Positions 1-64,000 of a stretch of 64,000 bases of DNA are shown here, piece by piece (positions within the stretch are counted from its first letter, which is position 1; every line of letters begins with the position of its first letter). The notes under the pieces were generated by a model. The model had not been told where the DNA came from. It searched no databases and saw only the letters and a list, made by a program, of their open reading frames with translations. Location of the stretch: assembly GCF_026184235.1 (NCBI RefSeq), contig NZ_CP110806.1, positions 1,488,001 to 1,552,000 on the forward strand, in the 5' to 3' direction. Source of the DNA: Cellulomonas sp. S1-8 (GTDB taxonomy: Bacteria; Actinomycetota; Actinomycetes; Actinomycetales; Cellulomonadaceae). The position numbers and the translations under genes are program-made.

Positions 1-401
1 ACCATCGCGACCTGGTCGGGTGCGGCCTCCGCGGCGGCGACCATGGCCTGCGCCTCGGCGACCGAGTTGGCCAGCGGCTTCTCGCACAGCACGTGCTTGC
101 CGGCCTGCAGCGCCGCGATCGCGATCTCGGCGTGCGTGTCGCCCGGGGTGCAGATGTCGATCAGGTCGACGTCGTCGCGCCTGAGCAGCTCGCGCCAGTC
201 GGTCGTCGACGTGCGCCAGCCCAGCCGGTCTGCTGCGGTGGCCGTGCGCTGCGCGTCGCGCCCGGCGACGACCGTGAGGTCCGGCGTCAGCGGCAGGTCG
301 AAGAAGCGTGGCGCGGTCTGCCAGGCGTGCGAGTGGGCCAGGCCCATGAACGCGTGGCCGATCATGCCGACGCCCAGGCGTGGGGCGGGGGTGCGGACCA
401 T
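1..401 (-). CDS. Gfo/Idh/MocA family oxidoreductase, 3' end beyond the window
   Basis: The first 133 residues of an NAD(P)-dependent sugar oxidoreductase are visible; the C-terminus lies beyond the left edge. The N-terminal Rossmann fold begins [11 protein letters not shown], and the family's cofactor and catalytic motif appears as LCEKPLA near residue 108. Family members oxidise or reduce sugars and inositols. The ATG follows the stop of the upstream Gfo/Idh gene after a single base, so the two are almost certainly one transcript with thuA. The substrate cannot be read from sequence; the operon context suggests a sugar acid or keto-sugar intermediate. Confidence 0.9.
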
Positions 402-402
402 G

Positions 403-1500
403 TCAGGCCTCCGGTCGGGTCGCGAGGGCGGTCAGCGGGACGAGCGGCGGGACGTCGCACGTGCTGGCGACCTCCAGCCTCGCGCCCGCGTCGGCGGCGC
501 GCAGCACGGTCTCCATCGTGTCGAGCACGTGCAGCGCGACGCCCGCGGACGCGCGCGTGGTGCGGCGGTCGGCGCTGCGGGCCGCGTCGACGAGCCCGGC
601 GCCGCGACCGGCGCCGACGTAGCCGGCCGACGGGGGCAACGTGCGCCACTCGTCGCCGCGCGCGTGGACGCGCACGTCGCCCTCGAACCGGTTGGGGTCG
701 GGGACCAGCAGGGACCCCTCCTCGCCGTGGATCTCGAGCGGGCGGGCGAGGGAGGCGGGCGCGTCGAAGCTCATGAGGAGCGTCGTGACGGCGCCGGACG
801 CGTGCTCGACGAGCGCGGTGACGTGCGTCGCGACGTCGACGGGCACGCGCTCCCCGGAGCGTGGTCCCTGGCCGATCGTGCGGTGGGCGCGCGGTCGCGT
901 CGCGACGCCCTGCACGGCCGTCACCGGACCGAGCAGGTGCACGAGCGCCGTCAGGTAGTACGGGCCCATGTCGAGCAGCGGACCGCCGCCGGGGGCGTAG
1001 TAGAAGTCGGGGTGCGGGTGCCAGGCCTCGTGCCCGCCGGACGCCATCGTGGCGGTCGCGGCGACCGGCCGGCCGATGGCCCCGGACTCGACCGCCGCGC
1101 GGGCCGTCTGGACGCCCGTGCCGAGCACGGTGTCCGGCGCACCGCCGACCGCGACCCCTGCCGCCGCCGCGGCGTCGAGGACGCGGTGCGCCTGCTCGAC
1201 CGTCGCGCACAGCGGCTTCTCGTTGTAGACCGACCGGCCGTGCGCGACGGCCGCCAGGGCGACCTCCTCGTGCGCGGCGGGCGTCGTGAGGTCGAGCACC
1301 CACTCCAGGCCGTCGAGCGCCAGGAGGTCCGGCAGGTCGACGGCGCGCACGCCGTGGCGGGCGGCGGTCGCGTCGGCGCGGGCGCGGTCCAGGTCGGCGA
1401 CGGCGACGATCTCGAGGTCGGGTGCGCCCGCGGCCGTCGTCAGGTAGGCCTCGGAGATGACGCCGCACCCGACGACGCCCACCCTCAGCGGCTCGCCCAC
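403..1500 (-). CDS. Gfo/Idh/MocA family oxidoreductase
   Basis: This 365-residue protein has an N-terminal Rossmann motif ([13 protein letters not shown]) and the Gfo/Idh EKP motif in YNEKPLC near residue 100, followed by the C-terminal alpha/beta domain typical of the family. It should be a soluble NAD(P)-dependent sugar dehydrogenase. A GTG start at 1500 is chosen because it overlaps the end of thuA by 16 bases and puts the Rossmann strand at residue 6. It is the middle gene of the operon thuA, Gfo/Idh, Gfo/Idh. The two oxidoreductases differ clearly and are not a recent duplication. The exact substrate is unknown. Confidence 0.9.
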
Positions 1501-2171
1501 ACCATGCTCCGCTCGATCATCGTGCGGACGCTGGGGTGCTCGAGCACGTCCAGGCTGTGGCCGGGCGTGACCACGCAGATGCGTCCCGCGCCCCACTGGC
1601 GCGTCCACACGGCGGGGCACGTCAGCGGCCGGTGCCACGGGTGCCACGGGGGTGCGGGGTGGGTCGTGGTGGCCAGGACGTCGCACAGGCCGTCGGTCAG
1701 CACCCAGTACTGCTCGGTGGTGAGCTCGAACGACGCGATGCCGGCGGTGACGGGGTGCTCCGCGGCCTCCGGGAGCATGTCGACCGTGTAGGGCAGGTAG
1801 TTGTCGGACTGGTCGCCGTGGACGTCGTCCGGGTGCTTGGACGGGTGGGTGGCGAACTGCCCGCCGACGAGCTGCAGGTAGTCGGAGCTGGCGCGGAACG
1901 AGTCGGCGATCCCGCCGTGCCAGCCGACCAGGCCGGTGCCGGCCCGCACGGCGTCGCGCAGCCCGGCGACGGCCGCGCCGGAGGCCTCGCCCATCGTGTA
2001 GCACTGCACGATCAGGTCGACGTCGGCCATCGCGGCCTCGGCGTAGACCTCGGGGGTGTCGACGATGCGGACGGTGAAGCCCGACGCCTCGAGATGGGGG
2101 AGGAACATGTCCGTCGCGGCGACGGGCGCGTGCCCGTCCCAGCCGCCCCGGACCACCAGAGCCTGCTTCAC
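1485..2171 (-). CDS. ThuA-like (trehalose utilisation) protein
   Basis: A 228-residue member of the ThuA family, a class I glutamine-amidotransferase-like fold linked to trehalose and related disaccharide use. Visible family features are LVVRGGWDGH at the start, LVGWHGGIADSF mid-protein and TEQYWVL in the C-terminal half. ThuA proteins usually occur beside Gfo/Idh dehydrogenases in pathways that pass through 3-keto-sugars, exactly the arrangement here. The GTG start has an AAAGG ribosome site six bases upstream. It is the first gene of the operon, directly downstream of a palindromic operator, so it is likely under the adjacent LacI repressor. The reaction is not established from sequence. 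Confidence 0.85.
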   Translation of the reverse strand: MKQALVVRGGWDGHAPVAATDMFLPHLEASGFTVRIVDTPEVYAEAAMADVDLIVQCYTMGEASGAAVAGLRDAVRAGTGLVGWHGGIADSFRASSDYLQLVGGQFATHPSKHPDDVHGDQSDNYLPYTVDMLPEAAEHPVTAGIASFELTTEQYWVLTDGLCDVLATTTHPAPPWHPWHRPLTCPAVWTRQWGAGRICVVTPGHSLDVLEHPSVRTMIERSMVWASR

Positions 2172-2201
2172 GTGGAGCCTTTCGTGGGTCTCGCGTCGGT
2201 G

Positions 2202-2226
2202 AGAGATCGATCTCTGATCGACGCTA
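2202..2226 (-). promoter_or_regulatory. thuA operon promoter with LacI-type operator
   Basis: A perfect 14-bp palindrome, AGAGATCGATCTCT (2202-2215), lies just downstream of a minus-strand -10 element TAGCGT (2226-2221), so it should cover the transcription start. A CG-centred palindrome is typical for LacI-family repressors. A 12-of-14 copy sits at 3310-3323 beside the lacI gene. Binding by the neighbouring LacI protein is inferred. Confidence 0.7.
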
Positions 2227-2254
2227 CCCCGCGCTCGGGACGATGGCCAGCGGG

Positions 2255-3268
2255 TCAGACGGACTCGCGCGTCGTGAGCGTCGTGGGCAGCACGACGTGC
2301 TGCGGCGCGGCGCCCGGATCCCGCAGCACGTCGAGCACGAGCTCGGCGGCGCGCGCCCCGAGCTCGCGCAGCGGCTGGCGGACCGACGTCAGCGGCGGGT
2401 CGCAGGTCTCGGCCACGACGGTGTCGTCGAACCCGACGACGGACACGTCCTCCGGGACCCGGCGACCGCCCGCCGCGAGCACGCGCAGCGCACCGAGCGC
2501 CATGTGGTCGGAGCCGGCGAACAACCCGTCCACCGCCGGGTCGCGGCGCAGCACCGACGCCGCCGCCGACGCGCCCGACGACATCGAGAACGACCCGTGC
2601 ACCACCGGGCCCGGTCGGACGTCCCAGGCCGCGAGCTCGTCGCGGAAGCCGCGCGTGCGCGCGTCGGCCGGCGCGTATCCCGCAGGCCCGGCGATCGTCG
2701 CGAGGCGGCGTCGGCCGGCCTCCAGCAGGGCCCGGGCCGCGAGGCGTCCGCCGCCGTAGTGGTCGCTGTCCACCGAGGTCAGCGCGTCGTCCATGGTCGC
2801 GCGCGGCCGCCCGACGAACACCACGGGCAGCGGCAGGTCCCCGAGCTCGGCGAAGAGCGGCTCGGACTCGCGCTGCAGCACGACCACCGCGGCGTCGACG
2901 TGCCCCGAGGTGAGGTAGCGCAGCAGTGGGGCCCGGTCGCGGGCGTCGTCGAGCAGCAGGACGGGCTGCACGGACCGCGCGAACAGCACGGCCGTCGCAC
3001 CCCGCAGCGGGGCGCCCACGAACGGCCCGCCCTGACCCTCGAGCTCGCTGCTGGGCGCGACCAGCGCAACCGACCCCGTCGCGCCGCTGCGCAGCGCCCG
3101 CGCCGCGGCGTTGGTGCGGTAGTCCAGGTCGGCGGCGGCGTCGCGGACGCGCCGCGCGAGGGCGGCGTCGACGGTGGTGAGCCCCGCCAGGGCGCGTGAG
3201 GCCGTCGCGCGCGAGACGCCGGCGGCGCGCGCGACGTCGAGCAGCGTGGGACGCGCGGACGGGCTCAT
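2255..3268 (-). CDS. LacI family transcriptional regulator
   Basis: A 337-residue repressor. The N-terminal helix-turn-helix reads PTLLDVARAAGVSRATASRAL and is followed by the hinge helix and a periplasmic-binding-protein-like effector domain (VDGLFAGSDHMALGAL, VSVVGFDDT). It should bind a sugar and release DNA. The ATG at 3268 places the HTH at the extreme N-terminus as is usual. It lies between the thuA operon, transcribed the same way, and the divergent GH127 gene; both intergenic regions hold a matching palindrome, so local autoregulation plus control of both units is likely. The effector is unknown. Confidence 0.95.
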   Translation of the reverse strand: MSPSARPTLLDVARAAGVSRATASRALAGLTTVDAALARRVRDAAADLDYRTNAAARALRSGATGSVALVAPSSELEGQGGPFVGAPLRGATAVLFARSVQPVLLLDDARDRAPLLRYLTSGHVDAAVVVLQRESEPLFAELGDLPLPVVFVGRPRATMDDALTSVDSDHYGGGRLAARALLEAGRRRLATIAGPAGYAPADARTRGFRDELAAWDVRPGPVVHGSFSMSSGASAAASVLRRDPAVDGLFAGSDHMALGALRVLAAGGRRVPEDVSVVGFDDTVVAETCDPPLTSVRQPLRELGARAAELVLDVLRDPGAAPQHVVLPTTLTTRESV

Positions 3269-3309
3269 GGGGGCATGGTGCCACGGCGGGGGTCCGCGGC
3301 GCGCAAACG

Positions 3310-3323
3310 GGAAATCGATCTCT
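3310..3323. promoter_or_regulatory. Second LacI-type operator between lacI and GH127
   Basis: GGAAATCGATCTCT matches the palindrome at 2202-2215 at 12 of 14 positions, with the right half-site identical. It sits between the divergent lacI and GH127 starts, six bases ahead of a possible -35 GTGACG (3329-3334) that is 17 bp from CAGGCT (3352-3357), which in turn is 6 bases from the GH127 GTG. The site could act on either promoter. Confidence 0.65.
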
Positions 3324-3363
3324 GGCGCGTGACGAACGGGGCGCGGGATGCCAGGCTGGCGAC

Positions 3364-5631
3364 GTGAGCACCGTCGCCGCCCCCACGTCCTCCGCGACCG
3401 CACCGTTCGGCCTGTCCGCGGTGCGGCTCACCGACGGGCCGTTCGCCGCCGCGCAGCGCACCGCCCGGGAGTACCTGCTGGGCCTGCGCCCGGACCGCCT
3501 GCTGGCGCCCTTCCGGCGTGAGGCCGGCCTGCCGGCGCTCGCCGAGCCGTACGGCAGCTGGGAGTCGATCGGCCTGGACGGGCACATCGGCGGGCACGCG
3601 CTGTCCGCGGCGGCGCTGCAGTGGGGCGCGACGGGCGACGGACGGGCGGCGGAGATGGCACGCACGCTCGTCGACGGGCTCGTGACCTGCCAGGACGCGC
3701 TCGGCACCGGGTACGTCGGGGGAGTGCCGGGCGGGGTCGCGCTGTGGGAGTCGGTCGCGGCCGGCGGGGCGCAGGCCGGCACGTTCGACCTGGGCGGCGC
3801 CTGGGTGCCCTGGTACAACGTCCACAAGACGTACGCCGGGCTGATCGACGCGGCCCGGTACGCACCGGACGACGTCGCCGCACGCGCCCGGGACGCCGCC
3901 GTGCGGCTGGGGGACTGGGGCGTCGCGCTGTCCGACCGGCTCGACGACGACGCGTTCGCCCGCATGCTGCGCACCGAGTTCGGTGGCATGTGCGAGGCGT
4001 ACGGCGACCTCGCGGAGCTCACCGGTGACGCGCGGTACGCGGCGCTGGCCCGGCGGTTCGCGGACGACTCCCTGCTGGGTCCGCTGCGCGAGGAGCGCGA
4101 CGCGCTCGACGGGCTGCACGCCAACACCCAGGTCGCCAAGGTCGTCGGCTGGCCCGGGATCGGGGAGGTGGACGCTGCGGCGGCCTTCGTGCGGACCGTC
4201 CTGGACCACCGGACGCTCGCGTTCGGCGGCAATTCTGTCTCCGAGCACTTCACGCCCGACGCCGCGGCGCACGTCACGCACCGCGAGGGCCCGGAGTCGT
4301 GCAACACCGCCAACATGCTCGAGGTCGAGCGGCGGCTGTACGCGGCCACCGGCGACGTGACGCTCCTCGACGCGGCCGAGCGGCAGCTCGTCGACCACGT
4401 GCTGTCCGCGCAGCACCCCGACGGCGGGTTCGTGTACTTCACGCCCGCGCGACCCGGGCACTACCGCGTCTACTCGACGCGCGACGCGTGCATGTGGTGC
4501 TGCGTCGGCACCGCGCTGGAGACGTACGCGCGGCTCGGGGAGCTCGCCTACGCACGGTCCGGTGACGACCTGCTGGTGAACCTGCCGGTGCCCTCGACGC
4601 TCGAGTGGGTCGAGCGCGGGGTGCGGGTGCGGCTCGCGTCGACGTACCCGACGCCCGCGCCGGTGACGGACGTCGCGCTGACCGTCGACGTCGACACCCC
4701 GACCGACCTCGCGGTGCACGTCCGCCGCCCGGCCTGGGCACGCGAGGACGTCGGGCTCACCGTCGACGGGGTGGCGGTGGAGCCCGTCGCCGAGCGCGAC
4801 GGCTACGCGACCGTGCGGCGGACCTGGCACGGCGGCGAGACGCTCGCGTGGCAGCTGGTGGCCGGACCGGCCGCGGAGCGGTTGCCCGGCGACGACGGCT
4901 GGGTCGCGCTGCGCTGGGGCCCCGCCGTGCTCGCCGCCCGCGGGGACACCGACGACCTCGTCGGCCTGCGCGCCGACGACTCCCGCATGGGTCACGTCGC
5001 GCACGGCCCGCTGCGCCCCCTGGCCGACGCACCGCTGCTCGTCGGGTCGGACGACGACCTCGCGGCTGCGCTCCACCCGCGGGACGACGGCACGTTCGCC
5101 CTCGACCGCGGGGCCGACGGACCGCTCCTCCTGGAGCCGCTGCACACGCTGCACGACGCCCGCTACACGCTCTACTTCCCGGCCGCCCGCGACGCCGCGG
5201 ACGTGGCGGCCCGGCGCGCCGGCCTCGCCGCCGTCGACGACGAGCAGCTCGGCCTGGCCGCCCGCACGGTCGACGCCGTCGCGTGCGGCGAGCAGCAGCC
5301 CGAGACCGACCACCACTACGCGGGCTCCGACACGTGGACGGGCGCCGTCGACGGGCGGCACTGGCGCGCGACGCGCGACCGGTTCTCCTACCGCCTCGCC
5401 GACCCCGACGCGCGCGGCGCGGTGCTGCGGATCACGTACCTGGCCGAGCCGGGCCGCGCCCGCGTCGTCGTCGACGGCACCGAGGTGGGCGTCGTCGACG
5501 TCGCGGAGCCGGCCCCGGGCCTGCGCACCCTCGACCTGCCGGTCCCCGCCGGCCCGCACGAGCTCACGATCACCGCCGACCCCCCGACACCCACGCCCCC
5601 GATCGTCGCCCTCCGCCTCCTCAACCGCTGA
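3364..5631 (+). CDS. Glycoside hydrolase family 127, probable beta-L-arabinofuranosidase
   Basis: A 755-residue protein of the GH127 (DUF1680) family, which removes beta-L-arabinofuranosyl residues with a zinc-bound cysteine nucleophile. The family's catalytic set is visible: Glu311 and Cys313 in PESCNTAN, and Cys376, Cys379 and Cys380 in CMWCC. A C-terminal beta-rich region follows. No signal peptide is seen, so it probably acts in the cytoplasm on imported oligosaccharides. The GTG at 3364 fits a possible leaderless promoter ending six bases upstream. It diverges from lacI and is probably controlled by the same repressor as the thuA operon. Confidence 0.88.
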   Translation: MSTVAAPTSSATAPFGLSAVRLTDGPFAAAQRTAREYLLGLRPDRLLAPFRREAGLPALAEPYGSWESIGLDGHIGGHALSAAALQWGATGDGRAAEMARTLVDGLVTCQDALGTGYVGGVPGGVALWESVAAGGAQAGTFDLGGAWVPWYNVHKTYAGLIDAARYAPDDVAARARDAAVRLGDWGVALSDRLDDDAFARMLRTEFGGMCEAYGDLAELTGDARYAALARRFADDSLLGPLREERDALDGLHANTQVAKVVGWPGIGEVDAAAAFVRTVLDHRTLAFGGNSVSEHFTPDAAAHVTHREGPESCNTANMLEVERRLYAATGDVTLLDAAERQLVDHVLSAQHPDGGFVYFTPARPGHYRVYSTRDACMWCCVGTALETYARLGELAYARSGDDLLVNLPVPSTLEWVERGVRVRLASTYPTPAPVTDVALTVDVDTPTDLAVHVRRPAWAREDVGLTVDGVAVEPVAERDGYATVRRTWHGGETLAWQLVAGPAAERLPGDDGWVALRWGPAVLAARGDTDDLVGLRADDSRMGHVAHGPLRPLADAPLLVGSDDDLAAALHPRDDGTFALDRGADGPLLLEPLHTLHDARYTLYFPAARDAADVAARRAGLAAVDDEQLGLAARTVDAVACGEQQPETDHHYAGSDTWTGAVDGRHWRATRDRFSYRLADPDARGAVLRITYLAEPGRARVVVDGTEVGVVDVAEPAPGLRTLDLPVPAGPHELTITADPPTPTPPIVALRLLNR

Positions 5632-5709
5632 CACGACCCGACCCGACCACCGACGCCGGCGGGCCGCGTGATCGAACCACGGGTCCGGTGGCTCACCGGA
5701 GACGATGCG

Positions 5710-6621
5710 CTACCTGATCCGCGGTTCGTCGGAGGCTCGGACGAGGTCGAGGAGGCGGTGCCGGAGGACGTTCGACCGGGCCGCGTAGTCGCGCTGGTGG
5801 TGCACGTACTCGGCCTTGCCGTCGGGGGTCTCGATCGCGATCGGGTCCAGACCGTAGGACGTCACGTCGTACGGGCTGGCGCGCATGTCGGTCGTGCGGA
5901 TCTCGCGCGCCAGGTCGAAGCAGTCGAGCAGCAGGCCGCCCGGTACCAGCGGGCCCAGCTTGAGGGCCCACTTGTACAGGTCCATGTTGGCGTGCAGGCA
6001 GCCCGGCTGCTCCATGGCGGTCTGCGTCTCGCGCGTCGGGGTCAGCGTGTTGCGTCCGACGGCCTCGGGCGTGAAGAAGCGGAACGCGTCGATGTGCGTG
6101 CAGCGGATGCGGTGCGCCTCGACGACGGCGTCCGTGCCGGCGCCGCCGAGCCGCAGCGGCAGCGGGTGGCGGTGGGAGTCGGGGCGCTCGCGGTAGACCA
6201 TCGCCCACTCGTGCAGGCCGAAGCACCCGGTCGCGGCGGGACGGCCGGCCGTCGCCGTGAGCAGCCCGGCGACGAACCGCACGGCGTCGCCGCGGGCCGC
6301 GAGGAACGCGTCGACGTCGAGGGTCACCGTGCCGGCGTCGTCCGTCCGGTACCACTTCCACGCCCCCTGCGGCGCCGGGCCCTGCGGACCGGCGGCCAGC
6401 CCGACGTCCGCGCCGGGGTGCCAGCGGCGCAGCTGCGCGGGCGACGCCGGGTAGTACTCGAAGAGGAAGTCCTCGATCGCGTGCTTCTCGTGCCGCGACC
6501 GGCGACCCCGGTGCCCGGCGGTGCGCGCGTCGGCGCGCTCGGCGTGCGCTGCGGCGTGCGCCGACCACGTGACCGCGTCGAGCACGGTCACGGCGGGGAC
6601 GGCGGGCGGGGCGGGACGCAC
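5710..6621 (-). CDS. Uncharacterised protein of the actinobacterial '3-methyladenine DNA glycosylase' annotation family
   Basis: A roughly 303-residue protein with the signature HEKHAIEDFLFEYY, then QLRRWHPG, and a C-terminal QRDYAARSNVLRHRL. Actinobacterial homologues are usually labelled 3-methyladenine DNA glycosylase, but I see no helix-hairpin-helix or other glycosylase motif that proves it, so the function should be treated as unproven. A GTG start at 6621 is chosen on a weak ribosome site; GTG 6591 is an in-frame alternative. It diverges from pdxH with only about 50 bp between them and converges on GH127. Confidence 0.7.
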   Translation of the reverse strand: MRPAPPAVPAVTVLDAVTWSAHAAAHAERADARTAGHRGRRSRHEKHAIEDFLFEYYPASPAQLRRWHPGADVGLAAGPQGPAPQGAWKWYRTDDAGTVTLDVDAFLAARGDAVRFVAGLLTATAGRPAATGCFGLHEWAMVYRERPDSHRHPLPLRLGGAGTDAVVEAHRIRCTHIDAFRFFTPEAVGRNTLTPTRETQTAMEQPGCLHANMDLYKWALKLGPLVPGGLLLDCFDLAREIRTTDMRASPYDVTSYGLDPIAIETPDGKAEYVHHQRDYAARSNVLRHRLLDLVRASDEPRIR

Positions 6622-6672
6622 CGTCCCAGGGTAGGTCGCGAGCGGTTGCCCGGTCCCCGGGCACCCGGCAGT

Positions 6673-7326
6673 GTGACGCACGTGCGCGACCTGCTGCGGT
6701 CCCTGCCCGCCCTGTCCGGGACGTCACCGGGGTTCGACCCCGACGCGGCCCCCGACGACCCCCTCGACCTGTTCGCCGCGTGGCTCGCCACCGCGGTGGA
6801 GCGCGACGTGCCCGAGCCGCACGCGGCCACCCTCGCGACCGCCGACGCCGACGGCCGGCCGTCGGCGCGCGTCCTTGTGCTCAAGGACGTCGGCCCCGAG
6901 GGCCTGGCGTTCGCGACGGACGCGCGCAGCACCAAGGCCGCCGACCTCGCGGCGAACCCGCGGGCCGCGCTGACGTTCTGGTGGCAGCCGGTCGTGCGGC
7001 AGGTGCGGTTCGCGGGCGCCGCGCGGTACCTCGGCGACGACGTCTCCGCCGCCGACTACCTGGCGCGGTCGCCCGCGTCCCGGGCGGCCGCCGCCGGGGT
7101 CCGGCCGGGGGAGCCGCTGGGGTCGGTCGACGAGCTGCGCGCCGCGATGACGCAGGCGCGGGCGCGCGTCGACGACGACCCCGGGTTCGTGCTCCCCGCG
7201 TGGCAGGCCTGGCTCGTGGTGCCGGACGTGGTCGAGTTCTGGCAGGGGGCGGCAGACCGCGCGCACGTCCGGCTGGTGTACCGACGCACGTCGCAGGGCT
7301 GGTCGCGCGGGCTCGTCTGGCCGTGA
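6673..7326 (+). CDS. pdxH: Pyridoxamine 5'-phosphate oxidase family protein, PdxH-like
   Basis: A 217-residue FMN flavoenzyme, expected to oxidise pyridoxamine- or pyridoxine-5'-phosphate to pyridoxal phosphate. Typical PdxH segments are present in order: SARVLVLKDV (FMN phosphate binding), ARSTKAADL, the substrate-contact strand RQVRFAG, and the C-terminal dimerisation part VEFWQGAADRAHVRLVY. Length matches the family. The end SRGLVWP differs from the usual RLAP, so a related flavin oxidase is possible. The GTG at 6673 is used; it is probably transcribed alone, upstream of the transporter leader region. Confidence 0.82.
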   Translation: MTHVRDLLRSLPALSGTSPGFDPDAAPDDPLDLFAAWLATAVERDVPEPHAATLATADADGRPSARVLVLKDVGPEGLAFATDARSTKAADLAANPRAALTFWWQPVVRQVRFAGAARYLGDDVSAADYLARSPASRAAAAGVRPGEPLGSVDELRAAMTQARARVDDDPGFVLPAWQAWLVVPDVVEFWQGAADRAHVRLVYRRTSQGWSRGLVWP

Positions 7327-7360
7327 GGAACGCCACGACCGCACCGGGTGGACGCGGTGC

Positions 7361-7372
7361 TAGGGTCCCCGC
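7361..7372 (+). promoter_or_regulatory. Leaderless promoter of the cysteine-rich leader peptide
   Basis: The -10 hexamer TAGGGT (7361-7366) is six bases from the ATG at 7373, so transcription should begin at or next to the A of the start codon, giving a leaderless mRNA. The same -10-to-start geometry recurs at several genes in this window. No convincing -35 was found. Confidence 0.6.
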
Positions 7373-7444
7373 ATGACCACGACCGAGGGCGCCACCTGCG
7401 CCGCCGCGTGTCGTCGTCGTCGCACCTGTCGCCGCTGTCGCTGA
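7373..7444 (+). CDS. Cysteine-rich leader peptide, putative attenuator
   Basis: A 23-residue open frame beginning MTTTEGAT and continuing CAAACRRRRTCRRCR to a TGA. Four of its last 15 codons are cysteine, three of them TGT, which is an uncommon codon in DNA this GC-rich, and arginine CGT codons are clustered too. It lies 166 bp upstream of an amino-acid ABC importer and appears leaderless. Leaderless polycysteine short ORFs acting as cysteine-responsive attenuators are known in mycobacteria; this fits that class, so ribosome stalling at low cysteine could release the downstream transporter genes. The function is inferred. Confidence 0.6.
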   Translation: MTTTEGATCAAACRRRRTCRRCR

Positions 7445-7487
7445 GACCGCCGACCCACGCCGGATCGTCCCGGCCCCCGCCCCGCGC

Positions 7488-7502
7488 GACCGCCCCGCGG
7501 TC
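7488..7502 (+). promoter_or_regulatory. Hairpin in the transporter leader
   Basis: GACCGC-CCC-GCGGTC forms a six-pair stem between the leader peptide stop (7444) and the transporter start (7611). It could be part of an attenuation switch. No run of T residues follows, and the alternative pairing partner was not identified. The rest of 7445-7610 is C-rich and shows no further gene. Confidence 0.35.
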
Positions 7503-7610
7503 CACTCCGGTGGCACCCGTCCCCGCCCCGTGGTGCTCTCTCCTCATCCCCCTGTCCGGGGTGGACGAGCCCGCGCGGCGCATCTCCGCCCGCCTCGAAA
7601 GGTCCAGCCC

Positions 7611-8396
7611 ATGCTCCGCACGTCCCACCGCCTGCTCGCCCTGCCCGTGATCCTCGCCGTGGGCGCGCTGGCCGCGTGCTCGTCGGGCGACCCCGCGCCG
7701 CAGGGCGAGGGCTCGGCGGACGCGGAGGTGCTGCGCGTCGGCACCGAGGGCACGTACTCGCCGTTCAGCTTCCACGACACCGACGGCGAGCTCACGGGCT
7801 ACGACGTCGAGGTCGTCACGGCCGTCGCCGACGAGCTCGGGCTCGAGGTGGAGTTCTCCGAGACCACCTGGGACTCGATCTTCGCGGGCCTGGAGGCCGA
7901 GCGGTACGACGTCGTCGCCAACCAGGTGACGATCAACGACGAGCGCGCCGCGGTGTACGACTTCAGCGAGCCCTACACGGTGTCGACGGGCGTCGCCGTC
8001 GTCGCGGCGGACGACGACACCGTGACGTCGCTCGACGACGTCGCCGGGCTCACGGCGGCGCAGTCGGCGACGTCGAACTGGTCCCAGGTCGCCAAGGACG
8101 CGGGCGCCACGGTCGAGGGCGTCGAAGGCTTCACGCAGGCCGTCACCCTGCTCACGCAGGGCCGCATCGACGTGACGTTCAACGACGACCTGGCCGTCCT
8201 CGACTACCTCAAGCAGTCGGGCGACACGTCGGTGAAGATCGCGTTCGAGACCGGTGAGACCGTCGAGCAGGCGTTCGCGCTGCGCAAGGACTCGGAGCTG
8301 ACCGCACGGATCGACGAGGCGCTGGCGACGCTGCGCGCCGACGGCACGCTCGCCGAGATCTCGGAGAAGTGGTTCGGCGAGGACGTCTCGCAGTGA
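7611..8396 (+). CDS. Amino-acid ABC transporter, substrate-binding lipoprotein (cystine/polar amino acid type)
   Basis: A 261-residue family 3 extracellular solute-binding protein. The signal peptide ends in the lipobox LAAC with Cys23 as lipid anchor, so it is tethered outside the membrane. The mature part has the family's opening YSPFSFHDTDGELTGYDVEVV and the interlobe segment AAQSATSNWSQ. ATG 7611 has GAAAGG nearby. It heads a three-gene importer (binding protein, permease, ATPase). The cysteine-rich leader peptide upstream suggests cystine or a cysteine derivative as substrate; sequence alone only supports a polar amino acid. Confidence 0.92.
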   Translation: MLRTSHRLLALPVILAVGALAACSSGDPAPQGEGSADAEVLRVGTEGTYSPFSFHDTDGELTGYDVEVVTAVADELGLEVEFSETTWDSIFAGLEAERYDVVANQVTINDERAAVYDFSEPYTVSTGVAVVAADDDTVTSLDDVAGLTAAQSATSNWSQVAKDAGATVEGVEGFTQAVTLLTQGRIDVTFNDDLAVLDYLKQSGDTSVKIAFETGETVEQAFALRKDSELTARIDEALATLRADGTLAEISEKWFGEDVSQ

Positions 8397-8427
8397 GCGA
8401 GTCCCCGACCCGGGCGGAGGGGCCGCG

Positions 8428-9096
8428 GTGACCGGGGACACCTGGGACCTCGTCGCGTCGTCGATCGGCCCGCTGCTGTCGGGGGCGATCCGCGGGACGA
8501 TCCCGCTGACGCTGATCTCGTTCGCCATCGGCCTGGTGCTGGCGCTGGTCGTGGCGCTCGCCCGGCTGTCGCGCCGACGCGTCGTGTCCGGCGTGGCGCG
8601 CGCCTACATCTCGGTGATCCGCGGCACGCCGCTGCTCGTGCAGCTCTTCATCATCTTCTACGCGTTGCCGTCGTTCGGCGTCGTCATCGACCCGTTCCCC
8701 TCGGCGGTCGTGGCGTTCTCGCTCAACGTCGGCGGGTACGCGGCCGAGACGATCCGCGCGGCGATCCTGTCGGTGCCGAAGGGGCAGTGGGAGGCGGCGG
8801 TGACCGTCGGGATGGACCACACCCTGACGCTGCGGCGCGTCGTGCTGCCGCAGGCCGTGCGCGTCGCGGTGCCGCCGCTGTCCAACACGTTCATCTCGCT
8901 GGTCAAGGACACGTCCCTGGCCTCGACGATCATGGTCACCGAGCTGCTGCGCAAGGCGCAGGAGATCGCGGCGCCGACGTACGAGTTCATGACCCTGTAC
9001 TCGCTGGCCGCGGTGGTCTACTGGCTCATCTGCCTGGTCCTGTCGACCGGGCAGTCGCAGCTCGAGCGCCGGCTCGACCGGTTCGTGGCGCACTGA
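8428..9096 (+). CDS. Amino-acid ABC transporter permease
   Basis: A 222-residue HisM/GlnP-type inner membrane permease with about five hydrophobic helices. The family motif is seen as YISVIRGTPLLVQLFI, and the ATPase-contacting EAA loop as EAAVTVGMDHTLTLRRVVLPQA. It should form the transmembrane channel with the ATPase encoded just downstream. The GTG start at 8428 has GGAGGGG upstream. It lies 31 bp after the binding-protein gene and its stop overlaps a possible ATG (9096) of the next frame, indicating a single transcript. Confidence 0.93.
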   Translation: MTGDTWDLVASSIGPLLSGAIRGTIPLTLISFAIGLVLALVVALARLSRRRVVSGVARAYISVIRGTPLLVQLFIIFYALPSFGVVIDPFPSAVVAFSLNVGGYAAETIRAAILSVPKGQWEAAVTVGMDHTLTLRRVVLPQAVRVAVPPLSNTFISLVKDTSLASTIMVTELLRKAQEIAAPTYEFMTLYSLAAVVYWLICLVLSTGQSQLERRLDRFVAH

Positions 9097-9125
9097 TGGC
9101 GACGCGCCACGGCGAGGAGGATCCG

Positions 9126-9890
9126 ATGACGAGCGACGCCCGCCCCCTGGTGGAGGTCCGCGGCCTGACCAAGTCCTTCGGCGACAACCACGTGCTGCGC
9201 GGCGTCGACCTCACGGTCGACCCCGGCAGCGTGACCGTCCTCATCGGCCCGTCCGGGTCCGGCAAGACGACGCTGCTGCGCTGCCTCAACTCCCTCGAGG
9301 TCCCCGAGGCGGGCACGGTGCGCGTCGACGACGTCGAGCTCGACCTGGTGCGGCCGCCCTCGCGCGCCGACCTGCGCCGCCTGCGCGCGACGTCGGGCAT
9401 GGTCTTCCAGTCCCACCAGCTCTTCCCGCACCGCACGGCATTGCAGAACGTGACCGAGGGCCCGCGGTACGCGCAGCGCCGCCGGGTCGCCGAGGTCACG
9501 GCCGAGGCGACCGCGCTGCTGGCCAAGGTCGGCCTCGCGGACAAGGCCGACGCCTACCCGCACGAGCTGTCGGGCGGCCAGCAGCAGCGGGTCGGCATCG
9601 CGCGCGCCCTCGCGCTGCGCCCCCGGCTCCTGCTGTTCGACGAGCCGACGTCGGCGCTCGACCCCGAGACGGTGGGCGAGGTGCTGGCCGTCATGCGGGA
9701 CCTGGCGGCCGAGGGCTGGACGATGGTCGTCGTCACGCACGAGATCCGGTTCGCGCAGCAGGTGGCCGACCACGTCGTGTTCCTCGACGGCGGCGTCGTC
9801 GTGGAGGAGGGGCGGCCCGGCGACGTGCTGGGCGACCCCCGGCACGAGCGCACGCGGCGCTTCCTGCAGCGGATCCTCGACCCGCTCTGA
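9126..9890 (+). CDS. Amino-acid ABC transporter ATP-binding protein
   Basis: A 254-residue GlnQ/HisP-type ATPase. Walker A is GPSGSGKTT (residues 41-49), the Q-loop lies in FQSHQLFPHRTA, the signature is LSGGQQQRVGIARALAL, Walker B is LLLFDEPTSALD, and the switch His is in VVTHE. It powers the importer encoded by the two preceding genes. ATG 9126 is preferred because GGAGG lies at ideal distance; an in-frame ATG at 9096 overlapping the permease stop would add ten residues. Last gene of the operon; the next gene is on the opposite strand, two bases away. Confidence 0.95.
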   Translation: MTSDARPLVEVRGLTKSFGDNHVLRGVDLTVDPGSVTVLIGPSGSGKTTLLRCLNSLEVPEAGTVRVDDVELDLVRPPSRADLRRLRATSGMVFQSHQLFPHRTALQNVTEGPRYAQRRRVAEVTAEATALLAKVGLADKADAYPHELSGGQQQRVGIARALALRPRLLLFDEPTSALDPETVGEVLAVMRDLAAEGWTMVVVTHEIRFAQQVADHVVFLDGGVVVEEGRPGDVLGDPRHERTRRFLQRILDPL

Positions 9891-9892
9891 CG

Positions 9893-11011
9893 TCAGCGCG
9901 GCGGCACGGGAGCCGCGGGCGACGCGGCTGCCTCGGGAGGCGCGGCGGCGTCCGTCCCGGTCTCCCGTCGCGGCGGCAGCGGGTCGGGGGCGACGTCGGC
10001 CGCGCGCACCGACACCGCGTGCAGGATCGTCTCCAGGGGTCCGCGTCCGACGGTCGCGTGCCACAGCCAGCACAGCGCGAGCGTGACCAGCAGGAACCAG
10101 AGCCAGCCGGTGACGGTCGCCTCGTAGACGACGTCGTCGCCCAGCACCGCGATGACCAGCAGCTGCCCGACGTACGCGGTGAGCGCGAGCGCCCCCGTCG
10201 CCGACACCGGCGCGAGCGCCCGCGGCCAGCGCACGCCCACGGCCAGGCAGACGGCCAGCACCAGCAGGCACGTGCCGACGTTGCCGGCGACCTCGAAGGT
10301 CGTCGACGAGTGCGGCTCGGCGGTCAGGAGCCCGGCGGTGGCACCCAGCACGAGCCGTGCGGCCCACGCGCCCCCGTGGCCCGCGACGACGAGCCCCGCA
10401 CCGACGGCGGCGAGCACCGCGTGGGTCCGTCCCGCCCGCAGGTCGCCGCGGGCGACCGCGAGGCCGACCAGCACGTACGCGAACCACACCACGGCGGGGT
10501 AGTACTGCCCGATCAGCACCGACATCAGGTCCAGCGGGCGCTCGTCGGCCACCTCGAGCCGGAGGTCCACGACGAGGACGCGGCGCAGCAGCGGACCCAG
10601 CACCGCGACCGCGACGGCGGCGACGATCAGCGCCCAGCGCGGCCACCGCAGCACGGCGACACCCGCGGCGAACAACCCGGCGTAGACGACGAGGATCACG
10701 ACGACGGGCGTCCCGAGCAGGACGATCCCGGTGCCGAGCACGACGAGCAGGACCGCGCGCACCAGGATCCGCAGCCGCGCCTGGACCAGACGGGTGCCGT
10801 CGACGGGGTGCGCACCGCCCGACAGGAGCCCGAGCCCGACGCCGGCGAGCAGCACGAACAGCGCCGACGGGCGCCCGTCGGCGAGCTGGGACCAGCCCCC
10901 CGGCGGCCACGTGCGCCACGGGTCGTCCGGTCCGACGTGCGCGGTGACCATGCCGAGCACGGCAAGACCCCGGGCCGTGTCCACCCCGACGATGCGTCGC
11001 ATTCTCGGCAT
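9893..11011 (-). CDS. DUF418/HGSNAT-like membrane protein (putative acyltransferase)
   Basis: A 372-residue multi-pass membrane protein beginning MPRMRRIVGVDTARGLAVLGMV, the signature of the family that includes heparan-alpha-glucosaminide N-acetyltransferase-like and DUF418 proteins. About ten hydrophobic helices are seen, and the C-terminal 40 residues form a Pro/Ala-rich cytoplasmic tail. Such proteins may move acyl groups across the membrane onto sugars or wall polymers, but the substrate is unknown. ATG 11011 puts the conserved D-ARGLA motif next to the start; an ATG at 11056 would add 15 residues. It converges on the ABC transporter and diverges from the methyltransferase. Confidence 0.75.
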   Translation of the reverse strand: MPRMRRIVGVDTARGLAVLGMVTAHVGPDDPWRTWPPGGWSQLADGRPSALFVLLAGVGLGLLSGGAHPVDGTRLVQARLRILVRAVLLVVLGTGIVLLGTPVVVILVVYAGLFAAGVAVLRWPRWALIVAAVAVAVLGPLLRRVLVVDLRLEVADERPLDLMSVLIGQYYPAVVWFAYVLVGLAVARGDLRAGRTHAVLAAVGAGLVVAGHGGAWAARLVLGATAGLLTAEPHSSTTFEVAGNVGTCLLVLAVCLAVGVRWPRALAPVSATGALALTAYVGQLLVIAVLGDDVVYEATVTGWLWFLLVTLALCWLWHATVGRGPLETILHAVSVRAADVAPDPLPPRRETGTDAAAPPEAAASPAAPVPPR

Positions 11012-11116
11012 GCTAGACGTGCCGGCTGGGTGCGGCCCACCCAGCGTTCTCAGCATCTGACCTCATCCGTCCCGGCAGGTGGTCCGATGGCGCGCGCGAC
11101 GCCTACAGTTCGGCGT

Positions 11117-11935
11117 GTGACCACGCGGACCCAGGACGCCTACACGCACGGCCACCACGAGAGCGTGCTCCGCTCTCACCGGTGGCGCACGGCGGAGAAC
11201 TCCGCCGCGTACCTGCTGCCCGCGCTCGCCCCGGGCAGCCGGCTGCTCGACGTCGGCTGCGGCCCCGGGACCGTCACGGTCGACCTCGCGGCGCGTGTCG
11301 CACCCGGTGAGGTCGTCGGCATCGACCAGTCCGCCACGGTCCTCGCCGTGGCCGAGGAGCACGCCGTCGACGTCGGTGCCGCCAACGTGCGCTTCGCGGT
11401 CGGCGACGCCTACGCGCTGGACTTCGAGGACGACGCGTTCGACGTGGTGCACGCCCACCAGGTGCTGCAGCACCTGACCGACCCCGTGGCCGCCCTGCGC
11501 GAGATGCGGCGCGTGACGCGGCCCGGTGGCGTCGTCGCGGTGCGGGACGCCGACTATGCCGGCATGACCTGGTACCCCGCGCACCCCGGCCTCGACGAGT
11601 GGCAGGCGCTCTACCACGAGGTCACGCAGGCCAACGGTGCCGAGGCCGACGCGGGCCGTCGCCTGCTGTCGTGGGTGCGGCAGGCCGGCTTCGACCCCGC
11701 GGGCGTCGCGCCCGGCGCCGGCGTGTGGTGCTACGCCACCCCCGAGGACCGCGCGTGGTGGGCCGGTCTGTGGGCCGACCGGTGCGTCGCGTCGAACTTC
11801 GCGGTCCAGGCGATGGGTCACCGGCTGGCCGACGAGGTCGCCCTGGAGCTGCTCGCCGACGCCTGGCGCGAGTGGGGCACGTCGCCCGACGGCTGGTTCC
11901 TGGTGCCCCACGGCGAGGTCCTCGCCCGCGTCTGA
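11117..11935 (+). CDS. Class I SAM-dependent methyltransferase
   Basis: A 272-residue enzyme of the UbiE/Methyltransf_11 type. SAM-binding motif I is LLDVGCGPGTVTVDL, motif II includes VVGIDQS, and the post-motif AHQVLQHLTDPVAALREMRRVTRPGG is typical. The substrate is unknown. The GTG at 11117 lies seven bases after a -10 element TACAGT (11104-11109), so the mRNA is probably leaderless. It precedes the FAH-family gene by 28 bp, but that gene has its own leaderless promoter, so the two need not be one operon. Confidence 0.9.
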   Translation: MTTRTQDAYTHGHHESVLRSHRWRTAENSAAYLLPALAPGSRLLDVGCGPGTVTVDLAARVAPGEVVGIDQSATVLAVAEEHAVDVGAANVRFAVGDAYALDFEDDAFDVVHAHQVLQHLTDPVAALREMRRVTRPGGVVAVRDADYAGMTWYPAHPGLDEWQALYHEVTQANGAEADAGRRLLSWVRQAGFDPAGVAPGAGVWCYATPEDRAWWAGLWADRCVASNFAVQAMGHRLADEVALELLADAWREWGTSPDGWFLVPHGEVLARV

Positions 11936-11963
11936 CCCGAGCCGGACCGCCTAGGGTGGTCGG

Positions 11964-12752
11964 GTGCGCATCGCCAGGTTCACCAACGGTTCCGACCCCC
12001 GCTACGCGCTCGTCGAGGGCGAGCCCGGTCGCGAGGAGCTCGTCGTCATCAGCGGCGACCCCATCTACACCCCCGTGCAGCCGACGGGGGAGCGCCTGCC
12101 CCTCGACGACGACGGCGTGCGCCTGCTCGCACCCGTCATCCCGCGGTCCAAGGTGATCGGCGTCGGCCGCAACTACGCCGCGCACGCCGCCGAGCACGGC
12201 AACGAGGTGCCCGCCGCACCCCTGCTGTTCCTCAAGCCGAACACCTCCGTGGTCGGCCCGGACGACCCGATCGTCCTGCCGGACTGGACCGACCACGTCG
12301 AGCACGAGGCCGAGCTGGCCGTCGTCATCGGCAAGGTCACCAAGGACGTCACGCCGGAGCGCGCGCTGGCCCACGTGTTCGGCTACACGGTCGCCAACGA
12401 CGTCACGGCACGCGACGTCCAGCGCTCCGACGACCAGTGGACGCGCGCCAAGGGCTTCGACACGTCGTGCCCGCTGGGCCCGTGGATCGTGCCTGGGCTC
12501 GACGTCGACGACCTGGCGGTCACCGCACGGGTCAACGGCAGCACCCGCCAGGACGGGCGCACGTCGCAGATGGTCTTCGACGTCGCCTACCTCGTGTCGT
12601 ACATCTCCGAGGTGTTCACGCTGCTGCCGGGCGACGTCATCCTCACCGGCACACCGGCGGGCGTCGGCCGGCTCGAGCACCGTGACGTCGTCGAGGTCGA
12701 GGTCGAGGAGATCGGGGTCCTGCGCAACCCGGTGCTGCGCCGCACGCCGTAG
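11964..12752 (+). CDS. Fumarylacetoacetate hydrolase family protein
   Basis: A 262-residue protein of the FAH superfamily, which includes 2-hydroxyhepta-2,4-diene-1,7-dioate isomerase and acylpyruvate hydrolases that cleave C-C bonds with a divalent metal. Visible family parts are VIGVGRNYAAHAAEHG, LFLKPNTSVVGP, the metal-binding EHEAELAVVIG, and DVILTGTPAGVG. The GTG start lies six bases after a -10 TAGGGT (11952-11957), another leaderless gene. In actinobacteria this gene often lies near gltX, as here. The physiological substrate is not known. Confidence 0.9.
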   Translation: MRIARFTNGSDPRYALVEGEPGREELVVISGDPIYTPVQPTGERLPLDDDGVRLLAPVIPRSKVIGVGRNYAAHAAEHGNEVPAAPLLFLKPNTSVVGPDDPIVLPDWTDHVEHEAELAVVIGKVTKDVTPERALAHVFGYTVANDVTARDVQRSDDQWTRAKGFDTSCPLGPWIVPGLDVDDLAVTARVNGSTRQDGRTSQMVFDVAYLVSYISEVFTLLPGDVILTGTPAGVGRLEHRDVVEVEVEEIGVLRNPVLRRTP

Positions 12753-12817
12753 GCCTGGCAGCGCGGTGGTGACGCCCCTACGCTCGGCCCCACGGGACCG
12801 GCGGACGGGGGCGCGGC

Positions 12818-14275
12818 ATGGACCTGCAGGTGGGGATCGACTGGCTCACGAACGCGCTGTACTCCTACTGGCTCGTCTACGTCCTCGTCGGCGTCGGTCT
12901 GTGGTTCACGGTGCGCACGGGATTCGTCCAGGTGCGGATGTTCCCGGCGATGATCCGGCAGATCGCGTCGTCGCGCGAGGACGCGGCCGGTGGCATCTCC
13001 TCGTTCCAGGCGTTCGCCGTCGGCCTGGCCTCGCGCGTCGGCACAGGCAACATCGCGGGCGTCGCGGTCGCGCTGACGCTCGGTGGCCCCGGCGCCATCT
13101 TCTGGATGTGGGTGGTCGCCGCCGTCGGCATGGCGACGGCCCTGGTCGAGGCGACGCTCGCGCAGGTGTTCAAGGTGCGTGCCGACGACGGCTCCTACCG
13201 CGGCGGCCCCGCGTACTACATCCAGCGCGGGCTCGGCTCGTACCGGTGGGGTGCGGTGTTCGCGGTCCTGCTGGTGTTCACGTTCGGGTTCGCATTCAAC
13301 ATGGTGCAGGCCAACACGATCGCGGACACGTTGTCCTCCAGCCACGACGTGCCCGTCGCGTGGAGCGCGGTGATCCTCATGATCCTCGCCGCGCCCGTGC
13401 TCTTCGGAGGCGTCCGGCGCGTCGCCCGCGTCGCCGAGGTCGTGCTGCCGCTGATGGCCGGGGCGTACCTGCTCCTCGCGCTCGTGATCGTCGCGCTCAA
13501 CCTGTCGGCGCTGCCCGACGTCCTCAGCGACATCCTCCGGGGAGCCTTCGGCCTGGACAGCGCCCTGGCCGGGACCGCGGGCGGGATCCTCGCGGCCGTG
13601 CTCAACGGCACCAAGCGCGGCCTGTTCTCCAACGAGGCGGGCATGGGCTCGGCGCCCAACACGGCGGCGACGGCCACGGTCTCGCACCCCCTCAAGCAGG
13701 GGCTGGTGCAGTCGCTCGGGGTGTTCGTCGACACCATGCTCGTGTGCTCCGCGACGGCGTTCATCGTGCTGTCGGCAGGTCCGGAGGTGTACGTGCCGGG
13801 CGAGACCGGCGCGAACGCCGGCGCGGCGCTGACGTCGCAGGCGGTCGCGCACGAGCTGGGGACGTGGACGACGTTCCCGATGACCGTGCTGGTGTTCACG
13901 TTCGCGTTCAGCTCGGTCCTCGGCAACTACTCCTACGCCGAGATCAACCTCACGTACCTGGGCATCCGCGGGCGCGGCGTGACCGCGCTGCGCACGCTCG
14001 TCCTGGCGGCCGTCGGCGTCGGCTCGCTGCTCGCGCTGACCACGGTGTGGGCCGTCGCGGACATCGCGATGGCGTTGATGGCCACGGTCAACCTCGTCGC
14101 GATCCTGCTGCTGTCCCGCTGGGCGCTGGGCGCCCTCGCGGACTTCCGCGCGGCGCGGCGGGCAGGCACCGACGAGCGGTTCGTGGGGCACGGCAACCCG
14201 CTGCTGCCCGGCGACGTGCCGGGCGACGTGTGGGCGGCCGGCGTGCGCGACGGGGAGCCCGTCGCCGCCCGCTAG
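12818..14275 (+). CDS. Alanine/glycine:cation symporter family protein (AGCS)
   Basis: A 485-residue integral membrane protein of the AGCS family, which imports alanine or glycine with sodium or protons. The family signature near the N-terminus is seen as ASRVGTGNIAGVA and GGPGAIFWMW, followed by GGPAYYIQRGL and the conserved NGTKRGLFSNEAGMGSAPN. About eleven hydrophobic helices can be counted. ATG 12818 is about 33 bases after a -10 TACGCT (12779-12784), so this gene has a normal leader. It ends three bases before the convergent Ltp-like gene. Confidence 0.93.
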   Translation: MDLQVGIDWLTNALYSYWLVYVLVGVGLWFTVRTGFVQVRMFPAMIRQIASSREDAAGGISSFQAFAVGLASRVGTGNIAGVAVALTLGGPGAIFWMWVVAAVGMATALVEATLAQVFKVRADDGSYRGGPAYYIQRGLGSYRWGAVFAVLLVFTFGFAFNMVQANTIADTLSSSHDVPVAWSAVILMILAAPVLFGGVRRVARVAEVVLPLMAGAYLLLALVIVALNLSALPDVLSDILRGAFGLDSALAGTAGGILAAVLNGTKRGLFSNEAGMGSAPNTAATATVSHPLKQGLVQSLGVFVDTMLVCSATAFIVLSAGPEVYVPGETGANAGAALTSQAVAHELGTWTTFPMTVLVFTFAFSSVLGNYSYAEINLTYLGIRGRGVTALRTLVLAAVGVGSLLALTTVWAVADIAMALMATVNLVAILLLSRWALGALADFRAARRAGTDERFVGHGNPLLPGDVPGDVWAAGVRDGEPVAAR

Positions 14276-14278
14276 CCG

Positions 14279-14968
14279 CTAGCGCAGGCCCGTCGTGCTC
14301 ACGCCGTGCTCGGCCTGCGCGGGGCTGAAGCCCTCGGCGACGAGCTGGTCGACCAGCTCGGACCGCGAGAAGGAGGTGTACTCGAGATACCGGGCCGCAC
14401 CCAGCGCGGCCTGCGCGTCCCAGTCGACGCCACCCTCCGCCTCCAGGCGGGCGACGGCGAACTCCGCGTCCGCGGCGACGTGGCCCTCGAGCTCGAGCTG
14501 CGCGACGAGCCCTGCGCGCGAGAACGCGGTGTAGTGCAGGGAGCGCACCGCGGCCTCGTGGGCCTCCTGCTGGGCGACGGTGCCCGGCCCGGCTGCCGCG
14601 GCCGCTGCCTGCGCGGCGGCGACGCGCTGCTCCTCGGCCAGGCGTTGCTCCTCGGCCAGGCGCTCCTCCTCGGCACGGCGCGCGGCGTCGGCCTCCTCCG
14701 AGGCGGCGACCGGCTCGGCGGTGGGCTGCGCCGTCGACGTCCTCGGCTCCGCACGCGTCCCCTGCGCAGTGGCGTCGACGCCAGGGAGCTCGTCGGCAGT
14801 GCCGCGCCCCCCGTTCAGGGCGGCGACCACGGTGACGAGGAGCACGACCACCCCCGCCCCGGCGAGGAGCCGGTGGCGAGCGGACCACCGCTGCGACGTC
14901 TGCCGGCCGGTGCCGGGGACGGCGCGGGGCGCCGGCCGGCCGGGCGGGTCGTTGAGGTGCTGGGCCAC
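14279..14968 (-). CDS. Ltp family surface protein with two Ltp-like domains
   Basis: A 229-residue single-pass membrane protein. A Pro-rich cytoplasmic N-terminus (about 35 residues) precedes a hydrophobic helix, LLAGAGVVVLLVTVVAAL; an Ala/Glu-rich linker with EEQRLAEEQR repeats follows. Two copies of the Ltp-like helical repeat end the protein, recognisable as SLHYTAFSRAGLVAQLELEG and YLEYTSFSRSELVDQLVAEG. The family name comes from a phage superinfection-exclusion lipoprotein; here there is no lipobox. The function in actinobacteria is unclear; wall-associated interaction is likely. The GTG start has GGAGG upstream. It is convergent with the AGCS gene. Confidence 0.78.
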   Translation of the reverse strand: MAQHLNDPPGRPAPRAVPGTGRQTSQRWSARHRLLAGAGVVVLLVTVVAALNGGRGTADELPGVDATAQGTRAEPRTSTAQPTAEPVAASEEADAARRAEEERLAEEQRLAEEQRVAAAQAAAAAAGPGTVAQQEAHEAAVRSLHYTAFSRAGLVAQLELEGHVAADAEFAVARLEAEGGVDWDAQAALGAARYLEYTSFSRSELVDQLVAEGFSPAQAEHGVSTTGLR

Positions 14969-15106
14969 GGGCCCTCCACGGGTGACGAGCACGAGAGACA
15001 GCAGCACGCAGTCTGACACGCAGCAGGAGCCGCCCCCGCGCGGGCACGACGCGCCACGCTGGGTAGGCTGACGACGGTCCCCGTCCCTGCCCTCCTGAGG
15101 TGTCCT

Positions 15107-16618
15107 GTGCCCGCCAGCAGCCCCGTGCGCGTCCGTTTCTGCCCGTCCCCGACCGGCACCCCCCACGTGGGGCTGATCCGCACCGCGCTGTTCAACTGGG
15201 CGTACGCCCGCCACGTCGGCGGCGCGTTCGTCTTCCGCATCGAGGACACCGACGCCGCGCGCGACTCCCAGGAGTCGTACGAGCAGCTGCTCGACGCGCT
15301 GCGCTGGCTCGGCCTGGACTGGGACGAGGGCGTCGAGGTCGGCGGCCCGCACGCGCCGTACCGGCAGTCGCAGCGCATGGACCTGTACCGCGACGTCGTG
15401 GCGCGCCTGCTCGACGGCGGGTACGCCTACGAGTCCTTCTCGACGGCCGAGGAGGTCGAGGCGCGGCACCGCGCGGCCGGGCGCGACCCGAAGCTCGGCT
15501 ACGACGGGTTCGACCGTGACCTCACCGACGAGCAGAGGGCGGACTACCGCGCGCAGGGGCGCGAGGCGGTCGTGCGCGTCCGCATGCCCGACGAGGACGT
15601 CACGTTCACCGACGTCGTGCGCGGCGAGATCACGTTCACGGCCGGGTCGGTGCCGGACTTCGTGATCGTCCGCGGCAACGGCCAGCCGCTGTACACGCTG
15701 GTCAATCCGGTGGACGACGCGCTCATGGGCATCACGCACGTGCTGCGCGGCGAGGACCTGCTGTCCTCCACGCCGCGTCAGGTCGTGCTGCACCGCGCGC
15801 TGCTGGACCTGGGCGTGGCCCAGGTGATGCCGCAGTTCGGCCATCTGCCGTACGTCATGGGGGAGGGCAACAAGAAGCTCTCGAAGCGCGACCCGGAGTC
15901 GAACCTGTTCCTGCACCGGGACCGCGGCTTCACCCCCGAGGGGCTGCTCAACTACCTCGCGCTGCTGGGCTGGTCCATCGCGCCGGACCGCGACGTGTTC
16001 ACGGTGGCCGAGATGGTGGCGGCGTTCGACGTCGCCGACGTCAACGCCAACCCGGCGCGCTTCGACCTGAAGAAGGCCGAGGCGATCAACGGCGCGCACG
16101 TGCGGCTGCTCGCGCCGGACGACTTCCGCGACCGCCTGGTGCCGTACCTGCACGCCGCGGGCCTGGTGCCCGCCGCCTCGGCTGCCGACCTGTCGGTCGA
16201 GCACCGCGCGCTGCTCGACGCGGGCGCGCCCCTGGTGCAGGAGCGCATGACGCTGCTCGGTGAGGCGGTCGGCATGCTCGGCTTCCTCTTCGTCACCGAC
16301 GACGCGCTCGAGGTCGCCGAGGACGCACGCGGTGCGCTGCGCCCCGAGTCGGCCGACGTGCTCGACGCGGCGGCGCGCGTGCTGGGCGCGATCCCCGCGG
16401 GCGGCTTCACGACGGACGCGACGCAGACCGCCCTGGCGGCTGCGCTCGTCGCACCCGCGGAGGAGGGCGGCCTGGGGATCAAGCCGCGCTTCGCCTACAC
16501 GCCCCTGCGCGTCGCGCTGACGGGTCGCCGCATCTCGCCCCCGTTGTTCGAGTCGATGGAGATCCTCGGCAAGGACGCGACGCTCGCACGCGTCGCCGCG
16601 CTGCGCGCGAGCCTGTGA
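15107..16618 (+). CDS. gltX: Glutamyl-tRNA synthetase
   Basis: A 503-residue class I aminoacyl-tRNA synthetase that charges tRNA-Glu. The HIGH-type motif is [11 protein letters not shown] near residue 15, and the KMSKS-type loop is KKLSKRD; both are typical of GltX. Sequence features such as [32 protein letters not shown] match the discriminating type. Actinobacteria generally make Gln-tRNA by amidation of misacylated Glu-tRNA, which may apply here. The GTG start follows GAGGTG; a -10 TAGGCT (15064-15069) lies upstream. The stop overlaps the next gene by four bases. Confidence 0.97.
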
Positions 16619-17352
16619 GGGCTGTCGACGGCGTCCTGTTCGACATCGACGACACCCTCGTCGAGACCCGCGCGGCGTTCCGCGTCGCGCTGGCCGCGGT
16701 GCTCGACCGGTACGTGCCGGGGGCCGACGTCGACGTGGCGCTGGCGATGTGGCGCGCCGACGCGGGCGGGCACTACCGCGCCTACACGCGCGGCGAGCGC
16801 ACGCAGCGCGAGCAGCGCATGACGCGCGCGAACGAGCTGCATGCCGCGCTCGGGGGCCCGGTCCTCGACGAGGACGCGTACGACGCGTGGGACGCGCTGT
16901 TCGACGACGCGTTCGCGTCGGGCTGGACGGCGCACGCCGACGCCGACGCCGTGCTCGTCCGGCTGCTCGACGCCGGGATCCGCGTCGGCGCGCTGACCAA
17001 CGCGGGCCACGCCCACCAGACCGCCAAGCTCGCGCGCGTGGGCCTGGGGGAGCGGCTCGAGGTGCTCGTCGGCGTCGACACCCTCGGCTACGGCAAGCCC
17101 GACCCGCGCGTGTTCCTCGAGGCGTGCCGCCGGCTGGGCACCGCGCCCGACCGCACGGCCTACGTCGGCGACGAGCTCGACGTCGACGCCGTCGCTGCGC
17201 AGCGTGCCGGCCTGGTCGGCATCTGGCTGGACCGCCCCGGCCCACGCCGGGTCCCGGTGACGGACGCGGAGATCGCCGCGGCCGACGTGACGGTCATCCA
17301 CACCCTCGCCGACCTCCCCGGCATCCTCACCCGTCCGCCGACCGGAACCTGA
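16615..17352 (+). CDS. HAD family hydrolase
   Basis: A 245-residue haloacid-dehalogenase-type phosphatase. Motif I is FDIDDTLVE with the nucleophile and acid/base aspartates, motif II is ALTNAGH, motif III is the lysine in GYGKPDP, and motif IV is [10 protein letters not shown] helical C1 cap lies between motifs I and II, as in phosphoglycolate phosphatase-like enzymes. Its GTG start overlaps the gltX stop by four bases, so the two are translationally coupled. The substrate is not predictable. The stop codon lies inside the left arm of a long inverted repeat. Confidence 0.9.
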
Positions 17353-17395
17353 CTCCTCGTCCGGGGTGCCGTTCGGTGAGCCAGGTTCCGGTCGG
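17338..17395. repeat. Long inverted repeat between convergent genes
   Basis: Two perfect 14-base arms, CCGACCGGAACCTG (17338-17351) and its reverse complement (17382-17395), flank a 30-base spacer. The left arm includes the HAD stop codon; the right arm ends ten bases before the stop of the convergent methyltransferase and is followed by a run of G. It could act as a two-way terminator or be a dispersed repeat element. Confidence 0.6.
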
Positions 17396-17404
17396 GGGGG
17401 CGGG

Positions 17405-18148
17405 TCAGCGGACGCGGGCCGTGTAGACGCGGGTGAGGTACGGGACCGGGATGTGGGCCTGGCCCGCGATGGCCGGGTGGGTGGTGACGAGGTCGCGGAC
17501 GCGGGCCAGCAGGGCGGCGCGCTCGGCGGGGGGCAGGACGAGGGCGTAGGAGCGGGTGCCCGCGAGGCGCACGAGCTCGTCGGGGGTCAGGACGTGGTCC
17601 CACCGCACGTCGGTGCGCACGACGTCCCCGAACGCCTCGCCGAGCGTCGGACGCGTCCCGCGGGCGAGCTGCGGTCCGGCGATCTCGTGCAGCAGCGCGC
17701 CGTACGCGCCGACCCACGGGACGTCCTCGTCGCGGTCGTTCCACACGACGCCGACCTGGCCGCCCGGGCGCAGGACGCGCGCGACCTCGGCGGCCGCCGC
17801 CGGCTCGTCGAACCAGTGCCACGCCTGCGCGACCGTGACGGCGTCGACCGACGCGTCGGGCAGCGGTATCCGCTCGGCGGTGCCCGCGTGCACCTCGACC
17901 TGCGGCAGGCGCGCGACGAGCTGCGCGCGCATCCCGTCGGCCGGCTCGACCGCGACGACACTCAGCCCGCGCGCGACCAGGGACTCGGTCAGCTTGCCGG
18001 TGCCGGCGGCCAGGTCGAGCACGGCGGTCGCCCCGGCGGGCACCAGCAGGTCGACCGCAGCAGGCGGGTAGCCGGGGCGGACGGCCGCGTACTCGTCGGC
18101 GTTCTGGGTGAAGGACGCCGCGTGCGCGGCGTGCCGGTCGTGGTCCAC
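17405..18148 (-). CDS. Class I SAM-dependent methyltransferase
   Basis: A 247-residue Methyltransf_11-type enzyme. SAM-binding motif I is AVLDLAAGTGKLTESL and the acidic loop is VVAVEPADGM; a later segment, WHWFDEPAAAAEVARVLRPGG, is typical of this group, often annotated generically. The substrate is unknown. The GTG at 18148 has GAGGAG upstream. It follows hisN by 44 bp on the same strand, so it may be at the end of the aroA-rsgA-hisN transcript. No unusual features were seen. Confidence 0.88.
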   Translation of the reverse strand: MDHDRHAAHAASFTQNADEYAAVRPGYPPAAVDLLVPAGATAVLDLAAGTGKLTESLVARGLSVVAVEPADGMRAQLVARLPQVEVHAGTAERIPLPDASVDAVTVAQAWHWFDEPAAAAEVARVLRPGGQVGVVWNDRDEDVPWVGAYGALLHEIAGPQLARGTRPTLGEAFGDVVRTDVRWDHVLTPDELVRLAGTRSYALVLPPAERAALLARVRDLVTTHPAIAGQAHIPVPYLTRVYTARVR

Positions 18149-18192
18149 GGGTTCTCCTCGCGGGGGCGCGTCAGGTCGTCGTGAGGTCGGCG

Positions 18193-18972
18193 TCAGACGG
18201 ACAGGGCGGCCAGCACCTCGTCGTGCAGCAGGCCGTTGGTGACGACCGCGTTGCCGCCGTGCGGGCCGTCGACGCCGCGCAGCGACGTGAACCGACCACC
18301 CGCCTCGGTGACGACGGGCACCAGCGCGGCCATGTCGTACAGCGCCAGCTCGGGCTCGACGGCCACGTCGACGGCGCCCTCGGCGACGAGCACGTACGAC
18401 CAGAAGTCGCCGTAGGCCCGCGTCCGCCAGACCCGCCTGCTGAGGTCGAGAAACTCTTCGAGCCGCCCCTGCTCCTCCCACTCCGCCAGGTCGGAGTACG
18501 ACAGCGACGCGTCCTCGAGCCGCTCGACACCGGAGACGCGCAGCCGCGTCGCCGCCGCGAGCGACTTGCCGGTGAACGCGCCCGTGCCCTTCGCGGCCCA
18601 CCAGCGACGGCCGAGCGCCGGTGCGCTGACCACGCCGAGCACGACCTCGTCGCCGTCCATCAGCGCGAGCAGCGTCGCCCACACCGGCACCCCGCGGACG
18701 AAGTTCTTGGTCCCGTCGATCGGGTCGACGACCCACCGGCGCGGCCCGTGGCCCGTGTCCGAGCGCTCCTCGCCGTGCACCGCGTCGCGCGGCCGCGCGC
18801 GCCCGAGCTGCGAGCGCACCAGGTCCTCGGCGGCGCGGTCCGCGTCGGTGACGGGCGTCAGGTCGGGCTTGGTCTCGACCTGCAGGTCCTGCGCCTTGAA
18901 CCGCGACATCGTCAGCGAGTCGACCGTGTCGGCGACGACGTGCGCCAGCCGGAGGTCGTCGTCGTAGGCCAT
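18193..18972 (-). CDS. hisN: Histidinol-phosphatase (inositol monophosphatase fold)
   Basis: A 259-residue Mg-dependent phosphatase of the inositol monophosphatase family. Metal-binding motifs are visible as HGEERS (the first Glu), WVVDPIDGTKNF (the DPIDGT signature), and the late motif in LALYDMAALVPVVTEAGG. The actinobacterial clade encoded after aroA-rsgA is generally assigned histidinol-phosphatase, the penultimate enzyme of histidine synthesis; a general inositol or fructose bisphosphatase role cannot be excluded. ATG 18972 has GAGGAG upstream. It lies 84 bp downstream of rsgA. Confidence 0.88.
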   Translation of the reverse strand: MAYDDDLRLAHVVADTVDSLTMSRFKAQDLQVETKPDLTPVTDADRAAEDLVRSQLGRARPRDAVHGEERSDTGHGPRRWVVDPIDGTKNFVRGVPVWATLLALMDGDEVVLGVVSAPALGRRWWAAKGTGAFTGKSLAAATRLRVSGVERLEDASLSYSDLAEWEEQGRLEEFLDLSRRVWRTRAYGDFWSYVLVAEGAVDVAVEPELALYDMAALVPVVTEAGGRFTSLRGVDGPHGGNAVVTNGLLHDEVLAALSV

Positions 18973-19056
18973 GGGGCTCCTCGTGCCAGATGCGGTCCCC
19001 GTCCGCCGTCGTCGGTGGTCGGTCCGCGCCGACAACCTACCGGGACGCCGCCGCGC

Positions 19057-20142
19057 TCACCGGCCGCGCGCGCCGTCGTGGTCGGGCTCGTCCTCGACGC
19101 CCAGGCGGCTCACCAGCAGACGCCGGAACGAGTCGAGCCGCGCGGCGCGGGCCGCACGCGTCACGTCGTCCGGTGCGTCGGCGACCCACTCGTCCAGCGT
19201 GCAGTCCGGGGAGTCCGCCAGGTGCGTGCACCCGCGGGGGCAGGCGCGGGCGACCGCGTCGAGGTCGGCGAAGGCGCCCAGCAGGTGGCTCGGGTCGACG
19301 TGGGCGAGGCCGAACGACCGCACGCCCGGGGTGTCGATGACCCACGTCGGGGCGTCCGTCCCGTGCACCTCGAGCGCGACCGCCGACGACGAGGTGTGGC
19401 GCCCGCGGCCCGTCACGTCGTTGACCACGCCCACGGCACGTCGCGCGTCCGGCACGAGTGCGTTGACGAGCGTCGACTTGCCGACACCCGAGTGCCCGAC
19501 CAGCACGGACACCTCACCGGCCAGGATGTCGCGCAGCTCCTCGAACCCGTCGATGACGCTCTCGCCCGTCGCGGGGTCGACGCCCCGGCGCGTCACGACC
19601 ACGCCGACGCCGATCGGGCGGTACATCGCGATCAGCTCGGCGGGGTCCGCCAGGTCCGCCTTGGTCAGCACGAGCAGCGCCTCCATGCCGGCGTCGTACG
19701 CCGCCGCGACGCACCGGTCGATCATGCGCGTGCGTGGCTCCGGGTCGGCCAGCGCGGTGACGATGACGAGCCGGTCCGCGTTGGCGACGATGATGCGCTC
19801 GACGGGGTCGGTGTCGTCGGCCGTGCGGCGCAGGACGGTGCGGCGCTCGCCGATCCGCACGATGCGCGCGAGCGAGCCGTCGTCCCCGGTGGTGTCGCCC
19901 ACGACGTCGACCCGGTCGCCCGGGACGACGCGGTTGCGGCCCAGCTCGCGCGCCTTCATGGCGAGGATCCGCGTCTCGTCCGGACCGCCGGGGTCGATGA
20001 GCACCGTGTACCGGCCGCGGTCGACGGTGACGACCATCGCGGTGCGCGCGTCGGCGTGCTCCGGGCGCTGCTTGGTGCGAGGACGCGAACCGCGACCGGG
20101 ACGGATCCGCACGTCCCGTTCGTCGTAGCGCCGCGTCGGCAT
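19057..20142 (-). CDS. rsgA: Ribosome small subunit-dependent GTPase A
   Basis: A 361-residue circularly permuted GTPase that helps mature the 30S subunit. After an N-terminal OB fold come the permuted G motifs: TKAD (G4), then the P-loop GHSGVGKST (G1), and DTPGVRSFG (G3). The C-terminal zinc site is [14 protein letters not shown]. Its ATG overlaps the aroA stop by one base (TGATG), so it is translationally coupled. The aroA-rsgA-hisN order beside sigR is widely conserved in actinobacteria. Confidence 0.96.
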
Positions 20143-21473
20143 CAGGCGGTCGGCTCCGTCGTCAGGCCGCCGCGTACCACTCCCCGGGCGCCGGCGGCGA
20201 GCATGCCGGACCACATGTCGACGAAGCCCGGCAGGGTCTTGGCGGTCGTCGCGACGTCCTCGACCTCGACACCGGGGACGCGCAGGCCGACGAGCGCACC
20301 GGCCGTGGCCATGCGGTGGTCGGCGTACGTGCGCCACACGCCACCGTGCAGGGGCCGCGGGGTGATGACCAGCCCGTCGGACGTCTGCTCGGCCTGACCG
20401 CCCCGGCGCGTGATCTCCGACGCGAGCGCCGCGAGCCGGTCGGTCTCGTGGCCACGCAGGTGCGCGATGCCGCGCAGCCGCGTGGGCGACGCGGCCAGCG
20501 TCGCGAGCGCCGCGATCGTCGGCGCCAGCTCGCCCGCGGCGCGCAGGTCGAGGTCGACGCCGCGCACCTCGCCCGTGCCGCTGACCGTCAGCACGTCGTC
20601 GTCGAGCGCGACGCGCGCACCCATGCGGGTCAGGATGTCGGGCAGCAATCCGCCCGGCTGCGTCGTGCGGGTGGGCCAGCCCGGGACGCGGACGGTACCG
20701 CCGGCGACCATCGCGGCGCACAGGAACGGCGCCGCGTTGGACAGGTCGGGCTCGACGTGGACGTCGCGCCCCGCGACGGGTCCCGGCTCGACGTGCCAGA
20801 TCTCGGGACGGGAGTCGTCGACGACGACGCCGGCGGCGCGCAGCACGGCCACGGTCATCTCGATGTGGGGGAGGCTCGGCAGCGTCGGGCCGGTGTGCCG
20901 CACCGTGAGCCCGCGGTCGAACCGCGCACCGGCCAGCAGCAGGCCGGAGACGAACTGGCTCGACCCCGACGCGTCGACGTCGACCTGCCCGCCGCGGACG
21001 GCCCCCCGGCCGTGCACGGTGAACGGCAGGCGCCCCGCCTCGCCCTCGTCGTCGACGCGCACCCCGAGGGCGCGCAGCGCGTCCAGCAGGGGGCCCATCG
21101 GCCGGGCCAGCGCCTCGACGTCGCCCTTGAAGTGCACGGGCCCGTCGGCGAGCGCCGCGACCGGCGGCAGGAACCGCATGACCGTCCCGGCCAGGCCGCA
21201 GTCGATCGTCACGTGCCCGCGCAGCGGGGCGGTGGCCACCTGCACCACGTCGCCCCCGAGGTCGACCTGCACACCCATCGTCTCGAGCGCACCCGCCATC
21301 AGGCGCGTGTCGCGGGACACGAGCAGGGAGCGCAGCGTGCTCGGCCCGTCGGCGAGCGCCGCGAGGACGAGGTAGCGGTTGCTCAGCGACTTCGACCCGG
21401 GGACGGCGACCGTCGCGTCGAGCGGCCCGTCGGCGACGGGTGCGGTCCACAGGTCGGCGTGCTGGCTGGTCAT
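20142..21473 (-). CDS. aroA: 3-phosphoshikimate 1-carboxyvinyltransferase (EPSP synthase)
   Basis: A 443-residue shikimate pathway enzyme that joins shikimate-3-phosphate and phosphoenolpyruvate. The N-terminal substrate-binding loop is [16 protein letters not shown], the second family motif is [13 protein letters not shown], and the late part [12 protein letters not shown] is diagnostic. Length fits. ATG 21473 gives a usual N-terminus. It is the first gene of the aroA-rsgA-hisN set and follows the DoxX gene by 35 bp on the same strand. Confidence 0.97.
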
Positions 21474-21508
21474 GCGCCTCAGGCTAGCGGCGACGGGCGA
21501 TGGTCACG

Positions 21509-22060
21509 TCAGTCGTCCACGTGCTTGGCGGCCTCGTGGACCCGCGCCGCCTTGAGCGCGGCGCGGTCCGCGCGCGCGTGCTGCAGGCGCCAGGACACGC
21601 CCGGGCGCCCCTCGAGGTCGACGCCCGCGAGGACGGCGCCCCCCGTGAAGGCCAGCGCGCGCACGAGGCGCTCCTGCCGGGCCTTGCGGGCCTCCGGGGT
21701 CAGGGCCCCGCGTCGCCCCAGCGGCAGGTTCACCAGGACGACCGGCACGGTGAGCCCCGCGAGCGTCAGCGCGGCCGTGCGCGGCGCCCGCCCGACGGCG
21801 AGCATCGCGCCGGCGACGAGCATCGCCGCGCCGTGGACCTGGGTGAGCGTCGCGAGCTGCTTGTCGCTGAGACCGCCGTCGAGGGCCTGTGCGACGGGTG
21901 CCGGGGCCGAGGCCCGGGCCGACGCGGGGATGCGCGTAGTCAGCCCGTCGAGCCCGTCCCGCACGACCTGCGCGTGCGCGCCCGGATGGCGCAGCGCGTC
22001 CACGCCCTGGCTGACGAACCACGAGGCGAACAGCGGACGGGCGATACGGCGCAGCAGCAC
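21509..22060 (-). CDS. DoxX family membrane protein
   Basis: A 183-residue protein with about four hydrophobic helices and the DoxX-type start [25 protein letters not shown]; later [20 protein letters not shown] and VVLVNLPLG fit the family. The C-terminal 35 residues are charged and helical. In mycobacteria a DoxX protein works in a membrane complex with a superoxide dismutase and a thiol oxidoreductase, so location beside the SigR oxidative stress genes is sensible. The GTG at 22060 has GGAGG upstream. It diverges from sigR. Confidence 0.85.
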
Positions 22061-22145
22061 GGGTTCCTCCTGGGGGCTCCACCGCCGACGGGCGGTGCCT
22101 CCCACGCTAGCGCCGTGCGTCGTCCGCGGCGCGCGCACGCGTCGG

Positions 22146-22172
22146 GGAATGCCCGTGCGGTCGGGCGGCGTT
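22146..22172 (+). promoter_or_regulatory. SigR-type promoter upstream of sigR
   Basis: GGAAT (22146-22150) and GTT (22170-22172) are separated by 19 bases, matching the -35/-10 pattern recognised by SigR/SigH sigma factors. Initiation would fall at about 22178-22182, at an ATG (22182) that is in frame with sigR. This implies autoregulation and an N-terminally longer product. Confidence 0.65.
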
Positions 22173-22181
22173 GGGTCGGTC

Positions 22182-22319
22182 ATGAGCTGTGCTGTCGTGA
22201 CCGCGACCCCGACCGTCGTGGGGCCCCTCGTCGCGGGTCCTGCCGCCGCCGTCCTGGCGTGGGGGGTGCCGGTCGCCCCCTCGGGTGGTCCACGCCGCGG
22301 CGCACTAGGCTCGGTGACG
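22182..22319 (+). other. In-frame N-terminal extension of SigR (putative long isoform)
   Basis: An ATG at 22182 opens 46 codons without a stop that run straight into the SigR start at 22320. The peptide begins [14 protein letters not shown] and is Ala/Val/Pro-rich. In Streptomyces, the SigR-dependent promoter makes a longer, unstable isoform with a similar extension of about 55 residues, which shuts the response down. The same arrangement is inferred here. The gap otherwise holds a housekeeping -10 TAGGCT (22306-22311). Confidence 0.5.
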
Positions 22320-22973
22320 ATGAGCGAGCACCCGCAGGACTTCGACGACGGTGAGGGCACCACGCGCGCCCCGGCCGGTGAGGACGACGCTGCTCGCAGC
22401 GACCGGTTCGAGGCGGAGGCGCTGGTCTACCTCGACCAGCTGTACGGCGCCGCGCTGCGCATGACGCGCAACCCCGCCGACGCCGAGGACCTGGTGCAGG
22501 AGGCCTTCACGAAGGCGTTCGCGGCGTTCCACCAGTACCGCCCGGGCACGAACCTCAAGGCGTGGCTCTACCGCATCCTCACCAACACGTACATCAACAC
22601 GTACCGCAAGAAGCAGCGTGAGCCGCAGCAGTCCCGGTCGGAGGAGATCGAGGACTGGCAGCTGGCGCGGGCCGAGTCCCACACGTCGCGCGGGCTGCGC
22701 TCCGCCGAGGCGGAGGCGCTGGACCACCTGCCGGACTCCGACGTGAAGGACGCGCTGCAGCAGATCCCCGAGGACTTCCGCATCGCGGTCTACCTGGCGG
22801 ACGTCGAGGGCTTCGCGTACAAGGAGATCGCCGAGATCATGGGCACGCCGATCGGGACGGTGATGTCCCGCCTGCACCGGGGCCGCGCACAGCTGCGCGA
22901 GCTGCTGTCCGACTACGCCCGCGGGCGCGGGCTGGCGGGCGCCGCGCCGTCGGCGCCGGACGGTGCGCGATGA
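22320..22973 (+). CDS. sigR: RNA polymerase ECF sigma factor SigR/SigH
   Basis: A 217-residue ECF sigma factor of the SigR/SigH thiol-oxidative stress group. Region 2 is seen as [43 protein letters not shown] sequence (residues 60-100), region 4 as [41 protein letters not shown]. It should direct RNA polymerase to GGAAT/GTT promoters of thioredoxin and related genes. ATG 22320 lies eight bases after a -10 TAGGCT, so this form is probably made from a leaderless housekeeping transcript. The stop overlaps rsrA. Confidence 0.95.
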
Positions 22974-23311
22974 GCGCGCACGAGGACGACGCGGCCGTCA
23001 CCGACGCCCCGCAGGACCCGACCGTCGACGCACGCCGCCCCGCGGCCGGTGCGCCCTGCGGGTGCGACGAGGCCGTCCAGCGGCTGTGGGAGTACGTGGA
23101 CTCCGAGCTGGAGGAGCTCGACCAGGTGCGCGTGGGCGCGCACCTCGAGGAGTGCGCGCGGTGCCTCGAGGAGGAGCAGGTCGAGCTGGTGCTCAAGCAG
23201 CTCGTCCGGCGCTGCTGCCAGGAGGAGGCGCCGGCGACGCTGCGCCTGCGGATCCACGAGCAGATCACGGTGCTGCGGCTGCGGACCGGCGGGTCGGCCG
23301 CCGACTCCTGA
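22970..23311 (+). CDS. rsrA: Zinc anti-sigma factor RsrA
   Basis: A 113-residue redox-sensitive anti-sigma factor that binds SigR when reduced. The ZAS motif H58-x3-C62-x2-C65 is present. Spacing to Cys32 (26 residues before His58) and to Cys82-Cys83 (17 after Cys65) exactly matches Streptomyces RsrA C11, H37, C41, C44, C61 and C62, so the disulphide switch should be intact. An extra Cys30 makes a CGC motif. ATG overlaps the sigR stop (ATGA). The last codons, stop and terminator are duplicated in tandem. Confidence 0.95.
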
Positions 23312-23398
23312 GGACGACGACGGGCCCGGAGCGATGCTCCGGGCCCGTCGCCGACTCCTGAGGACGACGACGGGCCCGGAGCGATGCTCCGGGCCCGT
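23299..23398 (+). repeat. Exact 50-bp tandem duplication carrying stop codon and terminator
   Basis: Positions 23299-23348 and 23349-23398 are identical. Each unit includes the codons GAC TCC TGA that end rsrA and a 13-pair hairpin, ACGGGCCCGGAGC-GAT-GCTCCGGGCCCGT (23320-23348 and 23370-23398). The hairpins look like strong intrinsic terminators without a T-run, common in actinomycetes. The result is two terminators in series between rsrA and the convergent bL37 gene. Confidence 0.85.
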
Positions 23399-23412
23399 GA
23401 CGTCACTGCTTC

Positions 23413-23447
23413 GCGCTCAGGACTGCTCGACTGGCGCTCAGGACTGC
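23413..23447. repeat. Direct repeat after the bL37 stop
   Basis: GCGCTCAGGACTGC occurs at 23413-23426 and 23434-23447 (21-bp period), and a partial third copy, CGCTCAGG, overlaps the bL37 stop codon at 23454-23461. On the bL37 strand the copies repeat the bases around its TGA. No function is evident. Confidence 0.5.
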
Positions 23448-23456
23448 GTCGAACGC

Positions 23457-23531
23457 TCAGGCGTTGGGACGCTTGCCGTGGTTGGCGGCGTTCCCCTTGC
23501 GGGAGCGGCGCTTGCGGCCACGCTTGCTCAT
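23457..23531 (-). CDS. 50S ribosomal protein bL37
   Basis: A 24-residue, highly basic protein that starts MSKRGRKRRSRKG and ends NHGKRPNA. It matches the mini ribosomal protein bL37 found on actinobacterial large subunits, whose C-terminal NHGKRPNA is a hallmark. The ATG has AGGAG seven bases upstream. Lys and Arg make up almost half of the chain. It is convergent with rsrA and is easily missed because of its length. Placement beside rsrA agrees with its occurrence in other actinomycete genomes (recalled, not checked). Confidence 0.88.
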   Translation of the reverse strand: MSKRGRKRRSRKGNAANHGKRPNA

Positions 23532-23668
23532 CGTGGTTCTCCTCGTGTCGCGGCGCGCGCGCACAGGGCACGGCACCGGGGATGTGGTCCCATCGTCCCA
23601 CACCGCGCACGCGCGTCGCGACGTGCGTGCGCCTCAAGTGCGGGGGCGCAGGTCCCGATACCTTCTGG

Positions 23669-24757
23669 GTGACCCCGCAGCCACAGTCCGTCATCCCGTT
23701 CCTGCACGCCCTGGCCAGCACGGGCGGTTCCGACCTGCACTGCAAGGTGGGCTCGGCCCCCCGCGTGCGGGTCGACGGTCGTCTGCGCAAGCTGCAGGCG
23801 CCGGAGCTGCGGCCTGCGGACACGCAGAACATGCTCGAGGAGGTCCTCCCCGACGACATGGTCGACACGTTCCGTGCCACCAAGGAGGCGGACTTCGCCT
23901 ACTCGCTGTCGGGCGTGGGTCGCTTCCGGGTCAACGCCTACCAGGCGCGGGGCACGTTCGGCATGGTCTTCCGACGGGTCGCGGTCGGCGCGCAGTCGCT
24001 GAGCGAGCTGGGGCTCCCCGAGGTCGTGGGCGAGCTCGCGCTCGAGCCGCGCGGCCTGGTGCTGGTGACGGGGCCGACGGGGTCGGGCAAGACGACGACG
24101 CTCGCGTCGATGGTCGACCTCATCAACTCCTACCGCGAGGTCAACATCGTCACGATCGAGGACCCGATCGAGATCCTGCACTCGGACAAGAAGGCGATCG
24201 TCTCGCAGCGTGAGGTGCGCCAGGACACGGCGGACTTCACGGTGGCGCTGCGCGCGGCGATGCGGCAGGACCCGGACGTGATCCTCGTGGGCGAGATGCG
24301 CGACGTCGAGACCGTGCGCGCGGCGCTGTCCGCGGCGGAGACGGGCCACCTCGTGCTCTCCACGCTGCACACCATCGACGCGGCCGAGACCATCAACCGC
24401 ATCGTCGACTTCTTCCCGCCGCACGAGCAGAAGCAGGTGCGCATCGCCCTCGCTCAGGCGCTGCGCGGCATCGTCTCGCAGCGCCTGGTGCGCAAGGCGG
24501 ACGGCAGCGGTCGGCAGGCCGCGATCGAGGTGATGATCAACACGGGCCGCACGGCGGAGGCGATCGTCGAGCCGCAGGAGAACCCGCCGTTGACCGACCT
24601 CATCAAGGAGGGCGACTTCTACAAGATGCAGACGTTCGACCAGCACCTGTACTCGCTCGTGCACGACGCGGTCGTGACGTACGAGGAGGCGCTCGCGGTC
24701 GCGTCCAACCCCCACGACCTGACGGTCGAGCTGCGCGGCGCCGGCATCGTGGCCTGA
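23669..24757 (+). CDS. pilT: PilT-type twitching motility ATPase
   Basis: A 362-residue secretion NTPase of the PilT group, which depolymerises type IV pili. Features in order: an N-terminal PAS-like domain (GSDLHCKVGSAPRVRVDG), Walker A GPTGSGKTT, the Asp box IVTIEDPIE, Walker B LVGEMRD, and the His box HLVLSTLHT. It stands alone: no pilin, PilB, PilC or PilM-Q genes are in the window, so the rest of the apparatus would have to be elsewhere. GTG 23669 is used; GATACC six bases upstream hints at a leaderless start. Confidence 0.9.
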   Translation: MTPQPQSVIPFLHALASTGGSDLHCKVGSAPRVRVDGRLRKLQAPELRPADTQNMLEEVLPDDMVDTFRATKEADFAYSLSGVGRFRVNAYQARGTFGMVFRRVAVGAQSLSELGLPEVVGELALEPRGLVLVTGPTGSGKTTTLASMVDLINSYREVNIVTIEDPIEILHSDKKAIVSQREVRQDTADFTVALRAAMRQDPDVILVGEMRDVETVRAALSAAETGHLVLSTLHTIDAAETINRIVDFFPPHEQKQVRIALAQALRGIVSQRLVRKADGSGRQAAIEVMINTGRTAEAIVEPQENPPLTDLIKEGDFYKMQTFDQHLYSLVHDAVVTYEEALAVASNPHDLTVELRGAGIVA

Positions 24758-24814
24758 CGCGCGGCGCACGACCGGACGGCCGGTGACCTACGGGTCGCCG
24801 GCCGTCGGCGTGCC

Positions 24815-24874
24815 TAGGGTCTTGCGGCCGAACAACTCGCGATATAGCGTGTCAGCCACACACGACATATCGCG
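24815..24874 (+). promoter_or_regulatory. Promoter and probable PadR operator of the DUF4097-padR operon
   Basis: A -10 TAGGGT (24815-24820) is followed by an imperfect 37-bp dyad at 24838-24874: CGCGATATAGCGTGT and CACACGACATATCGCG pair at 13 of 16 positions. ATAT-centred dyads are typical for PadR-family repressors. The dyad would cover the early transcribed region, so the PadR encoded second in the operon probably represses its own transcription. Confidence 0.55.
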
Positions 24875-24885
24875 TTGGAGGAACC

Positions 24886-25788
24886 ATGTCGACAGAGTCC
24901 TGGGTCGTTGCCGGCCCGCAGGTGATCGAGGTCGAGGACGTGCGCGCGCTGCGCGTCGGGCTCGTGGGCGGGCGCGTCGACGTCGTCGCGCACGACGACC
25001 CGCAGGCGCGCGGTGCGCGTCTCGAGGTGCACCGCGTCGACGGCCGCCCGCTGGAGGTGACGCTGTCCGACGGCGAGCTGCGCGTCGGGTACAGCTTCAC
25101 GCTCGGGGGGTGGGAGGGCTTCGTCGAGAAGTTCCGCAACTTCCAGGACAAGGACCGCGCCGACGTGCACGTGGCCGTGCCGCGCTCCGTGCTGGCCAAG
25201 GTCGCCACGGTCAGCGGGGACGGCCTCGTGGCCGGGCTGCGCGAGGACGTGTCGGTCTCGACGGTGTCGGGCTCCGTCGTCGTCGACGACGTCCGCGGGC
25301 GGCTGTCCACCAACTCCGTCTCGGGCGAGATGGTGGTGCGCCGGCACGACGGCGACCTGCGCTTCAACACCGTCTCCGGGGAGTTCGCCGCATCCGGCGA
25401 CCTGACGCTCGTGCAGGGCAACTCCGTGTCGGGCGCGGTCTCGCTCGACGTCGGCGCCGGCACGTCCTCCCTCACGGTCACGACCGTGTCGGGCGACCTG
25501 ACCGTCCGCCTCCCCGAGGGTGCGGGCCTGCAGGTGCGCGCGCAGTCCGTCTCCGGGCGGCTCGTCGTCGACGGGCGCGAGCACAAGGGCGCCGGCCCGG
25601 GCCACCGCACCGTCGACCTCGAGGCCGGCGAGGGCGGCGCGTTCGTCTCGGCGACCACCGTCACCGGGCACGTCACGGTGCTGCGTGCGGCCGTCGCCGA
25701 CGACGTGCCGGACGACGTGCAGGACGACGTGCAGGACGACGTGCAGGACGTCGCGCCGGACGACGTCGTCACCGACCGGCCGGTCTGA
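24886..25788 (+). CDS. DUF4097 family beta-strand repeat protein
   Basis: A 300-residue cytoplasmic protein of the DUF4097 family, built from a repeated short beta-strand motif seen as ATVSGDG, STVSGSV, NSVSGEM, NTVSGEF, NSVSGAV, TTVSGDL and QSVSGRL at near-regular spacing (residues 105-225). This predicts a right-handed beta-helix-like fold. The C-terminus carries an acidic DDVQDDVQ repeat. The family is usually paired with PadR regulators and may influence their activity or the envelope; the function is unknown. ATG 24886 has GGAGG upstream. Its stop overlaps the padR start by one base. Confidence 0.85.
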   Translation: MSTESWVVAGPQVIEVEDVRALRVGLVGGRVDVVAHDDPQARGARLEVHRVDGRPLEVTLSDGELRVGYSFTLGGWEGFVEKFRNFQDKDRADVHVAVPRSVLAKVATVSGDGLVAGLREDVSVSTVSGSVVVDDVRGRLSTNSVSGEMVVRRHDGDLRFNTVSGEFAASGDLTLVQGNSVSGAVSLDVGAGTSSLTVTTVSGDLTVRLPEGAGLQVRAQSVSGRLVVDGREHKGAGPGHRTVDLEAGEGGAFVSATTVTGHVTVLRAAVADDVPDDVQDDVQDDVQDVAPDDVVTDRPV

Positions 25789-26393
25789 TGGTCAAGGTGT
25801 TCGCGCACGGCCAGCTGCGGCTGTACCTGCTGGCCCTGCTCGAGGACGGGCCCCGGCACGGGTACGAGCTCATCACGGCGCTCAGCGACCGGTTCGGGGG
25901 CACCTACCGGCCGAGCGCCGGCACGGTGTACCCGCGTCTGGCGCGTCTGGAGGAGGAGGGGCTGGTGCGCCGCTCCGACGACGGTCGCAAGGCGACGTAC
26001 ACGCTGACCGACACGGGCCGCGCGGAGCTCGACGAGCGCCGCGGCGACCTCGCGCACCTGGAGGCGGGGATCTCCGAGACGGTGCGCGACCAGGCGTCCG
26101 AGGTGCGGCACGACGTGCAGGCGGCGATGCGTGGCCTGCGGGCCGACCTCGCGTCGGCGGCGCAGCGGGCGCGCGACGCGGCGACGCCGGCGTCGGGGGA
26201 GCCGGACCCGCAGCGCACGGCCTCGCACCGCCGCCGCGTCGAGGCGGAGGCGATCGTCCGGCGGTTCGGGGACGAGGTCCGCGCGGACCTGCGCCGCGCG
26301 GACGCCGGTCGCGGCGTCGACGAGCTCACGGTCGAGACGCTGCGCACCGTGCTGGACACGGCGCTGCGCACGATGCGCGCGACGGTGCGCTGA
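25788..26393 (+). CDS. PadR family transcriptional regulator
   Basis: A 201-residue regulator. The winged helix is clear: LRLYLLALLEDGPRHGYELITALSDRF, then SAGTVYPRLARLEEEGLVRRSDDGRKATYTLTDTGRAEL. The C-terminal 100 residues are helical and charged and probably form the dimerisation domain, longer than in the minimal PadR class. Translation is coupled to the DUF4097 gene through TGATG. It probably represses the operon through the dyad at 24838-24874. The signal sensed is unknown. Confidence 0.92.
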   Translation: MVKVFAHGQLRLYLLALLEDGPRHGYELITALSDRFGGTYRPSAGTVYPRLARLEEEGLVRRSDDGRKATYTLTDTGRAELDERRGDLAHLEAGISETVRDQASEVRHDVQAAMRGLRADLASAAQRARDAATPASGEPDPQRTASHRRRVEAEAIVRRFGDEVRADLRRADAGRGVDELTVETLRTVLDTALRTMRATVR

Positions 26394-26415
26394 CGCGCCG
26401 GCGAGGTCCCGACGT

Positions 26416-26454
26416 GTGAAGGGTTGTTGCCGGATCCCGGCAACAACCCTTCAC
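26416..26454. terminator. Perfect 18-bp hairpin between convergent genes
   Basis: Two perfect 18-base arms, 26416-26433 and 26437-26454, starting GTGAAGGGTTGTTGCCGG, enclose the three-base loop ATC. It lies between padR and a membrane protein gene whose stop codon is inside the right arm. It should end transcription from both sides. Its AT content is higher than its surroundings. Confidence 0.8.
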
Positions 26455-26951
26455 GCTTCGGTGGGGGCGCCGCGTGCGGCTCGGCGGCGGCGCGCGTGAC
26501 CCGTCCACGCGCGGGCGCCGCCGGCGGACACCGCGCCCACGACGGCCCACACGACCGCAGCGCCGGCGAGTCCCGCGACGAGCAGGACGGCAGCCCCCAG
26601 CACGGCGCCGGCCAGCGCGAACGCCGCGACGTGGCGGGCCTCGGAGGCGTCGTGGCGCATCAGGTGCGCCGTCAGCAGGCCACCGGGCCAGCCGAGCACG
26701 AGCAGCGCGGCCAGGTGCAGGCCGTACATGAGCGCGACGATCCCTGCGGCGGTCCCGGCGTCGATCGCGTCGCCGGGTGCCGGTCGCTCGACCACGACGT
26801 ACCCGACGTACAGCACCACCGCGCCCACCAGCAGGATCACCGCGGCGCGCGCGCAGACCTCGAGCACCGGGCGCGCCCCGACGACGCGCGCGTCGTCGGG
26901 GGCCAGGCCGGTCGGGGTGTCCGTCGGGACGTCGGGCACCGGCTCAGGCAC
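26451..26951 (-). CDS. Hypothetical four-helix membrane protein
   Basis: I do not recognise this 166-residue protein. It has an acidic, Pro-rich N-terminus, then about four hydrophobic helices (including VCARAAVILLVGAVVLYVGY and LVAGLAGAAVVWAVVGAV) and an Arg-rich C-terminus. The GTG start overlaps the end of the SGNH-like gene by eight bases, so the two are one operon. No enzymatic motif is seen. Confidence 0.75.
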   Translation of the reverse strand: MPEPVPDVPTDTPTGLAPDDARVVGARPVLEVCARAAVILLVGAVVLYVGYVVVERPAPGDAIDAGTAAGIVALMYGLHLAALLVLGWPGGLLTAHLMRHDASEARHVAAFALAGAVLGAAVLLVAGLAGAAVVWAVVGAVSAGGARAWTGHARRRRAARGAPTEA

Positions 26952-27549
26952 CGTCGACCGGCAGGCCCAGCCAGGAGTGCCAGCCGGTGTGCAGGACGAG
27001 CCACGCCATGAGGCCGTAGCCGGCCTGCCCGGGCAGGCTGCGCGGCGACGTGGCCATGTCGGCGAGCCACTGGTCGTGCGCGGCGAGCGGCGAGTACATG
27101 TCGACGTACGGCACGCGGCGGCGCGCCGCGACGTCGCCGAGCGCGGCGGACAGCTCCGCGAGCCGGTCGCCCTCGTGCGCGGCGCCCGGCGGCGGGCCGA
27201 CGACGAACGCGGGGATGCGCCGCTGGTCGGCGACGTCGAGCACGTTGGCCAGGTTCAGCCGGCTGCGCGCCAGCGACAGGCCGGCGGCGATGTCGGCACG
27301 GCCCAGCGCCACGACGAGCCGGTTGTCGGCGTGCGGCGACAGGCGCCGCGACACCTCGGCGTCCCAGCGCCCACCCAGGTCGGTGCTGGTCTCGCCCGGG
27401 ACGGCGAGCGTGAGGACCGTCAGCGGGTCGGGGGTGCTCGTGCGCGCGGTGACGCGTCCGATCCACCCGAGGCCCTTCGGGTCGCCCGTACCCGCCACGA
27501 GCTCGTCCCCGACGACCGCGAGCCGCAGCGGCAGCTCACCCACGCGCAT
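26944..27549 (-). CDS. SGNH/GDSL-hydrolase-like protein lacking the block I serine
   Basis: A roughly 201-residue protein with an SGNH-like layout: block I reads VVGDELVAGTGDPKGLGWIGR, a central ALGRADI stands where block III would be, and a late LPGQAGYGLMA resembles block V without a clear catalytic DxxH. The GDS serine is replaced by Glu, so normal esterase activity is doubtful. A ligand-binding or altered catalytic role is possible. ATG 27549 is listed; GTG 27543 has better ribosome-site spacing. It is in an operon with the membrane protein downstream. Confidence 0.7.
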   Translation of the reverse strand: MRVGELPLRLAVVGDELVAGTGDPKGLGWIGRVTARTSTPDPLTVLTLAVPGETSTDLGGRWDAEVSRRLSPHADNRLVVALGRADIAAGLSLARSRLNLANVLDVADQRRIPAFVVGPPPGAAHEGDRLAELSAALGDVAARRRVPYVDMYSPLAAHDQWLADMATSPRSLPGQAGYGLMAWLVLHTGWHSWLGLPVDGA

Positions 27550-27695
27550 CACTCCTGCCCTTGGCCGCAGCGCCGGACGGCCCGGTGCGTGCTCGGCGAC
27601 AGTCTCTCAGGCGCAGGGGCGCAGGGGTGTGCGGTTCGCCCGTGCGGGTGGTGCGTGTCGGCGGCGGTCGGGTGCCGCCGTGGGCCCTGCTCGGC

Positions 27696-27851
27696 TCAGC
27701 GGGAGAACACGTGTGTGACGGGTGCGGCGTCGTCGTGGTGCGACGGGGGAGGCGAGCGGTGGCCGAGGCCGTCGTCGCGCACGACGCGGGTGAGCCAGCC
27801 GAGCCAGGAGGCGACGGCGAGGAGCGTGACGACCAACCAGAAGATGTCCAT
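27696..27851 (-). CDS. Small single-pass membrane protein
   Basis: A 51-residue protein beginning MDIFWLVVTLLAVASWLGWL, one transmembrane helix, followed by a His- and Pro-containing cytoplasmic tail (HRSPPPSHHDDAAPV). It is unrecognised. It diverges from the GlxA-type regulator gene; the shared intergenic region has two direct repeats, so it may be that regulator's target. The size is small enough that coding status needs support from homologues. Confidence 0.5.
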   Translation of the reverse strand: MDIFWLVVTLLAVASWLGWLTRVVRDDGLGHRSPPPSHHDDAAPVTHVFSR

Positions 27852-27870
27852 GGCTGAAACTCTGCGCGCA

Positions 27871-27924
27871 TCGATATCGCGCCACGAGTGGCAGAACAGA
27901 CGATGCACGTTGATATCCCGCCAC
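27871..27924. promoter_or_regulatory. Direct repeats, probable AraC-type binding sites
   Basis: TCGATATCGCGCCAC (27871-27885) and TTGATATCCCGCCAC (27910-27924) match at 13 of 15 positions in direct orientation, 39 bp apart. They lie between a divergent small membrane protein gene and a GlxA/AraC-type regulator gene. AraC-family proteins commonly bind such direct repeats. Confidence 0.55.
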
Positions 27925-27943
27925 TCCCGTGCGATCGTGGAGC

Positions 27944-28927
27944 ATGCTCCGAAGCGTCGCCGTGCTCGCCCTGCCCAACGTCGCCGCGTTCGAGCTGGGG
28001 ACCGCGTGCGAGGTGTTCGGCATCGACCGCTCGGACACCGGGGGCCCCTCCTTCGACTTCCGCGTCTGCGGACCCACCCCCGGCGCGGCCGTGCCCACCA
28101 AGAGCGGGTTCTCGATCCTCGTCGAGCACGGCCTCGACGCCACGCGGGACGCCGACCTCGTCGTGGTCCCGGCCTACGGCATGCCGCCCGCGCCGCTGGG
28201 GGACGAGGTCCTCGACGTCCTGCGCGACGCGCACGCCCGCGGCGCCTGGATCCTCAGCATCTGCAGCGGCGCGTTCGCCCTCGGGGAGGCCGGGCTGCTC
28301 GACGGGCGCCGTTGCACGACGCACTGGATGCATGCGGCCGCACTCGCGGCACGCTTCCCGACGGCCACGGTCGACCCCGACGTGCTGTTCGTCGAGGACG
28401 ACCGCATCATCACCGGGGCCGGCACCGCCGCCGGGATCGACGCGTGCCTGCACCTCGTGCGGCGCGAGCTCGGCGCGGCCGCCGCGGCGAGCGTCGCGCG
28501 GCGCATGGTGGTGCCCCCGCAGCGCGACGGCGGCCAGGCCCAGTACGTCGAGACCCCGCTGCCGCCCGAGGCCGAGACGCTGTCCCCGCTGCTCGCCTGG
28601 ATGCTCGAGCACCTCGACGGTGACCTGGGGATACCCGAGCTCGCCGCGCGCGCGCTGATGTCGGAGCGCACGTTCGCGCGCCGGTTCCGCGCCGAGACGG
28701 GCGCGACGCCCGCCGCGTGGGTCGCCCGGCAGCGCGTCGCCCGCGCCCAGGAGCTGCTCGAGCGCACGGACGCCCCCGTCGACGAGGTGGCCCGCCGCTG
28801 CGGCTTCGGCAGCGGGGCGCTGCTGCGGCACCACTTCGCGCGGACGCTCGGCACCACCCCGCTGGCCTACCGCCGGCGCTTCACGTGCACGCAGGACGAC
28901 CAGGTCGAGGACGAGCAGGCCTCCTGA
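27944..28927 (+). CDS. GlxA family transcriptional regulator (DJ-1/PfpI plus AraC domains)
   Basis: A 327-residue regulator with two domains. The N-terminal 180 residues are a DJ-1/PfpI-like amidotransferase fold, with VVVPAYG and the nucleophile-elbow ILSICSGAFALGEAGLLDGRR. The C-terminal 100 residues hold the AraC double helix-turn-helix, including LAARALMSERTFARRFRAETG and VDEVARRCGFGSGALLRHHF. ATG 27944 is used; GTG 27929 is an alternative. The direct repeats just upstream may be its own sites. The ligand is unknown. Confidence 0.9.
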   Translation: MLRSVAVLALPNVAAFELGTACEVFGIDRSDTGGPSFDFRVCGPTPGAAVPTKSGFSILVEHGLDATRDADLVVVPAYGMPPAPLGDEVLDVLRDAHARGAWILSICSGAFALGEAGLLDGRRCTTHWMHAAALAARFPTATVDPDVLFVEDDRIITGAGTAAGIDACLHLVRRELGAAAAASVARRMVVPPQRDGGQAQYVETPLPPEAETLSPLLAWMLEHLDGDLGIPELAARALMSERTFARRFRAETGATPAAWVARQRVARAQELLERTDAPVDEVARRCGFGSGALLRHHFARTLGTTPLAYRRRFTCTQDDQVEDEQAS

Positions 28928-28948
28928 GCGCACTGCGCGCAGGAGGCC
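28918..28948. terminator. Bidirectional terminator between araC-type gene and kgd
   Basis: GGCCTCCTG (28918-28926) pairs with CAGGAGGCC (28940-28948). After one mismatch the stem continues with GCGC-ACT-GCGC (28928-28938). It covers the stop of the GlxA-type gene and ends eight bases before the convergent kgd stop. Confidence 0.75.
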
Positions 28949-28955
28949 CGGACGC

Positions 28956-31900
28956 TCAGCGGGCGAAGGCCTCCTCGATCAGCGCCCGCTGCTCCATCGC
29001 GTGCTTCTTGGCGGACCCGGCCGCGGGCGATGCCGACCCCGGGCGCGACACCGCGCGCAGCGGTCGGCCGACGATCTCCGGCAGGTGCGTGGACACGAAC
29101 GTCCACGGGCCCTGGTTGCGCGGCTCGTCCTGCACCCAGACCAGCTCGGCGTCGCCGAACGGCGCGAGCACCTCCCGGATCACGTCGGGCTCGAACGGGT
29201 AGAGCTGCTCGAACCGCACGATCGCGGTCTGCTGGTCGCCGGACGACACGCGCTGCGCGAGCAGGTCCCAGTAGACCTTGCCCGAGCAGAGCAGGACCCG
29301 CGTCACCTGGTCGGCCTTGGCCGCGGCCAGGTCGTCCCCGATGACCGTGCGGAACGTGCCGGACGAGAAGTCCTGCACGTCGGACGTGGCGGCCTTGAGG
29401 CGCAGCATCGACTTCGGCGTGATGACGACGAGCGGCCGACGCGGCCGCTGGTACGCCTGGCGACGCAGCAGGTGGAAGTGCGAGGCCGGGGTGGAGGGCT
29501 GCGCGACCGTCATGTTGTCCTCGGCCGACATCTGCAGGAACCGCTCGATGCGCGCCGACGAGTGGTCGGGCCCCTGGCCCTCGTACCCGTGGGGGAGCAG
29601 CAGGACCACCGACGAACGCTGCGCCCACTTCTGCTGCGCGGAGGAGATGAACTCGTCGATGACGGTCTGCGCGCCGTTGACGAAGTCGCCGAACTGCGCC
29701 TCCCACAGCACGAGGGCGTCGGGACGCTCGACGGAGTAGCCGTACTCGAAACCGAGGGCCGCGTACTCCGACAGCGAGGAGTCGTACACCCAGAACTTGG
29801 CCTGGTCGCCCGACAGGTACAGCAGCGGCGTCCACTCGGCGCCCGTCTCGCGGTCGTGCAGCACCGCGTGGCGCTGCACGAACGTGCCGCGGCGCGAGTC
29901 CTGCCCGGCCAACCGCACGGGCGTGCCCTCGATGAGCAGCGAGCCGAACGCGAGGATCTCGCCGTAGCCCCAGTCGATGCCGCCCTGACGGCTCATCTGG
30001 TCGCGCTTGGCGAGCAGCTGCGCGAGCTTCGGGTGGACCGTGAAGCCCTCGGGCGGGCTGACGTGCGCCTGCCCGATGCGCTGCAGGACCGACGACGGCA
30101 CGGCGGTCTGCCAGCCGACCATCATCCCGGCGTCCTCGAGCTGCGACTCCGGGCGCTCCAGCCCGGCGACCGTCTCGACGTCGGCGGGCGGCGGGGTCCA
30201 GCCGTCCTCACGGGTCTCCGTGAACACGCGCTCGAGCTGCGACTGGTAGTCGCGCAGCGCCTGCTCGGCCTCCTCGATCGTGATGTCGCCGCGGGCCACG
30301 AGGGTCTCGGTGTACAGCTTGCGCACCGAGCGCTTCGCCTCGATGAGGTTGTACATGAGCGGCTGCGTCATCGACGGGTCGTCGCCCTCGTTGTGGCCGC
30401 GGCGGCGGTAGCAGACCATGTCGATGATGACGTCGCGGTCGAACTGCTCGCGGTACTCGAAGGCCAGCTCGGCGACCCGCACCACGGCCTCGGGGTCGTC
30501 CCCGTTGACGTGGAAGATCGGGACCTGCAGACCCTTGGCCACGTCGGTCGCGTACTGCGAGGAGCGCGACGACGACGGGCCCGTCGTGAACCCGACCTGG
30601 TTGTTGACGATCACGTGGATCGTGCCGCCCGTGCGGTACCCGCGCAGCTGCGCGAGGTTCAGCGTCTCGAACACGACGCCCTGGCCCGCGAAGGCCGCGT
30701 CGCCGTGGATGAGGATCGGCAGCACGGAGAAGCCGTCGCCGCCTAGGTCGATGCGGTCCTGCTTGGCGCGCACGATGCCCTCGAGCACCGGGTCCACGGC
30801 CTCCAGGTGCGACGGGTTCGCCGCGAGGTACACGGCGGTCGTCGCACCGGACTCGGCCGCGAACACGCCCTCGGTGCCCAGGTGGTACTTCACGTCGCCC
30901 GAGCCCTGGACCGACTTCGGGTCCTGGTTTCCCTCGAACTCGCTGAAGATCTGCCCGTAGGACTTGCCGGCGATGTTGGCCAGAACGTTGAGCCGGCCGC
31001 GGTGGGCCATGCCGATGCCGACCTCGTCGAGACCGCCGTTCGCCGCCCGCGACAGGATCGCGTCGAGGAGCGCGATGAGCGACTCCCCGCCCTCGAGCGA
31101 GAACCGCTTCTGTCCCACGTACTTGGTCTGCAGGAACGTCTCGAACGCCTCGGCGGCGTTCAGGCGCCGCAGGATGCGCAGCTGGTCCTCGCGCGGCGTG
31201 CGCGCGTAGCCGGACTCCAGGCGCTCCTGCAGCCAGCGGCGCTGCCGCGGGTCCTGCAGGTGCATGTACTCGGCGCCGACCGTGCGGCAGTACGAGTCGC
31301 GCAGCAGGCCGAGGACGTCGCGCAGGGTCGCGCGCGTCTTGCCGGTGAAGCCCCCGGTGGGGAACGTGCGGTCCAGGTCCCACAGCGTCAGGCCGTGGTT
31401 CTGGACGTCGAGGTCGGGGTGCTTGCGCTGGCGGTAGGCGAGCGGGTCGGTGTCCGCCATCAGGTGCCCGCGCGAGCGGTAGGAGTGGATCAGCTCGGCG
31501 ATGCGCGCCGGCTTGATGGCCTCCGCGTCGGGGTCGTGGTTCGCGTCGCGGACCCAGCGGACCGGCTCGTACGGCACGCGCAGGGCTGCGAAGACCCGGT
31601 CGTAGAACCCGTCCTCGCCGAGCAGCTTGCGCGACAGGATGCGCAGGAAGTCGCCCGACTGGGCGCCCTGGATGATCCGGTGGTCGTAGGTCGAGGTGAT
31701 CGTCAGGACCTTCGAGACGCCCATGCGGTTGAGCTGCTCGTCCGACGTGCCGGCGAACTCCGCCGGGTAGTCCATGGCGCCGACGCCGACGATCGTGCCC
31801 TGCCCCTGCATGAGGCGGGGGACCGAGTGCACGGTCCCGATCGTCCCGGGGTTCGTCAGCGAGAGCGTCGTGCCCGCGAAGTCGTCGACCGTGAGCTTGT

Positions 31901-32756
31901 TGCCGCGCGCCCGGCGCACGACGTCCTCGTACGCGGTCCAGAACTGCGCGAAGTCGAGCGTCTCGGCCTTCTTGATCGACGGCACGAGCAGCTGCCGGGT
32001 GCCGTCCGGCTTCGCCAGGTCGATCGCGAGGCCCAGGTTGACGTGGGCCGGTGCGAGCACGCCCGGCTTGCCGTCGACCAGCGTGTACGACGAGTTCATC
32101 GCGGGCATCTCGCGCACGGCCTCGACCAGCGCGAAGCCGATCAGGTGCGTGAACGACACCTTGCCGCCGCGGCCGCGCGACAGGTGGTTGTTGACGACGA
32201 TCCGGTTGTCGACCATCAGCTTGGCCGGCACCGCGCGCACCGACGTCGCGGTCGGCACCTCGAGCGACGCCTCCATGTTGGTGACGACCCGCGCGGCGGG
32301 ACCGCGCAGCCGCTGCACGTCGTCGACGGCCTTCGAGCCGTCGTCCTCGGGGCGGCGCGTGGCGACCTCGGCGTACGGGGCGGTCGCGGGCTGTGCGGTG
32401 GCGACGGGGGACGGTGCGGCCTCGGCCGGCGGCGCGGGCGACGGGACGCTCGCCCCGGACGTGCCGGACGTCGTCGGCCGGGCTGCCGGTGCCGGCGCGC
32501 GCGACGGCACGGGCGCGGCAGCGGGGGCCGTCGGCGCGGGGGGCGCCGGTGGCGTGGCCGTGGTGGCGTCACCGTTCCTGGCAGCACCGAGCGTCTCGGG
32601 CTTGTAGCCCTCGAAGAAGTCCCACCACGCGGGGTCCACCGCGTTGCGGTCCTTCTGGTACTGCTCGTACAGCTCGTCGACCAGCCACTCGTTCGCGCCG
32701 AAGTCGGCACGGGTGGAGTCGGACTGCGCGTTCTGCGTCACGCTGGGATCGCCCAC
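28956..32756 (-). CDS. kgd: Multifunctional 2-oxoglutarate dehydrogenase E1/E2 (2-oxoglutarate decarboxylase)
   Basis: A 1266-residue fused enzyme of the tricarboxylic acid cycle, the Kgd/SucA/OdhA type of actinobacteria. It begins with the E1 N-terminal tag NEWLVDELYEQYQKD, then an Ala/Pro-rich linker (55-135), an E2-like succinyltransferase domain (about 140-360) ending at the active-site STYDHRIIQGAQSGDF, and the thiamine-diphosphate E1 domain (HRGRLNVLAN, GDAAFAGQG, NNQVGFTT, RRRGHNEGDDPS). The lipoyl domain is absent, as in the class. A GTG start at 32756 is used; GTG 32741 is also possible. Confidence 0.95.
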   Translation of the reverse strand: MGDPSVTQNAQSDSTRADFGANEWLVDELYEQYQKDRNAVDPAWWDFFEGYKPETLGAARNGDATTATPPAPPAPTAPAAAPVPSRAPAPAARPTTSGTSGASVPSPAPPAEAAPSPVATAQPATAPYAEVATRRPEDDGSKAVDDVQRLRGPAARVVTNMEASLEVPTATSVRAVPAKLMVDNRIVVNNHLSRGRGGKVSFTHLIGFALVEAVREMPAMNSSYTLVDGKPGVLAPAHVNLGLAIDLAKPDGTRQLLVPSIKKAETLDFAQFWTAYEDVVRRARGNKLTVDDFAGTTLSLTNPGTIGTVHSVPRLMQGQGTIVGVGAMDYPAEFAGTSDEQLNRMGVSKVLTITSTYDHRIIQGAQSGDFLRILSRKLLGEDGFYDRVFAALRVPYEPVRWVRDANHDPDAEAIKPARIAELIHSYRSRGHLMADTDPLAYRQRKHPDLDVQNHGLTLWDLDRTFPTGGFTGKTRATLRDVLGLLRDSYCRTVGAEYMHLQDPRQRRWLQERLESGYARTPREDQLRILRRLNAAEAFETFLQTKYVGQKRFSLEGGESLIALLDAILSRAANGGLDEVGIGMAHRGRLNVLANIAGKSYGQIFSEFEGNQDPKSVQGSGDVKYHLGTEGVFAAESGATTAVYLAANPSHLEAVDPVLEGIVRAKQDRIDLGGDGFSVLPILIHGDAAFAGQGVVFETLNLAQLRGYRTGGTIHVIVNNQVGFTTGPSSSRSSQYATDVAKGLQVPIFHVNGDDPEAVVRVAELAFEYREQFDRDVIIDMVCYRRRGHNEGDDPSMTQPLMYNLIEAKRSVRKLYTETLVARGDITIEEAEQALRDYQSQLERVFTETREDGWTPPPADVETVAGLERPESQLEDAGMMVGWQTAVPSSVLQRIGQAHVSPPEGFTVHPKLAQLLAKRDQMSRQGGIDWGYGEILAFGSLLIEGTPVRLAGQDSRRGTFVQRHAVLHDRETGAEWTPLLYLSGDQAKFWVYDSSLSEYAALGFEYGYSVERPDALVLWEAQFGDFVNGAQTVIDEFISSAQQKWAQRSSVVLLLPHGYEGQGPDHSSARIERFLQMSAEDNMTVAQPSTPASHFHLLRRQAYQRPRRPLVVITPKSMLRLKAATSDVQDFSSGTFRTVIGDDLAAAKADQVTRVLLCSGKVYWDLLAQRVSSGDQQTAIVRFEQLYPFEPDVIREVLAPFGDAELVWVQDEPRNQGPWTFVSTHLPEIVGRPLRAVSRPGSASPAAGSAKKHAMEQRALIEEAFAR

Positions 32757-32891
32757 TTCCGGTGCGCGGTCACGGACCGCGCCGTCGTCAGTTCTGTTGA
32801 CGACAACACTACGTGCTCGACGAGGCCGGAGGCCTCTTGCGGAGCGTGGTCGGCGATGATCTGCGCAGCCTCTTCACCCCGTGGTGGGCCG

Positions 32892-32906
32892 GGGGTCAAC
32901 GACCCC
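32892..32906 (-). terminator. Possible terminator after the histidine kinase gene
   Basis: GGGGTC-AAC-GACCCC forms a perfect six-pair hairpin 73 bp past the kinase stop and 136 bp before kgd. A smaller CCCGC/GCGGG stem (32912-32925) is adjacent. The rest of the 32757-32978 gap shows a 14-bp dyad, TGTTG-ACGA-CAACA (32795-32808), near the kgd promoter region, of unknown meaning. Confidence 0.4.
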
Positions 32907-32978
32907 TCAAGCCCGCCTGCGCGGGTTGTCAAGCCCGGGTCGTCGGCACCCCTGCCTGCCGGGCGCCGCCGGGGACCG

Positions 32979-34097
32979 TCAGCGTCGGACCGGGCTCACG
33001 CGCGGCGTGCCCGCCGTGCCGGGACGCGCCGGCAGCCGCACCCGCATGGTGCAGCCGGACGGGGAGTCCGCGACCTCGACCGACCCGCCGTGCAGCTCGA
33101 CGGCCCAGCGCACGATCGCCAGGCCCAGCCCCGTGCCCCCGGTCGATCCCTGGCCGGTGAGCGCCGGGGTGTTGCCACGCACGAAGCGCTCGAACACGTG
33201 CGCGCGCTGGTCGCGTGCGATGCCCGGCCCGTGGTCCACCACGTCGATCCGCACGTCGTGACCGTCGCGGCGCGCCACGACGGTCACCTCGTCGTCCGGT
33301 GGCGAGTGCCGGGCCGCGTTCTGCAGGAGGTTCGCGACGACCTGGTGCAGCCGCTCGGGGTCGGCCAGGACCGTCAGGTCGGCCGGCTCGACGTCGACCC
33401 GGAAGCGCAGCCGCTTGTCCGCCCCGACCAGCGACGCCTCGTCGGCCGCCTGGCGCAGCAGCTCGCCGACGTGCACGTCCTCGATGCGCAGGGTCATCGC
33501 GCCCGCCTCGACGCGCGACAGGTCGAGCAGCGACGACACCAGGCGCGACAGCCGCTCCGTCTGCGCGAGCGCGACCGCGAGCGTCGCCGGGTCGGGCGGG
33601 CTGACACCGTCGACCATGTTCTCGAGCTGCGCCTGCAGCGCCGTCACGGGCGTGCGCAGCTCGTGCGAGACGTTCGCGACGAGCTCGCGGCGGAACGTGT
33701 CGAGCTGCTCGAGGTCGTCGGCCATGGTGTTGAACGCCTCGGCGAGCTGCCCGACCTCGTCGCGGCTCGTCGAGCGCACCCGGCGGCTGTAGTCGCCGCC
33801 CGCCATCGCACGCGCCGCCTCGGTCATCTCGCGCAGCGGCGACGTCATGCCGCGCGCCAGGACCTGCGTCACGACGAGGGACAGCGCGATCGCCAGCGGC
33901 AGCGTGCGGCTGGGGCCGAGCGCCTGCCCGTAGCCGACCCAGATCACGAACGCGGCGAGGGTGACCGTCGCCGCGACGACGACGCCCAGCTTGATCTTGA
34001 TGCTGCGCAGCGGGTCGAGCGGACGGACGTCCGGGATCCGCCAGCGGTCGGCGTCGCCCCGCGCGTGGCGCGCCGGTGGCTCCGCGGGGGCGGTCAC
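32979..34097 (-). CDS. Sensor histidine kinase
   Basis: A 372-residue membrane kinase. Two hydrophobic helices lie close together (residues 36-55 and 66-82) with almost no extracytoplasmic loop, suggesting it senses within the membrane or needs a partner. A HAMP domain follows (RGMTSPLREMTEAARAMAGGDY), then the H-box ANVSHELRTP with His145, and HATPase motifs NLLQNAARHS, DHGPGI and GGTGLGLAIV. Its GTG start overlaps the response regulator stop by four bases. The partner is encoded directly upstream. The signal is unknown. Confidence 0.93.
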   Translation of the reverse strand: MTAPAEPPARHARGDADRWRIPDVRPLDPLRSIKIKLGVVVAATVTLAAFVIWVGYGQALGPSRTLPLAIALSLVVTQVLARGMTSPLREMTEAARAMAGGDYSRRVRSTSRDEVGQLAEAFNTMADDLEQLDTFRRELVANVSHELRTPVTALQAQLENMVDGVSPPDPATLAVALAQTERLSRLVSSLLDLSRVEAGAMTLRIEDVHVGELLRQAADEASLVGADKRLRFRVDVEPADLTVLADPERLHQVVANLLQNAARHSPPDDEVTVVARRDGHDVRIDVVDHGPGIARDQRAHVFERFVRGNTPALTGQGSTGGTGLGLAIVRWAVELHGGSVEVADSPSGCTMRVRLPARPGTAGTPRVSPVRR

Positions 34098-34849
34098 CGG
34101 GGTTCGTCCGCACCCGGGTCGTCGGCGTTCGGCGTCGGCTCGTACGCGTAGCCGACGCCGTGCACCGTGCGGATCAGGTCAGGTCCCAGCTTGCGGCGCA
34201 GCGCCTTGATGTGGGAGTCGACCGTGCGCGTGCCGCTCGCGTCGACCCAGTCCCACACGTCCGCGAGCAGCCGCTCGCGGGTCAGCACCGTGCGCGGCGA
34301 GGCCGCGAGCGTCAGCAGCAGGTCGAACTCGGTGGGCGTCAGGTGCACCTCGGTGCCCGCCCGCACCACGCGGCGCTGCGCGCTGTCGATCGTCACGTCG
34401 CCGACGACGAGCGGCGGGTCCGGCTGCTGCACGGTCGCGAGCTCGGCCGCACGGGCGGCGCGCTCGGTGCGCCGCAGCAGCACCTTCGTGCGCGCGACGA
34501 GCTCCCGCATGGAGAACGGCTTCGTCATGTAGTCGTCGGCGCCCACGCCGAGGCCGACGAGCATGTCGGTCTCGTCGTCGCGCGCCGTGAGCATCAGGAC
34601 GGGCACGGGCCGCTCGGCCTGGATCTGACGGCAGACCTCCAGGCCGTCGATGCCGGGCAGCATGACGTCGAGCACGACGACGTCCGGCTGCAGCCGGGCG
34701 GCTGCGGCGACGCCCGCGTGGCCGTCGCCGACGGCCTCGACGGTCCAGCCCTCGGCGCTGAGCCGGTGCACGATCGCCTGGGCGATGGCGGGCTCGTCCT
34801 CGACGACGAGGACGGTGGTGACGCCCGGACGCGGCACGGTGGTGACCAT
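34094..34849 (-). CDS. OmpR family response regulator
   Basis: A 251-residue two-domain regulator. The receiver has the acidic pair in VVEDEP, phospho-acceptor Asp61 in VVLDVMLPG, and the conserved Lys in MTKPFS. The C-terminal OmpR-type winged helix is seen in LTPTEFDLLLTLAASPRTVLTRERLLADVWDW and TVDSHIKALRRKLG. ATG 34849 is preferred over 34867. First gene of a two-gene operon with the kinase; it diverges from the CNNM gene pair across about 190 bp. Confidence 0.94.
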   Translation of the reverse strand: MVTTVPRPGVTTVLVVEDEPAIAQAIVHRLSAEGWTVEAVGDGHAGVAAAARLQPDVVVLDVMLPGIDGLEVCRQIQAERPVPVLMLTARDDETDMLVGLGVGADDYMTKPFSMRELVARTKVLLRRTERAARAAELATVQQPDPPLVVGDVTIDSAQRRVVRAGTEVHLTPTEFDLLLTLAASPRTVLTRERLLADVWDWVDASGTRTVDSHIKALRRKLGPDLIRTVHGVGYAYEPTPNADDPGADEPR

Positions 34850-34932
34850 GGGGCCAGCGTGGCACACGGACCCGTGGGCGGCGCTGTCCGACCCTCGGCA
34901 GCGTCCGCCGGTGTCCGTAGGATGTGCTCACC

Positions 34933-35049
34933 ATGAGCAGCTCAAGTCGCTGCCGGCATCGCGCCCCGGTCCCGGTGGGACGCGAGAACGCCGGCCCCCC
35001 CTCGCCCCCTCGTACCGCGCGCCCACCGCGCGGGGTGCTCCCGTGCTGA
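34933..35049 (+). CDS. Putative upstream ORF overlapping the CNNM transporter start
   Basis: A 38-codon frame opens with MSSSSRCRHRAPVPVG and stops at 35047-35049, overlapping the GTG of the CNNM gene by seven bases. A -10 TAGGAT (34918-34923) is nine bases upstream of its ATG. Ribosomes ending here could restart at the CNNM GTG. It is Arg/Pro-rich. It may only be chance, as no homologue is recognised. It occupies most of the 190-bp gap. Confidence 0.35.
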   Translation: MSSSSRCRHRAPVPVGRENAGPPSPPRTARPPRGVLPC

Positions 35050-36362
35050 CCGACTGGCTGCTGGTCGGCCTCGGTGTGCTGCTGACGGCCGGCACCGCCG
35101 TGTTCGTCGCCGCTGAGTTCTCGCTCGTCACGCTCGACCCCGGGCTCGTCGAGCGGCAGACCCGCCCCGACGACGCGCGCGGACGCTCGGTGCTGGACGC
35201 GCTGCGCCGGCTGTCCACGCAGCTGTCCGGCGCGCAGGTCGGCATCACCGTCACCACGGTGCTGCTCGGCTACACGACGCAGCCCGCCGTCGTCCGGCTC
35301 CTGGGCCTGCCCCTGGAGGCGGGCGGTGTCGGTGCCGCGCTGGCCGGCGTGCTCGCGGTCGTGCTCGCGCTCGTGCTCGTCAACGGGTTCTCGATGCTGT
35401 TCGGCGAGCTCGTGCCCAAGAACTTCGCGATCGCCCGCCCGCTGGGCACCGCACGCTTCGTCGCCCCCCTGCAGGTCGGGTTCACCACGGCGCTGCGCCC
35501 GGTGATCGCGGTCACCAACGGCACCGCCAACGCGCTCCTGCGCCGGGTCGGCGTCGAACCGCGCGAGGAGCTGTCGGGTGCGCGCTCGCCGGCCGAGCTC
35601 GCCTCGCTCGTGCGCCGCTCGGCCGAGCAGGGGACGCTCGACCAGGCCACCGCGACGCTGCTGACCAACTCGATCGACTTCTCGACGCTCACCGCCGTCG
35701 ACGTGATGACCGACCGCACCCGCCTGGTCGTCGTGCGGCGCGACGAGTCCGCCGCCGACGTCATGGCGCTGGCCCGGCAGACCGGGCACTCGCGGTTCCC
35801 CGTGATCGGCGACTCGGTCGACGACGTCGTCGGGCTGGTGCACCTGCGCAAGGCCATGGCGGTCCCGCACGGCCGGCGCGGCGAGGTGCCCGCCGGCGCG
35901 CTCATGGTCGAGGCACCGCGCGTGCCCGAGACCGTCGGCCTGGGCCCCCTGCTGGTCGACCTGCGCGCGCAGGGCCTGCAGATGGCGGTCGTCGTCGACG
36001 AGTACGGCGGCACCGCGGGCGCGGTCACGCTCGAGGACGTCGTCGAGGAGCTGGTCGGCGAGGTGGCCGACGAGCACGACCGCACGCGCGGCACCCTGGC
36101 ACGGCAGGCCGACGGCTCCTGGGTGCTGCCCGGCGTGCTGCGGCCGGACGAGCTGCACGAGGCGACCGGCCTGCGGGTGCCCGAGGACGGCCCGTGGGAG
36201 ACCGTCGGAGGGCTCCTCATGGCGCGCCTGGGGCGCATCCCGCAGGACGGTGACGAGGTCGTCGAGGGCCACGTGCGGCTCCAGGTGGAGCGCATGGACG
36301 GCCGACGGGTCGAGCGCGTGCGCGTCAGCGAGCTGCCCGGCGACGACGAGGGCGAGGAGTGA
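35043..36362 (+). CDS. CNNM/CorC family membrane protein (hemolysin C-like)
   Basis: A 439-residue protein with an N-terminal DUF21/CNNM membrane domain (start VLTDWLLVGLGVLLTAGTAVF; motif LFGELVPKNFAIARP), then two CBS domains (VDVMTDRTRLVVV; QMAVVVDEYGGTAGAVTLEDVVEELVGEV) and a C-terminal CorC_HlyC transporter-associated domain. The family exports Mg or related divalent cations. It is the first of two paralogues translated in tandem; its stop overlaps the next ATG. GTG 35043 is chosen because the membrane helix begins at once. Confidence 0.92.
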   Translation: MLTDWLLVGLGVLLTAGTAVFVAAEFSLVTLDPGLVERQTRPDDARGRSVLDALRRLSTQLSGAQVGITVTTVLLGYTTQPAVVRLLGLPLEAGGVGAALAGVLAVVLALVLVNGFSMLFGELVPKNFAIARPLGTARFVAPLQVGFTTALRPVIAVTNGTANALLRRVGVEPREELSGARSPAELASLVRRSAEQGTLDQATATLLTNSIDFSTLTAVDVMTDRTRLVVVRRDESAADVMALARQTGHSRFPVIGDSVDDVVGLVHLRKAMAVPHGRRGEVPAGALMVEAPRVPETVGLGPLLVDLRAQGLQMAVVVDEYGGTAGAVTLEDVVEELVGEVADEHDRTRGTLARQADGSWVLPGVLRPDELHEATGLRVPEDGPWETVGGLLMARLGRIPQDGDEVVEGHVRLQVERMDGRRVERVRVSELPGDDEGEE

Positions 36363-37486
36363 TGGACAGCACGCTCGCGATCGCGCTCGCCGTGGTGCTG
36401 CTCGCCGCCAACGCCTTCTTCGTCGGGGCGGAGTTCGCGCTGATGTCCGCGCGGCGCTCGTCGATCGAGCCGCTGGCCGAGGCGGGGGACCGGCGCGCCG
36501 TCACCGTGCTGTGGGCCATGGAGCACGTCTCGCTCATGCTCGCCGCCGCGCAGCTCGGCATCACGGTCTGCTCGACGAGCCTCGGCCTGGTCGCCGAGCC
36601 CGCGATCGCGCACGCCATCGAGGGGCCGCTCGAGGCGCTCGGCGTCCCGGAGGCCTTCACCCACCCCATCGCGTTCGTCGTCGCGCTGCTCGTCGTGGTC
36701 TACCTGCACGTGGTGCTGGGGGAGATGGTCCCCAAGAACCTGGCCGTGTCCGGGCCCGAGCGTGCCGTGCTGCTGTTCGGCCCCCCGCTGGTGTGGGTGG
36801 CACGGGTGATGCGGCCGCTGATCAGGGCCCTGAACTGGCTCGCGAACCACGTGCTGCGGGCGTTCCGCGTCGAGCCGCAGGACGAGGTCGCCTCGGCGTT
36901 CACGGCGCAGGAGGTGCAGTCGATCGTCGAGCGCTCGCAGGCCGAGGGCCTGCTCGCCGACGAGCAGGGGCTGCTCTCGGGGGCGCTCGAGTTCTCCGAC
37001 CGCACGGCGGCCGAGGTCATGGTCGCGGTCGACGACCTGATGACGGTCGACGGCGAGAGCACGCCTGACGACATCGAGCACCTGGTGGCCCGGACGGGCT
37101 TCAGCCGGTTCGTGGTGGTCGACGGCGAGGGTCGGCCGACCGGGTACCTGCACATCAAGGACGTGCTCTACGCCGACGACGCCACGCGCTGGCTGCCCGT
37201 GCCCTCGTGGCGCGTGCGGACGTTGGCCGTCGTGGCGCCGCAGGACGAGGTCGAGACGGCGCTCGCGGCGATGCAGCGCACCGGCTCGCACCTGGCGCGC
37301 GTCGACGACGACGGCCGCACGACGGGTGTGGTCTTCCTCGAGGACATCCTCGAGGAGCTGGTCGGCGAGGTGCGGGACGCGATGCAGCGCGGGCAGCTGC
37401 GGATGGACGTCGCGGGACGTGCGGTGCACGTCTTTCGGACGTCCGCGGGGCAACGAACGACCCCCGGGCCGGTGGAGGATCGGTGA
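36362..37486 (+). CDS. CNNM family membrane protein, shorter paralogue
   Basis: A 374-residue CNNM/DUF21 protein with the same order as its neighbour: membrane domain (LAANAFFVGAEFALMSARRSSIE; VVLGEMVPKNLAVSGPERA), then CBS domains (VMVAVDDLMTVDG; TTGVVFLEDILEELVGEV). It lacks the full C-terminal CorC_HlyC domain and ends in a basic tail. ATG 36362 overlaps the previous stop; a GTG one codon upstream is equally possible. Paired CNNM genes are common in actinobacteria and may form a heterodimer. Confidence 0.9.
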   Translation: MDSTLAIALAVVLLAANAFFVGAEFALMSARRSSIEPLAEAGDRRAVTVLWAMEHVSLMLAAAQLGITVCSTSLGLVAEPAIAHAIEGPLEALGVPEAFTHPIAFVVALLVVVYLHVVLGEMVPKNLAVSGPERAVLLFGPPLVWVARVMRPLIRALNWLANHVLRAFRVEPQDEVASAFTAQEVQSIVERSQAEGLLADEQGLLSGALEFSDRTAAEVMVAVDDLMTVDGESTPDDIEHLVARTGFSRFVVVDGEGRPTGYLHIKDVLYADDATRWLPVPSWRVRTLAVVAPQDEVETALAAMQRTGSHLARVDDDGRTTGVVFLEDILEELVGEVRDAMQRGQLRMDVAGRAVHVFRTSAGQRTTPGPVEDR

Positions 37487-37557
37487 AGAGGCGGCGTGTC
37501 GGGCGGCGTGTCGGTCGATGTGTCCACATTGCTACCGGTCTGTGACGTATCAGGGTC

Positions 37558-37587
37558 TTGGAGACGGCGGCCCGTTGCCGTTATGGT
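37558..37587 (+). promoter_or_regulatory. Promoter of the VanY-like gene
   Basis: TTGGAG (37558-37563) and TATGGT (37582-37587) are separated by 18 bp, a good vegetative promoter. Transcription would start at about 37594, giving a 35-base leader before the GTG at 37629. The 37487-37557 stretch shows no gene. Confidence 0.5.
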
Positions 37588-37628
37588 TTCGTGACCGCGT
37601 CGGGGGGAACCGATGACGAGCGGGACGA

Positions 37629-38483
37629 GTGAGCGGAGGTGTCGTGGGATCCCACCGAGCGGAGCAGACGACGCGTGCGCGCCGTCCTCGCGAACGCCGT
37701 GGCGGCAGTGCCGCCCCCACGAGCGGTGCACCCTCGGCCCTCGGCCCCGTGACGCAGGACGTCCCCCGTCGCCGCTCGACCCGGTTCTTCGGCCGTGCCG
37801 GCGTGCTCGCCGCGCTCGTGAGCGTGACCGTCGTCGTCCCGGTGTCCCAGGGCATGGCCGACGGCGAGATCCTCGTCGGGACCCCCGTCGCTGACGCCAG
37901 CCTCCCCTCGACGGTCGCCGCCCTGACAGCGCTCCCGCTCTCGGACCTGCCGCCCACCCCGCTCGTGTCCACCGACGGCAGCTCGCGTCTGCGGGCGCTC
38001 GCCGAGGTGTCCCGCGACGCCGAGCGCTCCGCGCTGCCGGGCTGTGACGGCACGGTGCGCCCCTCCGGCGAGAACGGCCTGCTGGCCACCAAGGACCTGT
38101 GCACGCTGTGGGACGGTCGCACGCAGATGCGCGCCGACGCGGCCGTCGCCCTCGCCGAGCTCAACGAGGCCCACGTCTCGCGCTTCGGCACCGACCTCTG
38201 CCTCAGCTCCGGCTACCGCACGCTCGCGCAGCAGCGGTCCGTGAAGGCGCAGAAGGGCGGCCTGGCCGCGACCCCCGGCAAGAGCAACCACGGCTGGGGC
38301 CTGGCGATGGACTTCTGCAGCATCCAGACCTCCGGCGCGCGGTGGACCTGGCTCAACGACAACGCCCCGACCTACGGCTGGGAGAACCCGAGCTGGGCGG
38401 TCCGGGGCGGCTCCGGCCCGTACGAGCCGTGGCACTGGGAGTACATCAAGGGCGTCCAGGCCGACGGCGAGTACTACGGCTGA
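37629..38483 (+). CDS. M15 family (VanY-like) D-alanyl-D-alanine carboxypeptidase
   Basis: A 284-residue cell-wall peptidase. A basic, disordered N-terminus of about 50 residues precedes a single signal/anchor helix (RAGVLAALVSVTVVVPVSQGMA), so the enzyme faces outward. The catalytic zinc motif SxHxxGxAxD is present as SNHGWGLAMD and the third ligand as EPWHWEYI; the LCLSSGYRTLAQQ segment is typical of VanY. It should trim peptidoglycan stem peptides. GTG 37629 is selected; it gives an unusually long pre-helix segment. Four imperfect tandem repeats begin at its stop. Confidence 0.88.
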   Translation: MSGGVVGSHRAEQTTRARRPRERRGGSAAPTSGAPSALGPVTQDVPRRRSTRFFGRAGVLAALVSVTVVVPVSQGMADGEILVGTPVADASLPSTVAALTALPLSDLPPTPLVSTDGSSRLRALAEVSRDAERSALPGCDGTVRPSGENGLLATKDLCTLWDGRTQMRADAAVALAELNEAHVSRFGTDLCLSSGYRTLAQQRSVKAQKGGLAATPGKSNHGWGLAMDFCSIQTSGARWTWLNDNAPTYGWENPSWAVRGGSGPYEPWHWEYIKGVQADGEYYG

Positions 38484-38543
38484 CGAGCAGGACGGGCTGA
38501 CGAGAAGGTCGGCCGACGAGCAGGACGGCTGACGAGCAGGACG
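38480..38543 (+). repeat. Imperfect tandem repeats starting at the vanY-like stop codon
   Basis: Four copies of a 16-17-bp unit close to CTGACGAGCAGGACGGG run from 38480 to 38543. The first copy contains the TGA stop of the VanY-like gene, and later copies repeat that stop context. No role is evident. Confidence 0.65.
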
Positions 38544-38555
38544 TTCGACGCCGAC

Positions 38556-38583
38556 CGGCGGGACCGCAGCACGGGTCCCGCCG
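38556..38583. terminator. Terminator between vanY-like and aldose epimerase genes
   Basis: CGGCGGGACC (38556-38565) and GGTCCCGCCG (38574-38583) form a perfect ten-pair stem with an eight-base loop. Convergent genes flank it. Confidence 0.75.
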
Positions 38584-38596
38584 ACCGGCACACTCG

Positions 38597-39505
38597 TCAG
38601 CGCAGGGACAGTCCCCAGCGGACCTCGTGCGACGCGCCCGGCTCGATCTCGACCAGCAGGTCGCCGGTGCGGAACGCGTCCGCCACGCACGTCATCGGCT
38701 CGACCGCGACACCCCGCCGCCCGATCCCGGGGATGCCGTCGCCCGTGCAGACCTGCCACGCGGGCAGGGTCGCGTCTGCCCACACCGCGACCGTCCGGCC
38801 GTCGCCGCCGGTCAGCGTCGCCCAGGTGAGCCCGTCGGCGTCGGGGGTGGCGCCCAGCCACGCGTCGTCCAGCGCGACGCCCGCGAGCGGGCGCCCCGCG
38901 CGCAGGTCGAAGTCGCCGACGACGGCCTGCGTGCCCGTGGGCAGCAGGCGTTCGTCGACCGTGACGCGGCGCGCGGCGTCGAGCTGCAGCGTGCACGCGT
39001 CGACCGGTCCGTCGCCGGGGGACAGCCACGGGTGGAACCCGACGCCGTAGGGTGCCGTCGTCGCCCCGAGGTTCGTCGCCGTGACGGTGACCGTCAGCCC
39101 GGCGTCGCCGAGGGCGTAGGTCACGTCCAGGCGCAGCGGCCACGGGTAGCCCGGGATCGGCACGAGGTCGTGGCGCAGCGTCACCGCGTCGTCGGCGACG
39201 GACACTGCCCCGAAGCGCTCGTAGGCGACCAGGCCGTGCAGCGCCGTGAGGCGCTCGTGCTCGGTCAGCGGCACCTCGTACGTGCCGTCGCGGTAGCGGT
39301 ACTGCGCGTCGCGCAGCCGGTTCGGCCACGGCGCGAGGACGGCGCCGGAGAAGGCGGGGGCGATCGAGTCGACCGCGAAGGGCAGGACGACGTCGCGGCC
39401 GCCCACGCGGTACTCGCGCAGGCTCGCGGCGACGGACGCGACGACGGCGACCTGGTCTGCGTGCCGCAGCACGTGCTGGTCACCCGTGGGTGGGGGCGTG
39501 TTCAC
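38597..39505 (-). CDS. Aldose 1-epimerase family protein
   Basis: A 302-residue galactose mutarotase-like protein that should interconvert alpha and beta sugar anomers. Family positions are seen in FSGAVLAPWPNRLRDAQYRY, LTALHGLVAYERF (catalytic His), GVGFHPWLSP (second His) and VEPMTCVADAF (catalytic Glu region). The GTG start at 39505 is used. It is probably a single-gene unit, convergent with the VanY-like gene. Confidence 0.92.
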   Translation of the reverse strand: MNTPPPTGDQHVLRHADQVAVVASVAASLREYRVGGRDVVLPFAVDSIAPAFSGAVLAPWPNRLRDAQYRYRDGTYEVPLTEHERLTALHGLVAYERFGAVSVADDAVTLRHDLVPIPGYPWPLRLDVTYALGDAGLTVTVTATNLGATTAPYGVGFHPWLSPGDGPVDACTLQLDAARRVTVDERLLPTGTQAVVGDFDLRAGRPLAGVALDDAWLGATPDADGLTWATLTGGDGRTVAVWADATLPAWQVCTGDGIPGIGRRGVAVEPMTCVADAFRTGDLLVEIEPGASHEVRWGLSLR

Positions 39506-39597
39506 GCTCCCAACCTAGTCGCGGTGGGGGTGCGGGCCGCGGGACCCGCCGGTGATCCGCGGGGGGCTCGGCCGGGCGGCTCGGCTGGGCGGCGCGG

Positions 39598-39942
39598 TCA
39601 GGCGTCGGGTGCGTCGACGGGCACGGCCTGGGCCCCCGCGTCGCCCGCCGCGGCACCGGCGTCCGAGTGCCCGAGCGGCTTGCCGGGGGCGACGCGGTCG
39701 CGGACGAGCTGCTTGAGCGTCGTGATCTCGGGGAAGCCGCGCCGTTCCGCGCGGTCCCAGATCATCTCCCCGTCGACCTCGACGGTGAAGACGCCGCCGG
39801 TCGCGGGGCGCAGCGCGACCTCGGCGAGCTCGCGGTGGAACGTCGTCAGCAGCTCCTGCGCGAACCAGGCGGCCCGCAGCAGCCACCGGCACTGCGTGCA
39901 GTACGTGATCGTGACGCGCGGGTGCGGGACGTCGGCGCTCAT
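39598..39942 (-). CDS. SelT/SelW/SelH (Rdx) family protein
   Basis: A 114-residue thioredoxin-like protein. The redox motif is Cys15-Thr-Gln-Cys18 in VTITYCTQCRWLLRAAWFAQELL, and GGVFTVEVDGEMIWDR fits the Rdx family strand. In eukaryotic SelW the second position may be selenocysteine; here both are Cys. The C-terminal 25 residues are an Ala/Asp-rich tail. ATG 39942 is used because it gives a normal short N-terminus. The function is thought to be redox-related but is not established. Confidence 0.85.
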   Translation of the reverse strand: MSADVPHPRVTITYCTQCRWLLRAAWFAQELLTTFHRELAEVALRPATGGVFTVEVDGEMIWDRAERRGFPEITTLKQLVRDRVAPGKPLGHSDAGAAAGDAGAQAVPVDAPDA

Positions 39943-40106
39943 GGCGGCAGTCTGGCGCACGTTCGTGACGTGGCGCCCGGGTGACGGGTGTCACGCGTTC
40001 GTTCCTCCCTGTGGACGAAGCCCCACGCGCCCGCCGACGATGCCCTACCGTCACTCTCGAAACGGACGAACCCGACATCGGTGGTCCGGCGCACGCGGGA
40101 GCGGGG

Positions 40107-41336
40107 GTGGACGTGGACGGGGTGGCGATCCTCGAGGGTGAGGTCCGTGAGCTGATCCGTCGCCGCGGGGTCGACCCCGTGCGCGACCGCGCCGGCGTCG
40201 TCGCGCTCGTCCACGCGGCGATGGCCGACTACGACGAGCGTTCCCTCATCGGCTCGGTGCCGGCGCTGGCGGACACGGCGGCCGCGCACAAGGCGGTCGT
40301 CGACGCGGTCGCGGGCCTCGGGCCGCTGCAGCGGTACCTCGACGACGACGAGGTCGAGGAGATCTGGATCAACTCGCCGTCCCAGGTGTTCGTCGCGCGG
40401 CGCGGCGAACCCGAGCTGACGACGACGATCCTCACCGAGTCGCAGGTGCGGGACCTCGTCGAGCGGATGCTCAAGGTGTCCGGCCGCCGGCTGGACCTGT
40501 CGAGCCCGTTCGTCGACGCGTCGCTGCCCGGCGGGGAGCGCCTGCACGCGGTGATCCCCGACGTCACGCGGCGGCACTGGTCGGTCAACATCCGCAAGTA
40601 CGTGGTGCGCGCCACGAGCATGGAGGACATGGTCGCCCTGGGGTCGTTGACCCCGCAGTCCGCGGCGTTCCTGCAGTCCGCGGTGCGCGTCGGGCTCAAC
40701 GTGCTGGTCTCCGGGGCCACGCAGGCCGGCAAGACCACGATGCTCAACGCCCTGGCCGGTGCCGTGCCCCCGCGCGAGCGGGTCATCAGCTGCGAGGAGG
40801 TCTTCGAGCTGCGACCCGCGGTGCGCGACTGGGTCGCGATGCAGACGCGGCAGCCGAACCTCGAGGGCACGGGCGAGATCACGCTGCGGCGCCTGGTCAA
40901 GGAGGCGCTGCGCATGCGCCCCGACCGGCTCCTGGTGGGGGAGGTGCGCGAGGCCGAGGCGCTCGACCTGCTCATCGCACTCAACAGCGGCGTGCCGGCG
41001 ATGTGCACCATCCACGCGAGCTCGGCGCGCGAGGCGCTGGTCAAGCTGTGCACCCTGCCGCTGCTCGCGGGGGAGAACATCTCGGACCGGTTCGTCGTGC
41101 CGACGGTAGCGTCGTCGGTGGACCTCGTCGTGCACCTCGAGCTCGACTCCCGGGGTCGGCGCCGCACCCGCGAGATCGTCGCCGTCCCCGGGCGCGTCGA
41201 GGCCGGGGTCGTCGAGACCGCCGACCTGTTCACGACGCGCGGCGGCATGCTGGTGCGCGGGGACGGGTTCCCGCCGCACCCCGAGCGCTTCGCGCGCGCG
41301 GGTGTGGACGTCGTCGCGATGCTGCGGCAGGCCTGA
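40107..41336 (+). CDS. CpaF/TadA-type pilus assembly ATPase
   Basis: A 409-residue type II/IV secretion NTPase that should drive Flp/Tad pilus assembly. Visible parts: N-terminal three-helix region, LQRYLDDDEVEEIWINSP, Walker A SGATQAGKTTM, the Asp box ISCEEVFEL, Walker B RLLVGEVREAEA, and the His box MCTIHASSA. GTG 40107 has a purine-rich ribosome site; a -10 TACCGT (40047-40052) lies upstream. An upstream GTG (39981) would add 42 residues but overlaps the promoter. First gene of the Tad operon; TadB follows after three bases. Confidence 0.9.
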   Translation: MDVDGVAILEGEVRELIRRRGVDPVRDRAGVVALVHAAMADYDERSLIGSVPALADTAAAHKAVVDAVAGLGPLQRYLDDDEVEEIWINSPSQVFVARRGEPELTTTILTESQVRDLVERMLKVSGRRLDLSSPFVDASLPGGERLHAVIPDVTRRHWSVNIRKYVVRATSMEDMVALGSLTPQSAAFLQSAVRVGLNVLVSGATQAGKTTMLNALAGAVPPRERVISCEEVFELRPAVRDWVAMQTRQPNLEGTGEITLRRLVKEALRMRPDRLLVGEVREAEALDLLIALNSGVPAMCTIHASSAREALVKLCTLPLLAGENISDRFVVPTVASSVDLVVHLELDSRGRRRTREIVAVPGRVEAGVVETADLFTTRGGMLVRGDGFPPHPERFARAGVDVVAMLRQA

Positions 41337-41339
41337 GCC

Positions 41340-42200
41340 GTGGGCGTCGTCGTGGGGCTGCTGCTCGGGGCCGGGCTGGCGTGCGTGTGGTGGTCGTGGT
41401 GGCCCGTCGTCACCGTGGTCGGGGGCCGTCGCGACGGCTGGGCCGCACGCGTGCACGACACGCTGACGCAGGCCGAGGTCACGGGGGTCACGCCCGGCGG
41501 GCTGGTCGCCGTCAGCGCGCTCGTCGGGCTCGTGGTCGCGGCGGTCTCGTTCCTGGTCGTGCCCGTGGCGGCGGTGAGCCTGTGCTTCGGTGCCTTCGCG
41601 GCGACGGCACCGTGGACGCTCGTGCGCGGACGCGCGCGGCGCCGGCTCGCGAGCACGCGTGAGCTGTGGCCCGACGTGGTCGACCACCTCGCGTCGGGCG
41701 TCCGCGCGGGGCTGTCGCTGCCCGAGGCGGTCGCGCAGCTCGGCGACCGCGGACCGAGCGAGCTGCGCCCGCCGTTCCGTGCGTTCGCCGAGGACTACCG
41801 CGCCACCGGCCGCTTCACCGACAGCCTCGACGCGTTGAAGGACCGGCTCGCCGACCCCGTCGCCGACCGGATCGTCGAGGCGTTGCGCCTCACGCGCGAC
41901 GTCGGTGGCACCGACCTCGGGCGGCTGCTGCGCACGCTGTCCTCGTTCCTGCGCGACGACCTGCGCACCCGCGGCGAGATCGAGGCCCGGCAGAGCTGGA
42001 CCGTGTACGCCGCGCGGCTGGCGGTCGCCGCACCCTGGGTGGTGCTGGCGATGCTGGCGACCCGACCCGAGGCGATCCGCGCGTACGACTCGGCGGCGGG
42101 CGCCGTCGTGCTGCTGGTGGGCGCCGCGAGCACCGTGATCGCCTACCGGCTCATGCTGCGCGTCGCGCGGCTGCCCGACGACCCGCGGGTGCTGCGGTGA
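41340..42200 (+). CDS. TadB-type pilus assembly membrane protein
   Basis: A 286-residue type II secretion F (GspF-like) protein. Paired hydrophobic helices near the N-terminus (residues 1-25 and 55-90) precede the cytoplasmic T2SF domain, with LWPDVVDHLASGVRAGLSLPEAVAQL and VGGTDLGRLLRTLSSFLRDDLRTRGEIEARQSWT, and two helices end the protein. It should form the inner membrane platform with TadC. The stop overlaps TadC by four bases. Confidence 0.9.
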   Translation: MGVVVGLLLGAGLACVWWSWWPVVTVVGGRRDGWAARVHDTLTQAEVTGVTPGGLVAVSALVGLVVAAVSFLVVPVAAVSLCFGAFAATAPWTLVRGRARRRLASTRELWPDVVDHLASGVRAGLSLPEAVAQLGDRGPSELRPPFRAFAEDYRATGRFTDSLDALKDRLADPVADRIVEALRLTRDVGGTDLGRLLRTLSSFLRDDLRTRGEIEARQSWTVYAARLAVAAPWVVLAMLATRPEAIRAYDSAAGAVVLLVGAASTVIAYRLMLRVARLPDDPRVLR

Positions 42201-43126
42201 GCCCGGGAGTCGTGGGGGCGCTCGTCGGCCTGCTCGGCGGCTGCGGGCTCGCGCTCGTGGTGCTGCGGCTCGGCGCGCGACGCATCACGCTCGAGCAGCG
42301 CGTCGGGCCGTACCTGCGCACCCGCGGCACGTCGTCGCTGCTGCGGGTCGAGGCCGTCCGTGGACCCTGGGGCACGGTCGAGCGGCTCGTCGCCCCGTTC
42401 CTCGCCGACGGTGTGCGGCTCGTCGCGCGCATCGGCTCCCCGACCGCGGAGCTGCGGTCGCGGCTCGCGCGCGCCGGCCGCAGGGAGACGGTCGAGCAGT
42501 TCCGCGCGCAGCAGGTCGTGTCCGGCGTGGTCGGGATCGCCGTGGGGCTGCTGCTCGCGGTGCTGCTCGCCGCGACGCGCGGCGGCGCCCTCGTGCCGCT
42601 GGTCGCGCTCGTCGTCGTCGCCGGCTTCGTCGGTGCGCTCGCGCCCGACTGGGTCCTGGGGCAGCAGGTCGCACGGCGCGAGGCGCGCCTGCTCGCGCAG
42701 ATGCCGACCGTCACCGAGCTGCTCGCCCTGGCCGTCAGCGCCGGGGAGGGTGCCACGGGTGCGCTCGAGCGCGTCGTGCGCCAGACGCATGGCGAGCTGG
42801 CCGACGAGCTAGCGCGCACCCTCGCCGACGCGCGGGCGGGTGCGCCGCTGACCACGGCCCTGCAGGGGCTCGCGGACCGGACGGGGCTGACGGCCCTGGC
42901 GCGGTTCGCCGAGGGGGTCGCGGTGGCCGTCGAGCGCGGGTCCCCCCTCGCCGACGTGCTGCGCGCTCAGGCGCAGGACGTCCGCGAGGAAGGCAGGCGG
43001 GCGCTCATGCAGACCGGTGGGCGCAAGGAGGTGCTCATGATGGTCCCGGTGGTGTTCCTCATCCTCCCGGTGACCGTCCTGTTCGCCGTCTTCCCCAGCG
43101 CGGTGATCCTGCGGGTGGGGCTGTGA
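42197..43126 (+). CDS. TadC-type pilus assembly membrane protein
   Basis: A 309-residue T2SF domain protein pairing with TadB. The core motif is MPTVTELLALAVSAGEGATGALERVV and the later LMQTGGRKEVLMMVPVVFLILPVTVLFAVFP is typical for TadC. Four hydrophobic helices are apparent. GTG 42197 overlaps the TadB stop (GTGA). Together with CpaF it provides the motor and platform of a Tad pilus. Confidence 0.9.
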   Translation: MSPGVVGALVGLLGGCGLALVVLRLGARRITLEQRVGPYLRTRGTSSLLRVEAVRGPWGTVERLVAPFLADGVRLVARIGSPTAELRSRLARAGRRETVEQFRAQQVVSGVVGIAVGLLLAVLLAATRGGALVPLVALVVVAGFVGALAPDWVLGQQVARREARLLAQMPTVTELLALAVSAGEGATGALERVVRQTHGELADELARTLADARAGAPLTTALQGLADRTGLTALARFAEGVAVAVERGSPLADVLRAQAQDVREEGRRALMQTGGRKEVLMMVPVVFLILPVTVLFAVFPSAVILRVGL

Positions 43127-43189
43127 CCCCGGCCGTGACGCATGCGGGGCCGCCGACCGGCGCGCTCCTGACGACGACGGAGGTCGACG

Positions 43190-43408
43190 ATGAGGTTCTG
43201 GGTCCGGACGTGGGGGGCGCTCGCGGAGCGGGTGGCGGCAGCGACGACGGAGGACCGGTACGACCGTGGCGACGTGCCCGGGTGGGTGCTGGTCACGCTG
43301 ATGACCGCCGGGCTGGTCTCGGTGCTGTGGTTCGTGGCGGGACCCGCGCTGCAGACACTCTTCCTCGACGCCATCAACGGCGTGTCGTCCTCCTCCGGCG
43401 GCACCTGA
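43190..43408 (+). CDS. Small pilin-like membrane protein
   Basis: A 72-residue protein with a charged N-terminal stretch (ERVAAATTEDRYDRGDVPG) and one hydrophobic helix, WVLVTLMTAGLVSVLWFVAG, then a Ser-rich C-terminus. Position between tadC and tadE, length and single helix suggest the Flp-type pilin or a minor pilin of this cluster, although a typical prepilin cleavage motif is not obvious. ATG 43190 has GGAGG upstream. The stop overlaps a CTG that probably starts TadE. Confidence 0.7.
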   Translation: MRFWVRTWGALAERVAAATTEDRYDRGDVPGWVLVTLMTAGLVSVLWFVAGPALQTLFLDAINGVSSSSGGT

Positions 43409-43791
43409 GCCCGGGACCGGGGCGGGAGCGCGGGTCGGCGATCGTCGACTTCACGCTCGTCGGTGGGCTCGTCGTCGTCCTGTTCGTGTCGGTGCTGCAG
43501 CTGGCCCTGGTCCAGCACGTGCGGAACACGGTGGTCGACGCGGCCGGGGAGGGCGCGCGGTACGCGGCGCAGGTCGGGCGGACGCCGGCCGACGGTGCGC
43601 AGCGCACCACCGACCTGCTGCGCGCGTCGCTCGCGGACCGGTACGCGCAGGACGTCACGGCGCGCCGCGTCGACGCGGGCGACCTCGCCCTCGTCGAGGT
43701 CACCGTGCGCGTCCCCCTGCCCGTCGTGGGCCTGCTCGGCCCCGGGGGCGTCATGGAGCTCGACGGCCACGCACCGGTGGAGTGGCCGTGA
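43405..43791 (+). CDS. TadE-like pilus protein, probable CTG start
   Basis: A 128-residue TadE-type minor pilin. After a short basic start (PGPGRERG) comes the family's helix, SAIVDFTLVGGLVVVLFVSV, then NTVVDAAGEGARYAA, a typical TadE signature, and a C-terminal extracellular domain. In this frame there is no ATG, GTG or TTG close to the TadE domain; the only sensible start is CTG 43405, which overlaps the preceding stop as CTGA. Translational coupling would explain such a weak start. The start is inferred. Confidence 0.78.
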   Translation: MSPGPGRERGSAIVDFTLVGGLVVVLFVSVLQLALVQHVRNTVVDAAGEGARYAAQVGRTPADGAQRTTDLLRASLADRYAQDVTARRVDAGDLALVEVTVRVPLPVVGLLGPGGVMELDGHAPVEWP

Positions 43792-43840
43792 GCAGGGCGA
43801 GCGCGGGCGGACGGGCGTGGGCGAGGCGGGCGTGGGCCGG

Positions 43841-44317
43841 GTGAGCTGCAGGGTGCGCCGGTGGTGGCGTGCCCGGACCGCGGATAGGCCCGGTGACGCG
43901 GGCAGCGCGCTCGTCGAGTTCCTCGGGATCTCGGTCGTGCTGCTGGTGCCGATCGTGTACCTCGTCCTGGTGCTGGGCCGGATCCAGGCCGCGACGTTCG
44001 CCGCGGAGAGCGCGGCGCGGGAGGCGGCGCGCGTGTACGTCGCGGCGGACGACGCCGAGCAGGGCGCCGCGCGCGCGGTGACGTCGGTCGCGGTCGCGCT
44101 CACGGACCAGGGGTTCGACGACGACCCGGCGGAGGCGCTCGACGTGCGGTGCTCGGCCGACCCGTGCCTGACTCCCGGTGCCGAGGTCGCGGCGACGGTG
44201 CAGGTGCGCGTGCCGCTGCCGTTCGTGCCGTCGTTCGTGCGGGACGTCGTGCCGCTCGAGGTGCCGGTCACCGCGCAGCGGGTCGCCCCGGTGGACACCT
44301 ACCGGGTGGCGCGATGA
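43841..44317 (+). CDS. TadE/TadG-like pilus protein
   Basis: A roughly 158-residue protein with a basic start and the TadE helix GSALVEFLGISVVLLVPIVYLVLVLG, followed by ATFAAESAAREAARVYVA and an extracellular domain with two cysteines (CSADPC). It resembles the TadE above and would be a second minor pilin. GTG starts at 43817, 43832 and 43841 are in frame; 43841 is listed. Its stop overlaps the next ATG. Confidence 0.8.
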   Translation: MSCRVRRWWRARTADRPGDAGSALVEFLGISVVLLVPIVYLVLVLGRIQAATFAAESAAREAARVYVAADDAEQGAARAVTSVAVALTDQGFDDDPAEALDVRCSADPCLTPGAEVAATVQVRVPLPFVPSFVRDVVPLEVPVTAQRVAPVDTYRVAR

Positions 44318-44820
44318 CGGGCCGCGGGCCGGCCGGGGGAGTGCGGCGCCGGTGGCGGGACGTGCGCAGCGGTGTCCGCGGCGGCGCTGACGACGGGCAG
44401 GTGATGATCCTGTCCCTGGGGTTCGGCGTGCTCGCGATCCTGCTCGTCCTGGTCATCACCGCCGCGACGGCCGTCCACCTCGACCGCAAGCGGCTGCTCG
44501 CGATCGCCGACCTCGCGGCGCTGGCCGCGGCCGACCAGGTGAGCACCCGCTACTTCGGTTCCGCCGACGACCGCGGCCCCGCGGGCATCCCGCTGACCGA
44601 CGAGACCGTCCGTGCGGCGGTCGAGCAGTACGTCCGCGACCACCCCGAGCCGAGTGCCCGCTGGGACGGCGTGCAGGTGCTCGAGGCGACCGCGCCGGAC
44701 GGGCGCTCGGCCTTCGTCCGGCTCGGCGCGGTCACCCGGCTGCCGGTGCTCACCTCCGTCCTCCAGCCGTGGTCCGACGGCATCGAGCTGGTGGTCGAGG
44801 GCACCGCGCGCGCCTCCTGA
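44314..44820 (+). CDS. TadG-like pilus assembly protein
   Basis: A 168-residue protein with the TadG N-terminal pattern: DDGQVMILSLGFGVLAILLV, a membrane helix, then HLDRKRLLAIADLAALAAAD. The extracellular part is about 110 residues, without the von Willebrand domain of long TadG proteins. ATG 44314 overlaps the preceding stop. It is the last recognised Tad gene; TadZ, RcpC and a prepilin peptidase are not in the window. Confidence 0.82.
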   Translation: MTGRGPAGGVRRRWRDVRSGVRGGADDGQVMILSLGFGVLAILLVLVITAATAVHLDRKRLLAIADLAALAAADQVSTRYFGSADDRGPAGIPLTDETVRAAVEQYVRDHPEPSARWDGVQVLEATAPDGRSAFVRLGAVTRLPVLTSVLQPWSDGIELVVEGTARAS

Positions 44821-44961
44821 CACTCCGGGTGCGGGCGTGGACGCGGCCGCGGACGCGGCCGTGGACGACCGGCATCGGATCGTGGACCCGCCGCCGTCGC
44901 GACCGGGGTGCCGACCGCGGGAGCGTGGTGCTGTCCGCACCGCACCACCTCGGAGGTCGCC

Positions 44962-45408
44962 ATGACCGCAGCACCGTCCACCACCCGACGCACGAACGAG
45001 CTCGCCGAGACACCGCCCCCGACGCCCGCCCGTCGCGTGCTGCTCGTCGTCACGGGGGCGGTGGCCCTGCTCGTCGGGGCGGGTGTGGCGCTCGTTCCCG
45101 CCGCCGTCCACGCCGCGAGCGGCGGCACCGCCGTGCCGGACGTCGTCGCCCACTCGGACCTGCGCGGTGCGGGAGTGTTGCTCGCGGTCGTCGGTGTGCT
45201 CCTGCTGGTGGCGGGCGTCCGTGGCCGGCACGTCGACGCGGCGCTGCGCCTGGGCGCGGCGGCCTACCTCGCCTACGCGGCCGGCCGCGTGCTCGGCATC
45301 GTGCTCGACGGCCACCCCGGGACAGGTGTCCTCGTCGCCGGTGCCGTCGAGCTCGTGCTGGGTGCGGCGTGCGCGGTCGCGCTGCGGCGCGGACGCACCC
45401 CCGCCTGA
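44962..45408 (+). CDS. DUF4345-like membrane protein
   Basis: A 148-residue protein with about four hydrophobic helices: VLLVVTGAVALLVGAGVALV, then [43 protein letters not shown] and VLVAGAVELVLGAACAV. The DLRG and GR-LGI-LDG elements resemble DUF4345 proteins. The role is unknown. ATG 44962 has GGAGG upstream. The 44821-44961 stretch before it has a GGACGCGGCC direct repeat and no gene. Confidence 0.7.
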   Translation: MTAAPSTTRRTNELAETPPPTPARRVLLVVTGAVALLVGAGVALVPAAVHAASGGTAVPDVVAHSDLRGAGVLLAVVGVLLLVAGVRGRHVDAALRLGAAAYLAYAAGRVLGIVLDGHPGTGVLVAGAVELVLGAACAVALRRGRTPA

Positions 45409-45428
45409 CCGCTCGGGCGGCGGTCGCG

Positions 45429-46493
45429 TCAGCGCGGGACGGGTCCCGTGCTGCCGCGCACGACCAGGTCGACGGGGACGACCACGGTGCCGGGGGCGGG
45501 TGCGGCGGCGTCGCCACGGGCTCGCGCCAGCGCGTCGGACAGGGCGCGTGCCGCGATGCGGCCCTTGGCGTCGAAGTCCTGACGGACCGTCGTCAGCGCC
45601 GGGGTGACGGACTGCGCGAGCACCGAGTCGTCGAAGCCGACGACGGACAGGTCGTCCGGGACGGCCAGCCCGGCCTCGTGCGCGGCGCGCACCAGGGAGG
45701 CGGCCATGAGGTCGGAGAAGCACACGACGGCCGTCGGACGGTCGCGCTCGGCGAGCAGGCCGCGGACGCCGCGTGCGACGTCGTCGGGGGTGTTGTCCCG
45801 CAGCTCGTAGACCCGCACGGGCAGGCCGGCGGCCTCGAGCGCGTCGACGGCGCCGCGGGTGCGCTCGCGGGCGACGTGGTTGGGGTTGTCGGCGTGCGGG
45901 GCCGTGCGCCAGCCGGGGGTGGTGCGCGTCGGGTCCATCGTCAGCACCGCGATGTCGCGGTGCCCCAGCGCCACCAGGTGCTCGACCGCGATGCGGCCGC
46001 CCCCGGTGTCGTCGAGGACGACGCCCGTGCTGCCGGGCAGCGGCGCCTGGTCGACGAAGACGAGGGGCAGGTGGCGGCGGGCGAGCCAGTGCACCGCCTC
46101 GGTCTCACCCGCGCAGGCGTACACGACGGCGGCGTCCACGGGCAGGTCGCGTGCGTGCAGGTGGCCGCCGACGCCCGTCGCGGGGATGAGCGAGACCGCG
46201 AGGCCCGTGGGGGCGAGCTCCTCGGCCAGCGCCCCGAAGAACGCGGAGGCGGCGGGGTCGCGGAACGCCTCGCCGACGGAGTTGGTCAGGACGACGCCCA
46301 CGGCGCCGGTGGACCGGCGGGCCAGGGCGCGTGCCGTCGGGTCGGGGCCGGCGTACCCGAGCTCGGCGGCGGCGGCCAGGACGCGCTCGCGCAGCGCACC
46401 CGACAGCTGGTCCGGCCGGGAGAACGCGTTCGACACCGTCATGCGGCTGACGCCGACTGCGTCGGCGACGGTCTGCAGCGTCACGCGCCCCAT
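45429..46493 (-). CDS. LacI family transcriptional regulator
   Basis: A 354-residue repressor. The helix-turn-helix is VTLQTVADAVGVSRMTVSNAFSRP, followed by the sugar-binding domain (VGVVLTNSVGEAF; LSVVGFDDSVLAQSVTPALTTVRQD). ATG 46493 places the HTH at residues 4-25. It has no sugar genes beside it, so its targets are probably elsewhere. It may be transcribed with the 81-residue gene upstream, 77 bp away on the same strand. Confidence 0.93.
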   Translation of the reverse strand: MGRVTLQTVADAVGVSRMTVSNAFSRPDQLSGALRERVLAAAAELGYAGPDPTARALARRSTGAVGVVLTNSVGEAFRDPAASAFFGALAEELAPTGLAVSLIPATGVGGHLHARDLPVDAAVVYACAGETEAVHWLARRHLPLVFVDQAPLPGSTGVVLDDTGGGRIAVEHLVALGHRDIAVLTMDPTRTTPGWRTAPHADNPNHVARERTRGAVDALEAAGLPVRVYELRDNTPDDVARGVRGLLAERDRPTAVVCFSDLMAASLVRAAHEAGLAVPDDLSVVGFDDSVLAQSVTPALTTVRQDFDAKGRIAARALSDALARARGDAAAPAPGTVVVPVDLVVRGSTGPVPR

Positions 46494-46570
46494 GCCGTCC
46501 CCGTCCCCGTCGACCGTGTCACGGTCCCCAGGGTAGGCGGCGTGGCGCACCGCCGCGCCGAGCGGGCGCG

Positions 46571-46816
46571 TCATCGGACCGGGTGGCCGAGTCCGTCGTG
46601 CCGCGGGGTGAGGGCGTCGGCCAGGCGGTGCAGCCCCGACGCCGCCGCGAGGCGGATGTGCTGGGTCCGGGGCAGACGGGTGCGGCGTCGGTGGGCGCGA
46701 CGCTCGGCGCGCAGGTCCCCGGGGGACGGCGCGACGACGGGGGCGTCACCGCGGGCGCTGGTCGCGCGCAGCTGGGCCGCGCGGACGCCGACGAAGGAGG
46801 TTCCGGTGGCGTGCAT
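46571..46816 (-). CDS. 81-residue orphan under a multi-operator promoter
   Basis: An Arg/Ala/His-rich protein of 81 residues starting MHATGTSFVGVRAAQLRATS and ending with HIRLAAASGLHRLADALTPR, a possible amphipathic helix. I do not recognise it. The ATG has GAGGA six bases upstream and a clear vegetative promoter (TTGACC, 18 bp, TACTGT) with three related 14-bp dyads. Those signals support transcription, but coding status is not proven. The lacI-type gene follows. Confidence 0.5.
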   Translation of the reverse strand: MHATGTSFVGVRAAQLRATSARGDAPVVAPSPGDLRAERRAHRRRTRLPRTQHIRLAAASGLHRLADALTPRHDGLGHPVR

Positions 46817-46834
46817 GGTGGTCCTCGTTCCAGT

Positions 46835-46893
46835 CTGTACCGCTCCAGTGGTCTGTATCGGTACAGTACGACGAGTATTCTGGACCGGTCAAG
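46835..46893 (-). promoter_or_regulatory. Promoter with three tandem TetR-like operators
   Basis: Minus-strand promoter: -35 TTGACC (46892-46887), 18-bp spacer, -10 TACTGT (46868-46863). Three related 14-mers overlap it: CTGTATCGGTACAG (46853-46866, a near-perfect dyad), CTGTACCGCTCCAG (46835-46848) and CTGGACCGGTCAAG (46880-46893), matching CTGTAYCGRTACAG at 14, 12 and 11 positions. They cover the -10, the start region and the -35. No TetR gene is in the window. Confidence 0.6.
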
Positions 46894-46994
46894 TGGACTG
46901 TGCGCCCTCACCTCCGACCTGGGTCGTCCGCCTGTTGCTGCGCACCACGGGGGGCGGGACGATCGAGGTGTCGCTCACTGCCGAGGAGGCCGTC

Positions 46995-47879
46995 ATGGAC
47001 GCGCACGTGGTCGTCGGGTACGACGGGTCCCCGGAGTCCGTCGCCGCCGTGCGGTGGGCCGCAGGCGCGGCCCGTCGGCGCGGGATGCCGCTGCAGGTGG
47101 TGCACGTGTGGGGCCTGGCCGGGCACCTCGACACCCCGCCGCTGCGCGCCACCTCGGCGTACGTGCGCGCCGGTGCGCAGGAGGTCGCGGAGGAGGGCGC
47201 CCAGATCGCCCGCGCCGCCGCGCCGGACATCGAGGTCACGGGGGTGCTGGACGACGGCCCGCCCGCGCGTGCCCTCGTCGACCGCGCCGCCCACGCGGCG
47301 CTGATCGTCCTGGGCCGCCACGGCGCCGCCCGCCTCTCGGGCGTGCTGCTCGGGTCCGTCGCGCTCGGGACGCTGCAGCACGCCCCGTGCCCCGTCGTCG
47401 TCGTGCCGCGTACGGACGGGGACCGCGCCCCCACGGGGCTCGTCGTCGTCGGGGTCGACGGGTCGCGGCACGCGCTCGGCGCGGTCGACGCCGCCGGCCG
47501 GTACGCCGCCGGGGCCGACGCGCACGTCCGGGTCGTGGCCTGCTGGCAGGTCCCCGTGCACGGGCGGTCCCTCATGGCGTGGCTGCGCGAGTTCCCCGAG
47601 GTGCCTCCCGAGGACCTCGCGGTGCAGGCGGCCGAGCGTGCCCTCGAGGGTGCGCGGGCGCTGATCACCGAGCGGTACCCGCAGGTCGAGGTCGAGCTGC
47701 TCGTCGAGGAGGGGCCGACCGCGCGCGTCCTGGCGCGGCACGCGGAGAAGGCCGACCTGCTGGTCGTGGGCACGCGCGGCCGCGGCGGGCTCGCCGGGCT
47801 GGTGCTCGGCTCCGTGAGCCAGTGGCTCGTCGCGCGGGCCGCCTGCCCGGTGGCGGTCTCGCGCACGGTCCCGGACTGA
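46995..47879 (+). CDS. Universal stress protein, tandem UspA domains
   Basis: A 294-residue protein with two UspA domains. The first runs from [18 protein letters not shown] to [33 protein letters not shown], the second from [19 protein letters not shown] to [30 protein letters not shown]. Both have the G-2x-G-9x-GS ATP-binding pattern, so ATP binding is likely. ATG 46995 has GAGGAGG upstream. Such proteins promote survival under stress or dormancy in actinobacteria. Confidence 0.92.
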
Positions 47880-47916
47880 CGGGCCCGCACGGGCGGAGCG
47901 GGTAGCCTGGACCGTC

Positions 47917-49029
47917 GTGGCCACCACCGACTTCCTTGCCGAGATCCGCGAGCTGCGCTCCACGCTGGAGTCGATCCAGGCGGTGAGCGACCCGACGGCG
48001 CTCAAGGCGAAGATCGCCGTCCTGTCCGAGCAGGCCTCCGTGCCGAACCTGTGGGACGACCCCGACGCCGCGCAGAAGGTCACCAGCGCGCTGTCCGCGA
48101 CGCAGGCGGAGCTGGACCGCGTCGACCGGCTCCGCTCGCGCATCGACGACCTCGAGACGCTCGTGGAGATGGCGACCGAGGAGAACGACGAGGACACGCT
48201 GGCCGAGGCCGAGGCCGAGCTCGTCGCCATCCGCAAGGACATGGGCGAGCTCGAGGTCCGCACGCTGCTCGCCGGGCCGTACGACCAGCGGGACGCCGTC
48301 GTGACGATCCGCGCCGGCGCCGGTGGCGTCGACGCCGCCGACTTCGCCGAGATGCTGCTGCGCATGTACCTGCGCTGGGCCGAGCGCCACGGCTACCCCA
48401 CGACCGTCCTCGACACGTCGTACGCCGAGGAGGCCGGGCTCAAGAGCGCGACGTTCGAGGTCAAGACGCCGTACGCCTTCGGGCACCTGTCGGTCGAGGC
48501 CGGGACGCACCGCCTCGTGCGCATCTCGCCCTTCGACAACCAGGGCCGCCGGCAGACGTCGTTCGCGGCCGTCGAGGTCATCCCGCTCATCGAGCAGACC
48601 GACTCGGTCGACATCCCCGAGTCGGAGATCAAGGTCGACGTGTTCCGCTCGTCCGGCCCCGGCGGGCAGTCCGTCAACACGACCGACTCCGCCGTCCGCA
48701 TGACGCACATCCCGACCGGGATCGTCGTGTCGATGCAGAACGAGAAGTCGCAGATCCAGAACCGAGCGGCCGCGCTGCGCGTCCTGCAGTCGCGGCTGCT
48801 GCTCGTGCGCCAGGAGCAGGAGCGGGCCGCGAAGAAGGAGATGGCCGGCGACATCAAGGCGTCGTGGGGCGACCAGATGCGGTCCTACGTCCTGCAGCCG
48901 TACCAGATGGTCAAGGACCTGCGCACCGAGCACGAGGTCGGCAACCCGGCGGCGGTCTTTGACGGGGACATCGACGACTTCATCGAGGCGGGCGTCCGGT
49001 GGCGGCGGGGCCAGCAGGTCGACGCCTGA
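47917..49029 (+). CDS. prfB: Peptide chain release factor 2
   Basis: A 370-residue RF2. The stop-codon recognition tripeptide SPF is in [15 protein letters not shown] and the peptidyl-hydrolysis motif GGQ in [10 protein letters not shown]. It should terminate at UGA and UAA, which suits a window where UGA stops dominate. The gene is one continuous frame from its GTG: there is no programmed +1 frameshift near codon 26, unlike in Escherichia coli. It is followed by a terminator hairpin and then ftsE. Confidence 0.97.
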
Positions 49030-49057
49030 GGTCGTGACGTCGGGCAGCAGGCTGTCC

Positions 49058-49081
49058 CGTCCCGGACGCATGTCCGGGACG
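49058..49081 (+). terminator. Terminator after prfB
   Basis: CGTCCCGGAC (49058-49067) and GTCCGGGACG (49072-49081) form a perfect ten-pair hairpin with loop GCAT, 29 bases past the prfB stop. It suggests ftsE has its own promoter in the remaining 160 bp, where TACCCT occurs at about 49177. Confidence 0.7.
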
Positions 49082-49245
49082 CACCAGGACGACCCGGACA
49101 TCCGGGCCGCCCGGACCTCGATTCACAGGGACGCCGGCGGCGTGTCCTGCCCCCGAGCGGGTGATCGGCTTCCTACCCTCGATGAGGCCCGCGGTCCGCG
49201 GGTGACCACGGGTACGCCCGCGGCCAGGACGAGGCGAGGTCGGTC

Positions 49246-49935
49246 GTGATCCGGTTCGAGAACGTGACGAAGGTCTACGCGCGCGGCGCCAGGCCCGCGC
49301 TGGACCGGGTGTCGCTCGACGTCGAACGCGGCGAGTTCGTCTTCCTCGTCGGCGCGTCCGGGTCCGGCAAGTCGACCTTCCTGCGGCTCGTGCTGCGCGA
49401 GGAGCGGGCGTCGGCGGGCAAGGTGTTCGTCGCGGGCAAGGAGCTCGGGACGCTGTCGAGCTGGAAGGTCCCGCACCTGCGCCGGCAGATCGGCGCGGTG
49501 TTCCAGGACTTCCGGCTGCTGCCGACCAAGTCGGTCTTCGAGAACGTCGCCTTCGCGCTGCAGGTCATCGGCAAGCCGCGCCACCACATCCTCACGACCG
49601 TGCCCGACGTCCTCGACATGGTCGGCCTGGCGGGCAAGGAGAAGCGCCGCCCGCACGAGCTGTCCGGCGGTGAGCAGCAGCGCGTGGCCATCGCCCGCGC
49701 CTTCGTCAACCGGCCGTCGATCCTGCTGGCCGACGAGCCCACCGGCAACCTCGACCCGACGACGTCCCTGGGGATCATGCGCCTGCTGGACCGCATCAAC
49801 CGCACCGGCACCACCGTGGTCATGGCCACGCACGACGACGAGATCGTCGACCAGATGCGCAAGCGCGTCATCGAGCTGAGCACGGGCGAGATGGTGCGCG
49901 ACCAGTCGCGCGGCGTCTACGGCTCGGACCGCTGA
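49246..49935 (+). CDS. ftsE: Cell division ATP-binding protein FtsE
   Basis: A 229-residue ABC ATPase. Walker A is GASGSGKST (36-44), the signature [15 protein letters not shown], and Walker [13 protein letters not shown]. The FtsE-specific [20 protein letters not shown] is present. With FtsX it couples ATP hydrolysis at the divisome to activation of a peptidoglycan hydrolase. GTG 49246 is used. FtsX follows after 11 bases. Confidence 0.97.
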
Positions 49936-49946
49936 GGGGGCGGGAG

Positions 49947-50861
49947 ATGCGCGCCCAGTTCATCCTGTCCGAGATCGGCATCGGCCTGCGCCGCAACCTG
50001 TCGATGACGATCTCGGTCGTGCTCGTCACGTTCGTGTGCCTGACGTTCCTCGGTGCCGCCGCGCTGCTGCAGACGCAGATCGACAAGATGAAGGACGACT
50101 GGTACGACAAGGTCGAGGTCTCGGTCTTCCTGTGCCCGGCCAACTCCGCGGCGCCGACGTGCGCATCGGGTGAGGTCAGCGACGAGCAGCGCGCGGACAT
50201 CGTCGCGGCGCTCGAGGCGCCCCAGGTCGCCGAGTTCGTGCAGGAGGTCTACCCGGAGTCGCAGGAGGAGGCCTTCGAGGCCTTCCAGCGGCAGTTCGGT
50301 GACCAGTTCTGGGCCTCGGCCGCCACCGCGGAGGACATGAACGCGTCCCTGCGCATCAAGCTCACCGACCCCGAGCAGTACCAGGTCGTCGCCGACGTGG
50401 TCTCGGGCAGACCCGGCGTCGAGTCCGTCGAGGACCAGCGCCGGCTCTTCGACAACCTGTTCCTCGTGCTCGACCGCGCGACGTGGGCGGCCGGCGGGCT
50501 CGCGGCCATCATGCTGCTCGCCGCCGTGCTCCTCATCACCACGACCATCCGGCTCTCCGCCATGAGCCGACGCCGGGAGACCGGCATCATGCGCCTCGTC
50601 GGCGCCTCGACCCTGTTCATCCAGCTCCCGTTCATGCTGGAGGGCGCCATCGCCGCCACCCTGGGCGCAGCCCTCGCCATCGCCGGGCTGTGGTTGGGTG
50701 TCGAGTACCTGGTGACCGACTGGCTGGGGCAGTCCGTGACGTGGATCCCGTACGTGGGGACGTCCGACGTGCTGACGATCGCACCGTTGCTCGTCGTCGT
50801 CGCGTTCGTGCTCGCCGCGATCTCGTCCCTGGTCACCCTGAGCCGCTACACGAAGGTCTGA
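49947..50861 (+). CDS. ftsX: Cell division protein FtsX
   Basis: A 304-residue membrane protein with one N-terminal helix (SMTISVVLVTFVCLTFLGAAALL), an extracellular domain of about 130 residues with a likely disulphide (FLCPANSAAPTCASG), and three C-terminal helices in an ABC3 permease pattern, including MSRRRETGIMRLVGAS. It relays FtsE ATP hydrolysis to the outside. The ATG follows ftsE and the M23 hydrolase gene follows within three bases. Confidence 0.97.
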   Translation: MRAQFILSEIGIGLRRNLSMTISVVLVTFVCLTFLGAAALLQTQIDKMKDDWYDKVEVSVFLCPANSAAPTCASGEVSDEQRADIVAALEAPQVAEFVQEVYPESQEEAFEAFQRQFGDQFWASAATAEDMNASLRIKLTDPEQYQVVADVVSGRPGVESVEDQRRLFDNLFLVLDRATWAAGGLAAIMLLAAVLLITTTIRLSAMSRRRETGIMRLVGASTLFIQLPFMLEGAIAATLGAALAIAGLWLGVEYLVTDWLGQSVTWIPYVGTSDVLTIAPLLVVVAFVLAAISSLVTLSRYTKV

Positions 50862-50863
50862 CC

Positions 50864-52261
50864 ATGCGCCGAGCCGACCGCACGCCGCCCACCACCGCCC
50901 GCAGCCCGCTGCAGGCGGTCGTCGCGGTGCTCGCCGCGCTCGCGGTCGCGCTGCCGGCGCTCGCCGTCGGCGCCGGCCCGGCCCTCGCCGACGACCTCTC
51001 GAACAAGCGCGCCGCCGCCGAGGAGCGCGCCGCCGCGGCCGACCAGCGGGCTGCCGACCTGACCGAGGCGATCGAGGAGCTCAGCGGCGAGCTGGCCGAC
51101 GCGCTGACGCGGCTGGCCGAGGTCGAGGCGCAGCTCCCCGCTGCGCAGGCGCGGCTCGACGCGGCGCTCGCCGCCGCGCAGGCCGCGCAGCGCGAGGCGG
51201 AGATCCTCGCGGCCCGCCTGCAGGCCGCGCGGGACGAGGAGGCGGCGATCACCGAGCAGATCGCCGTCGACGACACGCGTGAGCAGGAGATCCGCGCGGC
51301 CATCGGCCAGATGGCCCGTGAGGCGTACAAGGGCGGGCGTGACGTGTCCGGCATGAGCGTGATGCTCGACGCCGAGAGCTCGCAGGACTTCGTCGAGAAG
51401 TACGGCCTGGTCTCGACCGCGCTGCGCACCCAGACGCAGGTGCTCGACGAGCTGACCGAGCTCGCGGCCAAGAACAAGAACGCGCAGGCGCGCCAGGCGG
51501 CCGTGCGCGAGAAGGTCGACGAGCTCAAGGCCGCAGCCGACCTGAAGCTCGAGGAGGCGCGGGCGGCGCAGGCCGAGGCCGAGGCGGCGAAGGCGCAGGT
51601 CGAGGCCCTGCTCGCCGAGCAGCAGCAGCGCGCGGCGGAGATCGAGTCGCGCAAGGCCGAGGCGCAGCAGCAGGTCGCGGCGAACGACGCGGAGCGCGCC
51701 CGGGTCGGAGCCGAGCTCGCGGCGATCGTCGAGCAGCAGCGCGCCCAGCGGGAGGCGGAGGAGGCCGCCCGTCGGGCCGCGGAGGCCGCCGGTCAGAGCC
51801 CCGTGGGTGGGGGAGGTGGCGGCAGCCCCCAGCCCGGCGGTGCGCGGCCCGGGGCGATGTTCGCCAACCCCACGGCGCACAACCCCATGGTCGTGACGTC
51901 GGAGTACGGCAACCGGCTGCACCCCGTGCTCGGGTACTGGCGCATGCACGCGGGGATCGACCTGCGCGACCGCTGCGGCGAGCCGGTGTACGCCGGGCGG
52001 TCCGGCACGGTGCAGTGGGCCCGGTTCCGCAGCGGGTACGGCAACCAGGTGATGATCGACCACGGCTGGGTCGACGGGTCGTCGCTGATGTCGAGCTACA
52101 ACCACATGTCGGGTTTCACGGTCGGTGCCGGGTCGCAGGTGAGCGCGGGCCAGGTCCTCGGCTACGCGGGCAACACCGGGACGTCGGCCGCGTGCCACCT
52201 GCACTTCGAGGTCTACATCAACGGCGCGACCGTCAACCCCCGCTCCTACCTGGGGCTGTGA
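50864..52261 (+). CDS. M23 family peptidoglycan hydrolase with coiled coil (FtsEX partner)
   Basis: A 465-residue secreted protein. The signal peptide ends near residue 43 (ALAVGAGPALADD). Residues 45-310 form a long Ala/Glu-rich coiled coil, then a Gly/Pro linker and a C-terminal LytM (M23) domain with zinc motifs MHAGIDL (HxxxD) and HLHFE (HxH). This layout is that of the hydrolase regulated by FtsEX (EnvC/RipC type); the coiled coil should contact FtsX. It lies three bases after ftsX. Confidence 0.93.
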   Translation: MRRADRTPPTTARSPLQAVVAVLAALAVALPALAVGAGPALADDLSNKRAAAEERAAAADQRAADLTEAIEELSGELADALTRLAEVEAQLPAAQARLDAALAAAQAAQREAEILAARLQAARDEEAAITEQIAVDDTREQEIRAAIGQMAREAYKGGRDVSGMSVMLDAESSQDFVEKYGLVSTALRTQTQVLDELTELAAKNKNAQARQAAVREKVDELKAAADLKLEEARAAQAEAEAAKAQVEALLAEQQQRAAEIESRKAEAQQQVAANDAERARVGAELAAIVEQQRAQREAEEAARRAAEAAGQSPVGGGGGGSPQPGGARPGAMFANPTAHNPMVVTSEYGNRLHPVLGYWRMHAGIDLRDRCGEPVYAGRSGTVQWARFRSGYGNQVMIDHGWVDGSSLMSSYNHMSGFTVGAGSQVSAGQVLGYAGNTGTSAACHLHFEVYINGATVNPRSYLGL

Positions 52262-52391
52262 CCAGGCCCGAGGGCCGGGCCGACGGCGTGCGGCGCAGCA
52301 TTGACCTGGGGCCTGCGGCGGGTCGCCGGTAGGCTGTCAGACCGGCACGACGCCCGTCGCGCCGCCCCTGCACCAGGACGGAGGCCGCGCC

Positions 52392-52865
52392 GTGGCCAAG
52401 GCGAAGACCGACCGCACGGTGGTCGCCAACAACCGCAAGGCGCGGCACGACTACCTCATCCAGGACGTCCTCGAGGCGGGGCTCGTGCTCACCGGGACCG
52501 AGGTCAAGGCGCTGCGCGCCGGTCGGGCGTCCCTCGTCGACGGCTGGGGCGAGATCGACGGTGGCGAGGCGTGGCTGCACGGCGTGCACATCCCCGAGTA
52601 CTCGCAGGGCACCTGGACCAACCACGCGCCGCGGCGCAAGCGCAAGATGCTGCTCCACCGCGAGGAGATCGAGCGGCTCGAGGCGCGCACGCGCGAGAAG
52701 GGGCACACGATCGTGCCGCTCGCGCTGTACTTCCTGGGCGGCCGCGCGAAGGTCGAGATCGCGCTCGCCGTCGGCAAGAAGGAGTGGGACAAGCGCCAGG
52801 CGCTGCGCGAGCGTCAGGACAACCTGGAGTCGGAGCGGGCGATCCGCGAGCGGCGCGACCGGTGA
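52392..52865 (+). CDS. smpB: SsrA-binding protein SmpB
   Basis: A 157-residue RNA-binding protein that delivers tmRNA to stalled ribosomes. Family motifs: [29 protein letters not shown] at the start, [20 protein letters not shown], and the basic C-terminal tail [16 protein letters not shown] 52392 is used. The gene encoding its partner, ssrA, lies about 4 kb downstream. The stop overlaps the DUF2207 gene. Confidence 0.97.
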
Positions 52866-54778
52866 CGCACGACGGACCGACCGGCCCCGACGCCGATCTG
52901 GCCCGCGCGGTGCGTCGGCTCGGCGTGCTCGCGCTCGTGCTGCTCGTGGCGCTCGGGGTGGTGCTGCTGTCGCCGATGGTGGCCGTCGCCGCCGGCGCCC
53001 CCGGCGACCTGAGCAGCGGGCGGGAGATCACGCGCTACGACGTCATGGCCGACGTGGCCGACGACGGCACGGTGGCCGTGACGATCGACCTCGACTTCGA
53101 CTACGGGGACGACCCGGGCCACGGCCCCTACCTGACGTTCCCGACGCGCGTCTCCTACGACGACGAGCAGGACAGGTTCTTCGAGTTCTCGGACGTGCGC
53201 GCCTCGAGCCCGACGGGGGCGCCCGCGCAGGTGAACCGCGAGGACGAGACGTCGGCGATGCTGCTGCGGATCGGCGACGAGGACGTCGACGACGTCTCCG
53301 GCGTCCAGACGTACCGGGTCGAGCTGACCGTCGACGGGTGGCTCAACCCGGCCAACGCGCAGCACTCGGGCGACGAGCTGTACTGGAACGTCATCGGCGC
53401 GGGGTGGGAGATCCCCCTGTCGGACGTGTCGGTCACCGTCACCGGGCCGGCGCCCGTCGCGGGCGCCGCGTGCTTCGTCGGACCCGCCGGGTCGACCACG
53501 CCGTGCGGCTCGGCGACGACAGCAGGTGCGTCCGCGACGTTCACGCAGGACGTCGTCGCCGTGGGCGACCAGCTCACGACCGTCACGGGCTGGCCGGGCG
53601 GCACGTTCCCCGGCGTCGAGCCGATCCTGCGCGACAAGCCCGACCCGCTGCTGCCCCTGCGACCGGTGAGCGTCGGCGGCGCGATCGCCGCGGTCGTCGC
53701 ACTGCTGGGCGGGGCCTTCGCGGTCGCCCGCGTCCGACGGACGGGCCGCGACCGCGCGTACCTGGGCCTGACGCCCGGGCTGCGGCCCGCGGACGGCCAG
53801 GAGGTGCCCACCGGGCACCGGGACCGGCGCACACCGGTCGGCGTGCAGTTCCAGCCGCCGGCGAACGCCCGCCCGGGCGAGATCGGCACCCTCGTCGACG
53901 AGAAGGCCGACCCCGTCGACGTGACCGCCACGATCGTCGACCTCGCGGTGCGCGGGTGGCTGCGCATCGAGGAGGTGCCGCGCTCGAACCCCCGCAAGAA
54001 GCCGAAGGACTGGACGCTGGTGCGGCTGCGCCCGGGCACCGAGGGGTTGCTGCCGTTCGAGGCGTGGCTGCTGAGCGAGCTGTTCGAGAAGGGGGAGCAG
54101 ATCGCGCTGTCGGACCTGCGGACGACGTTCGCGACGTCCCTCGCCAAGGTGCAGGACATGATGTACGAGCACGTCACGAGCGTCGGCTGGTTCCGCGCCA
54201 ACCCCAAGAGCGTGCGCACCGGGTGGATCGTCACCGGCGTGCTGCTGGCGGTCGTCGGAGGGCTCGGGGTCATGGTCGGCATGGCCGTCGGCAGCGTGCC
54301 CGGGCTGGCGCTGGTCGGCGTCGCGCTGCTGCTGGTCGGCGTCCTCGTGCTCGTGCTCAGCGGCTCCGCACCCGCCCGCACGCCCGACGGGACCGCGGTG
54401 CTCGCCGAGGCCCTCGGGTTCCGGCGCTACCTGGCGACCGCGGAGGCGAACCAGATCCGGTTCGAGGAGGGCGAGGACGTCTTCAGCCGGTACCTGCCGT
54501 ACGCGATCGTGTTCGGCCTCACCGACCGGTGGGCGCGGGTGTTCTCCGAGCTCGCCGCGCAGGGCCGCGCGGTCGCCGCACCCGGCTGGTACGTGGGCAG
54601 CTACGCCCCGACCGCGAACGTGTTCTGGGCGACCGGGTTCGTCGGCGCGATGGACCGCTTCGAGTCGATCGCCACGTCGGCGATCACGGCGCCGACGCCC
54701 GGGTCGTCGGGGGGGTCGGGCATGAGCGGCGGCTTCTCCGGCGGTGGCGTCGGCGGCGGTGGCGGCGGCGGTTGGTGA
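52862..54778 (+). CDS. DUF2207 family membrane protein
   Basis: A 638-residue membrane protein. An N-terminal hydrophobic segment ([26 protein letters not shown]) is followed by a DUF2207 extracellular beta domain (residues 45-250), a helix, a cytoplasmic region, two more helices (about 450-500), and a C-terminus that ends in a Gly-rich [17 protein letters not shown], a common end in this family. The function is unknown; involvement in the envelope is likely. GTG 52862 overlaps the smpB stop. Confidence 0.88.
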
Positions 54779-54915
54779 GGCGGGCCGGAGGCCGCCGCAG
54801 GAGCACACCCACGAGCCCGGACCCCTTCGTCGGCGACGCGAGGGGCCTGGCGGACTGACACGTCACGGACCTGGGTCCCAGCCCGGACGGGAAGCGTCGC
54901 CCTAGGCTCCGCAGG

Positions 54916-55689
54916 GTGAGCGCCACCTCGACTCCCACGCGAGGGCCACGGCCGCGCACGCGGCGACCGGGCCCCGGGTGGGTCCCGCGGCAGCACGGTG
55001 CGTGGGCGATGCTCGTCGTGCCTCCGGTCGTCGGGGGCGTCGTCGGTGGGTGGTCGTGGCGGCACCTGCTGCTGGTGGTCGCGTGGCTCGTCGGCTACCT
55101 GGCGTTCCACGCCGCCGGGCTGTGGCTGCGGTCCGGACGCAAGGCCCGCTACCGACCGCCGGTCCTCGCGTACGGCGCGCTCGCCGCCGTCCTTCTCGCT
55201 GCGCTCCTCGCGGTCGCGCCCGCCCTCGTGGCGTGGGCCCTCGTGTTCGCGCCGCTGCTGGCCGTCAGCCTCCTGGCGTCCGTGCGCCGTGCCGACAGGT
55301 CGTGGTGGAACGACACGGTCACCGTCGTGGCCGCCGCCCTGCTCACGCCCGTCGCGGCCGGCCTCGGCACCGGTCCGCCGCAGGCCGCGGCGGTGTGGAC
55401 CGCGACGGCCGTCCTCGCGGCGTACTTCCTGGGAACCGTGCCGTACGTGAAGTCCCTGATCCGTGAGCGCGACGACCCGCGGGTGCGACGCGCCTCGGTC
55501 GGGTACCACGTCGTGGCCGCGGTGGTGGGCGCGGCCGTGCACCCGTTGCTCGGCGTCGTCGGCGCCGCGCTGGCGCTGCGCGCGTGGCTCGTGCCGCACC
55601 GGTGGCCCCAGGTCCGGCCCGCGGTGATCGGTGTAGGCGAGATCGTCGCGACGCTCGTCGTCACGGCGGCCGTCCTCGTGGTGGTGTGA
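54916..55689 (+). CDS. YwiC-like family membrane protein
   Basis: A 257-residue protein with about seven hydrophobic helices and the YwiC signature WVPRQHGAWAMLVVPPVVGG; LAFHAAGLWLRSGRKARYRPPVLAYG and YFLGTVPYVKSLIRERDD also fit. The function is unknown. The GTG lies seven bases after a -10 TAGGCT (54903-54908), so the mRNA is probably leaderless. It converges on the ligase gene. Confidence 0.88.
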   Translation: MSATSTPTRGPRPRTRRPGPGWVPRQHGAWAMLVVPPVVGGVVGGWSWRHLLLVVAWLVGYLAFHAAGLWLRSGRKARYRPPVLAYGALAAVLLAALLAVAPALVAWALVFAPLLAVSLLASVRRADRSWWNDTVTVVAAALLTPVAAGLGTGPPQAAAVWTATAVLAAYFLGTVPYVKSLIRERDDPRVRRASVGYHVVAAVVGAAVHPLLGVVGAALALRAWLVPHRWPQVRPAVIGVGEIVATLVVTAAVLVVV

Positions 55690-55695
55690 CGGGCG

Positions 55696-56757
55696 TCAGC
55701 CGCCGAGGACCTCGGCCAGGTCGAACCGTACGGGCTCGTCCAGCTGCGCGTAGGTGCAGGTCCGCGGGTCGCGGTCCGGGCGCCACCGGCGGAACTGGGC
55801 GGTGTGCCGGAACCGGTCACCCTCCATGTGGTCGTACGCGACCTCGACCACCAGCTCGGGGCGCAGCGGCACGAACGACAGGTCCTTGGTGGCGTTCCAC
55901 CGGCTGACCGCGCCGGGCAGGCGACGGTCGGCGTGCGCCTGCTGGTCGGCCCACGCCCCCCACGGGTGGTCCGCCAGGTCGACGTCCCGGTAGGGCGCGA
56001 GGTCGTCGAGCAGGGTGCCGCGGCGCACCATCGTGAAGGACGCGCTGACGCCGACGTGCTGCAGGTTGCCCTCGTCGTTCCACAGCCCCAGCAGCAGCGA
56101 CCCGACGACGTCGCCGGACTTGTGCCACCGGAAGCCCGCGACGACGCAGTCCGCCGTCCGCTCGTGCTTGATCTTGAACATCGCGCGCTTGTCCGGCTGG
56201 TACGGCGCGTCCAGCGGCTTGGCGACGACGCCGTCCAGCCCTGCCCCCTCGAACTGCGTGAACCAGCGCTGCGCCTCGGCCGTGTCACCCGTCGCGCGGG
56301 TCAGGTGCACCGGGGCGCGCGCGCCGGCCATGGCCTCGACGAGCAGGGCGCGGCGCTCGGAGAACGGTCGACCCGTGAGGTCGTCGTCGCCCAGGGCCAG
56401 CAGGTCGAACGCCACGAACGACGCGGGCGTCTGCTCCGCCAGGAGCGTGACGCGGCTCGCGGCCGGGTGGATGCGCTGCTGCAGCGCCTCGAAGTCGAGC
56501 CGGTCACCCGTCACGACGACGATCTCGCCGTCGACGACGCACCGCTGGGGCAGGTTCGCCTTGAGCTGCTCGACGAGCTCGGGGAAGTACCGCGTCATCG
56601 GCTTCTCGTTGCGGCTGCCGAGCTCGACGTCGTCCCCGTCGCGGAACACGATCGTGCGGAACCCGTCCCACTTGGGCTCCACGTGCCCCAGATCGGGGAT
56701 CTCCTTCACCGACCTCGCGAGCATCGGTTTGACGGGCGGCATCACCGGCAGGTCCAT
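55696..56757 (-). CDS. ATP-dependent DNA ligase, LigC type
   Basis: A 353-residue ligase. Nucleotidyltransferase motif I is EPKWDGFR with Lys29 as adenylation site; motif III is SFVAFDLLAL, motif IV DGVVAK, and motif V FKIKH. An OB-fold domain follows (residues 220-353). Mycobacterial LigC works in minor base-excision repair. ATG 56757 is used. No Ku or polymerase-domain gene accompanies it. Confidence 0.9.
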   Translation of the reverse strand: MDLPVMPPVKPMLARSVKEIPDLGHVEPKWDGFRTIVFRDGDDVELGSRNEKPMTRYFPELVEQLKANLPQRCVVDGEIVVVTGDRLDFEALQQRIHPAASRVTLLAEQTPASFVAFDLLALGDDDLTGRPFSERRALLVEAMAGARAPVHLTRATGDTAEAQRWFTQFEGAGLDGVVAKPLDAPYQPDKRAMFKIKHERTADCVVAGFRWHKSGDVVGSLLLGLWNDEGNLQHVGVSASFTMVRRGTLLDDLAPYRDVDLADHPWGAWADQQAHADRRLPGAVSRWNATKDLSFVPLRPELVVEVAYDHMEGDRFRHTAQFRRWRPDRDPRTCTYAQLDEPVRFDLAEVLGG

Positions 56758-56962
56758 GTGCCCATCGTGGAGCACCCCACCGACACCTGCACCCCACCGT
56801 CCGGGCGACGCGGGCGAGGAGGTCCCGGTGCGGGTCAGGCGTCGTCGACGGTCAACGGCGCAGGAATCCCGGCGACGCGGCGGGCGTTGTGACGTACGCT
56901 GGGCCCACGTCTCCCCGCCCCTCCAGGGCGGACGGGGCGGGTTGACAAGTGAATACACCCTT

Positions 56963-57327
56963 GGGGGTGATCGGTTTCGACGGTGATCGTCGATCCAGGT
57001 GAAGCGGGTCGAGGATGCACGGTTATCTCGTGAACGCTCCGTGCAACTTATAGGTGCCGATTCCAAGCGCACCGACTTCGCCCTCGCCGCCTGAGCGAGG
57101 CTTCGAAGTCCGTCGGCCTAGGCTTGCTTCCGTCCTAGTTCCCGGCGTCATCTAGGGAGCCACTGCTGTCCGTCCTCGTCGGTGGGACGGGCGGGACTCT
57201 TAGCCGACTGAGCCCGTCCACGTCTTGTTCGCGTGATCGTGGGGGCTGAGAAAATCTACTGCGGACTGCACCCGGAGAAGCCCTGGTTCAATGTCATCGG
57301 ACGCGGGTTCGATTCCCGCCACCTCCA
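56963..57327 (+). ncRNA. ssrA: tmRNA (transfer-messenger RNA)
   Basis: The 5' end GGGGGUGAUCGGUUUCGAC pairs with the 3' end CACCUCC as seven acceptor pairs; the T-arm GGTTCGATTCC is at 57305-57315 and the CCA is not encoded. The tag frame starts at GCC 57056 and reads ADSKRTDFALAA to TGA (57092-57094). It rescues stalled ribosomes with SmpB (52392). The first tag Ala would come from the tRNA part. A strong terminator follows. The 56758-56962 gap has no gene. Confidence 0.96.
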
Positions 57328-57335
57328 CGTCGCGA

Positions 57336-57362
57336 GGCCGCCGTCCCACCGGGACGGCGGCC
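57336..57362 (+). terminator. Terminator of the tmRNA gene
   Basis: GGCCGCCGTCCC (57336-57347) and GGGACGGCGGCC (57351-57362) form a perfect twelve-pair hairpin with loop ACC, followed by TTCGTCGT, nine bases past the tmRNA end. Confidence 0.88.
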
Positions 57363-57416
57363 TTCGTCGTGCCCGGGGGAGCCGCTCGGTCTGCGCCAGG
57401 GGCGTATCGTCCGGGT

Positions 57417-58679
57417 ATGGGCGACGCGATAGCTCCGGACTTCGCTGATGCGATGGCTGAGGTGGCGCGCGCCCTGCAGGCGGAGACCGACCCGCAGCAC
57501 ACCCTGCAGCGCATGGTCGACCTCGCGGTCACGACCGTGACGGGCTGCGACTACGCTGCGGTCTCCCTGTTCGCGCCCGACCGGATCTACACGCCGGCGG
57601 CGTCGCACGACGTCGCGCGGCAGGTCGACCTGATCCAGTACGACACCGACCAGGGACCGTGCCTGTCCGCGATCCGGGACCGCGACATGTACGTCACGGG
57701 GGACCTGCGGACCGAGGACCGCTGGCCGGCCTTCGCCACCCGCGCGGCCGAGGCGAGCGGCGTGCGGTCGATGCTCTCGCTCCGGCTCTTCGTCGAGGGT
57801 GACAACCTCGGTGCGCTCAACATGTGCTCCAAGCGGCCGGATGCCTTCGACGACCTCAGCATCGCCATCGGCCGCCTCTTCGTCGCCCACGCCGCGATCG
57901 CCCTGTCGGCCGCGACCGAGAACCAGCTCTCCGAGCACCGCGCGGACCGGTTCCAGGCACAGGCGGGGATCGCCGTCCAGCTGCAGCGGAGCATGATCAC
58001 CGCGCTGCCGGACATGGCGCCGTTCACCGCGGTCGCCCGCTACGTGCCCGCGGTCGCCGCCGCGGAGGTCGGCGGCGACTGGTACGACGCGCTCGTCCTC
58101 CCGTCGGGTGACCTCCTGCTGGTCGTGGGTGACGTGACGGGCCACGACATCGCCGCTGCGACGGGCATGACGCAGGCCCGGAGCACGCTGCGCGCGCTGG
58201 CCGTCAGCTACGACGAGCCGCCCGGCGCCCTCCTCACCCGGCTGGACGAGACCCTGGGCTACCTGGGGGAGGAGCTCATCGGCACGTGCGCGGTGGTCCG
58301 CGTCGCGCACCGTGACGGAGGGTGGATCGCGCAGGTCGCGACCGCCGGTCATCCGCCACCCCTGCTCATCCGTGGCGACAGCACCGCGTACGTCGACATC
58401 TCGCAGGACGTCCTGCTCGGCGTCACCCGCTCGGCGACCCGCCGGACCACCGAGAGCACCCTGCCCCCGGGCTCCACCCTGCTGCTCTACACCGACGGCC
58501 TGGTCGAGCACCGCAACAGCGAGATCACCGACGGCATGAACGCGCTGCGTGCCCTCGCAGCCACCATGCCCGCCGACGACCTCGGAGCCCTGTGCGACAC
58601 CCTGGTGTCCCGGCTCGCCCCCCACCCGACGGACGACGTGTGCCTGCTCGCGGTGCACCTGCCCGACGCGACCGCGTGA
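57417..58679 (+). CDS. GAF domain PP2C-type (SpoIIE) phosphatase
   Basis: A 420-residue signalling protein: an N-terminal GAF domain (about 15-165; TGCDYAAVSLF, YDTDQGPCLSAIRD) and a C-terminal SpoIIE-like Mg/Mn serine phosphatase (190-415) with GGDWYDALVLPSG, VGDVTGHDIAAA, and LLYTDGLVE. Such proteins usually dephosphorylate anti-anti-sigma factors in stress cascades. No RsbW or RsbV gene is here. The ATG lies six bases after a -10 TATCGT (57405-57410), a probable leaderless gene. The stop overlaps the next GTG. Confidence 0.92.
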   Translation: MGDAIAPDFADAMAEVARALQAETDPQHTLQRMVDLAVTTVTGCDYAAVSLFAPDRIYTPAASHDVARQVDLIQYDTDQGPCLSAIRDRDMYVTGDLRTEDRWPAFATRAAEASGVRSMLSLRLFVEGDNLGALNMCSKRPDAFDDLSIAIGRLFVAHAAIALSAATENQLSEHRADRFQAQAGIAVQLQRSMITALPDMAPFTAVARYVPAVAAAEVGGDWYDALVLPSGDLLLVVGDVTGHDIAAATGMTQARSTLRALAVSYDEPPGALLTRLDETLGYLGEELIGTCAVVRVAHRDGGWIAQVATAGHPPPLLIRGDSTAYVDISQDVLLGVTRSATRRTTESTLPPGSTLLLYTDGLVEHRNSEITDGMNALRALAATMPADDLGALCDTLVSRLAPHPTDDVCLLAVHLPDATA

Positions 58680-59410
58680 CGGACGGACGGCGGCGCTTCG
58701 AGGAGCTCGATCACCAGGAGACCCGGATCGGCGCGGTCAGCCTGCGTCGCCGGATCGACCCCCGGACCGGCGAGGACGTCTACGAGGTCAAGCTCGACGA
58801 CGACTTCCTCATGTCCAGCCTGTTCACGACGGCCGAGACCGAGCTGGCACGCATCGCCCTCCTGCACGCGCCGGACCGCCCGCTGGACGTCGTCGTCGGA
58901 GGTCTGGGCCTCGGCTACACCGCCGTGGCGGTCCTGGACGACGACCGGGTGCGCGAGCTCGTGGTGGTCGACGCACTGGCCCCGGTGATCGGGTGGCACC
59001 GCGACGGGCTCGTCCCGCTCGGACCTCGCGTCGCCGGTGACCCGCGGTGCCGGCTCGTGCTCGGCGACTTCTTCGCCCTCGTGCTGGGGACCGACGGTCC
59101 CGGCGTCGACGACGCGAGCGACGTGCCGCGCGTCGACGCGATCGTCGTCGACATCGACCACTCGCCCCGTCACCTCCTGCACCCGGGGCATGCCCCCTTC
59201 TACACCGCGGTGGGCATCGCGAAGGTCGTCGCGCGGCTGCGCCCGGGTGGGGTCTTCGCGCTCTGGTCGGACGACGCGCCGGACGCGGAGTACCTCGCGC
59301 GGCTGCGCGCCGCCATGCCGGACGCCGCCGCCCACGTCATCACGTTCCCGAACGAGGTGCGCACGGCCGCCACGAACACGGTGTACGTCGCGTCGGCGCC
59401 GCTGCCCTGA
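58676..59410 (+). CDS. Spermidine-synthase-like SAM-binding protein
   Basis: A 244-residue protein of the spermidine synthase fold: LDVVVGGLGLGYTAVAVL is motif I, VVVDALAPVIGWHRD the acidic loop, and RCRLVLGDFFALVLG the next strand; AIVVDIDHSPRHLLHPGHAPFYT follows. Residues for polyamine transfer are not clear, so methyltransferase or another role is possible. GTG overlaps the phosphatase stop, so the pair is coupled. Confidence 0.82.
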   Translation: MTDGRRRFEELDHQETRIGAVSLRRRIDPRTGEDVYEVKLDDDFLMSSLFTTAETELARIALLHAPDRPLDVVVGGLGLGYTAVAVLDDDRVRELVVVDALAPVIGWHRDGLVPLGPRVAGDPRCRLVLGDFFALVLGTDGPGVDDASDVPRVDAIVVDIDHSPRHLLHPGHAPFYTAVGIAKVVARLRPGGVFALWSDDAPDAEYLARLRAAMPDAAAHVITFPNEVRTAATNTVYVASAPLP

Positions 59411-59421
59411 CGCGCGTCAGG
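59406..59421. terminator. 16-bp palindrome spanning two convergent stop codons
   Basis: CCTGACGCGCGTCAGG is a perfect palindrome holding the TGA of the spermidine-synthase-like gene (59408-59410) and the TGA of glutaminase on the other strand (59417-59419). It may be a small two-way terminator. Confidence 0.4.
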
Positions 59422-60355
59422 CCGCCAGCGACCCGAAGACGTGCAGGTCGAGCTCGGCGCTGAGCGCCTCGCAGGCGAGGCGGCCGCGGACGCTCGTGCC
59501 CTGCTCGTCGAGCGGCGGGCTGATGACGGCACCGCCGAGGACACCGGGCGTCGAGAGCACGATCCCCCCGGACACGCTGGACTTCGCCGGGATGCCCACG
59601 CCGCGCATCCACCGGCCCGACCCGTCGTACACACCGCAGGTCGCCATGACGGACACGACGTCGCGCGCGACGTCGGCCGGCACGACGCGCTCCCCGGAGA
59701 CGGGGTTGACGCCGCCGCACGCGAGCGTCGCACCCATGACGGCCAGCGCCCGCGCGTCGACGAGCACCGCGCACGCGCGCGCGTAGACCGCGACGGCGTC
59801 GTCCGCGCCGACGCCCAGGGTGCCCTCGGCGCGCATGAGGTGCGCCAGGGCGTGGTTGCGGTCTCCCAGCAGGTGCTCGCTGCGTGCGACGCCCTCGTCG
59901 ACCTCGAGGTCCTGGGCGGCGAACGCGGACAGGCCCCGCAGGATGCGGTCGTTGCGGGCCTCGACGTCGTCCCCGTCGACGAGCGCGGCCGTGAGCAGCG
60001 CGCCGGCGTTGACCATGGGGTTCGGGGGCCGGCCGGTGCCGGTCTCGAGCTTGATCGCGTCGAAGGCCTCGCCCGTCGGCTCGATGCCGATGAGGTCCAG
60101 CGCGTCGCCCCGGGTGTCGAGCAGCGCGAGCGCGAAGAGGAACGGCTTGACGGCCGACTGCACGCTGAAGCGCACGTCGGCCTGCGCGCTGGCCAGGAGC
60201 GTCCCGTCGGTGAGCACGAGCGCGAGCCCGCACAGGTCGGGATCGGCCGCAGCCAGCTGGGGGATGCTGTCGTCGACCGTCCCGCCGTGCTCGGCCATGA
60301 CCCGGACCCGCAGGCCGTCGAGGTCGTAGTCGCGGGGATCGGGGGAGCGGGTCAT
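59417..60355 (-). CDS. glsA: Glutaminase
   Basis: A 312-residue serine-dependent glutaminase that hydrolyses glutamine to glutamate and ammonia. The catalytic Ser67-x-x-Lys70 is in FSVQSAVKPF; other family parts are ETGTGRPPNPMVNAGAL, CGVYDGSGRWMRGVGIPAKSSVSGGI and the final SPPLDEQGTSVRG. Length matches GlsA without an extra STAS domain. ATG 60355 is used. Confidence 0.95.
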   Translation of the reverse strand: MTRSPDPRDYDLDGLRVRVMAEHGGTVDDSIPQLAAADPDLCGLALVLTDGTLLASAQADVRFSVQSAVKPFLFALALLDTRGDALDLIGIEPTGEAFDAIKLETGTGRPPNPMVNAGALLTAALVDGDDVEARNDRILRGLSAFAAQDLEVDEGVARSEHLLGDRNHALAHLMRAEGTLGVGADDAVAVYARACAVLVDARALAVMGATLACGGVNPVSGERVVPADVARDVVSVMATCGVYDGSGRWMRGVGIPAKSSVSGGIVLSTPGVLGGAVISPPLDEQGTSVRGRLACEALSAELDLHVFGSLAA

Positions 60356-60420
60356 CCGTCCATGCTGTCAGGGTCGGGACAACGCGGCCCGGGCCCGGCC
60401 TGCGCGCCGAGCCGTAGGGC

Positions 60421-61815
60421 TCAGCCGCCGACGGGCCCCGGGTCGATCGCCGCCTGCAGCACCGCGACGAGCGCGGGCCGGACCACCTCGGCGGGCAGCG
60501 CCTCCAGCGTCGCCATGACGCCCGCGACCTCGACGGGCAGGCCCTGCGTCAGGACGCGCTCGACGAGCGTCGGGTCGGGCGTGGCGGGGACCGCGCCGCG
60601 GACCTCGTCGGCAGCCCGCCGCAGGTCGCGGGCCAGGGTGTCCGCGACGTCGGCGGTCACGGCGGTGAGGGTCAGGTGCGCGGTGCGGGGCAGGACGGTG
60701 CCGTCGGGCTGGGTCATCGCCGGCTGGCACTGCGCGAGCCAGCCGTGGCCGCGCAGCGCGTCGACCAGGCGGAACGGGTCGACGCCGCCGTCGTCGGCCA
60801 CGGCCAGCAGCGGACCGGTGGGCTCGCCGACGACCCGCAGGCCGGGGCACGCGTCGACGGCGGCCCGGACGGTGGCGGTCGCGGTCCGCGTGCGGGAGAC
60901 GAGGTCCGCGTAGCCGTCGTCGCCCAGCGCCTCGCCCACCGCCCAGGCCGCGGCCATCGACCCGGCGGCGCGCGACCCCAGCACGGTCGGGTTGACGACG
61001 GGATAGCCGGGCCATGCGGTCGTCGCGAAGTACTGCGCCCGGTGCCGGTCGCGGCCGCGGTGCAGCACGAGCGACGCGCCCTTGGGCGCGTAGCCGTACT
61101 TGTGCAGGTCCGCGGACAGCGACGTCACGCCCGGCACGCGCAGGTCCCACGGCTCGACGTCGCCCCACCACGGCAGCACGAACGCGCCGATGCACGCGTC
61201 GACGTGGCACGCCACGCCCCGCGCGGCGGCACCTGCGGCGACCTCCGCCACGGGGTCGACGACGCCGAACGGGTACGACGGCGCGGACACCACGACCAGC
61301 GCCGCGCGCTCCCCGGCCTCGTCGAGCGCCGCGAGCAGTCCCGTCGCCGACGCGCGCCCCGACGCGACGTCGACGGGCACCGCCACCACGTCGAGGTCGA
61401 GGTAGGCCGCGGCCTTGTGGAACGCCGGGTGCGCGGTCGTCGGCAGGACCAGGACGGCACGCCCGACCGCGCGCGCCGGGTCCGCCCCCCGCCACAGGTC
61501 GCGCGCCGCCTTGACGGCCAGCAGGCACGACTCGGTCCCGCCCGACGTCACCGACCCGACGACCTCGTCGTCGCCCCCGAGCAGCGCGCGGCCCCGCGCG
61601 ACGAGCGCGCGCTCCAGGACGGCGACGGAGCGGAACGTCGTCGGGTCCAGGCCGTTGACGGGCAGGAACGCGGTCGCCGCCTGCTCGGCCAGGCGGTCCA
61701 GCTCGGGACGGCCGTGGTCGTACACGTACGCCAGGACCCGGCCGCCGTGGGTCGGCGGGTCCGCGTCGCGCAGCGCGGCGAGCTCCGCGAGGACCTCGGG
61801 GGCAGGGCGGGTCAT
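60421..61815 (-). CDS. PLP-dependent decarboxylase/lyase, sphingosine-1-phosphate-lyase-like
   Basis: A 464-residue group II decarboxylase-fold enzyme. The cofactor Lys239 lies in SADLHKYGYAPKGAS, Asp206 in CHVDACIGAFVLPWW, and the substrate part in GSVTSGGTESCLLAVKAARD; HxYG after SAD is close to sphingosine-1-phosphate lyases and archaeal tyrosine/aspartate decarboxylases. There is no membrane anchor. The ATG overlaps the stop of the MFS gene (ATGA), so they are coupled and may share a substrate. The substrate is unknown. Confidence 0.88.
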   Translation of the reverse strand: MTRPAPEVLAELAALRDADPPTHGGRVLAYVYDHGRPELDRLAEQAATAFLPVNGLDPTTFRSVAVLERALVARGRALLGGDDEVVGSVTSGGTESCLLAVKAARDLWRGADPARAVGRAVLVLPTTAHPAFHKAAAYLDLDVVAVPVDVASGRASATGLLAALDEAGERAALVVVSAPSYPFGVVDPVAEVAAGAAARGVACHVDACIGAFVLPWWGDVEPWDLRVPGVTSLSADLHKYGYAPKGASLVLHRGRDRHRAQYFATTAWPGYPVVNPTVLGSRAAGSMAAAWAVGEALGDDGYADLVSRTRTATATVRAAVDACPGLRVVGEPTGPLLAVADDGGVDPFRLVDALRGHGWLAQCQPAMTQPDGTVLPRTAHLTLTAVTADVADTLARDLRRAADEVRGAVPATPDPTLVERVLTQGLPVEVAGVMATLEALPAEVVRPALVAVLQAAIDPGPVGG

Positions 61816-63230
61816 CGGGCGCTCCGGGGGTGGTCGACGTCGGCGGCGGACAGACGGTACCGGGACAGGGGTACGAGCGAGAGCGCCACCAGCGCCGCCG
61901 GGAGCAGCGAGAACGCGACGACGATCCCCGTCAGCGCCGACCCCGGCTGCGCGACGACCTCGTCGCCGGTGCGGGACACGAAGCCCGTGACGGCGAGCAG
62001 CGCCAGCACCAGGGTCGGTCCGAGCGCGAGACCCGCCGTCTCCCCGGCGGTCCACACGCCGGCCAGCACGCCCGCACGGTCCGCGCCGCGCTCGCGGGCG
62101 TCCACCGCGGCGACGTCGGGGAGCATCGCCAGCGGGTAGAGCTGGAGGCCCGCGTACGCGACCCCCGCCAGCGCGACGGGCACGTAGACCCAGGCCCCCG
62201 GGGCCGCGCGCGCAGGGATCAGCAGTGCGGCCGCGACCGCGAACAGCACGGACGCCGCGACCAGCGCGCGCTGCTTGCCGATCCGGTGCGCGAGCCGCGT
62301 CGCCAGCGGCATGACGAGCAGGGCCGGGGCGACGAGCGCGACGAACAGGAACGTCACCGCGGACTGCGACCCGAGCGTGTACGTCGCGACGTACTGCGCG
62401 GCCGCGAGCATGGCGCCCGTCGCCAGGGCCTGCAGGACGAACGTCGCGAGCAGCACCCGGAACGCCGGCACCTCGCGCAGCGCCGCGCGCCCCGCGCGCA
62501 GCGCGTCGCCCCGCCGGGCAGGCCGGGGGGCGACGGGCGAGGCGCCGGGCTCCGGCGCGGGGACGGCGGTGCGTCGCGGCGCACCCCACCACGCGGCGAG
62601 CATCCCGAGGCCGATGACGGCACCGCAGACGGCGCCCATGACGAGGTACCCGGAGCGGCCGCCGCCGGCCGCGTCCCGCAGCAGGGGGCCGCCGCCGCCG
62701 AACGCCAGGATCGCCACCGCCAGCACCGCGATGCGTGGGCCCAGCAGGCGGGTGCGGGCCGCGGACGTCGGCGCGATCTCGGCAGGCAGCGCGATGTACG
62801 GGACCTGGAAGAGGCTGAACGCCGACGCGGCGGCGACGAACGTCACCGTGACCCACGCCGCGGCGGCGGGACCGGTGAGCGCGGCCGGCGTCGCGAACAG
62901 CGCCGCGAACAGCAGCGGCAGGCTCAGCGCCCCGACGAGCAGGTACCGGCGGCGCGAGCCGTGCCGGGCGGCCGACGCGTCCGAGCGTGCACCGATGAAC
63001 GGGTCGATGACGACGTCCCACAGCTTCGGCACCGTGACGACCAGGCTCGCGAGCCCGGCGGCCACGCCCAGGGTGTCCGTCAGGTAGTACGCCAGCACCA
63101 GGCCGGGCAGGGTGCCGAAGCCGCCCGTGCCGACCGAGCCGAGCGCGTACCCCGCGACGGCGCGGCGCGGCACGGCGCGCGGCGCCGCGGCGCCGACGTC
63201 AGGGTCCGGGCGGGCAGTCATGCGGCGCAT
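61812..63230 (-). CDS. GPH/MelB-type MFS transporter
   Basis: A roughly 472-residue transporter with twelve hydrophobic helices. The N-terminal parts YALGSVGTGGFGTLPGLVLAYYL and KLWDVVIDPFIGARSD (the GPH family motif), then GSRRRYLLVGA, mark the glycoside-pentoside-hexuronide:cation family. ATG 63230 is used for its ribosome site; ATG 63221 is possible. Coupling with the PLP lyase gene suggests import of a lyase substrate. The exact substrate is unknown. Confidence 0.9.
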   Translation of the reverse strand: MRRMTARPDPDVGAAAPRAVPRRAVAGYALGSVGTGGFGTLPGLVLAYYLTDTLGVAAGLASLVVTVPKLWDVVIDPFIGARSDASAARHGSRRRYLLVGALSLPLLFAALFATPAALTGPAAAAWVTVTFVAAASAFSLFQVPYIALPAEIAPTSAARTRLLGPRIAVLAVAILAFGGGGPLLRDAAGGGRSGYLVMGAVCGAVIGLGMLAAWWGAPRRTAVPAPEPGASPVAPRPARRGDALRAGRAALREVPAFRVLLATFVLQALATGAMLAAAQYVATYTLGSQSAVTFLFVALVAPALLVMPLATRLAHRIGKQRALVAASVLFAVAAALLIPARAAPGAWVYVPVALAGVAYAGLQLYPLAMLPDVAAVDARERGADRAGVLAGVWTAGETAGLALGPTLVLALLAVTGFVSRTGDEVVAQPGSALTGIVVAFSLLPAALVALSLVPLSRYRLSAADVDHPRSAR

Positions 63231-63453
63231 CGTGCCGCGTCCCCGGCCCGGCCGACGGGCGGCGCGCCGGGGGGCGGGGGCCACCCGTTCGCCAACTTTC
63301 ACCCGGTCGTGGTCACCGCGGGCGGCGCCCTGGCGGCCCTTTCGCGTCGATCGTCCCTTTCCGTCCGCGTGCGTGCGGCGCGGGATGAGGACGCGACCGC
63401 GTCGCCCCCGTAGCGTGGGTCACGGCGCTGCTCACGGGGGTGGGAGGCAAGCA
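63231..63453 (+). other. Intergenic region upstream of the receiver-PIG-L gene
   Basis: The 223-bp gap between divergent genes holds no gene that I can support. A -10-like TAGCGT at 63411-63416 lies 37 bp before the GTG at 63454. No clear repeat or operator was seen. Confidence 0.4.
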
Positions 63454-64000
63454 GTGACGCAGAGACGGACACGTGTGCTCGTCGTCGAGGACGACGCGGA
63501 CACCGCAGGATTCGTACGGACGGTGCTGGAGCGACGCGGCGGCATGGACGTCGTCGTGGCAGGCGACGCCATGACGGCGCTCGCCGAGGTCGACCAGCAG
63601 GTGCCGGACGTGATCCTCACCGACATCCAGATGCCCGGCATGTCAGGGCTCGAGCTGCTCGGGGAGCTGCGGTCGCGGGCTCCGGGTGTGCCGGTCGCGG
63701 TCATGACGGCGTTCGCGTCGGTCGACTACGCGGTCGAGGCGCTGCGCCGTGACGCCGACGAGTTCCTCGTCAAGCCCGTCGCGGCCGCGACGCTGCTCGA
63801 CCGGGTGACCGCCCTGGCCGCCGTGGGTCAGGCACGGCGGGACGCGGTCGGGCCGCGCGACGTCGTGCTGGCCGTCGGCGCGCACCCGGACGACGTCGAG
63901 ATCGGCGTCGGCGCGACGCTCGCGTCGCACCGTGCAGCGGGTCACCAGGTCGTCATCCTCACGATGTCGGGCGGTGCGGTCGGCGGCGACAGCCAGACCC
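63454..64000 (+). CDS. Receiver domain fused to PIG-L deacetylase, 3' end beyond the window
   Basis: The first 182 residues are visible. Residues 6-122 are a response-regulator receiver: acidic VVEDD, phospho-acceptor Asp57 in ILTDIQMPG, and Lys107 in FLVKPV. After a linker, a PIG-L/LmbE-type deacetylase starts, with zinc motif AHPDDVEIG (His144, Asp147) and ATLASHRAAGHQVVILTMSGG. PIG-L enzymes remove N-acetyl from GlcNAc derivatives. GTG 63454 has GGGAGG upstream. The fusion suggests deacetylase activity controlled by phosphorylation. The C-terminus is missing. Confidence 0.88.
   Translation, partial: MTQRRTRVLVVEDDADTAGFVRTVLERRGGMDVVVAGDAMTALAEVDQQVPDVILTDIQMPGMSGLELLGELRSRAPGVPVAVMTAFASVDYAVEALRRDADEFLVKPVAAATLLDRVTALAAVGQARRDAVGPRDVVLAVGAHPDDVEIGVGATLASHRAAGHQVVILTMSGGAVGGDSQT

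Follow-up and report, generated by a model that had tools for sequence, protein, structure and literature searches.

The three-gene importer encoded at positions 7611-9890 of the window (the whole stretch of 64,000 nucleotides of Cellulomonas sp. S1-8 DNA that was analysed) is preceded by a short Cys-rich frame, which very probably serves as a leaderless leader-peptide attenuator and makes a cystine importer respond to cysteine. A cysteine-responsive attenuator is well supported because the frame is conserved, its Cys codons have been kept, their codon usage is biased towards TGT, the importer is of the cystine type, and sister leaders are found before sulphur operons.

The putatively leaderless leader frame (MTTTEGATCAAACRRRRTCRRCR; 7373..7444, plus strand), established by direct reading and from its orthologues, comprises 23 codons, with Cys at codons 9 (TGC), 13, 19 and 22 (all TGT), that is, all within the last 15 codons, and with three consecutive CGT codons. 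Its last 11 nucleotides, GCTGTCGCTGA, are invariant across 10 close orthologues. An extended -10 promoter element, TGC-TAGGGT, can be read directly at 7358..7366 on the plus strand, and six bases (CCCCGC) lie between the hexamer TAGGGT (7361-7366) and the ATG at 7373. This -10-like hexamer is conserved in the close orthologues, where its T, A, G and final T do not vary (10 sequences), and a TGC immediately 5' of the hexamer is found in 15 of 20 leaders from the genus. From this arrangement we infer that transcription would start at the leader ATG or next to it. The upstream neighbour of the importer, a pyridoxamine-phosphate-oxidase-like gene, ends at 7326, and 166 nt separate the stop of the leader frame from the ATG of the binding-protein gene at 7611. 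The initial annotation had described a 23-codon frame with four Cys codons (three of them TGT) clustered in its last 15 and with clustered CGT, six nt after TAGGGT, followed by a 166-bp gap and a three-gene ABC importer; this description proved exact to the base.

The importer consists of a substrate-binding lipoprotein of the cystine type (SBP_bac_3; 7611..8396), a cystine-type permease (8428..9096) and a TcyN-type ATPase (9126..9890, its start taken from the translation), all on the plus strand, and the Shine-Dalgarno element of the first gene, CGAAAGG (7596..7602, plus strand), is invariant in the 10 close orthologues. The lipoprotein was assigned from NCBIfam, PDB and Pfam matches, the permease from NCBIfam and Pfam and the ATPase from NCBIfam. 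The top NCBIfam models were PRK11260 (cystine SBP; 190 bits, cut-off 312) for the binding protein, PRK15100 (cystine permease; 260 bits, cut-off 300) for the permease and PRK11264 (TcyN; 321 bits, cut-off 406) for the ATPase, so that none of the three subunits reaches the curated NCBIfam cut-off for the cystine transporter, and for this reason the cystine label is inferred. All three nevertheless match best the models of cystine importers of the TcyJLN / FliY-YecS-YecC type, while scoring, unlike certified members, below the curated cut-offs. The best PDB relative of the binding protein is 2yln/3zsf, listed as an amino-acid binding protein only, which we take to be the gonococcal L-cystine receptor. 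The importer is probably a cystine uptake system, all its subunits lying below curated cut-offs, and the earlier guess that cystine is the substrate agrees with the best model of each. Among plasmid records, the binding protein has only relatives of less than 60% identity.

Within the genus (81 genomes sampled), a close importer was found in 24 genomes, in 25 copies, of which L005, at a contig edge, was left out. In 21 of the 24 testable copies there is a Cys-rich frame that opens with ATG or GTG and whose start codon is preceded, at six or seven nt, by a -10-like hexamer (the leader of L116 being counted with two Cys); examples are MTTTSRDALVVACRGCRCCR, VTSTPAPARRSPVAPGSCCCRPRR and MTSAPVHHATTVACRRCCRR. 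Twelve of the 21 hexamers are of the TA-N3-T type, and the other nine are weaker (TGGCAT, TGCCAT, TGAGAT or TTGCAT). The hexamer lies 6-7 nt before the start in every script-scored leader, in a scan that allowed 5-8 nt and favoured 6-7. The start codon is ambiguous in L011 and L121, where the scan favours a GTG lying two codons further upstream; the downstream start was used for folding, codon counts and the comparison of leader pairs. The remaining copies, L013, L117 and L120, showed no leader, also on a rescan in which two Cys were allowed. Leaders were detected by their Cys content, which favours a result of conservation, and the counts, taken from related genomes, are not independent.

Conservation extends to the Cys codons. 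Eleven equal-length leader pairs with at least one difference were compared (seven pairs from the genus, three sharing members), and 44 Cys were kept and none lost, against 30 changes of other residues and 24 silent changes; Cys-depleted copies would partly go undetected in this count, leaders being found by Cys. The number of Cys differs among less closely related leaders. The clustered Cys codons thus appear to be kept by selection, though their use in detection favours this result, and the outcome in relatives, proposed at the outset as a test of the leader, turned out in its favour.

Outside the genus, 66 copies from other genera of the family were listed and 64 examined, two near contig ends being left out. 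A leader is present in 20 of the 64 (12/14, 4/4, 2/2, 1/3 and 1/1 in individual genera, and 0/40 in the remainder), and the scans found none in the other 44. Five of the 20 (L127, L148, L150, L154 and L169) were detected only in the two-Cys rescan, which covered 21 of the 64 copies, the L169 leader being read by eye. In two loci of one genus, L172 and L185, a frame of nine codons opens with GTG six nt downstream of TGCGCT, 435-493 nt before the binding-protein match (MRRGRCACS and MRRRRCACS, which are alike); these frames were left out of the leader count and are possibly a shorter, two-Cys leader. In L140, a Cys-free ATG frame, MSSPRPRTAATRPNVVRA, six nt after TGCAAT and at most 520 nt before the binding-protein match, is possibly a decayed leader. 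The best 80 of 547 named-genome loci, two of them with hardly any upstream sequence, contained a few further leaders (for example L065, L068, L108, L046 and L087) and perhaps another in Pseudonocardia (L045); when a frame with at least three Cys was required to follow a strict TA-N3-T hexamer, none of the Mycobacterium, Nocardia and Microbacterium loci among these 80 qualified. The four Firmicute loci that did (L089, L095, L105 and L106) have frames starting with GTG or TTG, lie in AT-rich DNA and were read as chance. At 13 loci of paralogous amino-acid importers no such frame was found within about 500 nt; one of these loci, L021, has a 55-codon GTG frame with at least three Cys, without a -10 element.

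Other Cys-rich leaders stand ahead of sulphur operons in this genome, in keeping with the link to sulphur supply made in the initial annotation. A leader, MSLPGNRWMCRCCRAAAVPCACCPRNR, with a GTG start and CACCCT six nt before it, stands in front of an operon made up of a sulphite-reductase-like gene (NIR_SIR) and, downstream of it, two PAPS-reductase-family genes, which by their family would be CysH/CysD-like; the operon leader L203 (G000:C1 near 2095300, minus strand) is a polycysteine GTG-start frame with a conserved spacer that holds competing helices. The sulphite-reductase operon has a Cys-rich leader in all six genomes compared, and all 30 sulphite-reductase loci retrieved from the genus (L253-L282) have a Cys-rich frame behind a -10-like hexamer, these being the best 30 from the 49 genomes of the genus in which matching DNA was found, picked by similarity and not a census. 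Cys leaders are thus found in the same orientation as, and before, both the cystine-type importer (below cut-off) and the sulphite-reductase-like operon. A sulphonate-type (SsuA) operon is preceded by a leader with CRCC.CC in four of five genomes, that of the window included (L235); the L235 leader need not be leaderless, because GGAGG precedes its ATG. Ahead of the sulphonate operon leader lies an inverted repeat, TCTCAC-ATC-GTGAGA, also present in L233, which looks like a regulator site; read on the reverse complement of L235, it immediately precedes the short frame whose end is near 300. An SsuA-like importer, with a binding protein below the family cut-off, has the leader MTTAPHTAASPLRVRACRSCPAPRCR in L244 and similar ones in L241-L243 (MTTAPH...CRSCPA..CR, with CATTCT or CATTGT seven nt before the ATG), about 540-580 nt before the binding-protein match. 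No Cys leader was found at 12 cysK-type loci (L219-L230).

According to the mechanism proposed here, the transcript would begin at the ATG of the 23-codon frame, so that each transcript would first be read by a ribosome, and this ribosome would meet four Cys codons, of which three are UGU, a rare codon locally. With charged Cys-tRNA in short supply, it would pause on the Cys codons late in the frame, with the effect of raising the expression of the downstream importer; with plentiful cysteine the frame would be completed and importer expression would stay low. The frame, the promoter-like element, the conservation, the codon bias, the cystine-type importer and the Cys leaders of sulphur operons form the computed part of this model. 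Its start site, the translation of the frame, the pausing and the direction of control are predicted. How a pause would be passed on may be read in two ways, which are choices of output stage and not rivals to the Cys sensor.

Pausing in mycobacteria is said to break an RNA structure that hides the ribosome site of the downstream gene, and a translational output of this kind at the importer is plausible, though somewhat short of an even chance. When the Cys codons were blocked in silico (20 genus leaders, the frame free versus blocked up to the last Cys codon), the ribosome site was clearly freed in two, L017 and L118, where its unpaired fraction rose from 0.23-0.30 to 0.52-0.55, such folding being weak evidence on ribosome-site unmasking. 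The other 18 importer leaders gave no clear change, and that of the window moved from 0.49 to 0.56 on blocking at the last Cys and was lower at earlier Cys codons. A further case comes from 27 sulphite-reductase leaders (26 distinct rows; L265, L266 and L281 were dropped because no ribosome site matched the pattern used). In these, alignment columns 51-56 can pair with the bases immediately 5' of the AUG; four of these pairs never vary, an invariance that says little by itself. A competing helix, 60-67/101-109, is kept in 96% of cells, and in 11 sequences one of its pairs is U-A instead of C-G, a compensatory change that was probably a single event; the alternative pairing of the frame end with 101-109 is broken at this position. 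A local hairpin, 51-57/63-69, is possible in all 27 and excludes both other pairings. Against shuffles, two measures stand out, the covariation score (0.183, equalled by 0/500) and the number of cells in which both sides changed (1/500), whereas the pairs changed on both sides (253/500) and further pair types (500/500) are not remarkable; it should be noted for these figures that the helices were chosen from the same alignment and that sequences which are related may score above shuffles even if they share no structure. Slid versions of the helices score lower throughout. The helices fit a switch over the ribosome site, yet unmasking was not consistent when six sulphite-reductase leaders were folded at equilibrium; L201 rose from 0.13 to 0.30, at one codon only.

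The second possible output is termination by Rho, in which the spacer would be a Rho loading region and a pause on the last Cys codons would alter access to it, letting polymerase reach the importer; this is held tentatively, as a reading rather less probable than not. The spacer at 7445..7595 (plus strand) is C-rich and G-poor in base composition (C 0.52, G 0.29), and folding places short local hairpins in it (e.g. 7459-7474 and 7488-7502). Over the 130 nt before the ribosome site, C minus G is 0.198 in 34 leader-bearing copies and 0.034 in 55 others (p 1.5e-11, kinship ignored). A C-rich spacer is moreover a mark of some predictive use, because five of the nine 'others' with C minus G of at least 0.13 proved to be leader-bearing (L116, L127, L150, L154 and L169); the remaining four (L009, L125, L140 and L173) are without a leader. 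No intrinsic terminator (hairpin plus T run) was found at 7300-7640, which is also in favour of Rho. On the other side, the footprint of a paused ribosome reaches only about 12 nt beyond the codon, which would leave most of the spacer bare whether or not the ribosome pauses; non-coding RNA may become C-rich from other causes, and a similar richness in C is seen in three of 12 paralogue controls. Such a spacer would suit Rho but proves nothing, and Rho is suggested here as one candidate reader of it.

The initial annotation had noted a stable hairpin in the spacer; hairpins are indeed present, but as a working part they find no support, folding no better than shuffles or controls. The window leader folds no better than its shuffles (z 0.24), and local folding of the spacer has z -1.27 in the window and a mean of -1.73 (n=19), compared with -1.49 for upstream regions without a detected leader (n=44). 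An array of spacer hairpins was rejected as a selected feature: z is negative in 19 of 19, but the controls without a detected leader are alike. A conserved RNA switch at the importer was also rejected, as 21 of the 23 RNAalifold pairs from the 10 close orthologues lie in the promoter-to-frame stretch and only two pairs changed on both sides; among these orthologues the spacer sequence is mostly variable, unlike the frame end and CGAAAGG. No Rfam leader or riboswitch scored above the gathering score in the window, where a tmRNA gene (56963-57330; tag ADSKRTDFALAA) was the only match. Well-folded upstream regions (z about -1 to -4) are also seen in copies where no leader was detected, L128-L129 and L133-L139 among them, and these importers may have another regulator upstream. 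A fuller version of the attenuator would combine a leaderless Cys sensor, whose sensitivity is set by UGU, with Rho-dependent termination in the C-rich, G-poor spacer; in it, four or more Cys-rich leaders of the same genome would together form a single sulphur regulon directed by ribosomes, outside mycobacteria, in which the output stage differs from operon to operon. Taken whole, this seems unlikely.

Codon usage bears on what the frame senses. TGT makes up 51 of 64 Cys codons in 19 distinct leader frames of the genus and five of 95 in the 33 window frames taken as genes by codon composition (Fisher p 2e-23, kinship ignored; 0.001 for the window leader alone); the bias is weaker in sulphite-reductase leaders (59 of 129 Cys codons in the 19 leaders with codons available). 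A shortage of tRNA might be felt most at the rare UGU codons. Arg is as frequent as Cys among leader residues (18% and 16%), and CGT/CGC runs lie among the Cys codons, which could mean that the frame senses arginine, or that the peptide itself acts by a nascent-chain stall or by binding a metal or a redox partner. Either is very improbable: several relatives have a Cys-rich tail with little or no Arg (CCPPTCASC, CCPACCLRCC), the leader-bearing operons have sulphur and not arginine in common, and the choice of TGT would be irrelevant to a peptide. In NCBIfam, none of 11 leader peptides reached the cut-off of any model and 10 had no match at all; the L007 peptide had two streptolysin-like matches below cut-off, read as low-complexity Cys matches. 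Annotation based on NCBIfam would therefore overlook such leader peptides.

Short frames are common (72 ORFs of at least 20 aa overlap a 9-kb stretch), but the idea that the leader is an open frame arisen by chance in GC-rich DNA between genes has next to no probability left, being already refuted by conservation across the genus. When both window strands were searched for frames 12-40 codons long that follow a -10-like hexamer and carry at least four Cys among their final 15 codons, 7373-7444 was the single hit, and 30 simulated 64-kb windows of the same dinucleotide frequencies yielded no such frame.

Polycysteine leaderless short-ORF attenuators have reportedly been described in mycobacteria, and the cysteine attenuator proposed here resembles them in its apparent leaderless start, the sulphur genes downstream and the presence of several such frames per genome. 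It also shares a short frame with a C-terminal Cys cluster with the mycobacterial Cys-rich uORFs, e.g. before cysA2, for which cysteine-directed attenuation is proposed in a passage of Shell (2015; PMC4633059); a passage of Smith (2022) cites Canestrari (2020) for cysteine-responsive mycobacterial leaders. It differs in its host family, the Cellulomonadaceae, and in the cystine-type importer downstream. Compared with the mycobacterial leaders, Cys is interspersed with Arg in most of the genus copies, and a TGT preference and a C-rich spacer have been measured. The classical trp, his and leu attenuators likewise have a short leader with codons of the sensed amino acid, rare codons being used in leu, and the Cellulomonas leader is similar in both respects; unlike them it has an apparent leaderless start, no intrinsic terminator and, for the importer, no conserved alternative hairpins. 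If the proposal is true, cysteine attenuation by leaderless frames extends from mycobacteria to a separate actinobacterial family and is tied to cystine uptake besides sulphate assimilation. Handles for testing it are offered by the four Cys-rich leaders in one genome, by the strong bias of the importer leaders towards the synonymous codon UGU, and by importer orthologues of which some have a leader and others lack it.

Convergent with the importer, a membrane acyltransferase-like protein (Pfam HGSNAT_cat and DUF418) is encoded at 9893-11056 on the minus strand.
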